A program made the position numbers and the translations under genes. The notes beneath the pieces were generated by a model. That model made no database searches, was not told the origin of the DNA, and saw only the letters and a program-made list of their open reading frames with translations. Below are positions 1 to 50,425 of a DNA stretch of 50,425 nt, in pieces (the stretch's first letter is position 1; each line of letters opens with the position of its first letter). This DNA is from Pseudomonadales bacterium (GTDB taxonomy: Bacteria > Pseudomonadota > Gammaproteobacteria > Pseudomonadales > Pseudohongiellaceae), in contig JAJEGU010000013.1 of NCBI GenBank assembly GCA_022819645.1, forward strand, positions 1-50,425, written 5' to 3'.

Positions 1-875
1 AGAAGCTGATTGCGCTGCTGGAGGAGCAGAAGCAGGTCATGATTCACGATGCCGTCACGGGCCGGATCGATGTTCGCACCGGCAAGCCCTACCCCGCCTA
101 TAAGCACTCTGGCGTCGAATGGCTGGGGGATGTGCCAGCGCATTGGGATGTGCGGAGACTACGAAATGTTGGAGAAGCGCTAATTGGTCTGACATATGAT
201 CTTAGCGACATTGTTGACAGAGACGATGGACTGCTTGTGCTGCGCGCCTCAAACATTCAAGACGGCAAGATAGTTGAGGCCGACAACGTCTACGTTCGGT
301 GTCGAGTCCCCGACAAATTGCTCACAAGAGAGGGTGATATTCTCCTGTGCTCAAGAAGCGGAAGTCGATCTTTAGTAGGAAAGAATGCCCGAATCTATGC
401 CAAGTGTGCTGATGTAACATTTGGAGCTTTTATGACAGTATTTCGCAGCGCAAATAACGACTTCTTAGTGCATGCATTCAATTCGGAACTATTCGAGCGC
501 CAATCTGGAGCCTTCCTAACTTCCACGATAAATCAACTCACATTATCAATGCTCTACGGCATCAGAGTCCCATTTCCACCTATGGATGAGCAATCGGAAA
601 TTGTCTGTTACCTAAACGATGCAATCACGAACACAACACACGCCATCGACGACGCAAACCATGAAATCGAATTGTTCCGCGAATACCGCACCCGCCTTAT
701 CGCTGATGTCGTCACCGGCAAGCTCGATGTGCGCGAAGCAGCAGCCAATCTCCCGGAATTGGAAGCCGTCGCGGAAAGCAACGGCGAGATAACTCCAAAT
801 AAATGCGGTTCGCAACAATCCAACACAACCTTGCATAATGAGGCACCGCAAACAGCCCCGGGAGGCAGCTCGTGA
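1..875 (+). CDS. hsdS: Type I restriction-modification specificity subunit HsdS, 3' part only
   Basis: The reading frame is open from base 3 and has no start in the window, so this is the C-terminal part of HsdS, about 290 residues. It begins in the central conserved helix (EEQKQVMIHDAVTGRID), enters the second target-recognition domain at GVEWLGDVPAHWDVRRL, and ends with the distal conserved helix (LFREYRTRLIADVVTGKLD). HsdS subunits read a bipartite DNA target and hold HsdM and HsdR in the complex. The gene stops at a TGA that overlaps the GTG start of the Fic gene by 4 bp, so the two are co-translated. hsdM is not visible and presumably lies upstream, outside the window. The target-recognition domain is more AT-rich than the flanking helices, as is common for exchanged recognition domains. 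Family assignment is very secure; the specificity cannot be predicted. Confidence 0.93.
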   Translation, partial: KLIALLEEQKQVMIHDAVTGRIDVRTGKPYPAYKHSGVEWLGDVPAHWDVRRLRNVGEALIGLTYDLSDIVDRDDGLLVLRASNIQDGKIVEADNVYVRCRVPDKLLTREGDILLCSRSGSRSLVGKNARIYAKCADVTFGAFMTVFRSANNDFLVHAFNSELFERQSGAFLTSTINQLTLSMLYGIRVPFPPMDEQSEIVCYLNDAITNTTHAIDDANHEIELFREYRTRLIADVVTGKLDVREAAANLPELEAVAESNGEITPNKCGSQQSNTTLHNEAPQTAPGGSS

Positions 876-1729
876 AATCGTTTCGAGACAATCGGCTGCG
901 CGATTACGAAGCCCCTATGGGATGCGTCCTGCTGCTCAATGACATCGCCGAGTTCAAGGGTAAACAGGACATACTCGTTGGCGCGTCTCCAGAAGCATTG
1001 CAGACATTGCGGGACACCTCGACAATTCAAAGTGTCGAATCGTCCAATCGGATTGAAGGCGTCACCGTTTCGCAACATCGCCTGAGACCGCTCGTGCTGG
1101 AAAATGCCCGGCCAAAAGACCGTGCCGAGCACGAAGTGCTGGGCTATCGGCTGGCGTTCGACGAAATCTGCGCCGACCCCGGCGCCCTGCCCATTAACCC
1201 GGCAACGCTTAAACGCCTGCACGCGCTTTGCCAGTCCACCAGCGGCGATGCCGGCGAGTTCAAGCGCATCGACAACGAAATCGTTTCAATCTCGCCGGGG
1301 CAGCCGCCCTCTGTTCGTTTCCGCTGTCTCGCCGCATCCGAAACCCCGGAGGCAATCGAGGAGCTTTGCCTGCTCTATCGCTTCACGCTGGAACAGGACA
1401 ACGCGCCGCCACTCGTCGCCATCGCCGCGCTGGTGCTGGATTTCCTTTGCATCCACCCGTTTCGCGACGGCAACGGGCGCGTCTCCCGTTTGCTCACGCT
1501 ACTGGCGCTGCTTCAGCACGGTTACGAAATCGGCCGTTATATCAGCCTGGAACGCCTTGTCGAGGAGTCGCGCGAATCCTATTACGACTGCCTGCAGCAA
1601 AGTTCCCGGAATTGGCATGAAGCCGAACACGATCCAACCCCCTGGTTCAGCTTCTTTTTCGCTATCGTTCGCCGCGCCTGCTCCGAACTCGAAAAACGCT
1701 TGGGCGATCCGACCACAAATGGAAGTTGA
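872..1729 (+). CDS. Fic/DOC family protein with N-terminal inhibitory helix
   Basis: This 285-residue protein starts at a GTG overlapping the hsdS stop by 4 bp. It carries the Fic active-site motif HPFRDGNGR from about residue 195 (HPFx[D/E]GNGRxxR), with the catalytic His and the anion-binding loop intact. A candidate autoinhibitory motif of the form S-x-x-x-E-G is seen at residues 58-63 (SNRIEG), the arrangement of class II Fic proteins, where the Glu blocks productive ATP binding. Such enzymes usually transfer AMP from ATP to a protein hydroxyl. The target is unknown. Its place inside a type I restriction operon is seen in other bacteria and suggests a regulatory or guard role, but that is inference. 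All catalytic residues look intact, so the gene is probably functional. Confidence 0.9.
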   Translation: MKSFRDNRLRDYEAPMGCVLLLNDIAEFKGKQDILVGASPEALQTLRDTSTIQSVESSNRIEGVTVSQHRLRPLVLENARPKDRAEHEVLGYRLAFDEICADPGALPINPATLKRLHALCQSTSGDAGEFKRIDNEIVSISPGQPPSVRFRCLAASETPEAIEELCLLYRFTLEQDNAPPLVAIAALVLDFLCIHPFRDGNGRVSRLLTLLALLQHGYEIGRYISLERLVEESRESYYDCLQQSSRNWHEAEHDPTPWFSFFFAIVRRACSELEKRLGDPTTNGS

Positions 1730-1828
1730 GTCAAATACCCCAAGTGCCCGAACTCGGCAATGCCAAAGGTGATAAAACCGCCAGCAGCAAGTAATCTAGC
1801 CTCACTGAAACTGTGGGGTTGTGTGAAA

Positions 1829-2135
1829 ATGCGAAACATCACTGTATCCGTAGACGAGGAAACCCATCGTCAGGCGCGAATTCGGGCCGCGGAGCTTGAC
1901 ACATCCATTTCCGCCCTCGTGCGACGGTATCTGCAAAGCCTGGATTCCGACCCGGGGGATTTCCGATGCGGACGTTTCGGACGAGGTATCCTCCCCGGCT
2001 TCCGGTGAGGCAAGGAATCGGCGACGCGAGAAACTGCTCGAAGCGGTTGAGAAAATTCGTCAAACTTCGCCTGGCTTCAGCGCATCGGAAAACCTGCCTC
2101 GTGAAGAGCTATACGCTCGGGGGCGCTCGATTTGA
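1829..2135 (+). pseudogene. VapB-type ribbon-helix-helix antitoxin, frameshifted
   Basis: The N-terminal half (MRNITVSVDEETHRQAR, continuing to ALVRRYLQSL) is a CopG/RHH DNA-binding antitoxin of the kind paired with VapC PIN toxins. Near position 1950 the frame is lost: the original frame runs to a short stop at 2008, while the +1 frame continues with KLLEAVEKIRQTSPGFSASE and PREELYARG, a typical VapB toxin-binding tail (phenylalanine-rich segment plus [R/E]ELY). Joined together, the two halves make a normal antitoxin of about 100 residues. I therefore read it as one gene broken by a single indel. The toxin after it is also broken. The functional alternative, programmed frameshifting, is unlikely, since I see no slippery run at the junction. 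Confidence 0.72.
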
Positions 2136-2145
2136 GGATAGCGTA

Positions 2146-2409
2146 GTGCATTTTGTTGACTCCAACGTTCTGATCTACGCCGCAAGCCCCGACCCAGGCG
2201 AAGAGGACAAACATGAGATCAATCTTATCCGCGAATACCGCACACGCCTCATCGCCGATGTCGTCACCGGCAAGCTCGATGTCCGCGAGGCGGCCAAAAC
2301 ACTGCCGAACGCAGACCTATCCAGTTCCGTCGACGAAACCGATATAATGCAGGCTGAGTCGAAAGCCCCAAAGGTCAAATTCGGCAGCGTCGGGGAGGCG
2401 GACCTATGA
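2146..2409 (+). pseudogene. Chimeric remnant: VapC PIN-toxin N-terminus fused to an HsdS C-terminal tail
   Basis: From a possible GTG start the first 23 or so residues (VHFVDSNVLIYAASPDPGE) match the start of a VapC PIN ribonuclease, including the first catalytic Asp in FVDSN. The sequence then switches, in frame, to INLIREYRTRLIADVVTGKL, which is the distal helix of a type I HsdS subunit, followed by an acidic HsdS-like tail. The rest of the PIN domain, with the other catalytic acidic residues, is absent, so it cannot be an active toxin. The hsdS part resembles bases 661-755 but differs at many third positions, so it comes from a different hsdS allele rather than a fresh copy. The TGA overlaps the next ATG by 4 bp. 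It is best seen as a recombination scar left when an hsdS gene was lost. Confidence 0.75.
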
Positions 2410-2633
2410 CAAACTGGGACACCTGCCCGGCGGTGGAACGAAAGCCGGGGAAAGTCAGTGGCGCCTGGGTTTTTGCGGGCACACGTATTCCGTTGTATGC
2501 CCTTTATGAGAACCTTGCCAGTGGCGCCACGGTCGAGGAGTTCGTTGAGTGGTTCCCGGGCGTAGACGAGAAGCAGGTTCGCACGGTGCTCGAATACGAG
2601 GCCCGTGCGCTTAGAACGGCTCTGGCGCGTTGA
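2406..2633 (+). CDS. DUF433 family antitoxin
   Basis: This small protein of 75 residues has the DUF433 pattern: GAWVFAGTRIPLYALYENLA, followed by a helix-turn-helix-like segment (TVEEFVEWFPGVDEKQVRTVL). DUF433 proteins are antitoxins that partner PIN-like DUF5615 toxins. Exactly such a partner follows, with a 4-bp TTGA overlap, so the two are translationally coupled. It also overlaps the preceding remnant by 4 bp (ATGA). The pair is intact, unlike the VapBC pair just upstream. It probably binds its toxin and represses its own promoter, as is usual for the class, but there is no obvious separate promoter and it may simply be read from the restriction operon. Confidence 0.85.
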   Translation: MTNWDTCPAVERKPGKVSGAWVFAGTRIPLYALYENLASGATVEEFVEWFPGVDEKQVRTVLEYEARALRTALAR

Positions 2634-2956
2634 GGCTGCTATTTGACCAAGGCACGCCAGCCCCTCTCCGGAATCACCTTCCAACGCACTCCGTGGATAC
2701 GCTCGCGGAAAAAGGGTGGTCGGAAAAGAGCAACGGCGAGTTGCTAGATCTGGCTGAGATGGAGGGGTATCAGGTACTCGTTACTACCGACCAGAGCCTG
2801 AGACATCAACAGAATATCTCGGGCAAAAAACTCGGCATCGTCATATTGCTTTCAGCGAACTGGCCGCAAGTTCGCCGCTGTGTGTCGGAGATTGGCGAAG
2901 CGATCACTGCCGTGCAAACAGGAACGTTCATCGAAGTGCCGATAGGCGCCTATTGA
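2630..2956 (+). CDS. DUF5615 PIN-like toxin
   Basis: This 108-residue protein begins at a TTG that overlaps the stop of the DUF433 gene. The start RLLFDQGTPAPLRNHL carries the first acidic residue of the PIN-like fold, LVTTDQSLRHQ supplies the central Asp of a (T)DxD/N-like motif, and IVILLSANWPQVRR is the usual last strand and helix. Such proteins are predicted RNases, the toxin half of type II DUF433/DUF5615 modules. The gene stops one base before the GTG of hsdR, so it looks like part of the same transcription unit. The unusual start codon and overlap suggest its dose is set by coupling to the antitoxin. The toxic activity has not been shown and is inferred from the family. Confidence 0.85.
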   Translation: MRLLFDQGTPAPLRNHLPTHSVDTLAEKGWSEKSNGELLDLAEMEGYQVLVTTDQSLRHQQNISGKKLGIVILLSANWPQVRRCVSEIGEAITAVQTGTFIEVPIGAY

Positions 2957-2957
2957 C

Positions 2958-5711
2958 GTGGCGACGGACACCTCCGAACTCGGTCTCGAACGCCTGATCT
3001 GCACCGCGCTGGCGGGACACCCATGCGAGCCTCCCGGAGCGGCTGCTGTCGGCGAGCCGCCCGCCGGCTACGGCACACCCACTCCGGGCAACGAACAAGC
3101 ACAACAACGCTTCGCCCGGAATCGCTTCACCGTCACCCGGCAATTGCGCTACAGCCGCGACGAAACCCAGCGCTCACTGGATATCGCGCTCTTCATCAAC
3201 GGCCTGCCGGTCATCACTTTCGAACTGAAGAACAACCTGACCAAACAGACTGTTGACGACGCCATCGCGCAATACCGCCGGGACCGCAATCCGTGCGAAA
3301 AACTGTTCGAACTTGGCCGCTGCATCGCCCATTTCGCCGTCGATGAAGCCGAAGCGCGTTTCTGCACGCATCTGAAAGGCAAGGCATCGTGGTTTCTTCC
3401 CTTCAATCGGGGATGGAACGACGGCGCGGGCAATCCGCCCAATCCGAACGGCATCAAGGTGGATTATCTCTGGCGTGAAGTGCTGACCCGCGAAAACCTG
3501 ACCGGCATTCTCGAAAACTATGTCCAACTGCTTGAGATTCGCGACGAGAAGACAAAACGGAAGAAGCGCAGTCAGGTCTGGCCGCGCTATCACCAACTCG
3601 ATGTCGTGCGCAGCCTGCTTGCCGATACCGCGGCGAACGGCGCGGGGAAAAGATACCTGATCCAGCATTCGGCCGGCAGTGGCAAGAGCAACTCCATCGC
3701 CTGGCTGGCGCACCAATTGATCGGGCTGGCACGCGACGGCGCCGCCGTTTTCGACTCGATCATCGTCGTGACCGATCGGCTGATCCTGGACAAACAGATT
3801 ACCGGAACCATCCGCCAATACGCACAGATCGGCGCCACGGTCGACCACGCGCAGCGTTCGGGCGACCTGCGCCGATTCATAGAATCGGGCAAGAAGATCA
3901 TCATTTCCACGGTGCAGAAGTTTCCCTTCATTCTCGACGAAATCGGCAACGAGCAACGCGGCCGGAATTTCGCCATCATCATCGACGAGGCGCATTCCAG
4001 CCAGGGCGGGAAAACCAGCGCGGCGATGGCGCAGGCGCTGTCCGAAGATGGCGCAGAGGGCGAAGACGAGACATTCGAAGACCAGATTAACCGATTGATG
4101 GAGTCGCGCAAACTGCTTTCCAACGCCAGCTACTTCGCCTTCACCGCCACGCCCAAGAACAAGACTCTCGAGATCTTCGGCGCGGCCAGCCCGCAGCCCG
4201 ACGGCGCCATCAAGCATCTCGCTTTCCACAGCTACACCATGAAGCAGGCGATCCAGGAAGGCTTCATACTCGATGTGCTGGCCCAATACACGCCGGTTTC
4301 GAGCTACTACAAGCTCACCAAGACTGTAGAGGATGACCCTGAGTTCGACGCGAATAAAGCCCACAAGAAACTCCGGCGCTTCGTCGAAGGCCACGACCAC
4401 GCCATTCGCCTCAAGGCCGAAATCATGGTGGATCATTTTCACGAGAAGGTACTCGCGCAACGCAAGATCGGCGGCGAAGCCCGGGCCATGGTCGTTACCA
4501 ACGGCATTGAGCGGGCCATCCAGTACTTCCACGCAATCAAGAATTATCTGAAGGAACGCAAGAGCCGGTATCAGGCCATTGTCGCATTCTCCGGCGAACA
4601 TGAGTTCGGTGGAGCGAAAGTAAGCGAAGCCTCGTTGAACGGATTCCCTTCCCGCCTGATCGCCGAAAAGATTCAGGAGGATCCCTACCGTTTCCTGATC
4701 TGCGCGGACAAGTTCCAGACCGGCTACGACGAGCCGCTACTGCACACCATGTACGTGGACAAGACGTTGTCCGGCATCAAGGCGGTGCAGACGCTTTCCC
4801 GACTCAACCGGGCGCATCCCGGCAAGCACGACGTTTTTGTACTCGATTTCCTGAACGACGCGGATTCCATTCGCGAGGCCTTCGCGCCCTTCTATCGCAC
4901 AACCATTCTTGCCGACGAGACCGACCCCAACAAGTTGCACGACTTGCAGGCCGCTCTCGATGACGCGCAGGTGTACACGCCTGAACAGGTAGAGGGCTTC
5001 GCGAGCAGTTACCTTGCCGGAGCGCCCCGTGATCAGCTCGACCCGATTCTCGAAGCCTGCATCGATGTTTACAAGCGCGAATTGGACGAGGACGGGCAAG
5101 TCGACTTCAAAGGCAAGGCAAAAGGTTTCGTCCGGACCTACAATTTTCTTTCCGCCGTTCTGCCCTGGACCAACAAGGACTGGGAGACACGCTCGATCTT
5201 CCTCAATTTCCTGATCCCCAAGCTGCCGGCGCCGAAAGAGGAGGATTTGTCCAAGGGCATTCTCGAAGCCATCGACATGGAGAGCTATCGAGTCGAGAAG
5301 CAGGCGATGCAGAAGATCATGCTGCCCGACGAGGAAACCGAACTCGATCCGGTACCCACGGGTGACAGGGGCCACCGACCCGAACCGGAACTAGACCGGC
5401 TATCCAACATCATCAACCAGTTCAACGACCTCTTCGGCGACAGGGAATGGGAAGACGCGGATCGCGTCGCTGAATTGATCACCAAGACGATCCCCAAGCG
5501 CGTGGCCAAGGACGTGGCCTACAAGAACGCCCGACAGTACTCAGACCGGGAAAACGCCCGCATCGAACACGACAAGGCCCTCCTGCGCGTCGTGACCTCA
5601 ATCATGAAGGACGATAATCAGCTGTTCAAAGAATACATGGACAACGACAGCTTCAGGCACTGGATGACAGCCAGGGTGTTCGAGCTGACCACACAGCAAG
5701 CGAATCTCTGA
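2958..5711 (+). CDS. hsdR: Type I restriction endonuclease subunit HsdR
   Basis: HsdR cuts DNA and translocates it in the type I restriction complex. Visible features in order: a PD-(D/E)XK nuclease core with D75 (SLDIALF) and E89-x-K91 (FELKN); Walker A AGSGKS near residue 240; DEAH box near 343; further SF2 helicase motifs (YFAFTATPKNKT; LICADKFQTGYDEPLL; TLSRLNRAHPGK); and a helical C-terminus ending ELTTQQANL that probably docks on HsdM/HsdS. The protein is 917 residues, shorter than the roughly 1000 of close family members as I remember them. The shortfall seems to lie around residues 38-41, where PPAGYG runs straight into TPTPGNEQA (see findings). The start is a GTG two bases after the toxin gene. 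The enzyme is recognisable with all main motifs present, but the N-terminal deletion may weaken it. Confidence 0.95.
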   Translation: MATDTSELGLERLICTALAGHPCEPPGAAAVGEPPAGYGTPTPGNEQAQQRFARNRFTVTRQLRYSRDETQRSLDIALFINGLPVITFELKNNLTKQTVDDAIAQYRRDRNPCEKLFELGRCIAHFAVDEAEARFCTHLKGKASWFLPFNRGWNDGAGNPPNPNGIKVDYLWREVLTRENLTGILENYVQLLEIRDEKTKRKKRSQVWPRYHQLDVVRSLLADTAANGAGKRYLIQHSAGSGKSNSIAWLAHQLIGLARDGAAVFDSIIVVTDRLILDKQITGTIRQYAQIGATVDHAQRSGDLRRFIESGKKIIISTVQKFPFILDEIGNEQRGRNFAIIIDEAHSSQGGKTSAAMAQALSEDGAEGEDETFEDQINRLMESRKLLSNASYFAFTATPKNKTLEIFGAASPQPDGAIKHLAFHSYTMKQAIQEGFILDVLAQYTPVSSYYKLTKTVEDDPEFDANKAHKKLRRFVEGHDHAIRLKAEIMVDHFHEKVLAQRKIGGEARAMVVTNGIERAIQYFHAIKNYLKERKSRYQAIVAFSGEHEFGGAKVSEASLNGFPSRLIAEKIQEDPYRFLICADKFQTGYDEPLLHTMYVDKTLSGIKAVQTLSRLNRAHPGKHDVFVLDFLNDADSIREAFAPFYRTTILADETDPNKLHDLQAALDDAQVYTPEQVEGFASSYLAGAPRDQLDPILEACIDVYKRELDEDGQVDFKGKAKGFVRTYNFLSAVLPWTNKDWETRSIFLNFLIPKLPAPKEEDLSKGILEAIDMESYRVEKQAMQKIMLPDEETELDPVPTGDRGHRPEPELDRLSNIINQFNDLFGDREWEDADRVAELITKTIPKRVAKDVAYKNARQYSDRENARIEHDKALLRVVTSIMKDDNQLFKEYMDNDSFRHWMTARVFELTTQQANL

Positions 5712-6034
5712 AGGGTGTCCCGTGAATTCCTTTATCCAAGCCAACATCAAGTTTGAAATTGCCCGCATTTAGCAACTTGCAATGTATTTTTATCAACAAT
5801 ATCAAACACATGATGCCGAAAGGCTGGCTCAATGCCACCCACCCGATAGCTTGCGGGAGCGAGTGTCATTCGCCACTCCCGCTAGAAACTCGAATAACGT
5901 TTGCGCCACCTCGCCAAGTAATTTCGCCTGAAATTACGCACATCGGCGCAACCCCTACTACCTTTCATGAACGAAGGCACGGCGGCCCGCCGGGGGCCGC
6001 CGTCCAACTAATTTCGAGGAAAACTGGAGTTCTC
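5712..6034. other. Intergenic leader between hsdR and the coiled-coil gene
   Basis: No convincing gene is seen in these 323 bases. They contain a short perfect inverted repeat, TAATTTC-GCCT-GAAATTA (5919-5936), which could be an operator. There is also a GC-rich hairpin with a 10-bp stem and 5-base loop (5979-6003). It has no T-run, so it is more likely a leader structure or a factor-dependent site than an intrinsic terminator. A ribosome-binding sequence (GAGGAAAACTGGAGT) precedes the ATG at 6035. Confidence 0.5.
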
Positions 6035-6508
6035 ATGAAAGCCGCAGATATACTGACCGCAACGCACCAACTGGAAGATACCGGCATGACCCGGTCTCAA
6101 TCGGAAATCATCGCCAACACCATCATCGCCGCCGTGGAGCCGCTGGCCACCAGGGAGGATCTCGAAGCCGTCAAGGCCGACATCGCAGCCCTGAGAGAAG
6201 ACACCAAGGCTGATTTCGCCGCCTTGAGGGAGGAGACCAAAGCTAACATTGCCGCCTTGAGAGAGGAGACCCAGGCTAGCTTTGCCGCCTTTAGAGAGGA
6301 GGCCCAAGCTAGCTTCGCCGGCCTGAGAGAGGATAACAAGGCTAGCATCGCCACCCTGAGAGCGGACAGCAAAGCCAACTTGGAATTTTTGACGGAACAT
6401 TTGGCGACCAAGAAAGAAGTGGAGTCTACGAAAAATTATTTATTGACCGGCTTGCTTGCACTATACGGGATACTTTTGGCCGCAGCCGTCGGCAGTGCGT
6501 TGATTTAA
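6035..6508 (+). CDS. Coiled-coil membrane-anchored protein, DUF1640-like
   Basis: The 157-residue product begins MKAADILTATHQLEDTGM, followed by QSEIIANTI and a long coiled coil, then one C-terminal membrane segment (YLLTGLLALYGILLAAAVGS). This layout is that of DUF1640 (CCDC90-like) proteins, which are short coiled coils with a C-terminal transmembrane helix; their bacterial role is unknown. Residues 49-114 are six consecutive 11-residue repeats of the type [D/N/S][F/I]AALREE[T]KA, a hendecad pattern suited to a straight or right-handed coiled coil. The start at 6035 is preferred because of the GGAG ribosome-binding site just upstream; the frame is open further upstream but shows no family similarity. 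Related genes often accompany mobile regions, but no defence function is known to me. Confidence 0.7.
   Translation: MKAADILTATHQLEDTGMTRSQSEIIANTIIAAVEPLATREDLEAVKADIAALREDTKADFAALREETKANIAALREETQASFAAFREEAQASFAGLREDNKASIATLRADSKANLEFLTEHLATKKEVESTKNYLLTGLLALYGILLAAAVGSALI
6179..6376 (+). repeat. Six in-frame 33-bp tandem repeats
   Basis: Each 33-base unit encodes an 11-residue hendecad, with a conserved GAGAGAGGA/GAGGGAGGA core (AALREE). The repeats are imperfect and abut with no spacer, so they are coding repeats within the coiled coil rather than a CRISPR array. Such arrays can change copy number by slippage in steps of 11 residues without breaking the frame. Confidence 0.85.
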
Positions 6509-6569
6509 CTTGATTTTTTGGCCCGTTCATCCCATGGCGCCACTATCCGCCACCGGCTATTCCGGCCAG

Positions 6570-7395
6570 CCCGGATATTGCATGAGCGGGTTGATTCGCC
6601 CCCGAATCCGCGATTTTCGAGACCTGTTCGGGCTTGATGGTTCCACCCGGCCGGAAACCGGACTGTCCGATACGGTTTCCAGAGACCAGGCCACGATTTT
6701 CGGGCGGTTTTTCCCGCGTGCGGGAGCGATCGGCGGATTGGGGACGAACGCGACCCCGGACCGGGTCCGCCCAAATGGAACGCGGGTCTGTCGTTGCGCC
6801 TATCCGGGTTGCAGTCTGGCCGCGGCGGTGTGGAACAGTTCCTGGTGGGGACAGGAACCGGACAGCACCAGGCGGCGGGGCGGGCTCGCGAAGGATGCGA
6901 TGAACTGCTCCACCAGCGCCTCGTGCAGGCGCATCGCGTCTTCCCGGCCCATGCCCTGCTCGAGGCGGCACAGGGTGGAAGCGCCGGCGAGCGGCCCGTC
7001 GGTGTCCACCGCCGTTTGCAGCGCCGGGTCCGAGCGCAGCTCTTCGTGGTCGTTCAAATCCTCGTATCCCAGCGCCAGCGCGTACACCCGCTGCCGGACC
7101 ATCGTCAAAAGCGAGTGCCGGCAACTGGCCTTGCGACGCGTATCGGTCAGCGCTTTCGCGGCCCGGTCGGTCAATCCCGGCATCCGGTCGGCCTGGCGCA
7201 GCAGGACAGCGCCGCCGCCGGAGGTGATGGCGCCGCCGGAAAAAGAGGTCTCCACGAGGCGACCCTTGCAGCTTGGAAAACGAATGGGTTCCAGATTACA
7301 ATCCGTCATGGGTGCAGTCCTTCGATATCGGCTTAACTAACTGAATTATATCGAAATACAGGGTGTCCCGCCCGCCTGTTCATGCAATATTCGGG
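6570..7395 (-). mobile_element. IS1380-family element with internal deletion (copy 1)
   Basis: The ends are imperfect inverted repeats: CCCGGATATTGCATGAGCGG at 6570-6589 and the reverse complement of CCCGAATATTGCATGAACAG at 7376-7395. The transposase lies on the minus strand from 7309 and has lost its middle, leaving about 145 N-terminal residues joined to the last 20 or so. About 230 bases of non-coding tail separate the stop from the left end. With both ends kept and the core lost, it resembles a deletion derivative that could be mobilised only by a full-length relative. The 3' tail is shared with the second copy at 8363-8652. No clear target duplication is visible. Confidence 0.82.
6800..7309 (-). 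pseudogene. IS1380-family transposase, internally deleted
   Basis: The 169-residue frame begins MTDCNLEPIRFPSCKGRLVE and keeps the IS1380-type N-terminal region: TSFSGGAITSGGGAVLLRQ, RVYALALGYEDLNDHEELR, STLCRLEQGM and LHEALVEQFIASFASPPRRL. In intact relatives this leads into LDFDATDxxxHGxQE, the first part of the DDE catalytic core. Here it jumps instead to LSGSCPHQELFHTAAARL, which matches the extreme C-terminus. The catalytic core is therefore missing and the protein cannot transpose. The deletion is in frame, so a small DNA-binding-like peptide could still be made and might act as a repressor, but that is speculation. Confidence 0.85.
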
Positions 7396-7408
7396 TTAGC
7401 ATTTTGGT

Positions 7409-7873
7409 ATGGTTCAAGAAGATGCGTTACTGGAAAGAGAAAAATGGTATGACTCAAGCATGACTGATCGCACAACAGAGCGACTGAAACACCTTGAGTT
7501 TCTACAAGCAAACATCACCCGAATGCATGAGGCATCGACATCCATGAAGCGCCTCGCAATTTTGGCATTTGCTTTGGGAGGCTCTTTGGCAAGGTACCTT
7601 CAGGATGTAACCACTATAGGATTAACGGTCGCAGTGATTGCCGCCATTTGGGCGCTCGACTCCAAGTATCTCCAAGTGGAGCGTGCATACAGGGCACTTT
7701 ATAATCAAGTAAGGGCATTGCCTTACACCGAACCAACTTCATTCGATTTGACTCCACCTATAAGCAAAGCTTTACCTTTAAGTGAACTATGTAGTTGGTC
7801 AACCGTAGTATTATATGGCCCGCTGATCATACTCCTTACTGCAATATGGTTATGTGCAGATTGGACCCCATAG
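7409..7873 (+). CDS. Small multi-pass membrane protein partnered with a TIR-like protein
   Basis: This protein of up to 154 residues has a charged N-terminal helix (TERLKHLEFLQANITRMHEA) and then three hydrophobic stretches: LAILAFALGGSLARYL, IGLTVAVIAAIWAL and, near the C-terminus, VVLYGPLIILLTAIWLCA. From memory, small membrane proteins of the pattern HLEFIQ..I.RM...S..(I/M)K, with a later LD..YL..ERxYRxLY motif, recur next to TIR-like DUF1863 genes. Here the second motif reads LDSKYLQVERAYRALYNQV. Such proteins resemble SLATT/2TM predicted pore-forming effectors. An internal ATG at 7460 (MTDRTTERLKHLEF) fits the family start at least as well, and neither start has a strong ribosome-binding site. 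The gene begins only 13 bases after the IS terminal repeat. The region is markedly AT-rich. Function is inferred: a membrane effector triggered by its TIR partner. Confidence 0.7.
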   Translation: MVQEDALLEREKWYDSSMTDRTTERLKHLEFLQANITRMHEASTSMKRLAILAFALGGSLARYLQDVTTIGLTVAVIAAIWALDSKYLQVERAYRALYNQVRALPYTEPTSFDLTPPISKALPLSELCSWSTVVLYGPLIILLTAIWLCADWTP

Positions 7874-7917
7874 ATTGTTGGCGCTTTCATTATTAGTAAG
7901 GAGTTAGGAGAAAAGTA

Positions 7918-8295
7918 ATGACAAAAAAACGTGTATTTGTAAGTTTTGATTTCGACAATGACAAAACTCTAAAAGATTTTATTATTGGTCAGGCTCGCCT
8001 TCCGGACTCACCCTTTGAGGTCGCGGATCACTCATTAAAGGAATCCCAACCAGAAAGATACTGGGAGCAAAAAGCTCGAGCAGCAATAAGTCGCGCAGAA
8101 ATCTTTATAGTTATGCTGGGACCATCTACAAAGCGATCCTCAGGAGTGTTAAAGGAAGTACGAATGGCCAATGAATTAGGAAAACATAGATTCCAAATTA
8201 TAGGTTACTCTAATGGAAGTTCAGATTGGTCCGTACCTGGTGGCGGACGCACCTATTCTTGGAGTTGGCAAAATCTTAAGAAATTGCTCGCCTAA
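7918..8295 (+). CDS. TIR-like domain protein (DUF1863 / ThsB-type)
   Basis: The 125-residue single-domain protein opens with a TIR-like first strand, KKRVFVSFDFDND, then FIIGQARLPDSPFEVADHSL, a central EIFIVMLGPSTKRSSGVLKE and MANELGKHRFQIIGYSN. This is the MTH538/DUF1863 fold used by ThsB, the sensor subunit of Thoeris systems, which turns NAD+ into a signal molecule when phage is sensed. E80 in VLKEVRMA is in the place where a catalytic Glu would be expected. A good ribosome-binding site (AAGGAGTTAGGAG) precedes the ATG, and the gap to the membrane gene is 44 bp, so the two form an operon. There is no ThsA (SIR2-SLOG or Macro) gene nearby, so the membrane protein is the likely effector. Fold assignment is fairly secure; enzymatic activity is inferred. 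Confidence 0.82.
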   Translation: MTKKRVFVSFDFDNDKTLKDFIIGQARLPDSPFEVADHSLKESQPERYWEQKARAAISRAEIFIVMLGPSTKRSSGVLKEVRMANELGKHRFQIIGYSNGSSDWSVPGGGRTYSWSWQNLKKLLA

Positions 8296-8362
8296 ATGAT
8301 AATGCCAAAAGACTATTGAAAGTTCATATTGAACAGGCACGTGAATGGATTCAGCGCTATAG

Positions 8363-8652
8363 CCCGAATATTGCATGAGTGGATTGAAATTGCCGTGAAT
8401 CCGTGTTTTTCGCGGCCTGTCATTGCGTGACGGTTTGGCGGCAACCGAACCGTTGTAGCCCGTTTTTGGGATGTTCACCGCGATTTTCGGGCAATATTCC
8501 CTCTCCGCGGGCGCGACCTCCGGATACGGGGCGAGCGTGTTCCCGGGCAAGAGTCGCCCGAGTGGAAAGCGGGTTTGCCGACGGGTTTATCCGGGTTGCT
8601 GCCTGGCCGCGGCGGTATGGAACAGTTCCTGGTGGGGACAGGAACTGGAGAG
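8363..8652 (-). mobile_element. IS1380-family 3' end remnant (copy 2)
   Basis: It begins with the terminal repeat CCCGAATATTGCATGAGTGG (8363-8382) in the same orientation as copy 1. It ends inside the last codons of a transposase on the minus strand (SCPHQELFHTAAARQQPG then stop). The 3' tail resembles the one in copy 1, with the best match at the terminal repeat and at the coding end (8590-8650). The rest of the transposase and the other terminal repeat are absent. Nothing recognisable follows in 8653-8838. Confidence 0.78.
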
Positions 8653-8838
8653 CAGCTGAGTACATGGTCAAGGACGTGGCCACCACCAGTGCGTCAGGTA
8701 ATCAGGAAGACGTGCTGGCGGTAATGTATCAGATGATTACCATCTCAATACAGACAGTAGGCTCAAATTGAATACATCCAAGGCCTCACTGACATAAAAT
8801 ATGCTTGGTCCAATACAAAATTTACAACTGATGAATTT

Positions 8839-9144
8839 TCATTGCTCCATATCCTTCGAATTTTTGAGTTTGAATTCTGCCGCTTTTAATGCACTTTCGC
8901 TGAACAAGTCGCTGTGTCGCAATATGACTGCTTCAAATGTTAAGTGCAACTGATTCGAATCCCTGAGTTTTTTGAAACCAGATTGTATTTCGGAATTGAT
9001 TGCCATTCTTGACAACGCATCAACCGCGCCATACCTTTCAATCATTTGTCTGGTTCGAGTTGCTGGCGCACCGATTAGTTTTTCGTAATGCACAGTTACT
9101 TCTCTTACCTCTTTCAGTAGATCAGAAATTTTAGATTTTGTCAT
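8839..9144 (-). CDS. Small hypothetical protein in the defence island
   Basis: This 101-residue protein (MTKSKISDLLKEVREVTVHY at the start) is predicted to be mostly helical. The segment TRTRQMIERYGAVDALSRMA, followed by SGFKKLRDSNQLHLTFEAVI and HSDLFS, has the look of a compact helical domain that I recall as a C-terminal add-on in assorted DNA-modifying and mobile-element proteins, but I cannot name the family. A clear ribosome-binding site (GGAG, 8-9 bases before the ATG) supports the start. The 129-base gap between it and the nuclease gene upstream is AT-rich and probably carries its promoter. No signal peptide or membrane segment is visible. Function unknown; its company suggests a link with mobile or defence functions. 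Confidence 0.6.
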   Translation of the reverse strand: MTKSKISDLLKEVREVTVHYEKLIGAPATRTRQMIERYGAVDALSRMAINSEIQSGFKKLRDSNQLHLTFEAVILRHSDLFSESALKAAEFKLKNSKDMEQ

Positions 9145-9273
9145 TCTAATTTCTCCAATTCAAAATTGTAAGTTATACAAAATTCTTGTTTGATTAAGAT
9201 CGTAAACTAGACGCTCCTCGAACAATAACACATAATCTTGACTAAAACCATTGAGAGAATTCTCATACATCTA

Positions 9274-10290
9274 TTATTCTAAAAAAAGTTGTAATTCATG
9301 AACAAGTTTTTTTGCCTCTGAAATGGATAAGTATGGCACCTTAATTGTTCGAGCCCAATAGAAACTTTTCCCCGTGATCTCCTTAACGCTTTTAAATGGC
9401 ATCGCTTTCGGATCAGTCCCGCGATGAAGAATTGGCGTGATGAATTCGACATCCCGATACAGTGCATCTTCAACACCGCAGGCACGAACCCGGCCAGGTC
9501 GAACTTTCGCCGCTGCAACTACTCCTGACCATCTATGCGAGAAAAACACAATATCACCAACATTGATGTGTTCCACAAAGCGTTTGGCATCACCGAATGC
9601 AGCTACCCGCTCATGTTCCATCATGTACCAGATAGAGTCTTCATTATAAGTCCTGTTCGTATCGAACAATATACCTTTCTCATCTGCGGGGTTTCTGTGT
9701 TTGTCATATGGTAGGGCAAAAAATTCCAAGTACCTCTCGCTTGCCAATTCGTAGATCCTATAAGGTAAGAAATCAATGGATATCCCTTGCGACTTCCAAT
9801 AATTAGCCGCACTGATCAAGCTATCGTCGGCGGCACTACCGATAACCACTAAGTGTTGCTGACGATTAAAGTTCTCTACTCCAAGAGATTGCTCTAGATC
9901 AAAAGCCTCTTTATGCGCTTCATTTAGCTCCTTAAAGTCTTCTGAGTACTTCTGGTACATTTCCTGAAGTTGTGCGTATCTCCACTGGCCTGCATTCTGA
10001 GCATAGAGCAACACCTGATGCACGGCCCCTTCTCCAGCGTCACTCCGTTTTAACTCGAAGATGGTAAGGTCGCCAGCTTCGTTTAGCGCATAGATATCGG
10101 CCATAGGTTGACCTTGATGCTCTTGGTGTATTGGCATAAGTCCCGTATCTTCATAAAGGACTCCTAGAATATTTTGAGCAATGAGGTGCTCCAAATCCTT
10201 TTCAAGACTGCCAAAACTTGCGAAATCTTTATAAACAACTGGTTCGATACTATCGAACTGTTTTTTCGTCATATTGAGTTTGTACAGCAC
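9274..10290 (-). CDS. PD-(D/E)XK (NucS/DUF91-like) nuclease fused to a PUA/EVE-like domain
   Basis: The 338-residue protein has two parts. Residues 25-110 form a PD-(D/E)XK nuclease core with E31, D65 (MADIYAL), E79-x-K81 (LTIFELKR) and Q92 (HQVLLYAQNAGQW), the layout of the NucS/DUF91 group of endonucleases. A helical linker and a second alpha/beta segment (QQHLVVIGSAADDSLI) follow. Residues about 219-338 (SIWYMMEHERVAAFG, VGDIVFFSHRWSGVVAAAKV, YWARTIKVPYL) look like a PUA/EVE-type barrel, a fold often used to read modified bases. The start is taken as the GTG at 10290 because GGAGGAGG lies 9 bases before it; an ATG lies six codons further in. It is the last island gene before the tRNAs. A modification-dependent restriction enzyme is the simplest reading, but unproven. 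Confidence 0.78.
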   Translation of the reverse strand: MLYKLNMTKKQFDSIEPVVYKDFASFGSLEKDLEHLIAQNILGVLYEDTGLMPIHQEHQGQPMADIYALNEAGDLTIFELKRSDAGEGAVHQVLLYAQNAGQWRYAQLQEMYQKYSEDFKELNEAHKEAFDLEQSLGVENFNRQQHLVVIGSAADDSLISAANYWKSQGISIDFLPYRIYELASERYLEFFALPYDKHRNPADEKGILFDTNRTYNEDSIWYMMEHERVAAFGDAKRFVEHINVGDIVFFSHRWSGVVAAAKVRPGRVRACGVEDALYRDVEFITPILHRGTDPKAMPFKSVKEITGKSFYWARTIKVPYLSISEAKKLVHELQLFLE

Positions 10291-10366
10291 TTGTCGCGTT
10301 CCTCCTCCAGTGTTTTAAGCACTACTCGTATTCACGCTGAACCCGAAACCGTTCCTTAAAACAAAT

Positions 10367-10440
10367 TGGAGGCTGGGGTCGGAATCGAACCGGCGTACGC
10401 GGAGTTGCAGTCCGCTGCATGGCCACTCTGCCACCCAGCC
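10367..10440 (-). tRNA. cysT: tRNA-Cys (GCA)
   Basis: The minus strand reads GGCTGGG at the 5' end, pairing with CCCAGCC, discriminator U, and an encoded CCA at 10369-10367. The anticodon loop is ACTGCAA (GCA). The T-arm has the usual GGTTCGATTCC. It follows tRNA-Gly in the same direction, as in the glyW-cysT pair downstream of pgsA in enteric bacteria. The defence island starts straight after its 3' end. Confidence 0.96.
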
Positions 10441-10524
10441 TTCGTTTGGGGGCACTATAGCAAATCGCCGATGCAGATTCCCGCGCCGGTGGCGCGTCTC
10501 GGCTGACTTTGCTGGTTGAGGAAT

Positions 10525-10600
<76 letters not shown>

Positions 10601-10674
10601 ATCGACAGGCGGCATATTCTAAACGCTATCGGTTTCGAGTCAAGCTGCTTCTGCCATAGCAGGAGATTCGGCAG

Positions 10675-10744
10675 GAGATTCTGCGACTTCGCTTCGCTGC
10701 GCGCAGAATGACTGGTGGGGGGATTCGCTACGCGCAGAATGACA
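10675..10744. repeat. REP-like palindromes downstream of pgsA
   Basis: A full palindrome, GAGATTCTGCGACTTCGCTT through GCGCAGAATGAC (10675-10712), is followed by a half copy (10719-10744) that abuts the pgsA stop codon. The same sequence recurs in many gaps of this window. Confidence 0.85.
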
Positions 10745-11293
10745 TTAGGCCTGGTCTGAGTCGCGCAGGCTTTGCCGGGCGCGGTGGAAGTATTGGCCCA
10801 TCGACCATAGCGCCAGGATCGCGGATAGGTAGATCAGGCCCGCGCCGAGCAGCCAGAGCAGGCGCGGTTCGCCGTCTTCGGGCAGCAGCAGGGCGATGAT
10901 GGCGATCATCTGGATCGTCGCTTTCAGCTTGCCGGAGAAGGCCACGGCGACGCGTTTGCCCCTGGCCGCGGTCCATTCGCGCAAGGCGGAGATCGCCAGT
11001 TCGCGCACGACGATGACGGAGACCGGCAGCAGCAGCGCCGGATACGCCGCCAGCAGCACCAGCGAAACCACGACGACGAGCAGTTTGTCGGCGACCGGGT
11101 CGAGGAAGGCGCCGAATTCGGTGGCCTGGTCGAGCTTGCGGGCGAGATAGCCGTCGAGCCAGTCGGTCAGGCTGGCGACGGCGAAGACCGCGGCGGCGAG
11201 CAGGTGGGCCTGGGGGAGGTTCGAGTAGTAGAAGCCCAGGATCAGCGGAATCAGGAGTATGCGCAGGACGGTCGTCAGATTTGCGTAATTCAT
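10745..11293 (-). CDS. pgsA: CDP-diacylglycerol-glycerol-3-phosphate 3-phosphatidyltransferase
   Basis: PgsA makes phosphatidylglycerophosphate from CDP-diacylglycerol and glycerol 3-phosphate, the committed step to phosphatidylglycerol and cardiolipin, in the inner membrane. The 182-residue protein shows the CDP-alcohol phosphotransferase signature D-x2-D-G-x2-A-R-x8-G-x3-D-x3-D (DWLDGYLAR, then GAFLDPVAD), with all the acidic metal ligands present. Several hydrophobic helices flank it. The length is normal. It lies just downstream of uvrC and upstream of tRNA-Gly/tRNA-Cys on the same strand, a long-conserved gammaproteobacterial order, which supports the assignment. Confidence 0.97.
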   Translation of the reverse strand: MNYANLTTVLRILLIPLILGFYYSNLPQAHLLAAAVFAVASLTDWLDGYLARKLDQATEFGAFLDPVADKLLVVVVSLVLLAAYPALLLPVSVIVVRELAISALREWTAARGKRVAVAFSGKLKATIQMIAIIALLLPEDGEPRLLWLLGAGLIYLSAILALWSMGQYFHRARQSLRDSDQA

Positions 11294-11408
11294 GCTCGCT
11301 TCTTCTATTCGCTCGATCGGGAAAATGGCTCAATTGCCGAAACGCGACGATCAGCGGCGCACCCCTCGTCGAGTCCGGCGCCGCGCAACCCCGAGTATAG
11401 ATCAACCA

Positions 11409-13253
11409 TCAAAAAGCGCCGTGCAGGTGCTTGTATATTACTTCGGCCATCTGCCGGCTGATGCCGTTGACCTTGGCGAGTTGCGTTTCGCTGGCGCGGA
11501 ACAGTTGCTGGCGGCCGCCGAAATGGCGCAGCAGTTCGCGCCGCCGGGCCGGGCCGACGCCGGGAATGCTTTCCAGGAACGAGGTCTTGCCGGCCTTGGC
11601 GCGCCGGCGGCGATGGCCGGCGATGGCGAAGCGATGGGCTTCGTCGCGCACCTGTTGCAGCAGGTGCAGGGCCGGGGAGATTGAATCCAGGCTCAGTTCC
11701 TTGCTCTTGCTGCCCTGGCGCAGGATCAGGGTTTCCTGGCCGGGGCGGCGGCTGACGCCCTTGGCGATGGCGAGCAGGGGGAGGTTTTCGACGCCGAGTT
11801 CTTCGCAGACTTTCGCCGCGCGGCCGAGTTGGCCTTCGCCGCCGTCGATGAGCGCCAGGTCGGGTATTTTGCCTTCGCCGGCGAGCAGGCGCGTGAAGCG
11901 CCGTTTCAGCGCCTGTTCCATGGCGGCGTAATCGTCGCCCGCGGTGACGGCCTTGATGTTGAAGCGCCGGTAGTCGCTTTTGGCGGGGCCGTTTTCGTCG
12001 AAGACGACGGCGGAGGCGACGGTTTCCCGGCCGGCGGTGTGGCTGATGTCGTAGCATTCGAGCCGCGCGGGGACTTTTTCCAGTTTCAGCGCGCGTTGCA
12101 GGAACAGCAGGCGGCGGCGGATGTTCTGCCGGCTGGCGAGCAGGGTTTCGAGGGACTGGCGCGCGTTGGCGCCGGCCATTTCCAGCCAGCGGGCGCGATG
12201 GCTGCGCACCCGGGCGGCGAGTTTCACCTTGCGTTCGGCGACGTAACTCAGCGCGGCTTCGATCTTTTCCGCTTCCTCGGGCAATTCGGGCACGATCACC
12301 TCGCTCGGCATGAGGCTGGCCTTGCCGCCGGAGAGGTAGACCTGGGAGATGAAGGCGGCGACGACGTCGGTGGCGTCCTGGGCGAGCCGGAACTGGGGGA
12401 AATGGCTTTTCGAATCGATGATGCGCCCTGCCCGCACGTGGATGACGTGGACGCAAGCGTAGGGCTGGTCGAGTTCGGCGGCGATGATGTCGGAGTTGCC
12501 GCCCTTGTTGGCGACGGCCTGCTTGTCCTGGATGCGGCGCAGGGCGGCAATGCGGTCGCGGATGACGGCGGCCTTCTCGAATTGTTCGAGGGCGGCGGTG
12601 GCTTCCATGTCTTTGGCCAGCTCGGTGAACAGCCGGTCGCTCTTGCCTTCGAGGAACAGTTTCGAGTAGCGCACCTGTTCGGCGTATTCCTCTTGCGAGA
12701 CGAGGCCGACGCAGGGCGCGGTGCAGCGCTTGATCTGGTGTTGCAGGCAGGGACGGGTGCGGTTGCTGTAATAGCTGTCCTCGCATTGGCGCACCTGGAA
12801 GACCTTTTGCAGCACGTTGAGGCTGTCCCTGGTCGAATGGGCGCTGGGGTACGGGCCGTAGAAGACGCCCTTGCCGCGGCGGCTGCCGCGGTAGAAGGAG
12901 AGCCTGGGGAAGTCCTGGTGTTCGGTGAGCAGGATGTAGGGGTAGGACTTGTCGTCGCGCAACTGGATGTTGTAGGTGGGCCGGTGCCGCTTGATCAGCG
13001 ACTGTTCGAGCAGCAGCGCTTCGGTTTCGCTGTCGGTGACGGTGACTTCGATGCCGGCCACCTTGTTCAGCATGGCCAGGCTGCGCGCGTTCAGGGCGGA
13101 GCCGCGGAAATAGCTGCGCACGCGGTTGCGCAGGTTGGCGGCCTTGCCGATGTAGATGACCTTGCCGGCGCCGTCCTGCATCTGGTACACCCCGGGCCTG
13201 CGCGTGAGGCCGGCGATGTAGCTTTCGTGATCGAAGGCGTTTTTTGCTGTCAT
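11409..13253 (-). CDS. uvrC: UvrABC excinuclease subunit C
   Basis: UvrC makes both incisions around bulky DNA lesions once UvrB is loaded. The 614-residue protein contains, in order, the GIY-YIG nuclease (GVYQM...VIYIGKAANLRNRV) for the 3' cut; a Cys-containing segment (RPCLQHQIKRCTAPCVG); the UVR UvrB-binding helix (AALEQFEKAAVIRDRI); the RNase H-like domain for the 5' cut (ECYDISHTAG, LALIDGGEGQL, RDEAHRFA); and tandem helix-hairpin-helix motifs (ESIPGVGPARRRELL, VNGISRQMAEVI). I prefer the ATG at 13253 (MTAKNAFDHESYIAG). An in-frame ATG at 13280 would add nine residues and has no better ribosome-binding site. pgsA follows after 115 bp. Confidence 0.97.
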   Translation of the reverse strand: MTAKNAFDHESYIAGLTRRPGVYQMQDGAGKVIYIGKAANLRNRVRSYFRGSALNARSLAMLNKVAGIEVTVTDSETEALLLEQSLIKRHRPTYNIQLRDDKSYPYILLTEHQDFPRLSFYRGSRRGKGVFYGPYPSAHSTRDSLNVLQKVFQVRQCEDSYYSNRTRPCLQHQIKRCTAPCVGLVSQEEYAEQVRYSKLFLEGKSDRLFTELAKDMEATAALEQFEKAAVIRDRIAALRRIQDKQAVANKGGNSDIIAAELDQPYACVHVIHVRAGRIIDSKSHFPQFRLAQDATDVVAAFISQVYLSGGKASLMPSEVIVPELPEEAEKIEAALSYVAERKVKLAARVRSHRARWLEMAGANARQSLETLLASRQNIRRRLLFLQRALKLEKVPARLECYDISHTAGRETVASAVVFDENGPAKSDYRRFNIKAVTAGDDYAAMEQALKRRFTRLLAGEGKIPDLALIDGGEGQLGRAAKVCEELGVENLPLLAIAKGVSRRPGQETLILRQGSKSKELSLDSISPALHLLQQVRDEAHRFAIAGHRRRRAKAGKTSFLESIPGVGPARRRELLRHFGGRQQLFRASETQLAKVNGISRQMAEVIYKHLHGAF

Positions 13254-13447
13254 GTGAAGGGGTTGCGAATGTCCATACACGCGGATTGAAAAGCTTAGCG
13301 AACAGCGGGCAGTTGCTCAACCAGCGTATGTTTCGCTGACGATTTTAGCCTTGCTGGAATGTGGGTGTCCCGCGATTCCCTCGCGATTCCGGGAATGTGG
13401 ATGTCCCGCGATTCCGCCGCGATTCCGCTGCGATTCGCGATTCTCAT

Positions 13448-13569
13448 GTCATTCCGCGCGAAGCGAAGCACAGTCGCGGAATCTCATACAGTGGCCACAC
13501 AATGAGATCCTGCGACTTCGCGCAGGATGACCCATGAGAGTGCGCCCAGTGCCATAATGAGAATTGCTG
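13448..13569. repeat. Composite REP/BIME-like element before murB
   Basis: Two palindromes (13448-13485 and 13504-13531) are joined by a GTGGCCAC-centred spacer, followed by a conserved tail (GCCCAGTGCCATAATGAG). It ends two bases before the murB stop codon. It is an inverted copy of the element at 50288-50406. Together with short CGCGATTCC repetitions at 13370-13440, it fills the 317-base gap between uvrC and murB. I see no gene in that gap. Confidence 0.85.
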
Positions 13570-13570
13570 G

Positions 13571-14614
13571 CTATTCGGCGGCGATGATGCGGACTTCGGG
13601 TTCGAGGATTATGCCGAATTCGGAGTGGACGCTGTCGCGCATTTCCATGGCGAGTTGGTGGAGTTCCCTGCCGGTGGCGCCGCCGCGGTTGACGAGGATG
13701 AGGGCGTGGCGTTCGTAGACGCCGGCCGCGCCTTTTTCGTAGCCCTTGAAGCCGCATTGGTCGAGCAGCCAGCCGGCGGGGACTTTTACGCCCTCTTTCG
13801 CGGGGAAGGACGGCGGGGAGTGGTAACGGCTGCTTAGTTGCTCGAACTCGTCCTGGGAGATTATCGGGTTCTTGAAGAAGCTGCCGGCGTTGCCGATTTC
13901 GGCCGGGTCGGGGAGCTTGCGGCGGCGGATGCGGCAGACGGCTTCGAATACGTCTTGCGGCTTGGGCTCGGCGATTCCTTCGAGTTCTTCCGCCAGCGCC
14001 GGATAGCTCAGGTTGGGCGCCGGTTCGCGCGGGAGTTGCAAGGTCAGCGAGCAGACTACCCGCGGCTGCGGCTGTGGCGGCGACAGTGGCTGCAACCGGG
14101 ACTGGACCTGGGACTGTTTGAGCACGCTGTCGCGATAGCTGAATTTGCAGTCTTCGCGGGACATTTCGCGCAGGCTGCTGTCGGCGCAGTCGAACAATTC
14201 GAGTCCGACGAAGAAGCTTTCGAGTTCGACGCCGTAGGCGCCGATGTTCTGCACCGGCGCGGCGCCGGCGCTGCCGGGAATCAGCGCCAGATTTTCCAGC
14301 CCGTACAGGCCGCCCTCCAGACAGGTTCGCACCAGTTCATGCCAGTTTTCTCCCGCCGCCGCCTTGACCACGCCGCTTTCGCGGTCGATTTCGACGCCGC
14401 GGTTGCGCATGAGCAGCACAAGGCCGGGAAAATCGCCGGCGAACAGCACATTGGTGCCGCCGCCGAGCAGGAGCATCGGCAAGCCTCGCTTCTCCGCCAG
14501 GGCGATTGCAGGTTCGAGTTCCTCACCGTGTTCGATTTCCGCCAGGCAGGCCGCCCGAGCCGCGATGCCAAAGGAGTTGTATGGCCGCAAGTCGGCGTTG
14601 CCGGTGAGTTTCAT
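13571..14614 (-). CDS. murB: UDP-N-acetylenolpyruvoylglucosamine reductase
   Basis: MurB reduces UDP-GlcNAc-enolpyruvate to UDP-MurNAc using NADPH and FAD, in cytoplasmic peptidoglycan precursor synthesis. The 347-residue protein is the type I (E. coli-like) form: N-terminal PYNSFGIAA, FAD-binding LLLGGGTNVLF and IPGSAGAAPVQNIGAYG, catalytic region FSYRDS, the proton-donor Ser in GNAGSFFKNP, and the closing Glu in IILEPEVRII. The segment after YRDSVLK carries an unusual Gln/Pro-rich stretch (SRLQPLSPPQPQPR), seemingly an insertion in a surface loop. It is convergent with nothing; all its neighbours run the same way. Confidence 0.96.
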   Translation of the reverse strand: MKLTGNADLRPYNSFGIAARAACLAEIEHGEELEPAIALAEKRGLPMLLLGGGTNVLFAGDFPGLVLLMRNRGVEIDRESGVVKAAAGENWHELVRTCLEGGLYGLENLALIPGSAGAAPVQNIGAYGVELESFFVGLELFDCADSSLREMSREDCKFSYRDSVLKQSQVQSRLQPLSPPQPQPRVVCSLTLQLPREPAPNLSYPALAEELEGIAEPKPQDVFEAVCRIRRRKLPDPAEIGNAGSFFKNPIISQDEFEQLSSRYHSPPSFPAKEGVKVPAGWLLDQCGFKGYEKGAAGVYERHALILVNRGGATGRELHQLAMEMRDSVHSEFGIILEPEVRIIAAE

Positions 14615-14659
14615 GCTTCAAGCCGCAGTTGGGGAGCGCTCATTGGGAGGATTCTGCCT

Positions 14660-14772
14660 GAGATTCTGCGACTACGCGTCGCTTCGCGCAGAATGACCGA
14701 GGGGGATGCCTCGCTCCGTGCGGAATGACATACCACCCCCGTCATTCTGCGCGCAGTCGCAGAATCTTCGCG
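14660..14772. repeat. REP-like cluster between kdsB and murB
   Basis: Three copies occur in one gap: a full palindrome at 14660-14697, a half copy around 14703-14730, and an inverted full copy at 14741-14770 (GTCATTCTGCGCGCAGTCGC). There is no gene in this gap. Confidence 0.82.
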
Positions 14773-14806
14773 GGAGGCCACTGCCCCGTATGTCGCCAAA
14801 TGCCTG

Positions 14807-15544
14807 TCACCGGGTACCGCCCTTCCCCACCAAAAAGGCCTCATTGGCCGCCAGATCCTCGCGAGTGTCGATCCCCGGGGGGAAACGTTCGCGGCTCACT
14901 CCCACATGGACCTTCACGCCGTGACTGAGAGCCCGCAATTGTTCGAGCCGTTCGCTGATTTCCAGTTCGGAGCGCGGCCAGCGGACAAAGCGGCGCAGGA
15001 AATCCACCCGGTAGGCGTAGACGCCGATATGCCGCAAGGCCAGGGAAGCGCCGTCATGGGGGATCGGAGCGCGGCTGAAATACAGCGCGAATCCCCGCTC
15101 GTCACGCACGATTTTCACCGCGTTGGGACCGGCGAATTCCCCAGGGTCGGTGATTTCCTCGCACAGCGTGGCGATACCGGCCCCGGCATGCCGCGAAAGA
15201 TTCCCGGCCACCTGATTGATGGCGCTTACCGGAATCAACGGCTCATCGCCCTGCACATTGACGACGATCTCCTCCCCGGCGAGCCCGAGCCGGGCGGCGG
15301 CCTCCTCGATACGGTCGGTGCCCGTGGCGTGGTCCGGGGAAGTCATGACCGCGGCAACGCCTGTGGCCTTCGCCAGTTCGGCGATGTCCGCATTATCCGT
15401 GGCGACGACGACCTCCCGCGCTTCGCTCGCCAGCGCGCGTTCCATGGTGTGTTGCAGCACCGGCTTGCCGGCAAGGTCGAGCAGCAGCTTGCCCGGCAGG
15501 CGGCTTGAGGCAAAACGGGCCGGGATGATGACGGTAAAACTCAC
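14807..15544 (-). CDS. kdsB: 3-deoxy-manno-octulosonate cytidylyltransferase (CMP-Kdo synthetase)
   Basis: KdsB activates Kdo with CTP, giving CMP-Kdo for the LPS inner core. The 245-residue enzyme begins with the nucleotide-binding FTVIIPARFASSRLPGK and includes VVVATDN, the NVQGDEPLI metal-binding motif, and RHIGVYAYR. The length matches the family. Its ATG overlaps the stop of the Trm112-like gene by 4 bp. Together with lpxK and msbA it forms an LPS cluster on one strand. Confidence 0.97.
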   Translation of the reverse strand: MSFTVIIPARFASSRLPGKLLLDLAGKPVLQHTMERALASEAREVVVATDNADIAELAKATGVAAVMTSPDHATGTDRIEEAAARLGLAGEEIVVNVQGDEPLIPVSAINQVAGNLSRHAGAGIATLCEEITDPGEFAGPNAVKIVRDERGFALYFSRAPIPHDGASLALRHIGVYAYRVDFLRRFVRWPRSELEISERLEQLRALSHGVKVHVGVSRERFPPGIDTREDLAANEAFLVGKGGTR

Positions 15545-15729
15545 CGCGCCTGTTCCCGCTCGTCAAAGCTCATTTCCCGGGCTTCGCCGGGAAGCATCAC
15601 CGGCACGCCATCGCGAATGGGATAGGCCAGGCCGTCGGCGAGGCAAAGCAGTTCATTGGCCTTGCGGTCGAGACGCAATTCGCCCTTGCACAGGGGGCAG
15701 ACGAGTATGGCGAGCAGATTCCGGTCCAT
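15541..15729 (-). CDS. ycaR: Trm112/YcaR family small protein
   Basis: This 62-residue protein starts MDRNLLAILVCPLCKGELRL and has the Trm112 layout: a CPLC zinc-knuckle half, the central YPIRDGVPVML and an acidic tail. In this copy only the CxxC pair and one more Cys (LLCLADG) are seen. Family members support methyltransferases in eukaryotes and archaea; the bacterial role is unclear. It lies between lpxK and kdsB (9-bp gap and 4-bp overlap), the same place as ycaR in enterics. Confidence 0.93.
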   Translation of the reverse strand: MDRNLLAILVCPLCKGELRLDRKANELLCLADGLAYPIRDGVPVMLPGEAREMSFDEREQAR

Positions 15730-15738
15730 AAGGTTGCG

Positions 15739-16773
15739 TCACGGTTTGCTGTGGCGGTTCGCTTCAAGGGAGTTGCCCAGCTTTTGCAGCAGGGCCTCGA
15801 TCAGTTCCCGGGGCAGTTTCATGTCGGCGCGCAATGCCCAGAAATTGTCCCTGGCGAACCCGCGGCATTTTACCGCATCCTTTTCGGTGATCACGACAGG
15901 TCGCTCCGGGTCGATTCCCCCACCGGCAAAATCTTCGGCGCGGAAGCGGTGATGATCGGGAAACTCGAATGGGACAAGGGGATTCGGCAGTTTTCGCATC
16001 AGCTCGAAAAAACGCGCCGGATTGCCGATGCCGCAGACGAGTTGCAGCGTTTCGCCCCCGGGAAAGGCCGATTCGTCAAAGGGCCGCTCTTCGCCGCTGC
16101 GCAGATGAACCAGGGTTTTGGGCTCCATGGCGACCCGATGCAGATGCGCTGGCGCATGGAATGCTCCATCGGGTTCGCCGTTGACGACCACCAAATCGGC
16201 TTCACCGAGACGCCGAACGGGCTCCCGCAAGGGGCCGGCGGGCAAGGTCAGGCCGTTGCCGAACCCGCGCTCTCCATCCACCACGATGATTTCCACATCG
16301 CGGTGCATGTGGTAATGCTGCAGGCCGTCATCGCTGAGCACGAGATCGACCTTGAAGTCGGCGAGCAGGCGTTCCAGCGCCCGGTTGCGGTCCGGGTCCA
16401 CCACCACGGGACAGCCGGTATTCGCGGCGATCAGCACGGGTTCATCGCCACATTCGGAGGGGTCGGAATCCGCCTGCGCCAGCCTGGGAAACGCGCCGCT
16501 ATTGGCGCCGTAGCCGCGGCTGATGACGCCGGGGGCGAAACCCCGCCGCCGGAATTCCCGGGCCAGGGCAATCAATAGCGCGGTCTTGCCCGTGCCTCCG
16601 AGGCTGATATTGCCCACCACGATCACCGGCGCCTCTCCCCGGGGCCGGGCGCGGGCCTGCTGCCGTCGCCGATGCCAGACTGCGGCTGCACGAAACAGCA
16701 GCGACAGCGGCCACAGCAGGTACAGCCATGGCCTGGGTTGGCGTTCGTACCAGGCGCGTTGCAGTGCTTTCAT
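15739..16773 (-). CDS. lpxK: Tetraacyldisaccharide 4'-kinase
   Basis: LpxK phosphorylates the 4' position of the lipid A disaccharide, the sixth step of lipid A synthesis, at the inner leaflet of the cytoplasmic membrane. The 344-residue protein has a hydrophobic N-terminal helix (WLYLLWPLSLLFRAAAVW) for membrane contact, then the P-loop VGNISLGGTGKTAL (Lys at about 63), RGYGANSG, the LSDDGLQHY motif with the catalytic Asp region, and VITEKDAVKC. It sits between msbA and ycaR, the standard order. Only a half-REP (16776-16795) separates its start from msbA. Confidence 0.97.
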   Translation of the reverse strand: MKALQRAWYERQPRPWLYLLWPLSLLFRAAAVWHRRRQQARARPRGEAPVIVVGNISLGGTGKTALLIALAREFRRRGFAPGVISRGYGANSGAFPRLAQADSDPSECGDEPVLIAANTGCPVVVDPDRNRALERLLADFKVDLVLSDDGLQHYHMHRDVEIIVVDGERGFGNGLTLPAGPLREPVRRLGEADLVVVNGEPDGAFHAPAHLHRVAMEPKTLVHLRSGEERPFDESAFPGGETLQLVCGIGNPARFFELMRKLPNPLVPFEFPDHHRFRAEDFAGGGIDPERPVVITEKDAVKCRGFARDNFWALRADMKLPRELIEALLQKLGNSLEANRHSKP

Positions 16774-16775
16774 AT

Positions 16776-16795
16776 GCGATTTCGCGCAGAATGAC
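16776..16795. repeat. Half REP-like unit between msbA and lpxK
   Basis: GCGATTTCGCGCAGAATGAC is one arm of the REP family seen elsewhere in the window. It lies 2 bases upstream of the lpxK start and 11 bases past the msbA stop. Confidence 0.6.
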
Positions 16796-16806
16796 GGGGT
16801 CTTCCG

Positions 16807-18585
<1,779 letters not shown>

Positions 18586-18605
18586 AGCGGCTTAATCTAG
18601 CACAG

Positions 18606-20942
18606 TTATCTTGGGCGGGACTGTACCTCGCGGAGAACACGACTGCGCCAGTAGCGGGGATGATCCCGGCGGAAACTGGCCATCCGTACCGGATTGCCAT
18701 TGCCGGGCAGGATAAAGCTCGTCATGCCGAGTTCGCTGGTATTGAGCAGATGGGGGGTAAAGAAGCCGGCGCGTTCGATGACCCGCCCGGCGGGATGGCC
18801 GAAGGCATTGCGGTAGCCCGCGGCGAATACGATGTAATCCGGGTCGATCATTTTCAGAAAGGGCCAGCTTGAGGAAGTATTGCTGCCATGATGGGCGGCC
18901 AGCAGCACATCGCTGCGCAGTTCCCGGCGGTATTCCGCGGCGAGTTCGCGCTCCACGCCGGCTTCGATATCGCCGGGCAACAGGACGCGAAAATCCCCCG
19001 CCCGAATCTGCAGGACACAGGAGTTGTTGTTGTCGGTATCACGGGGCGCGGCGGGATGGAGAAAGCGAAACTCCACCCCGTCCCAGCGCCAGTTGACGTA
19101 GTCCCGGCATGGCCAGGGAGCCACCGGAGACGCCGGCAGGTCAGAACTGCTGTAGACCCGGTCGATCGGCATGGCGGCGGCAATGGCGGCAAATCCACCG
19201 CTGTGGTCGTCGTCGGCATGGCTGATCACCACCGCGTCGAGACGGCGGACGGCCAGGGCGTCAAGCACCGGCAGGACGATACGGTCGCCCATGCTCGCAT
19301 CGGGGGAGAAACTCGCGCCGGTATCGTAGAGCAGCGCATGGCGCCGGGTCTCCACCAGCACCGCAAGCCCCTGGCCCACATCAAGCACATGCAACCGCAA
19401 CAGATCTTCCCGTCCTTTCCTGTCCGGCGCGAACAGCAGCGGCAGGAGCAGGATTCCCGCAATGCGCCGGGCGGGAAATCCCCGGGGCAACAACAGCAGC
19501 AGGCAGCCAAGGGCGGTCAATGCCAGACTCAGCGCATCGCTGGCCGGCGGCGCCACCAGGGCATAACTCGCAGCAAGCTCGGCCGCCCATTCCAGCCCGG
19601 CCAGCAGCCAGCGCAACAGCCATTGCGCCGCCGCGAACAGCAGTCCCGCCAGAGTTTCATCAAGCAACAGGCAACAAGCGGCGGTCAGGCACAGGGGAAC
19701 GATGACAAGGCCCACCAGCGGAATCGCGGCGAGATTGACCAGGGGGCCGAGCAGGCTCGCCTGCCCGGTCCAGAACAGCAGCGGCGCGAACAGGGCCAGG
19801 GCGACCGCCAGCTGGGGCTTGAGGCTGCGGCGCAACCAGCCGCCCATACCCGAACTTGCCCGCGCCGGCTGCTGGATCAGCAGCAGGGCGCCCACAGCCA
19901 GAAAGCTGAGCCAGAACCCCATGCCGAGAAATCCCAGGGGATTGAGGCTCAGCACCACCGCCATGGCCAGCAGAAAACGCAGGCTGACCGCCTGTCTCTG
20001 ATTGAACAGCGCGGTGAGCATGAGAACCGCCGCCATGACCAGTGCGCGCTGGGCGGGCAGGCCAAAGCCGCTGATGGCGGCATAACCCCCGGCGGCGACA
20101 AGGGCCGGCAACAGGGCGATTTTCTGGGCTGGCGCCAGCAGCAGGAGCGGAGTGCAACGCCGGGCCAGAGCCAGGGTCAGGCCCCAGGCGAGCAGGCAGA
20201 CCAGGCCGATATGCAGGCCGGAAATCACGAACAGGTGATTGGTGCCGGTGCGCTGGAACAATTCCCACTGGGCGTCGCTTAGTCCGCTGCTGTCGCCCAG
20301 CACCAGGGCGAGAATGATTCCCCGGGTGGCCGGGGCCGGGTTTTGCCGCAGAATCCCTTCCCGGATGGCGGCCCGCAGCGCCACCAGCGGGGCGCCGCGC
20401 CGCTCAGGCAGCTTTTCCACCCCGCCGCGCACATATCCCCGGGCGGCGACGCCGCGCTGGAACAGCCAGGCCTCGTAGTCGAACACGCCCGGATTGGCCA
20501 TGCCGCGGGGCCGATTGAGCCTGACCTCGAAGCGATAGGCCCTGCCCGCCTCGATGAACTCGGCGCCATAATGATTCAGCAATACCCTGCGCGGATGGAA
20601 ATCAAACCGGGATTCGGTGATCCGGAACAGAAACTGCTGATAATCGTCGTATCTTCGCGGCAGGCTATGCACGATGCCGCTTACCCGCATGTCCACGCCT
20701 TCGAGACCGGGGTCGATTTGCCTGTCGAGCCTCCCGCCGGCCCAGACCAGATGCCAGGCCAAACCCCAGAGCAGACAGGCAAGCAGCAGGCCCGGCCGTC
20801 GCAGGCGACCGCGCTGAAAGCCGGCGGCCAGGGCCAGCCCCGCCGCCGTCGCCAGCAGGACCTGACCGGCGCCCGCATCCGGATGCGGCGCCCAGGCCGC
20901 CAGCGCCAGCCCGGTGATATAGGCGATCAATCCCACCCGCAT
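18606..20942 (-). CDS. comEC: DNA uptake channel protein ComEC/Rec2
   Basis: ComEC is the inner-membrane channel for single-stranded DNA uptake in natural transformation. The 778-residue protein has the N-terminal DUF4131 domain (about 30-180), the multi-pass Competence domain (TNHLFVISGLHIGLV, LPAQRALVMAAVLMLTA, SLNPLGFLGMGFWLSF), and a C-terminal metallo-beta-lactamase-like domain from about residue 520 (HVLDVGQGLAVLV, ISHADDDHSGGF, LLAAHHGSNTSSS). The HxDxDH motif is intact. With comEA at 29676 it suggests the organism can take up DNA, although a complete type IV pilus set is not in view. It is upstream of msbA, the usual gammaproteobacterial arrangement. Confidence 0.96.
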   Translation of the reverse strand: MRVGLIAYITGLALAAWAPHPDAGAGQVLLATAAGLALAAGFQRGRLRRPGLLLACLLWGLAWHLVWAGGRLDRQIDPGLEGVDMRVSGIVHSLPRRYDDYQQFLFRITESRFDFHPRRVLLNHYGAEFIEAGRAYRFEVRLNRPRGMANPGVFDYEAWLFQRGVAARGYVRGGVEKLPERRGAPLVALRAAIREGILRQNPAPATRGIILALVLGDSSGLSDAQWELFQRTGTNHLFVISGLHIGLVCLLAWGLTLALARRCTPLLLLAPAQKIALLPALVAAGGYAAISGFGLPAQRALVMAAVLMLTALFNQRQAVSLRFLLAMAVVLSLNPLGFLGMGFWLSFLAVGALLLIQQPARASSGMGGWLRRSLKPQLAVALALFAPLLFWTGQASLLGPLVNLAAIPLVGLVIVPLCLTAACCLLLDETLAGLLFAAAQWLLRWLLAGLEWAAELAASYALVAPPASDALSLALTALGCLLLLLPRGFPARRIAGILLLPLLFAPDRKGREDLLRLHVLDVGQGLAVLVETRRHALLYDTGASFSPDASMGDRIVLPVLDALAVRRLDAVVISHADDDHSGGFAAIAAAMPIDRVYSSSDLPASPVAPWPCRDYVNWRWDGVEFRFLHPAAPRDTDNNNSCVLQIRAGDFRVLLPGDIEAGVERELAAEYRRELRSDVLLAAHHGSNTSSSWPFLKMIDPDYIVFAAGYRNAFGHPAGRVIERAGFFTPHLLNTSELGMTSFILPGNGNPVRMASFRRDHPRYWRSRVLREVQSRPR

Positions 20943-21018
20943 GATTCATTCCATCCCCGCAAGGAAAGGGATCAAACTATAGGAAGGAACCGGGGGTTTG
21001 GCGCGGTTTTGCGCGCAA

Positions 21019-22263
21019 TCATTCTGCCCGCAGGGCGACGGCGGGACGCACGGCGGCGGCTCGGCGGGCGGGATAGATCGTCGCCAGCAAGGACAGCAAC
21101 AGGACGCCGGCGCTTACCGTGACAACATCGCCCCATTGCAGTTGGGATGGCAGGAAGTCCATGGGATAGATATCGGGGTTGAGCAATTCCACGCCAAGGC
21201 GCGCTTCAACAAAACCAGCCAGATCTCCGATATAGAGCGAGCCCGGCACGCCGGCCGCCAGCCCAAGGCAGATGCCGGTAACACCGATGAGCGCGCCCTG
21301 CCAGAGGAATATGCGCATGATGGCGCCCGGCTCGGCGCCGAGCGCCCGCAACACGGCAATATCCGCCCGCTTGTCGCGCACGATCAGGATCAGGCTGACC
21401 ACCAGATTGAAAGCCGCCACCGCAATCAACAGCCAGAGCAGGAAGCTCACCAGGGCGCGGGAAAAGCGGATGTTTTCATACACCGCGCCAAACTCGCTGA
21501 TCCAGGTATCCCCCCGCACCGCATCCGGCAGGCCCGGCGCGATTTCCGCCAGGCGGCGCTCGGCTTCGAGCACATCGCCGACGCGCAGCCACAGCGCATT
21601 CCGGGGGCTGCGCAGTCGGAACAGCGCCTGGGCAGCCGGACGGTTGAGGAATACCAGGCCATCGTCGATTTGCCGGCTGCCCACGCGGAAAATCCCGCTG
21701 ACGGTAAAGCGGCGAAAGTTTGCCAGGGGCGTCAGGGGATTGATCGCCAGGGCCGGGGAATACAGATTGACCGGGTCGCCCAGACTGAGGTCAAGGTCTC
21801 TGGCCAGGGACTCCCCAAGCACCACTCCCCAGGGATTTGCCGCCAGCGCATCGAGCCCGCCTTCCAGCATGAAGCGCTCCATGGCGGAGTTTTCCGCTTC
21901 CCGCGCCGGATCGACGCCATTGGCCATGACGCCGCGATTGCCGGATTCCGTGGCGACAAGCGCCTGCATTTCGATCAGGGGGGAAACCGAAACGATTCCA
22001 TCCCGTCCGGCCAGTTCATCCCGCAGGGCGAGCCAGCTTTCCTCGGCCATCCCGCCCTCGGAGCGCAGGCTGATATGGGGCACGACGCCCAGCACGTTCC
22101 GCCGCATTTCCCGGTCAAAACCGTTCATGATGGAAAGCACCGTCAGCAGCAGGGCGATGCCGAGCGCGAGGCCCGCAATGGTGATGGCGGACATGAAGGA
22201 AACCAGCCCGCCGCCACGCCCGGCGCTGACATATCGCAGGGCGATAAAGCGCGGCAAGGCCAT
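21019..22263 (-). CDS. lolE: Lipoprotein-releasing ABC transporter permease LolE-type
   Basis: Together with LolC and LolD this protein extracts outer-membrane lipoproteins from the inner membrane and hands them to LolA. The 414-residue form begins MALPRFIALRYVSAGRGGG, with a first membrane helix (SAITIAGLALGIALLLTVLS), a large periplasmic domain, and three C-terminal helices of the FtsX type ending VRPAVALRAE. An upstream in-frame ATG at 22290 would add nine residues and overlap lolD; I prefer 22263. The assignment of E rather than C comes only from the gene order C-D-E. Confidence 0.9.
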   Translation of the reverse strand: MALPRFIALRYVSAGRGGGLVSFMSAITIAGLALGIALLLTVLSIMNGFDREMRRNVLGVVPHISLRSEGGMAEESWLALRDELAGRDGIVSVSPLIEMQALVATESGNRGVMANGVDPAREAENSAMERFMLEGGLDALAANPWGVVLGESLARDLDLSLGDPVNLYSPALAINPLTPLANFRRFTVSGIFRVGSRQIDDGLVFLNRPAAQALFRLRSPRNALWLRVGDVLEAERRLAEIAPGLPDAVRGDTWISEFGAVYENIRFSRALVSFLLWLLIAVAAFNLVVSLILIVRDKRADIAVLRALGAEPGAIMRIFLWQGALIGVTGICLGLAAGVPGSLYIGDLAGFVEARLGVELLNPDIYPMDFLPSQLQWGDVVTVSAGVLLLSLLATIYPARRAAAVRPAVALRAE

Positions 22264-22270
22264 GGCGCGA

Positions 22271-22963
22271 TCAGCCCCGGAGGTGGCCATCTTCCAGTAC
22301 CAATACCCGCTGCATGGAGGCTGCGAGTTCGCGGTCGTGGGTCACGGTGACAAAACTGGTGGCCAGGGATTCGTTCAGTTCGAGCATCAGGGCGCTGATT
22401 TCCAGCCCGGTGCGGTGATCGAGATTGCCCGTGGGCTCGTCGAGCAGGACGCAGCGCGGCTCTCCCACCAGGGCCCGGGCGATGGCGACCCGCTGGCGTT
22501 CGCCGCCGGACAGGGCCGACGGACGATGCCCGCCGCGTGGGCCAAGACCGACTCTTTCCAGCATCGCCGCAGCCCGCTCCCTCGCCGCCACGCGACCATC
22601 GCCGCGAATCAGCAAGGGCATCGCCACATTCTCCAGGGCGCTGAACTCGGCGAGCAGGTGGTGAAACTGGTAGACGAAACCCAGAAAACGGTTGCGCAAC
22701 ATGCCCCGTTCGCGCTCATTCAGCGCGCTCAGGTCGCGACCGCCTATGCGGACCCTGCCGCTGCTCGGCAGGTCGAGGCCGCCAAGCAGGTTGAGCAGGG
22801 TGGTCTTGCCGGAACCGGAACTGCCGATGACGGCGATGCGTTCGCCCGCCGCAACCGAAAGGGAAACGGCTTTCAGGGCTTCCACGCGCTGGGGGCCCTG
22901 CGCATAGGTCTTGCCCAGACCCTCGCAGTGGATGATGGCTTCGCCGCTGGCCCGCTGTCCCAT
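22271..22963 (-). CDS. lolD: Lipoprotein-releasing system ATP-binding protein LolD
   Basis: LolD powers lipoprotein release. The 230-residue protein has Walker [19 protein letters not shown]-loop [12 protein letters not shown], signature [16 protein letters not shown], Walker [12 protein letters not shown] and switch His VTHDREL. It sits 15 bp after lolC and 7 bp before lolE, so the three form an operon. The features match the MacB/LolD family; position between two Lol permeases makes LolD the clear choice. Confidence 0.96.
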
Positions 22964-22978
22964 GAGTTCACCGCATTG

Positions 22979-24214
22979 TCATTCGTAGCGCAGCACCGCG
23001 GCGGGCTGCACCCGACTGCCGCGCCAGGCGGGATACAGGGTGGCCAGCAGGCTGATCAGCAGGGCCGCGAGGCAGATGAGCAATACTTCCAGCGGCTCTA
23101 CCCGGGTCTGCAGATGCGACAGCAGATAGACCTCGTCCTGCCGGGGCAAGGCGTTAAGCCAGCGTTCCAGGGTCTGGCTGATGGCGGTGATATTGTGGCC
23201 AAGCAATGCGCCAAGCCCGGCGCCGGCCAGGGTTCCCGCCACGCCGGCCACCATGCCCTGGACGACGAAGACGCCGAGTATGCCGGAAGCGCCGGCGCCC
23301 ATGGTGCGCAGGATGGCGATATCGGCGCTCTTGTCCGCCACCACCATCACCAGGGTCGAGACGATATTGACCGCCCCCACCAGCACGATGACGAGAAGCA
23401 TGATGGTGGTGACGAGTTTTTCCATGGCCAGGGCATTGAACAGGCTCGCCTGCTCTTCCTGCCAGGTGAGAATTTCCAGCCCTGGCGTTTCCGCGAATGC
23501 TTCTTCGGCGATGCGCCGGGCGGCCATGACATCGGCGACCTTGAGCCGCAGCCTGAGCTTCGCGCCCGGGTCTTCGCGCAATACCTCCCCGGCCCCGGCA
23601 AGATGCAGCAGCACGATGTTGCTTTCCCCGTAGATGCCGAAATCTTCAAAGCCGCTGATGGCAAAGCCCCGGCTGCCATCAAGCGAGCGATTGAGCAGGG
23701 CGGCCAGGGAAACGAGCGAAACTTCCTCGCCGGGATAGCTGCCCAGCCGGGCCCCAAGCCGGGCGCTGAGGAGCATGGCGTCCGGGGATTTGGCCATGGC
23801 GGCAAAGCGTTCGGCGTCCGCCGCTTCCGCCACGTCGAGCACATCGGCTTCCCGCTCCGGCAAGACCCCGCGCAGGCGCACGAACACATCCTCGCCCTGG
23901 AAGCGCAGCACCGCCTCGCCTTCCACAAAAGGCGCGCTCGCAAGGATTTCAGGATGCTCCCGGGCCGTTTCTTCCAGGGCCCGCCAATCCAGCTCGCCTT
24001 CGCTGGCGGAAATCGTCACATGGGGCACGGCCTTGAGCGCCTCGCCCCGCAATACGCCGATCGAACCATTCATCACCGACAGCGCCACAATGAGGATCAT
24101 CACGCCAAGGGCGATGCCGAGCATCGACATGAGGGTAACGAAGGACAGCAGCAGATTGCCCCGGCGCGCCACCGAATAGCGCAGGCCGACAAACAGTGGA
24201 AACAATCCTCGCAT
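22979..24214 (-). CDS. lolC: Lipoprotein-releasing ABC transporter permease LolC-type
   Basis: The 411-residue permease starts MRGLFPLFVGLRYSVARRGN, followed by a first membrane helix (TLMSMLGIALGVMILIVALS), a periplasmic domain of about 200 residues and three C-terminal helices (IMLLVIVLVGAVNIVSTLV onward) ending RVQPAAVLRYE. It forms a heterodimer with LolE. The frame is open upstream into the recombinase-like gene's region, but the ATG at 24214 fits the family start. It shares the fold and ends of LolE but clearly differs in sequence. Confidence 0.93.
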   Translation of the reverse strand: MRGLFPLFVGLRYSVARRGNLLLSFVTLMSMLGIALGVMILIVALSVMNGSIGVLRGEALKAVPHVTISASEGELDWRALEETAREHPEILASAPFVEGEAVLRFQGEDVFVRLRGVLPEREADVLDVAEAADAERFAAMAKSPDAMLLSARLGARLGSYPGEEVSLVSLAALLNRSLDGSRGFAISGFEDFGIYGESNIVLLHLAGAGEVLREDPGAKLRLRLKVADVMAARRIAEEAFAETPGLEILTWQEEQASLFNALAMEKLVTTIMLLVIVLVGAVNIVSTLVMVVADKSADIAILRTMGAGASGILGVFVVQGMVAGVAGTLAGAGLGALLGHNITAISQTLERWLNALPRQDEVYLLSHLQTRVEPLEVLLICLAALLISLLATLYPAWRGSRVQPAAVLRYE

Positions 24215-24246
24215 GGGTCGGTTTTCCGTTGGCTTCCGCGGGGGTT

Positions 24247-24927
24247 TCAGGAGTTTTCGGCTTCGCGTTGCAATACCCGCTGGACGGTCTTGAAGCTGAT
24301 GGGCGTTGCCGGCGTACTGACCTTTTCGGCGATAATGCGCAACGACCAGCCGATCTCGCGCAGGTAGACGATGCGGCGGATCATGTTCTGCTCCATGGGG
24401 TTTTCGATCAGGCGTCCGCTCTCGTGGACCATGTAACCGAAGGGGCGGTTGCCGCCGAGATACCTGCCTTTCCTTCTCTGGCCGGCCTTGATATTGCGAA
24501 TTCTTTCGGCGCCCCGGCGATGATCGATGGAAGCCAGCGACTCCAGCAGGCGGTCGAGCGGCAGCAGGCATTCTTCTTTGGTCACTTCGCTGTCCAGGGA
24601 AGCGACATACAGATGAATTCGCCGGCGACGCAGCAGTTTGAGCATCTCGCTGACTTCGCCGGTGGAACCGAACATCCGCTCAAGTGACTGGCAAACGATG
24701 ATATCGCCGCGTTTGAGCTTCTCAAGCAGGCGTCCTGATTCGCGCCGCTCAGCGAATGCCACCGACCATTTGCCGCCAAGGTCGCTGAAAATCTCCTCGA
24801 TTTCCCAGCCCTGTTTGCGGCAATAACGCTTGATGTTTCGTTGCTGGGCTTTCTGCCGCTTTTCCAGTTCCCCGGCGGGAAACTTCATTTCCGCAGCGGA
24901 ATAGGCAAAGTACCCGAATACCGCCAT
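24247..24927 (-). CDS. Serine-recombinase-like protein with altered catalytic residues
   Basis: The 226-residue protein resembles small serine recombinases (resolvase/invertase fold) over residues 1-130, then has a RIRNIKAGQRRKGRYLGGNRPFGYM segment split over the linker and a C-terminal helix-turn-helix-like tail (ISFKTVQRVLQRE). Aligned to gamma-delta resolvase, S10 is kept in GYFAYS, but the usual Arg at 8 is Ala; the LDRLGRS motif is LERMFGS, so the Asp is Glu and the second Arg is Gly. Those changes argue against normal strand exchange. The start may be the ATG at 24927 or 24930. It lies 32 bp upstream of lolC on the same strand, with no IS ends around it, so it may be a domesticated gene of unknown role. 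Confidence 0.75.
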   Translation of the reverse strand: MAVFGYFAYSAAEMKFPAGELEKRQKAQQRNIKRYCRKQGWEIEEIFSDLGGKWSVAFAERRESGRLLEKLKRGDIIVCQSLERMFGSTGEVSEMLKLLRRRRIHLYVASLDSEVTKEECLLPLDRLLESLASIDHRRGAERIRNIKAGQRRKGRYLGGNRPFGYMVHESGRLIENPMEQNMIRRIVYLREIGWSLRIIAEKVSTPATPISFKTVQRVLQREAENS

Positions 24928-25060
24928 CATCGCCCCCGGCGCAGTCCAGAGCTTTCCGTGCCCCCGCGTGTACAAGGTTACTGGCGGATATTGTAGTCAG
25001 TTGGGAGGTGAATTTGAATAGCTTCGATTAGGCCGGGCCGCGCGGGTGGGAGGCAGTACA

Positions 25061-25642
25061 TCAGCGGCGGGTGGCGGTGAGGATGGTTACGGGTTCTACC
25101 GGGACGTCGCCGAAGCCTCGGGGGTGGGTGTGGGTTTCCACCGCGGCGATGGCGTCCACCACGTCCATGCCTTCAATGACCGCGCCGAATACCGCATAGC
25201 CGAATCCTTGCCGGGTTTCCGCGGTGTGATTGAGGAAGTCGTTGTCGCTGTGGTTGATGAAAAACTGGCTGGTGGCGCTGTTGATGTCGCTGGTGCGCGC
25301 CATGGCGATGGTGCCGCGATCATTGGGGACATCGGCCCTGGCCTCATTGACGATGGGGTCGTAGGTGGATTTCTGCACCATGTCCGCGTCGAAGCCGCCG
25401 CCCTGGATCATGAATCCGGAAATGACCCGATGGAAAATCAGTCCGTCGAAGTATTCGTTGTCCACATATCGCAGGAAGTTCTCCACGGACACCGGCGCCC
25501 GATCCGGCCACAATTCGATCACAATGGTTCCCAGGCTGGTTTCCATGACCACCACAGGATTGTTTTCGGCTTCCTGGGCCGAGGCGAAAGAGGCGAAGCC
25601 GAGGGTCAGTCCGAGCAGAAGGGAAGCAAGCAGGGATCGCAT
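25061..25642 (-). CDS. ppiA: Periplasmic peptidyl-prolyl cis-trans isomerase, cyclophilin type
   Basis: This enzyme speeds proline isomerisation in folding exported proteins. The 193-residue precursor has a signal peptide (MRSLLASLLLGLTLGFASF, cleavage after ASA near residue 22), followed by a cyclophilin domain: IVIELWPDRAPVSVENFL, FHRVISGFMIQGGGF with the catalytic Arg (HRVI), and SATSQFFINHSDND. The ATG at 25642 is chosen because it begins the signal peptide. It lies on the same strand as, and downstream of, tRNA-Asn. Confidence 0.93.
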   Translation of the reverse strand: MRSLLASLLLGLTLGFASFASAQEAENNPVVVMETSLGTIVIELWPDRAPVSVENFLRYVDNEYFDGLIFHRVISGFMIQGGGFDADMVQKSTYDPIVNEARADVPNDRGTIAMARTSDINSATSQFFINHSDNDFLNHTAETRQGFGYAVFGAVIEGMDVVDAIAAVETHTHPRGFGDVPVEPVTILTATRR

Positions 25643-25725
25643 GATCGTACTCCGGAATTGTCGTTCCGCCGGCGCTTCGAGGTGACCGCGACGCCGGCGG
25701 GCAGGGTTCAGACGACTGGAAAAAC

Positions 25726-25800
25726 TGGCTGCCCAACCTGGACTCGAACCAGGAACCAAGTGATTAACAGTCACCTACTCTACCATTGAGCTATTGGGCA
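25726..25800 (-). tRNA. tRNA-Asn (GTT)
   Basis: On the minus strand the acceptor stem TGCCCAA pairs with TTGGGCA, discriminator G, and CCA is encoded at 25728-25726. The anticodon loop is CTGTTAA (GTT) and the T-arm reads CTGGTTCGAGTCCAG. All arms pair well. Confidence 0.96.
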
Positions 25801-25878
25801 ATTCCGGGGCTCCCCCGGAAGCGGCGTATACTAATTCCAATTCCCGCAAGCGTCAATCGCCGGGAAGCCGACATCCCC

Positions 25879-26001
25879 GTCATTCTGCGCGTAGTCGCAG
25901 AATCTCCTTGGGGGTGGGGGGGCACTGCATGAGATTCCGCGACTGCGCTTCGCTCCGCGCGGAATGACATGAAGGCTGGAGCGTCAATATGAGAATTACT
26001 G
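25879..26001. repeat. Composite REP/BIME-like element near tRNA-Asn
   Basis: It comprises a palindrome (25879-25906), a G-rich spacer, a second palindrome (about 25931-25968) and the tail GGCTGGAGCGTCAATATGAG. The tail is also found after the copy at 50369, and inverted at 29462. It lies between tRNA-Asn and a small membrane-protein gene. Confidence 0.8.
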
Positions 26002-26022
26002 CAAATGAATATCGCGGGTTGA

Positions 26023-26295
26023 TCAGTTCGGCGATTCCGTTTCCGGCATATCGAATCTTTGCAGGCCGTCGAGGATTTGTTCGATTCTGATCAGACGCTG
26101 CTCGTTGTACTCGACCTTTGTTTCAACCCGAGCCAGGCGTTCGCTCAGGGCCGCGATGTCCCTCGACGTCCGTTCGCCCAGGTCGGCGATTTCGGCGCGG
26201 ATTTCCTGATTCTCGTTGCTCAGGTAGAGCACCGCGAGCAGGAACATCGCCGCGACCGGCGCATTCGTCCGGAGCATCTCCATCATGGCTTCCAC
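26023..26295 (-). CDS. Small membrane protein with coiled coil
   Basis: This 90-residue protein has one hydrophobic helix (APVAAMFLLAVLYL, about 12-26) followed by a charged coiled coil (DLGERTSRDIAALSERLARV and ETKVEYNEQRLIRIEQIL). There is no recognisable domain. It resembles other small bitopic proteins with a short N-terminal anchor and a cytoplasmic or periplasmic coil. The start could be M1, M4 or M5. Its role is unknown. Gene order does not help: a polysaccharide gene follows after 103 bp and a BIME precedes it. Confidence 0.55.
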   Translation of the reverse strand: MEAMMEMLRTNAPVAAMFLLAVLYLSNENQEIRAEIADLGERTSRDIAALSERLARVETKVEYNEQRLIRIEQILDGLQRFDMPETESPN

Positions 26296-26398
26296 TTGCC
26301 ATTCCCCTCCATATCATAGCAACAGGTGAATCATGAGCCTACTCCCGGGTTATCCTGAATATCAAGAGATATCCCCCAAAACTCCTCCCGGAAACACC

Positions 26399-28354
26399 TT
26401 ACTTCTGAAACAGGCGGCGCACGTTTTCCTGGGCCGGGGCGGATTGGGGAGTTTCCCGGGGAGTCGTCCAGAGCGGGTCGATGGTTTCTTCCTTCGGGTC
26501 GAAGCCGTCGACGGCTTCCTTCAGCACCTGCCGCAATTCCCGGAAATCGTAGTTCAGGCAGGCCCGCTCAAGGCGTTGCAACATGGGATTGAGCTGTTCC
26601 GCGGGCAGGCTGTCCTCTTCGGCCCGCATGATCTTGGGATGCTCGGTGCCGGTGACCGACTTGCCGATCATCAACTCCTCGTGGAGCTTCTCGCCGGACC
26701 GCAGGCCGCTGTATTCAATGGCGATATCGCCGCGGTAGGTATTGGGGTCCCGCACGTCATAGCCCATCAGGTGGACCATTTTCCGCGCGAGCTCGACGAT
26801 CTGTATCGGCTCGTGCATGTCGAGCACGAAAACATCGCCGCCGGTGGCCATGGAGCCCGCCTGGATCACAAGCTGGGCGGCCTCCTGCACGGTCATGAAA
26901 TAGCGGGTGACTTCCGGATGGGTCACGGTCACCGGGCCGCCCGAGGCAATCTGGCGGCGGAACAGGGGCACCACCGAGCCCGAGGAGCCGAGCACATTGC
27001 CAAAACGCACTATACTGAACTTGGTTTCGCCCTCGTCCGGGGCCATGGCCTGCAGAACCTGCTCGGCGAGACGCTTGGTGGCACCCATGTAATTGGTGGG
27101 TCGCACCGCCTTGTCGGTGGAAATCAGCACAAAATCGCTTACCCCGAACTTTCGTGACGCCCGGGCTGCGGCAAGGGTGCCAAAGACATTGTTGGCCACG
27201 CCTTCGAAAATATTCTTCTCCACCATGGGCACCTGCTTGTAGGCGGCGGCGTGATACACCGTTTCAATGCCGAAGGTTTCGATAAGGTTTTCCATGTGGG
27301 GCCGGTTGCAGACCGAACCGAGCAAGGCGACAACTTCGATTCGGGCGCCGCTTTCGCTGGCGTCAAGTCGCTTGCGCAGTTCATTTTCGATCTCATAGAG
27401 GCCGATTTCGGACAGGTCGAGCATGATCAGCCGGGTCGGCCCCGCATTGACGATCTGACGACACAGTTCGGAGCCGATGGAGCCGCCGGCACCGGTTACG
27501 AGCACCGATTTGGCGGTGATGCAGGCGCCAAGCAGACGCTGGCTCGGGGGCACGATATCGCGGCCGAGCAGATCCTCGATATCGATTTCGCGCACTTCAT
27601 GCACTTCCACCTTGCCGGAAACCATGTCGAACAGGTCCGGCACGGTTTTCACATGCACCGGCAAATGTTCCAGACGGTTGATGATTTCCTTGCGTTCGGC
27701 GTGGGTGGCCGAAGGGATCGCCAGCAGAATCTGGCGCACCGAATACGATTCGATCAGTTCATACAGCGAGTTCGGGCTGTAGACGCGAATGCCGTGGACG
27801 GTACTGCCGATCATGCGGTGGCTGTCATCGACAAAAGCCACCGGCAGGTACTGCTCACCATTCTGCAGGGCCACCAGCAACTGCATGCCCGACGAGCCGG
27901 CGCCGTAGATGATGACCGGCTCCTTGGGCCGGAAATTCTGAATCAGCGCCTGGGTCATGACCTTGACCAGAAAGCGGCTGCCGCCGGTGAGCAGCAGGGC
28001 GAGCATCCAGAATATGGGGAACAGCGAATAGTCCAGCGATTCCGGCGGCAATGACAGAAAACACGCCGCCGCCACCAGGCAGGCGGTAAAACTCACCGCC
28101 TTCAGCAACTGGACGACGAATTGCAGGCCCAGATACAGTACCAGGGCGCGGTACACGCCCACGCGCACGAAAACCAGCAGGCTGCAGGCCACCGCCGCGG
28201 AGAGATAGGCGTAAAAAAGCTGGTTCTGGGCGGCGAAGTCGTAACCGAGCAGGCCAAAGGCGAGCGACAGCGCGACCACCAGCATGGCGGTGTCCGCCAG
28301 CAGCAGGCCGATCAGCTTGACCGAGCGCGAAAGTGGAAAGTTGTACAGATGCAT
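26399..28354 (-). CDS. Membrane-bound nucleotide-sugar 4,6-dehydratase, CapD/WbpM type
   Basis: The 651-residue protein has four N-terminal membrane helices (from VKLIGLLLADTAMLVVALSL), a first Rossmann-like domain (VIIYGAGSSGMQLL) and a C-terminal short-chain dehydrogenase domain with SVLVTGAGGSIGSELCRQ, the catalytic region STDKAVRPTNYMGATKRLAE and RFGNVLGSSGSV. Enzymes of this class turn UDP-GlcNAc into a 4-keto-6-deoxy sugar for O-antigen or capsule. The usual active-site Tyr appears as NYMGATK, with Met-Gly where many homologues have similar residues. The gene follows the WecA/WbpL-like gene with a one-base gap, so the two form a surface-polysaccharide initiation unit. Confidence 0.92.
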   Translation of the reverse strand: MHLYNFPLSRSVKLIGLLLADTAMLVVALSLAFGLLGYDFAAQNQLFYAYLSAAVACSLLVFVRVGVYRALVLYLGLQFVVQLLKAVSFTACLVAAACFLSLPPESLDYSLFPIFWMLALLLTGGSRFLVKVMTQALIQNFRPKEPVIIYGAGSSGMQLLVALQNGEQYLPVAFVDDSHRMIGSTVHGIRVYSPNSLYELIESYSVRQILLAIPSATHAERKEIINRLEHLPVHVKTVPDLFDMVSGKVEVHEVREIDIEDLLGRDIVPPSQRLLGACITAKSVLVTGAGGSIGSELCRQIVNAGPTRLIMLDLSEIGLYEIENELRKRLDASESGARIEVVALLGSVCNRPHMENLIETFGIETVYHAAAYKQVPMVEKNIFEGVANNVFGTLAAARASRKFGVSDFVLISTDKAVRPTNYMGATKRLAEQVLQAMAPDEGETKFSIVRFGNVLGSSGSVVPLFRRQIASGGPVTVTHPEVTRYFMTVQEAAQLVIQAGSMATGGDVFVLDMHEPIQIVELARKMVHLMGYDVRDPNTYRGDIAIEYSGLRSGEKLHEELMIGKSVTGTEHPKIMRAEEDSLPAEQLNPMLQRLERACLNYDFRELRQVLKEAVDGFDPKEETIDPLWTTPRETPQSAPAQENVRRLFQK

Positions 28355-28355
28355 G

Positions 28356-29390
28356 TTACCGCCCGGCAGAGGGAATGCCGGCCCCCAGCTTCCAGGCGAG
28401 CGAGGCCAGTGGCGCAAGTCCCAGCAAGGTCAGCGGCATACCCCATTGTGGCTGGAATACCGACAAACATGCAAGCGGCCCGAGCCAGAAAACGTTGACC
28501 GCGAGAATCGCCCCGGTAACCTTGCCATGGCTGCCGAATCTCCGGGCGGCATGCTGGTAGGCGTGGCAGCAATGCCCTTCGTACCACTTGTCGCCCCGCC
28601 AGATGCGACGCAGCAGGGTGACCGTGGCGTCGGTGGCGAAAACCCCGAGCAGCAACAGCCAGGTCCATACCGTGGTGCCGCCCTCGTCCAGGCTCAGCAA
28701 AGCCAGCACGCCGAGACTGAATCCGATAAACCCGCTCCCCGCATCGCCCAGGAAGATCCGCGCCGGCGGCCAGTTCCAGGCGAGAAAGCCCAGGCCGGCG
28801 GCGCAGAGGCCGCCGCTGAGCAGACCGAGCGCCATATCGTCGAACATCACCCCCAGGAGAAAACCCAGTACGGTGATGAAAACCAGTTCCGTGGCTGCCA
28901 GCCCGTCGATGCCATCCATGAAGTTGTAGAGATTGATGAGCCATACCAGCGACAGCGCGGCGAGGGTGTTGAGCAGCAGCGAGTTGGCAATGACGAAAAA
29001 CAGGAAATCCACCGGCTGGGGTGTGGCCAGCCAGAGCAAGACCCAGGCAGCCGCCGCAAACTGCAAAAAAAGCCGCAGGGAAAGCGGCAGCTTGCGCAGA
29101 TCATCGAAAAGGCCGACCCCGGCCACGATAACGCCGCCCCCCGCCAGGGCAAGAAAGTGGGAATCCGCCAACAGCCCGTAACGCCAACAGGCCATCGCAT
29201 ACAGCAGAAATAGCAGCGCGATGGCCAGTCCGCCCCCCACGGGAATCGGCTCCTCGTGGAGGCTGCGGGCCACCGGCACATCCAGCGCGCTCCATTGCAG
29301 GGCGATCCGGCGAATGGAGCCGGTCAACAGCAAGGCGGCAAGGAACAACCCGGTGAGAACGGCGGCAAGCAGCATCGAGCAGCCCGGCAA
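28356..29390 (-). CDS. Undecaprenyl-phosphate sugar-1-phosphate transferase, WecA/WbpL family
   Basis: This polytopic enzyme (344 residues, about ten hydrophobic helices) adds a sugar phosphate from a UDP-sugar to undecaprenyl phosphate, starting O-antigen or capsule repeat synthesis. Key motifs: LFDDLRKLPLSLRLFLQ, the Mg-binding NLYNFMDGIDGLA, FLGDAGSGFIGF, and the C-terminal His-rich loop HCCHAYQHAARR that is thought to set sugar specificity. The last differs slightly from that of WecA and looks closer to WbpL, whose product suits the neighbouring 4,6-dehydratase. Specificity is inferred, not shown. Confidence 0.9.
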   Translation of the reverse strand: MPGCSMLLAAVLTGLFLAALLLTGSIRRIALQWSALDVPVARSLHEEPIPVGGGLAIALLFLLYAMACWRYGLLADSHFLALAGGGVIVAGVGLFDDLRKLPLSLRLFLQFAAAAWVLLWLATPQPVDFLFFVIANSLLLNTLAALSLVWLINLYNFMDGIDGLAATELVFITVLGFLLGVMFDDMALGLLSGGLCAAGLGFLAWNWPPARIFLGDAGSGFIGFSLGVLALLSLDEGGTTVWTWLLLLGVFATDATVTLLRRIWRGDKWYEGHCCHAYQHAARRFGSHGKVTGAILAVNVFWLGPLACLSVFQPQWGMPLTLLGLAPLASLAWKLGAGIPSAGR

Positions 29391-29461
29391 AAGCCGCGAT
29401 TATACCCCGGCGCACACCCTTCTCCGTTATTCATTCTGTCTCCTTCCGGCAAATCTCATTA

Positions 29462-29517
29462 TGACGCTCCAAGCTTCATGTCATTCTGCGCGAAGCGAAG
29501 CGTAGTCGCAGAATCTC
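29462..29517. repeat. REP-like element upstream of the WecA-like gene
   Basis: It carries the tail TGACGCTCCAAGCTTCATGT (inverse of the conserved GAAGCTTGGAGCGTCA) followed by a full palindrome, GTCATTCTGCGCGAAGCGAA through GTCGCAGAATCTC (29480-29517). It is directly followed by a copy of the hairpin-rich repeat. Confidence 0.82.
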
Positions 29518-29520
29518 TTT

Positions 29521-29582
29521 GTATTCTCTGAAAAACAAAAGCGTGGTTTTGTTTTGCTCTCGAATTCAATGGCTTACGCCAT
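29521..29582. repeat. Hairpin-rich dispersed repeat, copy A
   Basis: It shares GTATTCTCTGAAAAAC, then a hairpin AAAACAAAA-GCGTGG-TTTTGTTTT, then CGAATTCAATGGCTTACGCC, with bases 47204-47297. Copy A lacks the extra CTCCATCCGTGGAG hairpin present in copy B. Confidence 0.8.
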
Positions 29583-29630
29583 CCATTGCGCGGCTTTTGG
29601 GGCTTCGACAAATCCCGGATTCGAAAAATC

Positions 29631-29661
29631 CAGACGCTCCCGGGGTTTTCGGGAGCGTCTG
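29631..29661 (-). terminator. Candidate intrinsic terminator of comEA
   Basis: A 12-bp perfect stem (CAGACGCTCCCG with CGGGAGCGTCTG) and a 7-base loop start 14 bases after the comEA stop. On the minus strand the stem is followed by GATTTTTC. That is what an intrinsic terminator for the comEA transcript should look like. Confidence 0.7.
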
Positions 29662-29675
29662 CAAGCAGCTTGCGA

Positions 29676-29984
29676 CTATTCGCTTTCCAGGGCGATTCGT
29701 TCCCGGTTCCTTTCCAGGGTGCCGGGGCCGATTCCCTTCACTTCCATCAGCTCCTCCACGGACTGGAAGGCGCCGAACATCTCGCGGTAGGCGACAATCT
29801 CCTGAGCCTTGACCAGGCCCACGCCGTCCAGCGCCGCGGCAATGGCGGCGGCGTCGGCGGAGTTGATGTCGATTCGCGCGACTTCCCCCGAATCCGCCGC
29901 CGGGGTTTCGGCGGCCAGGCTCAGGGGAGCGGCAAGCAGGCTGAAAAGGAAAATCGCGGTGGCAAACCAGCGGTTCGGTTTCAT
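29676..29984 (-). CDS. comEA: ComEA-like helix-hairpin-helix DNA-binding protein
   Basis: This 102-residue exported protein has a signal peptide (MKPNRWFATAIFLFSLLAAP, cleavage near SLAAE) and then a ComEA-type double helix-hairpin-helix domain: IDINSADAAAIAAALDGVG and EVKGIGPGTLERNRERI. ComEA binds incoming double-stranded DNA in the periplasm during transformation and may ratchet it in. It pairs functionally with comEC at 18606. The single domain and length are those of the gammaproteobacterial form. Confidence 0.9.
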   Translation of the reverse strand: MKPNRWFATAIFLFSLLAAPLSLAAETPAADSGEVARIDINSADAAAIAAALDGVGLVKAQEIVAYREMFGAFQSVEELMEVKGIGPGTLERNRERIALESE

Positions 29985-30076
29985 GATCGTATCCTCATCT
30001 GAAGTTGGAAATGGAAACAGCCTCGAAAGTGGAATCGCGGGGTTTCGCGATTCCGTCCGGCGACTGCGACCAAAGC

Positions 30077-30826
30077 CTAGGACAGATTCGGCAAATTGCC
30101 ATGAATTTCGCTGCAGAAAGTTTCCAGCGCCGCCGCCGGGTCTTTCGCCCGGGCAATCGGGCGCCCCACCACGAGATAATCAGCGCCGGCGGCAACGGCT
30201 TCGGCGGGCCCCATGACCCGTTTCTGATCCTCCGGGGAATCTTCTGGCCGGCGAATGCCGGGAGTGACCAGCAACATCTCCGGGCCGAGTTCGCGCCGCA
30301 GCATGGCGGCCTCCGCCGCTGAACAGACAAGGCCATGGAGACCGGCGCTTTCGCAGAGCCGGGCCAGCCGCAGCACCTGATCCCGGGCATTCCCGGTGGC
30401 CAGGCCAATCTGCGCCAGATCCCCGTCATTCAGGCTGGTGAGCACGGTTACGCCAACGATCCGGGGGCTCTTTTCCCCACGGGCCGCTTTCGCGACCGCC
30501 ACCGCGGCTTCCAGCATGGCCCTGCCGCCGGATGCGTGCACGTTGAGCATCCATACGCCGGGAAGCCCGGCGGCGGCGGCAACGGCGCCGGCCACGGTAT
30601 TGGGAATATCGTGAAACTTCAGATCGAGAAATATCTCAAAGTCCCGCTCATGCACCTGCCGCAGCAGGCCGGGTCCACAGGCGGTGAACAGCTCCTTGCC
30701 GATCTTGGCCCGGCATTTTGCCGGGTCGAGCCGGTCCAGCAGGCGCAGGGCCCCGGCTTCATCGGCAAAATCCAGGGCGACGATGATTCGCTTTTCGTCC
30801 CGGGAGTTGGAATCTTGTCGGCTCAT
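30077..30826 (-). CDS. pyrF: Orotidine 5'-phosphate decarboxylase
   Basis: PyrF makes UMP from OMP, the last step of pyrimidine synthesis. The 249-residue TIM barrel shows IIVALDFADE at the N-terminus, the active-site LDLKFHDIPNT (Asp-x-Lys-x-x-Asp), and phosphate-binding LVTPGIRRP and DYLVVGRPIARA. The ATG overlaps the lapA stop by 4 bp. The order rpsA-ihfB-lapA-pyrF is common in gammaproteobacteria. Confidence 0.96.
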   Translation of the reverse strand: MSRQDSNSRDEKRIIVALDFADEAGALRLLDRLDPAKCRAKIGKELFTACGPGLLRQVHERDFEIFLDLKFHDIPNTVAGAVAAAAGLPGVWMLNVHASGGRAMLEAAVAVAKAARGEKSPRIVGVTVLTSLNDGDLAQIGLATGNARDQVLRLARLCESAGLHGLVCSAAEAAMLRRELGPEMLLVTPGIRRPEDSPEDQKRVMGPAEAVAAGADYLVVGRPIARAKDPAAALETFCSEIHGNLPNLS

Positions 30827-31137
30827 GCCCGCTCTGTTCCCTCATCACCGGCCCTGAGGCTTTCGGCCTCCTGTCTTGCGGCGGCGAGTTGCCGCTTCAG
30901 CCGCCGCTCCCGGCCGTTGCGGCGCAGGCCCTGAAACAACCGCAGGCCCAGCAGCAGGCCCAGCAGGCCGCCGGCAACGAAGGCGCCCATGATCCAGATG
31001 GAAACCGCCTGGGGCGGCAGACGCCAGTCGCCAATGCCGATGCTTACCGGAGTATGGTTGTACCAGGCGAAGACCACGGCGGCGACAAATACGCAGATTA
31101 CGAAAAATCCCGCCAGCAATCGCTTGAGCGTTCGCAT
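30823..31137 (-). CDS. lapA: LapA family (DUF1049) membrane protein
   Basis: The 104-residue protein has two membrane helices (LLAGFFVICVFVAAVVFAWY; AVSIWIMGAFVAGGLLGLLL) and a basic coiled-coil C-terminus (RRNGRERRLKRQLAAARQEA). In E. coli LapA (YciS) works with LapB in LPS assembly and control of LpxC. Here no lapB follows; pyrF comes next, where E. coli has lapA-lapB-pyrF. lapB may be elsewhere or lost. The ihfB gene is 25 bp upstream. Confidence 0.87.
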   Translation of the reverse strand: MRTLKRLLAGFFVICVFVAAVVFAWYNHTPVSIGIGDWRLPPQAVSIWIMGAFVAGGLLGLLLGLRLFQGLRRNGRERRLKRQLAAARQEAESLRAGDEGTERA

Positions 31138-31162
31138 CTGCGCGGTGGCCGCCGGTTCCGGT

Positions 31163-31471
31163 TCAGACGCGGAGACGGTTTTCTTCCAGCATCCGCCGGT
31201 TTACCCGCTCGCGCAGTTCCTTGCCGGGCTTGAAATGCGGGACGTGTTTGCCGGGCAGGGTGACCGAAATTCCCGTGCGTGGATTCCGGCCCACCCGGGG
31301 CAGCCGGTAATGCAGGGAAAAGCTGCCAAAACCCCGAATTTCGATCCGCCGCCCCTGGGACAGCACCCAGGCCATGTGCTCAACGGTTGCCTTGACGGCG
31401 AGTTCCACATCCCTGGGCGAGAGCTGGTCCTGCTTTGCGGCGATGCGATCAATCAATTCGGATTTGGTCAT
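31163..31471 (-). CDS. ihfB: Integration host factor beta subunit
   Basis: The 102-residue protein has the HU/IHF fold: [40 protein letters not shown] with the beta-arm Pro that intercalates in DNA, and a basic C-terminus. IHF bends DNA for recombination and transcription. The start overlaps the rpsA stop (TGATG type), so it is coupled to rpsA; its partner ihfA is at 42653. Conserved position after rpsA settles beta over alpha. Confidence 0.96.
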
Positions 31472-33150
31472 CAGCTTCCCTTTTTCAACTGCGCCTTGAT
31501 CAGGCCGCCAATGGTGCCCGGCGAAACTTCCGCCGCTTCCTGATTCTTGTGCTGCTTCACCGCCTCCCTTTCCTGATCGAGTTCGATGGCCTTGATGGAA
31601 AGGTTCAGCACGCGGTTCTTGCGGTCCACGCCGACGATCTTGACTTCGACTTCGGCGCCTTCCTGCAATTCCTGGCGCGCGTCCTTGATTTTCTCGCGCT
31701 TGATTTCCGAGGCCTTGAGCAGGCCTTCCATGTCTTCGCCGAGCGAGACCATGGCGGCCTTGGCCTCCACCGACACCACGGTCCCCTTGACTATACTGCC
31801 GGGACGGTTGGCCGAGATGTAGTCCGCGAAAGGATCATCGCCGAGTTGCTTGATGCCAAGGGAAATGCGCTCGCGCTCCGGGTCGATGGAGAGAATGACG
31901 GTTTCAATCTGCTGTCCCTTGCTGAAACGGCGCACGGCTTCTTCGCCGGATTCGTCCCAGGAAATGTCGGACAGATGCACCAGGCCGTCGATATTGCCTT
32001 CCAGGCCGATGAAAATCCCGAAATCGGTAATCGACTTGATGGCGCCGCTGATGCGGTCGCCCTTGCCATGGGCTTCGGCGAAACGTTCCCAGGGGTTCTG
32101 GTGGCATTGCTTGATGCCCAGGGAAATGCGGCGGCGCTCCTCGTCGATATCGAGCACCATGACGTCGACTTCATCGCCGAGCTGCACCACCTTGGAGGGA
32201 TGGATATTGCGGTTGGTCCAGTCCATTTCGGAAACATGCACCAGGCCTTCCACGCCTTCTTCGAGTTCCGCGAAACAGCCGTAATCGGTGACATTGGTGA
32301 CCACGGCGGGGACCCGGGTGTGCACGGGATAGCGCTTCTTGATGGCGACCCAGGGGTCTTCCCCCATCTGCTTCAGGCCCAGGGAAACGCGGCTGCGGGA
32401 GCGGTCGTACTTGAGAATCTTTACTTCGAGTTCGTCGCCGACATTGACGATTTCCGAGGGATTCTTGATCCGCTTCCAGGACATGTCGGTAATGTGCAGC
32501 AGACCGTCCACCCCGCCGAGATCGACGAATGCGCCATATTCGGTGAGGTTCTTGACCACGCCCTTGATGAACATGCCTTCCTCAAGCCGCTCGAGCAGGG
32601 CTTCGCGCTCTTCGGAACTGACCGATTCCAGCACGGCGCGGCGGGAAACCACCACATTGTTGCGCTTGCGGTCGAGCTTGATCAGCTTGAATTCCAGTTG
32701 CTGGCCTTCCAGGTGCTGGGAATCCCGGACCGGCCGCACATCAAGCAGCGAGCCGGGCAGAAAGGCGCGGATATTGTTCAGGTCGACGGTGAAACCACCC
32801 TTGACCTTGCCGCTGATGAAGCCGGAAACCGGCTCGTCGGATTCATGGGCCGCCTCGAGCTTGAGCCAGGATTCGGCGCGCTTGGCCTTCTCCCGGGACA
32901 GCCGGGTTTCGCCAAAACCGTCCTCGACGCTTTCCAGCGCCACCCTGACCTCATCGCCCACCGAGAGGCTGAAATCGCCTTCCTCATCGACGAATTGATT
33001 GCGGGGGATGATGCCTTCGGACTTCAGCCCGGCATTGACGGTTACCCATTCGGTATCGATTTCCACCACGGTGCCGGTGACGATGGCGCCGGGGGTCATG
33101 TCGATATTGTGCAGACTTTCTTCAAACAGTTCCTGAAAACTTTCAGCCAT
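31471..33150 (-). CDS. rpsA: 30S ribosomal protein S1
   Basis: S1 helps the 30S subunit bind and unfold mRNA. The 559-residue protein has six S1 (OB) domains, visible as repeated GxFV/GCF blocks: [78 protein letters not shown] and [18 protein letters not shown] take the ATG at 33150 ([12 protein letters not shown]). An in-frame ATG at 33168 would add six residues. No strong Shine-Dalgarno precedes it; rpsA of enterics also lacks one and uses a folded leader that S1 itself represses, which may apply here to the 140-base gap after cmk. Confidence 0.97.
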
Positions 33151-33290
33151 GGAATTACCAGTTGTCATGGACGGCTCGCAGGAGCGCCGCTTCCCTCCAC
33201 CGCACGCCAGTATGCGGCTCTGTTGGTCTGGTCCATTCGAAGCCGATGCTGGCCGAAGTTTCGAAAGGACGCCTGGGTCTGTTTTCGCGG

Positions 33291-33965
33291 TCAGCCGCTG
33301 CCCTGGCAACGGCCCCGCATGACTTGCATGATCCGATCCACCACCTGGGCAATGGTCAATTGCGAAGTGTCGATCCCGATTGCCCGCTCGGCCGGTCGCA
33401 GGGGCGATATGCTTCGCTGTTCATCGCGACGGTCCCGGGCCCGCAAGTCCCGCAAAAGGTCGGGCAGTCTAGCACCGAGCCCCCTGTCAAGCAACTGCCT
33501 GTGGCGACGGCCGGCGCGGATTTCCGGGCTTGCGGTAAGGAAGAACTTGTATTTTGCGTCGGGGAAAACCACCGCTCCCATGTCGCGGCCTTCGGCGACG
33601 AGACCGGGGGAGCTGCGAAAACCGTGCTGCACAGGCAGAAGAACCCGGCGCACTTCGGCAAGCGCCGCGACGCGGCTGGCGCTTTCATCCATCGCTCCGG
33701 TTCGAATCTCGCCGCTGACATCGCGGCCACCGAGGCTGACCCGGCCGTTTCCCGGGAATGCAATCTTCAGTCCGGGCGCCATTCTTGCGATCGCCGCGCC
33801 ATTTCCCAAATCGATTCCCTGCTCGCAGGCCGCCAGCGCCAGCACGCGATACAGCGCTCCGCTGTCGAGGAGGCGGTAACCGAGTTCCTTCGCCACCAGG
33901 CCGGCAATCGTGCCCTTGCCCGTGGCGGAAGGCCCGTCGATGGTGATGACCGGCGCCTTGCTCAC
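33291..33965 (-). CDS. cmk: Cytidylate kinase
   Basis: Cmk phosphorylates CMP and dCMP. The 224-residue protein begins [20 protein letters not shown] (P-loop) and has [24 protein letters not shown] and the LID region [16 protein letters not shown]. The GTG start overlaps the TGA of tyrA-aroA (GTGA); the frame is open further upstream but that part is shadow. The order aroA-cmk-rpsA is highly conserved. Confidence 0.96.
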
Positions 33966-36175
33966 GTGGCGGCGTCCTCCTCGCTGATGTCGAGCCCCGT
34001 CTGCCGCGCCAGCGCGGCGAATCCGGGAAAGGAAGTCGCCACATTGGCGCAATTGCGGATGGTGATCGCCTGCCGGCAGCGCAGGGCGGCGATGGCGAAT
34101 GCCATGGCGATGCGATGATCGCCGCGGCTGTCGATGATGCCGCCGCCGAACTCGCCGCCGGTAACTCGGATGCCGTCCGGGAAGGTCTCGTGTTCAATGC
34201 CGAGAATCCCGAGGCCCTCGGCCATGGCTTCGATGCGGTCGCTTTCCTTGACCCGAAGCTCGCCGGCGCCGCGGATCCGGGTCTCGCCTTCGGCGCAGGC
34301 CGCGGCCACGAGCAGGACCGGAAATTCGTCGATGGCCAGGGCCACCTGTTCCGCGCCGATATCCACGCCGCGAAGCGGTCGTTGTCGCACTTCGATATCG
34401 GCCACCGGTTCGCCGCCGGATTCACGCGGCTTGTGCAGGCGGATATCGGCGCCCATTTGCCGCAGAATATCGATGACGCCGGTGCGGGTGGGATTGACCC
34501 CCACATGCTCCAGCGTGAGGCTGGCGCCCGGGCTGATGGCGGCGGCCACCATGAGAAACGCGGCGGAGGAAATATCACCGGGAATATCGATGTCGCAGGC
34601 GCTGAGAGTCTGGCCGCCGGCGAGGCTTGCCGCCCCCGGCCTTGACCTGGTATCGAGTTCCACACCGAATCCACGCAGCATGCGTTCGGTATGGTCGCGA
34701 CAGGGGCCCGGCTCGCGCACCGTGGTATGGCCTTCGGCGAACAGGCCGGCGAGCAAAAGGCAGGATTTGACCTGGGCGCTGGCAACCGGCATGGCATGGT
34801 CGATACCCCGCAGCTTGCCACCGCTGATGCGAAGAGGCGGCCTGCCGTCTTCGGCGGAAATCACGGCGCCCATGCCGGCAAGCGGTTGGACGATGCGATT
34901 CATGGGGCGCTGCGAGAGTGATTCATCGCCGCGCAGTTCACTGGCAAAGCCCTGCCCCGCCAATATTCCCGCGAGCAGGCGCATGGCGGTTCCGGAGTTG
35001 CCGAGCCAGAGCGGCCTGCGCGGCGCCCTGAGACCATTGGCGCCGGCGCCGTAGATTGTGAGGCGACCGTTCTCCGGGCCGACGATCGTCACGCCGAGTT
35101 CCCGGAATGCGGCCAGGGTGTGGAGCGCGTCCTCGCCTTCGAGAAATCCACTGACCCGGCTGACTCCTTCCGCCAGGGCGCCAAGCATGATGGCGCGGTG
35201 GGAAATCGACTTGTCGCCCGGCACACGAATCCTGCCCGAAGTAATCGCGCCGCCGGGCCGCACATGGAAGCAGCGCTCTGGGGCTGCACCCCCGGAATCA
35301 CTGGTTTCCGGTCCGCCCCTGGCGAGATCGAACGCCCGCCGCGCCCGCCGCGCCGCCCGCAGGCTGTCGCCAAGGGCGGGCCAGTCCCCTTCCGCCAGGG
35401 CATCGCGGAATTGCTTCAGGTCTTCGCCGAAGGCGTCCAGCGCCGCCACGGTGGCGCCGGCATTGGCGCGCAGGATATCGCTCCACAGCGCCGGGTCGCT
35501 GGCCGCCAGACGGGTGAAATCGGCAAAACCGCTGGCGGCGTAATGATGAACTCCGGCGCCGTTTTCCCGCCGCGACAGCAGGCCCGCCATGGCGAAGGCA
35601 AGCACATGGGGCAGGTGACTGGTGAGCGCCAGGATGCGATCGTGACGTTCCGGGCTCATGGCGAGCACATTGGCGCCGATACCGCGCCACAGGGCATGAA
35701 TTTTGGCGACAGCTTCCGGGGCGGTTTCCTCCAGCGGCGCCAATACCACATTGCGGCCCTGGAACAACTCGGCCCGCGCGGCGCCATATCCGCTTTGTTC
35801 GGAACCCGCCAGGGGATGTCCCGGCACGAAGCGGGAACGGAATCCGGCGGGAAGCGGGGCGAGCGCCGCCAGCAGATGCGACTTGACGCTGGCCACATCG
35901 GTAATCACGGTCTCCGGCCCCGCGCAGCGGGCGATTTCACTGAGCACAGCCGGCGCGGCAAGCGGCGGCACGGCCACCATCACGATGTTGGCGCCAGCGC
36001 AGATTTCAGCCAATGCGCCGGCGCGACCGATCACTCCGTCGGCCAGGGCCAACTCCAGCGCCCCGTCATCCGAATCGGCGGCGGCAATCGAAAACGACGC
36101 ATCCAGCTTGCGCAGGGCTTTCGCCAGGGAGCCTCCGATCAGACCAAGCCCGATGATTGCAATGTTTTTATTCAT
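33962..36175 (-). CDS. tyrA-aroA: Bifunctional prephenate dehydrogenase / EPSP synthase (TyrA-AroA fusion)
   Basis: This single 737-residue chain holds two enzymes of aromatic amino acid synthesis. Residues 1 to about 290 are prephenate dehydrogenase: NAD-binding IIGLGLIGGSLAKAL, DVASVKSHL, and the catalytic His region PGHPLAGSE and HLPHVLAFA. From about residue 305 it is 5-enolpyruvylshikimate-3-phosphate synthase: VPGDKSISHRAIMLGALAEG, LGNSGTAMRLLAG, REPGPCRDHTERML and ELRVKESDRI. The first motif has the usual glyphosate-sensitive-type layout, and the sensitive form LGNSGTAMR is seen. Fusions of this type are known in Pseudomonas and relatives. It starts one base after the pheA stop and overlaps cmk by 4 bp. 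Confidence 0.96.
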   Translation of the reverse strand: MNKNIAIIGLGLIGGSLAKALRKLDASFSIAAADSDDGALELALADGVIGRAGALAEICAGANIVMVAVPPLAAPAVLSEIARCAGPETVITDVASVKSHLLAALAPLPAGFRSRFVPGHPLAGSEQSGYGAARAELFQGRNVVLAPLEETAPEAVAKIHALWRGIGANVLAMSPERHDRILALTSHLPHVLAFAMAGLLSRRENGAGVHHYAASGFADFTRLAASDPALWSDILRANAGATVAALDAFGEDLKQFRDALAEGDWPALGDSLRAARRARRAFDLARGGPETSDSGGAAPERCFHVRPGGAITSGRIRVPGDKSISHRAIMLGALAEGVSRVSGFLEGEDALHTLAAFRELGVTIVGPENGRLTIYGAGANGLRAPRRPLWLGNSGTAMRLLAGILAGQGFASELRGDESLSQRPMNRIVQPLAGMGAVISAEDGRPPLRISGGKLRGIDHAMPVASAQVKSCLLLAGLFAEGHTTVREPGPCRDHTERMLRGFGVELDTRSRPGAASLAGGQTLSACDIDIPGDISSAAFLMVAAAISPGASLTLEHVGVNPTRTGVIDILRQMGADIRLHKPRESGGEPVADIEVRQRPLRGVDIGAEQVALAIDEFPVLLVAAACAEGETRIRGAGELRVKESDRIEAMAEGLGILGIEHETFPDGIRVTGGEFGGGIIDSRGDHRIAMAFAIAALRCRQAITIRNCANVATSFPGFAALARQTGLDISEEDAAT

Positions 36176-36176
36176 T

Positions 36177-37001
36177 TCAGGCGCTGACGGGATAGGAGCC
36201 GAGAATCTTCACGGCGTCGGTACAGGCGCCGAGCCGCCGGAACAGCTCCCGCACCGCCGAATCCCGCCGGTGCCCGGCAAAATCCATGAAGAAGATGTAT
36301 TCCCATTTCTGGTCCCGGGAAGGACGCGATTCGAGGCGGCTGAGGCTGATGCCGAGCCGCTCGAAGGGCTCCAATACGCGGAACAGGGCGCCAGGGCGGT
36401 TTTCGGCGTACACCAGGATACTGGTCTTGTCATGCCCGCTGGCCGGCGCGGCTTCCCTGCCGAGTACGGCGAAGCGTGTGCGATTGCCGGCCTGGTCCTG
36501 AATCGACTCGGCCAACGGCTTCAGATTGTGAATCCGACCCGCCATGGCGCCGGCGATGGCGGCAATGCCGCTTTCCTGCGCCGCGAGTTTCGCAGCCTGC
36601 CCATTGCTCGCGCATTCGCGTAATTCGATATCCGGATAGTGGGCAAGCAGCCACTTGCGGCATTGGGCCAGTGACTGGGGATGGGAGGCGATGGCATGGA
36701 TTTGCCCGCTGCCTGTACTTTCCGCGGCAAGCAGATGATGTTCGATCAGCACCACCTGCTCGCCGATAATCAGCAAGGGACTGTCGATCAGGCAGTCCTG
36801 GGTATGGTTTACCGCGCCTTCGGTGGAGTTTTCAATCGGCGCCACGCCATGCAGGGCCTGTTCGGTCTCCACCGCCGCGAACACCTCGTCGATGGCGCGG
36901 CATTCCAGCAATTCGCTGTCTTCGCCGAATTGGCGCAGGGCCGCTTCCTGGGAGAATGTGCCCGGCGGACCCAGATAGCCGATTTTGCGGGATGATTTCA
37001 T
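36177..37001 (-). CDS. pheA: Prephenate dehydratase, without chorismate mutase domain
   Basis: The enzyme turns prephenate into phenylpyruvate for phenylalanine. The 274-residue protein starts almost at once with the dehydratase domain (KIGYLGPPGTFSQEAALRQF), keeps the ENSTEGAVNHT and GNRTRFAVLG motifs (catalytic Thr) and ends with an ACT regulatory domain (TSILVYAENRPGALFRVLEP, SRPSRDQKWEYIFFMDF) for feedback by phenylalanine. The N-terminal chorismate mutase domain of the common gammaproteobacterial P-protein is missing. The start has a good ribosome-binding site (AGGGTG), and only 25 bases separate it from gyrA, so the domain has not been overlooked in another frame. Confidence 0.95.
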   Translation of the reverse strand: MKSSRKIGYLGPPGTFSQEAALRQFGEDSELLECRAIDEVFAAVETEQALHGVAPIENSTEGAVNHTQDCLIDSPLLIIGEQVVLIEHHLLAAESTGSGQIHAIASHPQSLAQCRKWLLAHYPDIELRECASNGQAAKLAAQESGIAAIAGAMAGRIHNLKPLAESIQDQAGNRTRFAVLGREAAPASGHDKTSILVYAENRPGALFRVLEPFERLGISLSRLESRPSRDQKWEYIFFMDFAGHRRDSAVRELFRRLGACTDAVKILGSYPVSA

Positions 37002-37026
37002 TTTTCACCCTGGGAGCCTGTCAGGA

Positions 37027-39636
37027 TCAGTGGGTCTGTTCCGGCGCCGGGAATTCACTGTCGAGACCGGCAACCCCATCGGGCTCGTCAATCTGTTCCA
37101 GCCCCACGAGTTTCTCGCCCTCCTTGAGATTGATCAGGGTGACTCCCTGGGTCGAGCGGCTGACCCTGGAAACTTCCGCCGCCCGCGTGCGCACCAGGGT
37201 GCCCTTGTCGGAAATCAGCATGATTTCATTGTTGTCGTCCACCTGCACCGCGCCCACCACGGGGCCATTGCGTTCGCTGGTTATCATGCCGATGACGCCC
37301 TGGTTGGCCCGGCCCTTGACCGGAAACTGCCCGGTGTCGGTGCGCTTGCCGTAGCCGTTTTCGCTGACGGTGAGAATCTGCTTTTCATCGTCGGGAATGA
37401 TCAGCGAGATCATTTCCGCGCCGGGCTTGAGCCGCATGCCGCGCACTCCCCGGGCCTGGCGGCCCATGGGCCGAACCGCGGATTCCGCAAAGCGCAGGGT
37501 CTTGCCGCTGTTGCTTACCAGCATGATGTCCTGCTTGCCATCGGTAATGGCGGTGCCAACCAGGGTGTCGCCGTCGCGCAGTTCGATCGCCCGCAGGCCG
37601 ACGCTGCGAGGCCGGGCGAAATCCGACAGGGAGGTCTTCTTGACGATTCCCGTGCGGGTTGCCATGAAGACGTAATGGTCCCCGGTGAATTCCTCCACCA
37701 CGAGCATGGCGGTGATGCGCTCGCCTTCTTCCAGGGTAGGTATGACATTGATGATGGGCTTGCCCCGGGAGGTGCGGGAAGCGATGGGTATCTGATACAC
37801 CTTGAGCCAGTAGACCTTGCCGGCGCTGCTGAAGCACAGCAGGGTGTCGTGGGTATTGGCGATGAGCATCCGGGTGACGAAATCCTCGCCCTTGACCGTG
37901 GCGGCGGCCTTGCCCATGCCGCCCCGGCGCTGGGCGCTGTAATCCGCCAGCGGCTGGGTCTTGGTGTAGCCGAGATGGGAAATGGTGACGACCCGGTCTT
38001 CCGGCGCAATCAGGTCTTCCATGGTCAGGTCGTGCTGGCTGCCGACGATTTCGGTGCGGCGCTCGTCGCCATAATCTTCCCTTACCTGTTCGAGTTCTTC
38101 CCGCACCACTGCGAGCAGCCGCTCGGGATTATCGAGAATTTCCACGTATTCGGCGATCTTGCCGAGCAGGTCCTGGTAATCCTTGACGAGTTTTTCGTGT
38201 TCCAGGCCCGTGAGCCGGTGCAGGCGCAGCTCGAGAATCGCCTGGGCCTGGGCGGGCGAGAGGCGGTAGCCGCCGCTGGTTTCGTCCGTACCCCGGGTTT
38301 GCAGGCCATAGGCCGGGTCGAGGTCATCCGGGCGGCAGGCGTCGGCTTCAGCGCCGGCCCTGCCAAGCAGTTCCAGTACGCCGGCCGGGTTCCAGTCGGC
38401 GGCAAGCAGCTTGTCTTTCGCTTCCGCCGGGGTCGGCGAAGCCTTGATCAGTTCGATCACGGCGTCGATATTGCCCAGCGCCACGGCAAGCCCTTCGAGC
38501 AAATGGCCGCGTTCCCGGGCCTTGCGGAGCAGATGCATGGTGCGCCGGGAGACGACTTCGCGCCGGTGCCGCAGAAAGGCTTCGAGCATGCCCTTGAGGT
38601 TGAGCAGCTTGGGTTGGCCGTCCACCAGGGCCACCATATTGATGCCGAATCCCGATTGCATCTGGGTATGGGAATAGAGGTTGTTGAGCACCACTTCGCC
38701 CATTTCGTTCTTGCGCAACTCGATGACGATGCGCAGGCCGTCCTTGTCGGATTCGTCGCGCAGTTCGGTAATGCCTTCGATCTTTTTTTCCTTGACGAGT
38801 TCGGCGATTCTCTCGATCAGCCTGGCCTTGTTCACCTGGTAGGGTATTTCGCTGACGATGATGGTTTCCCTGCCGCTGCTTTCGTCGCGCAGGATCTCCG
38901 CCCGGGCGCGGACATAGATCATGCCGCGGCCGCTGCGGTAGGCCTGAATGACGCCGGCCTTGCCGTTGATAATGGCCCGGGTGGGGAAATCCGGTCCGCT
39001 GATATGCTCCATCAGTTCATCGACGCTGATTTCCGGATTCGCCAGCAGGGCGATCGCGCCATTGACGACTTCGGTGAGGTTGTGGGGCGGAATATTGGTG
39101 GCCATGCCCACGGCGATTCCCGAGGAGCCGTTGACGAGCAGGTTGGGCGCCCGGGTGGGAAGAACGTCGGGGACCTGCTCGGTATCGTCGTAGTTGGGCG
39201 AAAAGTCGACGGTGTCCTTGTCGAGGTCGGCGAGCAGTTCCTGGGCGATCTTCGCCATGCGGATTTCGGTGTAGCGCATGGCGGCGGCCTGGTCGCCGTC
39301 CACCGAACCGAAATTGCCCTGGCCGTCCACCAGCGGATAGCGCAGGGAGAAATCCTGGGCCATGCGCACCACCGTGTCGTAGACGGCGCTTTCGCCGTGG
39401 GGATGATATTTGCCGATCACGTCGCCGACTACCCGGGCGGACTTCTTGTAGGGTTTGTCGTGATCGTTGGAAAGTACCCGCATGGCGAACAGCACGCGGC
39501 GGTGAACGGGTTTGAGACCGTCGCGAACGTCGGGCAGGGCGCGGCCCACGATCACGCTCATGGCATAGGCGAGATAGGACTCTCGCATCTCGGTTTCTAG
39601 CGCGACAGGAGAAACCTGCGGGTCTGTTTCCGGCAT
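37027..39636 (-). CDS. gyrA: DNA gyrase subunit A
   Basis: GyrA is the DNA-cutting subunit of gyrase. The 869-residue protein has the winged-helix/tower core with catalytic Tyr122 ([11 protein letters not shown]) and a C-terminal beta-pinwheel with the GyrA box QARGVRG. The quinolone-determining region reads [13 protein letters not shown], with Ser83 and Asp87 unchanged, so there is no classic target resistance mutation. The start [20 protein letters not shown] matches the family. The cluster gyrA-pheA-tyrA/aroA-cmk-rpsA lacks the serC and hisC genes often found between gyrA and aroA. The 167-base gap upstream holds its promoter region; I see no clear hexamers. Confidence 0.97.
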
Positions 39637-39803
39637 GGGAAGGCTGTGTCTTGGACTGCTTTATGTATTGATGTAACGGCGGCTCCGGCGGGGCCTGAAA
39701 GGCGCCCTTGCCGGAAGCGGATTGTAGCACGGCGGCGGATGGAATTGTCTGACGGATGGTTGCCGGGAAATCGGCCCATCCCCGTCCAATTCGGACTGCG
39801 GCT

Positions 39804-41537
39804 TCAGTCCCTGAAAAGCAGGCGAAGAGGTTGCGGGCGATAAACAATATCGCCGCCGGTCTGGTAGGCGAGGAAAACCAGCAATTCGATTCCGTCGAGA
39901 TTGGCGGGAACCTGATAGTTGTCGATGATGTGGAAGCGCTCGATCCTGCGCAGTTCCCGCTCGAAGGTCGCCGAACGCAAGTTCCCCAGGGTACCGTCCC
40001 ATAGAGTCAGGCCGATCTCCCGGTCGAGTTGGTGAAACTGCTCGGAGTCGGCGGTGATCAGGATATGGAAGGAACCCACCCGTCCGATATGCTCCGGGTC
40101 AACCTCCACTTCGGCAAGCAGGCGCAGTACGTCTCCTTCCCTGACGGTTGTGGCGTAGGCGAGTTCATCATTGACCTGTCCGGCCAGCGCAAGGCGGGCG
40201 GCCGTGGCGCCGCCCAGCATGCTTTGTCCGCGGATGGCGGGCAATGGCGGCAAGGCGGTCTGTCGCCACAACTCGATTTGCGGCGCCACGATATCAAGCG
40301 CGGCCACGGCATCGGCGGCGGACGATTCTCCCACCGGGCGACCGCAGGCGAATCCGCCGCAGGAAAGTTCGGGATTGGAAAATACCGGCGTGCGCTCAGG
40401 CACGGAAAATCGTGCCGGGCTTGCCATGATGGTGGCGAATTCCCCATCTACGCCAAATCCGGTGGCATGGTCGAAGGCGCCGCCGGCGCCATCTTCCCGA
40501 CGGGAGTGGGTCAGCCCCATGTTGTGGCCGAGTTCATGGGCGAGAACCAGGTCTTCCGGGCAGTCTATGGCAATCCAGGCAAAGCCGAAATCCTGCTCCC
40601 GCGGATCGCTGAAATCGCCTTGCCGGCCATATCCCCCCACCGGGGCAAGACCGCAGCGGGACGCACCCCTGGCGGTGTCGAACAGGACCACGAAATCGGC
40701 ACCGTAACGTTGCCGCAAACGGTTCACGCCGGCGAAGGCCGAATTGCCGCCATGGAGCAATTCATCGAGCATGGTTTCCGCCGGCGCCGCCGCGGGATAA
40801 ACGATTCTCTGGAAGTGAACCGGGCGCAGGCGAATCCGCGCCGCGCTGCTGAAATAGGCCTGGTTGGCCACGTTGAAGAAGTGATTGATGCGGTTTTCCA
40901 CGCCGCCCGGGTAGAGGTTCGCGGCGGCTCCGGTGTACAGGGCAAGCACGTCGATGCGGGCTTCCCGGCGGTCTACCGAAGCGGCGCTTTGTGGATCGGT
41001 TCGCCGCAGGGTTTCGATGAAATCGCTGATACCGTCGCCGTCGCTGTCGCTGATGGTGTCGTGTACCACGTGCGCCGTTGCGTCCGCCCGCAGTTCGCCG
41101 GCAAATGCCGATGCGGTTACCGATGGGCGGCTCTTCGCCGAGGTCGCCACGGTGATACTGAAAGCGCGTTGGCTTCCGCTGGGAAATTCACCGAAATCGC
41201 AGGCAAGCGCTTCCTGCCCGGAAAGGCTTGGCCCGTGCCGGCAGGTTTCGGGAGCGGAAACCAGCGTGGTGTTTTCCAGCAGGAAGAAAATCTCCAGCCG
41301 GACATCGGGGCGGGGCGGGCCGGTGTTCTCCAACTGATAGTTCACCCGCAGGTGTCCGCCGGCGATGACGCCGGGTTTGGCGAATCGCTGGGTGAGATGA
41401 AACCCCCGGGCATCGGTTACGGTTGCCCCGCTCACATCCCGCGGCGGCAGGGTATCCCGGGCGGCGGCGGAAAACCCCGGGCCGAGACCAAGCCATGCCA
41501 TGGCCGTCATCGCGAAAATGGTTCTGCTTCTACCCAT
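39804..41537 (-). CDS. Secreted metzincin-type zinc metalloprotease
   Basis: The 577-residue precursor starts [20 protein letters not shown], a signal peptide with likely cleavage after SAAA. There follow an immunoglobulin-like or DUF11-like domain (about 40-170), a calcium-binding thrombospondin-3-like segment ([19 protein letters not shown]), and a catalytic domain with [11 protein letters not shown] from residue 334, the extended zinc motif HExxHxxGxxH of metzincins, together with a downstream Met (ATIMAS) that may be the Met-turn. A C-terminal domain of about 150 residues follows. It fits a reprolysin-like (M12B-like) family. The frame is open upstream to 41639 without a signal peptide. 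The target is unknown; outside digestion or envelope maintenance are both possible. Confidence 0.82.
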
Positions 41538-41641
41538 GGCGCCTGCTCTGAAACACGGGATGACGGAAAACCGTCTTGCCGGAATTGCTGCTACACTCAG
41601 ACGCCTATTGTACGCCTTCCCGGAACAAGCGGAGATCATCC

Positions 41642-42013
41642 ATGGCCTATATCGACGGTTTCGTACTCGCGGTACCCACCGCCAAAAAACAGGAGTTCAT
41701 CGAACACGCGGATTTTGTGGACCGCCTGATCATGGACTTCGGCGCCAAACGCATTCTGGAGTGCTGGGATGACGACGTTCCCGACGGCAAGCTCACCGAC
41801 TTCCGCCGGGCCGTGCAGGCGAAGGAAGACGAGAGCATCGTCTTCGCCTGGATCGAATGGCCCGACAAGGAAACCCGGGACGCCGGCATGAAGCAGATGC
41901 AGCAACACGCCGCGGACGACGAACGCTGGGACCCGGAAAAATACCCACCCCCATTCGATGGCAAGCGCATGATCTGGGGCGGATTCAAGCCGGTGGTGGA
42001 ACTGGGTTCCTGA
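41642..42013 (+). CDS. DUF1428 family protein
   Basis: The 123-residue protein begins MAYIDGFVLAVPTAKKQEFI and contains AKRILECWDDDVPDG, FAWIEWPDKETRD and FDGKRMIWGGFKPV, the pattern of DUF1428, a dimeric alpha-beta barrel (ferredoxin-like) family of unknown function. The ATG at 41642 follows a GGAG-type ribosome-binding site. It is one of the few plus-strand genes outside the defence island. It diverges from the metalloprotease, with about 100 bases between the starts for both promoters. Confidence 0.9.
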   Translation: MAYIDGFVLAVPTAKKQEFIEHADFVDRLIMDFGAKRILECWDDDVPDGKLTDFRRAVQAKEDESIVFAWIEWPDKETRDAGMKQMQQHAADDERWDPEKYPPPFDGKRMIWGGFKPVVELGS

Positions 42014-42022
42014 GCGGAAAAC

Positions 42023-42099
42023 TGGTCGGGGCGGCGGGATTTGAACCCACGACCACTACACCCCCAGTGTAGTGCGCTACCAGACTGCGCTACGCCCCG
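42023..42099 (-). tRNA. tRNA-Pro (GGG)
   Basis: On the minus strand CGGGGCG pairs with CGCCCCG, discriminator A, CCA encoded at 42025-42023. The anticodon loop is CTGGGGG (GGG) and the T-arm has GTGGGTTCAAATCCCGC. A tRNA-Pro after ihfA/merR-like genes is common in gammaproteobacteria. Confidence 0.96.
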
Positions 42100-42114
42100 T
42101 TTTCAGTAAAGCTA

Positions 42115-42275
42115 GGAGCCTGCGCCGTAGGAATTCACGGCTGCAAATCCGCTCTCATCCACGCCCCCGGCCACTCGATTTCGTTGCATATCCACCAATA
42201 TTCGCCTCAATCGATCAGCCAGGGGCGCGGCGATAGCGAATTTTCGCTTTCGCGAATTCCTACGGCGCAGGCTCC
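42115..42275. mobile_element. MITE-like element, 161 bp (copy 1)
   Basis: Perfect 22-bp terminal inverted repeats (42115-42136 and 42254-42275) begin GGAGCCTGCGCCGTAGG and each ends at an EcoRI-like GAATTC. The interior contains a second, nested inverted repeat (around CGCCCCCGGCC and CCAGGGGCG, imperfect in this copy) and the palindrome GCGAATTTTCGC. There is no coding capacity. It sits in the gap between tRNA-Pro and the MerR-like gene. A close copy is at 45365-45518. Confidence 0.85.
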
Positions 42276-42314
42276 CAGGACAACCGATCAGGAATCCCCG
42301 CGGCGCAGAGTCTA

Positions 42315-42653
42315 TCACAACAGGCCGATCACCTCTTCGAGTTCCCGGGCGAGAGCGCTGATCTCGCCGGCACCGACGGTTGCCGGCGCCTTCTTCGTTT
42401 CGCTGAGCTTGCGCCGGGCTCCGTCGATGGTCAATCCCTGTTCGTAAAGCATGGACCGGATGTTGCGCACGAGCAGCACGTCCTGCATGCGGTAGTAGCG
42501 CCGGTTGCCGCGGCGCTTGTCGGGTTTCAGGCCGGGGAACTCCTTTTCCCAGTAGCGAAGCACGTGTGGTTTGACAGCGCAGAGGTCGCTGACTTCGCCG
42601 ATGGCGAAATAACGTTTGGGCGGAATCGGCGGCAATTCGGCGCTATTCATCAC
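42315..42653 (-). CDS. MerR-family transcriptional regulator
   Basis: The 112-residue protein has a MerR-type winged helix: KRYFAIGEVSDLCAVKPHVL, RYWEKEFPGLKPDKRRGNRR and YYRMQDVLLVRNIRSMLYEQ. The C-terminus is short, with no cysteines or effector domain. This small MerR regulator is often found next to ihfA in gammaproteobacteria; its regulon is unknown. Its ATG overlaps the ihfA stop by one base. Confidence 0.92.
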   Translation of the reverse strand: MMNSAELPPIPPKRYFAIGEVSDLCAVKPHVLRYWEKEFPGLKPDKRRGNRRYYRMQDVLLVRNIRSMLYEQGLTIDGARRKLSETKKAPATVGAGEISALARELEEVIGLL

Positions 42654-42961
42654 TATTCGTTGTAGCCGTCATAGCCCTCCACATGGGACTTGAGCTTCTG
42701 ACCCGGGCGGAAGGTCACCACCCGGCGCGCCTCGATGGGAATTTCCTCGCCGGTCTTGGGATTTCTGCCCGGCCGCTGACTCTTGTTGCGCAATTCGAAA
42801 TTGCCGAAGCCGGAAAGCTTGACCGGCTGGTTGTCTTCCAGCGAGACGCGGATTTCCTCGAAGAACTGCTCGACGATTTCCTTGGCCTCACGCTTGTTCA
42901 GGCCCATTTCTTCATAGAGATGTTCTGCCAATTCCGCTTTGGTCAGCGCTTTTTCAGCCAT
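42653..42961 (-). CDS. ihfA: Integration host factor alpha subunit
   Basis: The 102-residue HU/IHF-fold protein reads [40 protein letters not shown] and [20 protein letters not shown]. It pairs with IhfB (31163). The place after pheT is the standard one and identifies alpha. The gap to pheT is 13 bp, so it is read with pheST. Confidence 0.96.
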
Positions 42962-42974
42962 GGGGGTCCCCGGT

Positions 42975-45359
42975 TCAGTTGCGTAAGCTTGCTTGGAATG
43001 TTTCTCGTAGCGCCTTGATAATCTTGTTGATTATGCGTTCAACCTCGGCATCGTCAAGAGTGCGCGAAGGATGCCGCCAGGTCAAGCCCAGGGCGATGCT
43101 GCGGCAACCTTCCGGCACCGCGCCGCCGCGATAGACATCGAGCACCCGAAGACTTGTGAGCAAGGGGCCCGCCGTCTCGCGCACCCGCAGTTCGATGTCT
43201 CCCGCCGCGTGTTCCTCGCCGACGATGAAGGCGAGGTCCCGGCTGGTGGCGGGAAAGCGCGACAGTTCTCCCGCCCTGGGCACCCGCCGGGTGCAAAGGG
43301 CGTCAAGGCGGGTCTCGAACAGAAAGGCGGGCGGCAACTCGAGTTCCCTTTGCAATGCCGGATGCAGGGCGCCTGCATGGCCCACGGTCTCGCCGGCCAA
43401 CATCACCGTCGCGCATTGACCGGGATGGAGACCGGGGTATTCGGCGGCGACGAAGCGCAGGTCCGCACTTTTGCCGCCAATGGCGAACAGGCTTTCCAGG
43501 TCGCCCCTGGCATCGTAGAAATCCGCATTCGCGTCGCTGTCGCTCCAGTTCTTCAGCGAACGCGCTCCGGCGATCAGGCCGCCGAGCATCGCCTGCTGGC
43601 GAAATCCATCCCCTTCCCTGGCGAACACCAGACCGGTTTCGAACAGCCGCAGGTTTTCCTGTTGCCGGTTCACATTGTAACGCAGGGTCTGCACCAGGCC
43701 AGGCATGAGACTGCCCCGCATGACCGAAAGATCGCTGGAAATCGGGTTTTGCAGGCGAACGGCCGCGGTATCGACGGCGCTGAAACTCGCCGCGAGCCCC
43801 GGGTCGATAAAGCTGTAGGTGATGATTTCCTGGTAGCCAAGGGCGGCGAGATGATGGCGCAATCTTCCGGTTTCGATTTGCCGCTCAGGCGCCTGGCCCA
43901 TTCGCTGACGGTTGAGGCCCATGCCCAGGGGCAGCTTGTCGTAGCCGTGGATGCGGGCGACTTCCTCGATCAGGTCGGCTGCAATGGCTACATCGTAGCG
44001 GAAGGAAGGCGCTTCCACGCTGAGCGACTCCCGATTTTCCCCGCACGGCACGAATCCGAGCCGGGTCAGGATCTGTTTGATTTCAGCGGCGGGCACTTCC
44101 ACCCCGAGCACCCGGCGCACCGCGGCATAGTCAAGGCTTACCCTGCGGGTTGCGGGAATCTCGCCCAGGGCCTCGCTGGTCGGGCCCGCCTTGCCGCCGG
44201 CGATCTCAAGCAGCAAGCCGGTTGCCCGCTCCATGGCGCGCTGTTGCAAGCGGTAATCCACGCCGCGCTCATAGCGCTGGGAAGCGTCGGTCTGCATGCC
44301 CGCCGCCCGGGCGCGACCCGCGATGGCTTCCGGGGAAAATGCGGCGCATTCCAGAAACACATCCACGGTCTGCTCACTTACCGCGGTTTTGATGCCGCCC
44401 ATGATGCCGGCCATGGCCACGGCGCCGGCCGCATCGGCGATGACCAGGGTGTTTTCGGCGAATTCGATTTCCTTGCCGTCCAGAAGCGTCATTTTCTCTC
44501 CGGGAAGGGAGAGCCGCACATCGATGCGGCCCTGCAATTTTGCAAGATCGAAGGCATGCAGCGGCTGGCCGAGTTCGAGCAATACGAAATTGGTAACGTC
44601 CACTACCGGGTCGATGCAGCGCAGGCCGCTCCGGCGCAGTTTTTCCCGCATCCACAGGGGCGTTTGCGCGTCGAGCCTGATACCGCGAATCACCCGGCCG
44701 AGATAACGCGGGCATTGCCTGGGGGCGCTGATGCGTATGGGAAACTCGTCCTCGATGCGGGTTTCGACCTCGATGATTTCCGCTCTGGCAACCGGCAAAT
44801 CCAGCATGGCGCCCACATCCCTGGCAATCCCGATCATGCCGAGGCAGTCGCCGCGGTTGGGCGTCAGGTCAAGCTCGATGCTGTGGTCATCCAGGGAGAG
44901 CAGTTCGCGGATGTCGGCGCCGGGCGGAGCGTCTTCCGGCAAGGCGAGCAGGCCACCGGCGTCTTCCCCCATGCCGAGTTCCCCCGCGGAACAGAGCATT
45001 CCCGATGATTCCACGCCGCGAATCGCCGCGGCGGAGATTTCCCTTTCCCCTCCGGTCGAACCACCCAGGCGGGCGCCGGGTCTGGCATAGGGCGCTTTCA
45101 TGCCGGCCATGGCATTGGGGGCGCCGCAAATCACGGCATGGGTTCCGGCGCCGTCGCCCACCCGGCAAAGCCGAAGCTTGTCCGCGGCGGGATGTGCTTC
45201 CACCGCAAGAATTTCGCCCACCACCACGCCGGAGAACTTGCCTGCGACCGGGGCGCTGCCGCCGGCTTCCAGACCCGCCATGGTCAGGCGCTCCATCAAT
45301 TCGGCGGTATCCATGCCTGGATCCACCCATTCCCTGAGCCAGGATTCGCTGAACTTCAT
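42975..45359 (-). CDS. pheT: Phenylalanine-tRNA ligase beta subunit
   Basis: PheT forms the alpha2-beta2 synthetase with PheS and edits Tyr-tRNA(Phe). The 794-residue protein has the tRNA-binding OB domain ([20 protein letters not shown]), the B3/B4 editing domain ([19 protein letters not shown]), the B5 domain, the catalytic-like core with MGLNRQRMG and [11 protein letters not shown], and the C-terminal anticodon-binding FDX domain ([20 protein letters not shown]). The start [13 protein letters not shown] is conserved. It follows pheS after a 158-base gap, most of which is a MITE-like element. Confidence 0.97.
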
Positions 45360-45364
45360 CGTCA

Positions 45365-45517
45365 GGAGCCTGCGCCGCAGGAATTCACGGCTGCAAATCC
45401 GCTCCCGTCCACGCCCCTGGCCACTCGATTTCGTTGCATATCCACCAATATTCTCCTCAATCGACCGGCCAGGGGCGCGGCGATAGCGAATTTTCGCTTT
45501 CGCGAATTCCTACGGCG

Positions 45518-45518
<1 letters not shown>
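45365..45518. mobile_element. MITE-like element inside the pheS-pheT operon (copy 2)
   Basis: It matches 42115-42275 closely, but its right end stops at GAATTCCTACGGCGC, 7 bases short of the full terminal repeat. Its last C is also the first base (plus strand) of the pheS stop codon. The nested inverted repeat is perfect in this copy (CGCCCCTGGCC with GGCCAGGGGCG). It fills the gap between pheT and pheS and would be part of the shared mRNA as a long folded structure. Confidence 0.85.
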
Positions 45519-46567
<1,049 letters not shown>

Positions 46568-46927
46568 TCAGGCGGCAAGATTGGCTTTCGCCTGGTCAAC
46601 AATTGCGGAAAACGCCGGCTTGTCGCGCACCGCGAGGTCCGCGAGCACACGCCGGTCGATTTCGATATTGGCTTTCTTGAGCCCGGCCACGAGCCGGCTG
46701 TAGCTCATGCCGCATTCCCGGGCCTGGGCGTTGATCCGGGTAATCCACAGGCTGCGGAATACGCGCTTGCGCGTCTTGCGGTCGCGGTAGGCGTACTGGG
46801 CGGCCTTGGTGACCGCCTGATTGGCGACACGGAAAACCCGGCTGCGGGCGCCATAATAGCCCTTGGCCTTCTCCAGCACTTTCTTGTGGCGGCGTCTGGC
46901 GACGACGCTTCGTTTGACTCGCGGCAC
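46568..46927 (-). CDS. rplT: 50S ribosomal protein L20
   Basis: L20 (119 residues) begins [20 protein letters not shown] and keeps [20 protein letters not shown] and [20 protein letters not shown]. It is an early assembly protein that in enterics also represses the infC-rpmI-rplT mRNA. It follows rpmI after 24 bp. Confidence 0.97.
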
Positions 46928-46951
46928 TTTCTTTCTCCTGGAAGTTGCTGA

Positions 46952-47152
46952 CTACTTGCCGGCAAGCATGCGCTTGACCGCCTTCACATCGGCGGCGTCC
47001 ACCCCGGATACGCCGCGCAGGTGGCGTTTGCGCTTGGTGGTCATCTTGGTAAGGATATGGCTCCGGTTGGCGGACTTGCGCTTGTAGCCGCTGGCCGTTG
47101 CCTTGAATCTCTTGGCGGCGCCGCGCCGCGTTTTCGCTTTTCCGCTGTTCAC
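46952..47152 (-). CDS. rpmI: 50S ribosomal protein L35
   Basis: The basic protein of 66 residues has the L35 signature [20 protein letters not shown] and [18 protein letters not shown] chose the GTG at 47152, giving the normal length, because AGGCGG lies just ahead of it. A longer frame starts at an ATG at 47224 but this reads through a dispersed repeat and has no family support. infC, the usual upstream neighbour, is absent: the TonB-dependent receptor gene lies there instead. Confidence 0.94.
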
Positions 47153-47203
47153 TTTTCCGCCTTTGCGTTTCCGCCTTGATGACTGTTGCTTGACTTGCCC
47201 TAG

Positions 47204-47297
47204 GTATTCTCTGAAAAACTCCATCCGTGGAGTTTTTCATTATCGCAAAACAAAAGCGTGGTTTTGTTTTGCTCCCGAATTCAATGGCTTACGCCAT
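47204..47297. repeat. Hairpin-rich dispersed repeat, copy B
   Basis: It contains three stems: AAAAACTCCA-TCCG-TGGAGTTTTT (47214-47237), AAAACAAAA-GCGTGG-TTTTGTTTT (47247-47270) and a GAATTCAATGGC/GCCATCGAATTC stem (around 47279-47302). The last two are shared with 29521-29582. The first, with T-runs on both sides, could act as a two-way terminator between the receptor gene and rpmI. Confidence 0.8.
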
Positions 47298-47326
47298 CGA
47301 ATTCGGCGGCACTTCCATGTGCCGCA

Positions 47327-47355
47327 GGGAAGCTCTGACTTAATCAGAGCTTCCC
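47327..47355 (-). terminator. Hairpin abutting the receptor stop codon
   Basis: The perfect 12-bp stem GGGAAGCTCTGA with TCAGAGCTTCCC and a 5-base loop begins at the last base of the receptor's stop codon. There is no T-run right after it, so it may work with the T-rich stem at 47214-47237, or serve as an mRNA-protecting 3' structure. Confidence 0.6.
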
Positions 47356-50096
47356 TAGAACCTCATGTTCACCCCGAGCGCATAGCGGCGACCGTGGTTG
47401 TATACCCCGATGGGACGGCCAGTATCCGGCGTATGGTTTTCCCTGCTCGCGTACCACAGGATTTCCTCATCGGTCAGGTTGATCACCTGGAACAGCAGTT
47501 CCACATCGTCGGTCACATTGTAGCTGGCGTTGAAATCGAGCTGGCCAAAGTCGCCCTTGTAACCGATCAGGCCCCGGCTCACGCCGAAGCCGAGCCCGAG
47601 GTCGGCGGTTCCGGCCTGTTGCGTCGATGTCTGGATGTTCGCTCCGTGGAGATGGTTGGACGGATACTCGGAACGGAACGTATAGGACAGGCGGGCCGCC
47701 AGGCCATTCTGCTCATAGTAGGCGGTTGCGTTCCAGGTGTCCTCCGAATGCCCGAACAGCACGGGTTCCTGGCCGGCTTCCCTTTGCGCCTCGCTCTGGT
47801 TCAGGTCGGCGTCGGCATAGGTGTAGTTGGCGGTAACGCCGAAGCCGAATCCCAGGTCCTGCTGGTAGTTGATTTCAAAGCCCTGGATGCTGATGCCTTC
47901 GCCGTTGACCGGGCGTTCCAGGGCGAATTCCCTGGCTTCAATGACATTGGCGCCGCTGTCGTCGAGAGTCCGATAGTCCCGGGTTGCGGTGAAGGATTCG
48001 ATATCGATGTAGGAATCGATGTCCTTGTGGAACAGCGCGAACGCCAGCAGCGAAGAATCGTCGATGTACCATTCCGCGGACAGGTCGTACTGATTGGAGC
48101 GAAACGGCTCGAGCTCCGGGTTGCCTTCGAAGCCGGTGCAGCCCCTGCTGCCGCAGTTGAGGGTCTCGAAAGGAGCGATGCTGACGTAGTTCGGCCGCGC
48201 CAGCACCTTGGCCGCGGCAAAACGCAGGATGACATCGTCAAAGCCCACATAGTTCAGGTTGAGGCTGGGCAGGATGTCGGTATAGTCGTTTTCGATGGCC
48301 ACATCCTGCACCGCGCCGCGGCGTTCCGCGCTGAAGTTGGCCCCGCCGTATTGCCGGGCCCTGGAAGTCGTGCTCGTGCCAACCGCGCGCAGGCCGAGGT
48401 TGCCGCGGAAGTTTTCCGTCTCGAAATTGCCCTTGACATAGGCGGCGGTCACTTCCTCTTCCACCTGGAAGCGGTCATTGGGATCGTTCCACGAACTGTT
48501 CCCGGTGCCCGCCACCTCGGGTATGCCGTTTTGCCAGCGCTGAAACGCTTCGACGTCAAAGCCCCACAATTGCGTCGGCACGGCGCCGACCTTGAACTCG
48601 GTGATTCCGGTGCCGGCGAACTGGGCCAATGTGCCTTCCTCCACGAAATCCCGTTTGACCCGGCTCGCGGCCTTGCTGTACTCGCGGTACTTGACCCCCG
48701 CTTCGATGCTGGAGAAGAAATCGCTGTTGACGGTGATTTCCGTGTCGGCCTGCAGGAAAGTCGAATCGGAGTCGTTGCGGATGGTGTTGATGTGGGAGTA
48801 GAAAAACTCGTAGTCATCGGGGCTGAGACCCGCATCCAGCGTGGATTCCATCACGCCGGAAGTCAGGTCGAAGGCGATGCCCGACAGCGCGGCGAACTGG
48901 GCCGCCTTGTCGATGGCCAGGCCGTCGGCGTAACTGTGGCCGGCTTGCACCGTGACCCGGTAGGCGTCGCGTTCGAGCGTCGCTTCCATGTCAAAGGCCG
49001 TGGTTTCCACCTCGTCCTGGTAGAAACCCGTGTCGTAGGTGGCGCCCTGGAGGTTGGAGCGACTGTTGAAGGCGGTGCAGCACGCCGGAATATTGCCCGA
49101 AACCACGGTGCCGTCGCTGATGGCAACGAGGTTGTTGGCGCGGATATCGGCCAGGGAAAGGGCGGCGGCAAGGCTGGAGAATCCAAAGGAATAGATCCCC
49201 TGGGACTCGCGTTCGGTTACTGAATTCAATGCCGTGAAGGTCACGTCGAGATCGTCGCCGGGCGCGAACTGCAAGGTGACGAATGGCGTGTCGAGGCTGT
49301 AATCGGCGGTGTAGCGGTTGGCGCCGATGCGAACGGGGATGCGCTCGTTGACACCGTCGGAGTCATAGTCCGTCGGTCGGAAATAGCCGGCGGTGTTCCG
49401 TTTGGAGTCCATCAGCGTGGCGCTGTCCCGGTGCACATAGGCAAGATTGAAACCGAAAGTCTCGGCGTCGTTCTTCCAACTGTACAGGCCGGAAACATGC
49501 GGCTTGTTCTCGCCGGCGTTGTCGAAATTGAAGTATCTGGCGGAAACGGCGCCGGAGTTGGCGTCGGCGTCGAGCGGCCTGCGGGTCCTGACGATGACCG
49601 TGCCGCCCACGGAGCCTTCGTCGATATTGGCTTCCGGCGATTTGTAGACTTCCAGGGTGTCCACAATCTCGGTGGGCAACAGATAATAGTTGAAGCTGCG
49701 GTCGCGGAGCTCGGTGCGGCGGTTGCTCGCGGTTGCCGATGCGATCTGCTGATTGTTCAGGAGCGCCAGGTTCAGGTGGGGCGCCGTGCCGCGAATGCTC
49801 ACCCGGGCGCCTTCGCCGTCCCGCTCGTCCTTTTCCACCTGTACGCCGGTAATGCGCTGCAGGGCGTCGGCGACATTGATATCCGGGAACTGGCCGATGT
49901 CTTCGGCCGACACCGCGTCCACGATGGTGTCGGACTCGCGCTTGATGCTGAGGTTCTTTCTCAGCGAATCGCGATAGCCGATCACTTCGATAAGTTCGAT
50001 TCGCTCATCCTCCCCCCCAGACTCCTGCGTTTGGGCAATGGCGGGGATGCCCAGGCCGGAGACCAGCGCCAGGCAAAGGATTTTTCGCAAAGCCAT
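47355..50096 (-). CDS. TonB-dependent outer-membrane receptor (Xanthomonas/Caulobacter type)
   Basis: The 913-residue protein starts with a signal peptide (MALRKILCLALVSGLGIPAI, cleavage after AQ), then a TonB box (RIELIEVIGYRDS), a plug domain (DTIVDAVSAEDIGQFPDINV, ITGVQVEKDERDGEGARVSI) and a long beta-barrel ending in YALGVNMRF with the terminal Phe of outer-membrane proteins. The plug motifs match the TIGR01782-like receptors of Xanthomonas and Caulobacter, several of which take up carbohydrates. The ATG at 50096 follows AAAGGTG; an ATG at 50111 would add five residues. The substrate is unknown, and no neighbouring sugar or siderophore gene is present to help. Confidence 0.92.
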   Translation of the reverse strand: MALRKILCLALVSGLGIPAIAQTQESGGEDERIELIEVIGYRDSLRKNLSIKRESDTIVDAVSAEDIGQFPDINVADALQRITGVQVEKDERDGEGARVSIRGTAPHLNLALLNNQQIASATASNRRTELRDRSFNYYLLPTEIVDTLEVYKSPEANIDEGSVGGTVIVRTRRPLDADANSGAVSARYFNFDNAGENKPHVSGLYSWKNDAETFGFNLAYVHRDSATLMDSKRNTAGYFRPTDYDSDGVNERIPVRIGANRYTADYSLDTPFVTLQFAPGDDLDVTFTALNSVTERESQGIYSFGFSSLAAALSLADIRANNLVAISDGTVVSGNIPACCTAFNSRSNLQGATYDTGFYQDEVETTAFDMEATLERDAYRVTVQAGHSYADGLAIDKAAQFAALSGIAFDLTSGVMESTLDAGLSPDDYEFFYSHINTIRNDSDSTFLQADTEITVNSDFFSSIEAGVKYREYSKAASRVKRDFVEEGTLAQFAGTGITEFKVGAVPTQLWGFDVEAFQRWQNGIPEVAGTGNSSWNDPNDRFQVEEEVTAAYVKGNFETENFRGNLGLRAVGTSTTSRARQYGGANFSAERRGAVQDVAIENDYTDILPSLNLNYVGFDDVILRFAAAKVLARPNYVSIAPFETLNCGSRGCTGFEGNPELEPFRSNQYDLSAEWYIDDSSLLAFALFHKDIDSYIDIESFTATRDYRTLDDSGANVIEAREFALERPVNGEGISIQGFEINYQQDLGFGFGVTANYTYADADLNQSEAQREAGQEPVLFGHSEDTWNATAYYEQNGLAARLSYTFRSEYPSNHLHGANIQTSTQQAGTADLGLGFGVSRGLIGYKGDFGQLDFNASYNVTDDVELLFQVINLTDEEILWYASRENHTPDTGRPIGVYNHGRRYALGVNMRF

Positions 50097-50238
50097 GATT
50101 TCACCTTTCATCTTGCTCACCCCCTGTCGATACGGTGTGACTTGTGCACCTGGATGTGTTTGGGCTGCCCTCTCCCCGGCGTAACGCCCCGGGGTCAGCA
50201 GACACATCCTGCTACTGTCACTGAAATATATTACCATT

Positions 50239-50267
50239 AAGATATAAGTGCAATACCTTTTCGTCAA
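50239..50267 (-). promoter_or_regulatory. Candidate sigma-70 promoter of the receptor gene
   Basis: On the minus strand TTGACG (50267-50262) is followed 17 bases on by TATCTT (50244-50239). This leaves a leader of roughly 130 bases before the start codon. The leader is long enough for regulation, but I recognise no riboswitch. Matching is 5/6 and 4/6 to consensus. Confidence 0.45.
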
Positions 50268-50287
50268 GCGCCAGGGCACTGGAGCAG

Positions 50288-50406
50288 CAATTCTCACTAT
50301 GGCAATGGGCGCGCTCGTATCAGTCATCCTGCGCGCAGTCGCAGGATCTCATCGTGTGGCCACTGCAAGAGATTCTGCGACTACGCTTTGCTTCGCGCAG
50401 AATGAC
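50288..50406. repeat. Composite REP/BIME-like element upstream of the receptor gene
   Basis: The start CAATTCTCACTATGGCAATG is followed by a palindrome (50323-50350), the spacer GTGTGGCCACTGCAA, a second palindrome (50369-50406) and the tail ATGAAGGTTGGAGCGCCAA running to the window end. It is an inverted copy of 13448-13569. With the candidate promoter above, this accounts for the last 329 bases; no gene is visible. Confidence 0.85.
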
Positions 50407-50425
50407 ATGAAGGTTGGAGCGCCAA

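Follow-up and report, generated by a model that had tools for sequence, protein, structure and literature searches.

A short ThsB-type TIR gene paired with a PDC-M50A membrane-protein gene between two IS1380 remnants: a candidate anti-phage unit resembling Thoeris

The gene pair and its surroundings

The window analysed here is the whole stretch of 50 425 nt (contig JAJEGU010000013.1 of the Pseudomonadales bacterium assembly GCA_022819645.1), within which an AT-rich unit of 967 bp at positions 7396–8362 (no strand assigned) carries two intact genes and is bounded on both sides by IS1380 ends. Gene 1 (7460–7873, + strand) codes for a membrane protein of the PDC-M50A family and gene 2 (7918–8295, + strand) for a short ThsB-type TIR protein of 125 aa, with a gap of 44 bp between them. 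The G+C content was 0.44 at 7501–8500, compared with 0.575–0.69 in every 1 kb bin from 10.5 kb on. A preliminary description, made from the sequence alone, had placed two genes 44 bp apart in an AT-rich unit against GC-rich surroundings and exactly between IS ends at 7395 and 8363; our ORF calls and G+C bins agree with the former statement, and the coordinates of the latter are right to the base.

The ORF of gene 1 spans 7409–7873 (154 aa), and its relatives begin to align at the ATG at 7460, from which the protein has 137 aa. A clear Shine–Dalgarno sequence is absent from gene 1, and the TIR gene has a good one (AAGGAGTTAGGAGAAAAGTAATG, read off the sequence). A promoter scan gave none above chance for the pair. 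The frame at 8277–8362, after the TIR stop, was considered as a gene remnant and rejected: it matched copies of the same locus and otherwise gave a single 20-residue match (E 0.87).

Type I restriction genes are located at 39–5711, consisting of an HsdS-like ORF and HsdR (2958–5711; PADLOC REase_I, 3e-47), with a Fic-like ORF (872–1729) between the two; HsdS and Fic were named by eye from the translation. At 9274–10290 (− strand) lies a homologue of PADLOC PDC-S11 (2.5e-22) with weak matches to NucS-type nucleases.

The IS1380 remnants and the movement of the pair

The left-hand element, IS1 (6570–7395, − strand), is an internally deleted IS1380-family remnant whose transposase fragment (6800–7309, − strand) matched NF033539 at 5e-29, below the full-length cut-off of that model, and PF13701 at 1e-42. 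IS2 (8363–8656, − strand) is a remnant of the same family, of about 294 bp, which retains one end only. The inverted repeat TCATGCAATATTCGGG at 7380–7395 is found as its exact reverse complement at 8363–8378. Elsewhere in the genome, a different contig carries a full-length copy that measures 1326 bp, has the same ends (with one mismatch at one end) and is bordered by TTAG on both sides; compared with this copy, both remnants lie in the identical orientation. By score, the left part of IS1 was best matched by one copy (96%) and the right part by another (92%). The same-orientation IS1380 ends described earlier are thus borne out by the family matches, the perfect inverted repeats and the shared direction of the remnants and, given that a congener (G415) shows this arrangement too, at 97% identity, the matches and repeats place the arrangement beyond chance.

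The earlier proposal that the 967 bp unit travels as the passenger of a composite element was not sustained, since both ISs are remnants, each of the two genes is present as one copy in the genome, with no further copy of the pair, and the congener carries the same locus at the same site, including both IS junctions. When 40 other gene-1 loci were scanned, none contained the inverted repeat of the window within two mismatches. Weighing against this rejection, a stretch of low divergence from the congener has its left edge at the IS1 end: 7396–9144 differs by 1.1% (19/1749), compared with 3.8% (153/4007) for 9274–13280 (p = 2e-9). This suggests that the 1.75 kb stretch including IS2, and not the 967 bp unit alone, may be of more recent shared origin than its surroundings, and hints at a possible exchange of a stretch larger than the cassette; a slower substitution rate may be an alternative account of the low divergence. 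ISEcp1 is an example of one-ended mobilization. Over both genes, the congener comparison yielded seven differences, four of them residue-changing, which are too few for purifying selection to be shown. On another contig of the window's genome (C42, L056:1207–3843), two same-orientation IS1380 ends lie 2.6 kb apart around other transposase-like ORFs, an arrangement that, judged by eye, is perhaps an IS inserted in an IS.

Gene 1 is predicted to encode a three-helix membrane protein

Gene 1 matched all four PADLOC PDC-M50A models (1e-19), placing it within this family, and all 39 proteins of the gene-1 alignment (39/39) likewise matched PDC-M50A, while a comparison of gene 1 with Pfam returned no family match. 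Its AlphaFold2 model (pLDDT 92) contains helices at residues 4–47, 51–86 and 113–135, and the product of gene 1 is accordingly modelled as a three-helix membrane protein. Residues Q16, R21, D67 and E74 are invariant in the 39-row alignment. The register of the modelled helical hairpin would bring R21 opposite the E74/R78 region and K30 opposite D67, just below the membrane.

Searches for SIR2, STALD, macro and caspase domains gave no match in gene 1 at E 1, and its relatives produced only weak, unrelated matches. The SLATT family, to which the preliminary description had looked for the membrane protein, found no support, as none of the 39 aligned proteins matched any Pfam SLATT model at E 0.1. 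An hhalign comparison of the gene-1 profile with SLATT_4 and SLATT_2 gave probabilities of at most 1%, a comparison that is blind across SLATT subfamilies, given that the controls reached 79% within SLATT_4 and only 0.1% for SLATT_4 versus SLATT_2.

Five actinobacterial plasmid records (L011 and L152–L155) have gene 1 fused to a HIT domain, with gene 1 lying inside a HIT-annotated gene; in the one fusion that was scanned, both domains were present in a single protein. The HIT family corresponds to ThsC in PADLOC, and the HIT domain is a nucleotide-binding fold. A separate HIT gene stands beside the membrane-protein gene in a haloarchaeon and a Streptomyces (L158 and L161).

Gene 2 encodes a short ThsB-type TIR

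Gene 2 matched PF08937 above the cut-off, gave a confident TIR-fold model and matched ThsB in fold, supporting the assignment of the small gene to the ThsB type of TIR proteins and supplying the ThsB-type TIR protein expected of a Thoeris system. The glutamate that the preliminary description had picked for variants, E80, proved to be invariant in all rows (80/80) of the TIR alignment A5, as was F7. This alignment comprises 70 of the 80 kept short-TIR loci described below, the window, four plasmid loci and five viral loci; it omits L061, L078, L089, L115, L119, L120 (which has a stop in the matched stretch), L125, L126, L127 and L133. According to Shi et al. (PMC11204291), NADase TIRs carry Phe or Ala at a position where the ThsB subfamilies of TM-macro systems carry Tyr, and by the aligned range to EcThsB2, on which the placement rests, F7 would fall at this position.

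Against the PADLOC ThsB models the match of gene 2 was weak (3e-7), and against PDC-M50B there was no match at E 1, so that gene 2 is not assigned to PDC-M50B; three of its short-TIR relatives matched that model weakly (0.0015 to 0.008).

The two genes are tightly linked across phyla

A search of plasmid records found a TIR gene beside gene 1 in 11/11 records with gene-1 relatives, a set to which a single Bradyrhizobium species contributes two records and a single Mycolicibacterium strain two plasmids; in L003, L005 and L006 the adjacent TIR ORF was unannotated or 'hypothetical' and was recognized by its sequence. Among 398 sampled genomes of the phylum, gene 1 was present in six, the window's included, and in all five others (5/5) a TIR ORF was adjacent or within about 250 bp, one of these genomes having gene 1 split over two frames. 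In six further hand-picked records (6/6), which included an archaeal plasmid and a Vibrio phage, a TIR gene adjoined gene 1 or was separated from it by one gene; in the Vibrio phage, the gene-1 relative stands beside a gene noted as ThsB. The pair thus recurs as the preliminary description had anticipated, and its genetic linkage is tight across phyla.

Relatives in 133 plasmid records were obtained with a PDC-M50A protein of Desulforapulum, and gene 1 was found in one of 37 other relatives searched. Phage records yielded nothing with the window's gene 1 as query and three Vibrio phages with the Desulforapulum gene-1 relative. In viral contigs, neither window protein used singly as query found a relative, and a five-row TIR alignment found 10 loci, five of which were placed on the TIR tree, all with caspase-type loci.

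Gene 1 alternates with ThsA beside the short TIR

Genome contigs were scanned with the five-row short-TIR alignment, neighbours playing no part in the selection; this gave 390 relatives, of which the best 80 were kept, and neighbours were counted in the sequence retrieved around the short TIR, which reached at most about 4 kb to either side. Among these best 80 of 390 loci, 30 had PDC-M50A, 26 had ThsA and one (L104) had both, as compared with about 10/80 loci expected to have both by chance (Fisher p = 6e-6). Two of the ThsA proteins were checked individually and contained SIR2_2 and STALD, with matches to PADLOC ThsA at 1e-185 and 3e-206, and the rest were assigned by the profile of that cluster. 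Of the 30 PDC-M50A loci, one (L061) is the window locus as it occurs in the congener and two (L062 and L083) have the gene on the opposite strand to the TIR; in 26 of the 30, the gene was within 300 bp of the short TIR and on the same strand. L026 and L090, on contigs of equal length, are probably from the same genome. The remaining 25/80 loci had neither partner, although the profiles identified a TIR-long or SLOG neighbour in 21 of them, four having none of the three; Pfam analysis of five such neighbour proteins identified two with SLOG and three with TIR_2 and without SLOG. In L104 (198–1967), the only locus of the best 80 with both effectors, a ThsA-like ORF of 290 aa stands in one row with the short TIR and the membrane protein.

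On the tree of 80 TIRs, the PDC-M50A label required 14 changes, at least five of them forced by well-supported branches, compared with 19.6 on average when labels were shuffled, indicating that the label is partly inherited. With PDC-M50A and ThsA rows alone, six changes were required. The tree labels used stricter distances, under which 22 rows count as PDC-M50A and 22 as ThsA, and the tree itself is built on few columns and leaves many forks open. On this tree, the partner of the short TIR switches repeatedly. These switches and the near-exclusive exchange with ThsA put gene 1 in the place of the effector, and the simplest account is then that gene 1 does what ThsA does, namely act on a signal made by the TIR.

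We therefore favour, with somewhat better than even confidence, the view that the pair is a small anti-phage unit working like Thoeris with a different effector, in which the small TIR probably signals to the membrane protein to stop phage infection. In the mechanism that we propose, the short TIR protein would detect phage, self-associate and, through E80, convert NAD+ to a signal of the ADP-ribose type. The membrane protein would respond by means of the conserved polar residues in the juxtamembrane hairpin of helices (Q16, R21 and K30 against D67, E74 and R78), cluster or open, and harm the membrane, halting the infected cell ahead of phage production. The type I HsdR and the PDC-S11 homologue among the neighbours provide supporting context, as do the fused or separate HIT domains, the invariant F7 and the gene noted as ThsB in the Vibrio phage. 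Several observations weigh against this explanation: gene 1 has no recognizable nucleotide-sensing domain, the short TIR matches the ThsB models weakly and PDC-M50B not at all at E 1, no promoter was above chance, the few differences from the congener give no demonstration of purifying selection, and other loci have a second TIR.

The roles could also be reversed: the TIR would kill by depleting NAD+, and the membrane protein would serve as its sensor, anchor or restraint, possibly by monitoring the envelope for incoming phage. NAD+ depletion is how several bacterial TIR proteins kill (PMC12847820), and the Pfam scan of gene 1 showed no known effector or sensor domain. However, ThsA accompanies this TIR subfamily in 26 of the best 80 loci, gene 1 takes the place of ThsA, and type I Thoeris relies on the TIR for the signal and on ThsA for NADase activity (PMC12847820), so that we regard a killer TIR as quite unlikely. 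A toxin–antitoxin or housekeeping module unrelated to phage, which would fit with the literature search having given no phage test of the family, is highly improbable in view of the ThsB family, the exchange with ThsA, the defence-type neighbours and the carriage on plasmids and phages.

Completeness of the unit

The preliminary description held that the pair acts with no ThsA, and we found none in the pair; a STALD search of the whole genome of the window (97.7% complete) was also empty, while the same search detected all three (3/3) ThsA-holding control genomes. A second TIR gene was found in 17/30 PDC-M50A loci and 22/26 ThsA loci, and in L106, L110, L114 and L134 it lies 2–86 bp after the short TIR. 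In the window, IS2 starts 67 bp past the TIR stop, in a place often taken by the second TIR, and gene 2 is the sole PF08937 match in the genome. Together, these observations mean that a gene may have been lost and the unit may be incomplete. On this evidence, the unit might be a non-working remnant of a three-gene system (membrane protein, short TIR and second TIR) that lost its last gene when IS2 arrived, there being no other PF08937 (ThsB-type) TIR in the genome. Yet the profiles used showed gene 1 and the short TIR as the sole members in 12/30 PDC-M50A loci, among them that of the congener; five of the 12 (L077, L078, L101, L108 and L109, of which L077 and L078 carry near-identical genes) have about 4 kb of flanking sequence to either side, and both ORFs of the window are intact and 99% identical in the congener. 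We thus consider a decayed remnant unlikely, and a working two-gene unit remains our preferred reading.

Relation to known systems

The two-gene kind is already catalogued as the phage defence candidate PDC-M50 of PADLOC-DB, since gene 1 matches PDC-M50A and PDC-M50B is itself a ThsB-like TIR; the window differs in that its TIR is of a shorter subfamily, with no PDC-M50B match at E 1. A literature search, with most subscription-journal papers outside its scope, returned no paper under the name PDC-M50, and broader searches gave no experiment; most PDCs lack experimental validation, according to PMC12988326. The PADLOC models for PDC-M50A and PDC-M50B being already known, what appears from the sequence comparisons to be new is the pairing of PDC-M50A with a short ThsB subfamily and its exchange with ThsA.

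Type I Thoeris (ThsA SIR2-SLOG and ThsB) is related to the pair in that 26 of the best 80 loci have the short TIR subfamily next to ThsA, whereas the pair of the window has a membrane protein instead and a STALD match is absent from its genome. Type II Thoeris (TM-macro ThsA and ThsB) shares with the pair a TIR plus a membrane-acting effector (PMC11204291, PMC12847820), the TM-macro ThsA being driven by His-ADPR (PMC12847820, PMC11204291), but gene 1 has no macro domain and its TIR has Phe, not Tyr, at the position assigned from aligned ranges. A TIR next to a membrane protein is likewise found in the TIR plus transmembrane system of the P2-like phage AC1, whose three genes protect E. coli against lambda, LF82_P8 and P2 (PMC9122126), and in the TIR plus 2TM SLATT pairs of Firmicute phages, a linkage described in PMC9503650, although gene 1 matches no SLATT model. 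Unlike the membrane-acting Thoeris and AC1 systems, gene 1 has no recognizable ligand domain of any kind. None of the Thoeris effectors (ThsA SIR2-SLOG, TM-macro or type IV caspase-like) was recognized in gene 1, nor was a STALD match found genome-wide; for this reason the pair is not filed as Thoeris, even if we lean towards its working like one.

A bolder and more doubtful proposal, which we put forward tentatively, is that PDC-M50A represents a further class of Thoeris effector. It would consist of three helices with no separate sensor domain, would use its own juxtamembrane stalk to read an ADP-ribose signal made by the TIR and, in both bacteria and archaea, would have displaced ThsA of the SIR2-SLOG kind on several occasions next to a single short ThsB subfamily, while HIT, fused or adjacent, would read or clear the signal. 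The matter is of interest in that, in many distant microbes, the membrane protein appears with the same TIR sensor family where the killer protein of Thoeris would usually stand. If the proposal were true, Thoeris effectors would be interchangeable plug-ins behind one sensor family, one of them a membrane protein pared down to about 137 residues and lacking any known ligand domain; the pair would then be a minimal TIR-to-membrane signalling pair and would give meaning to a widespread catalogue entry.

More distant short TIRs, in L008, L009, L010, L141–L143, L147 and L148, form a separate clade (with L137). In the plasmid loci L008–L010, caspase-like genes (that of L009 named by eye) and a further TIR lie alongside, an arrangement reminiscent of type IV Thoeris.
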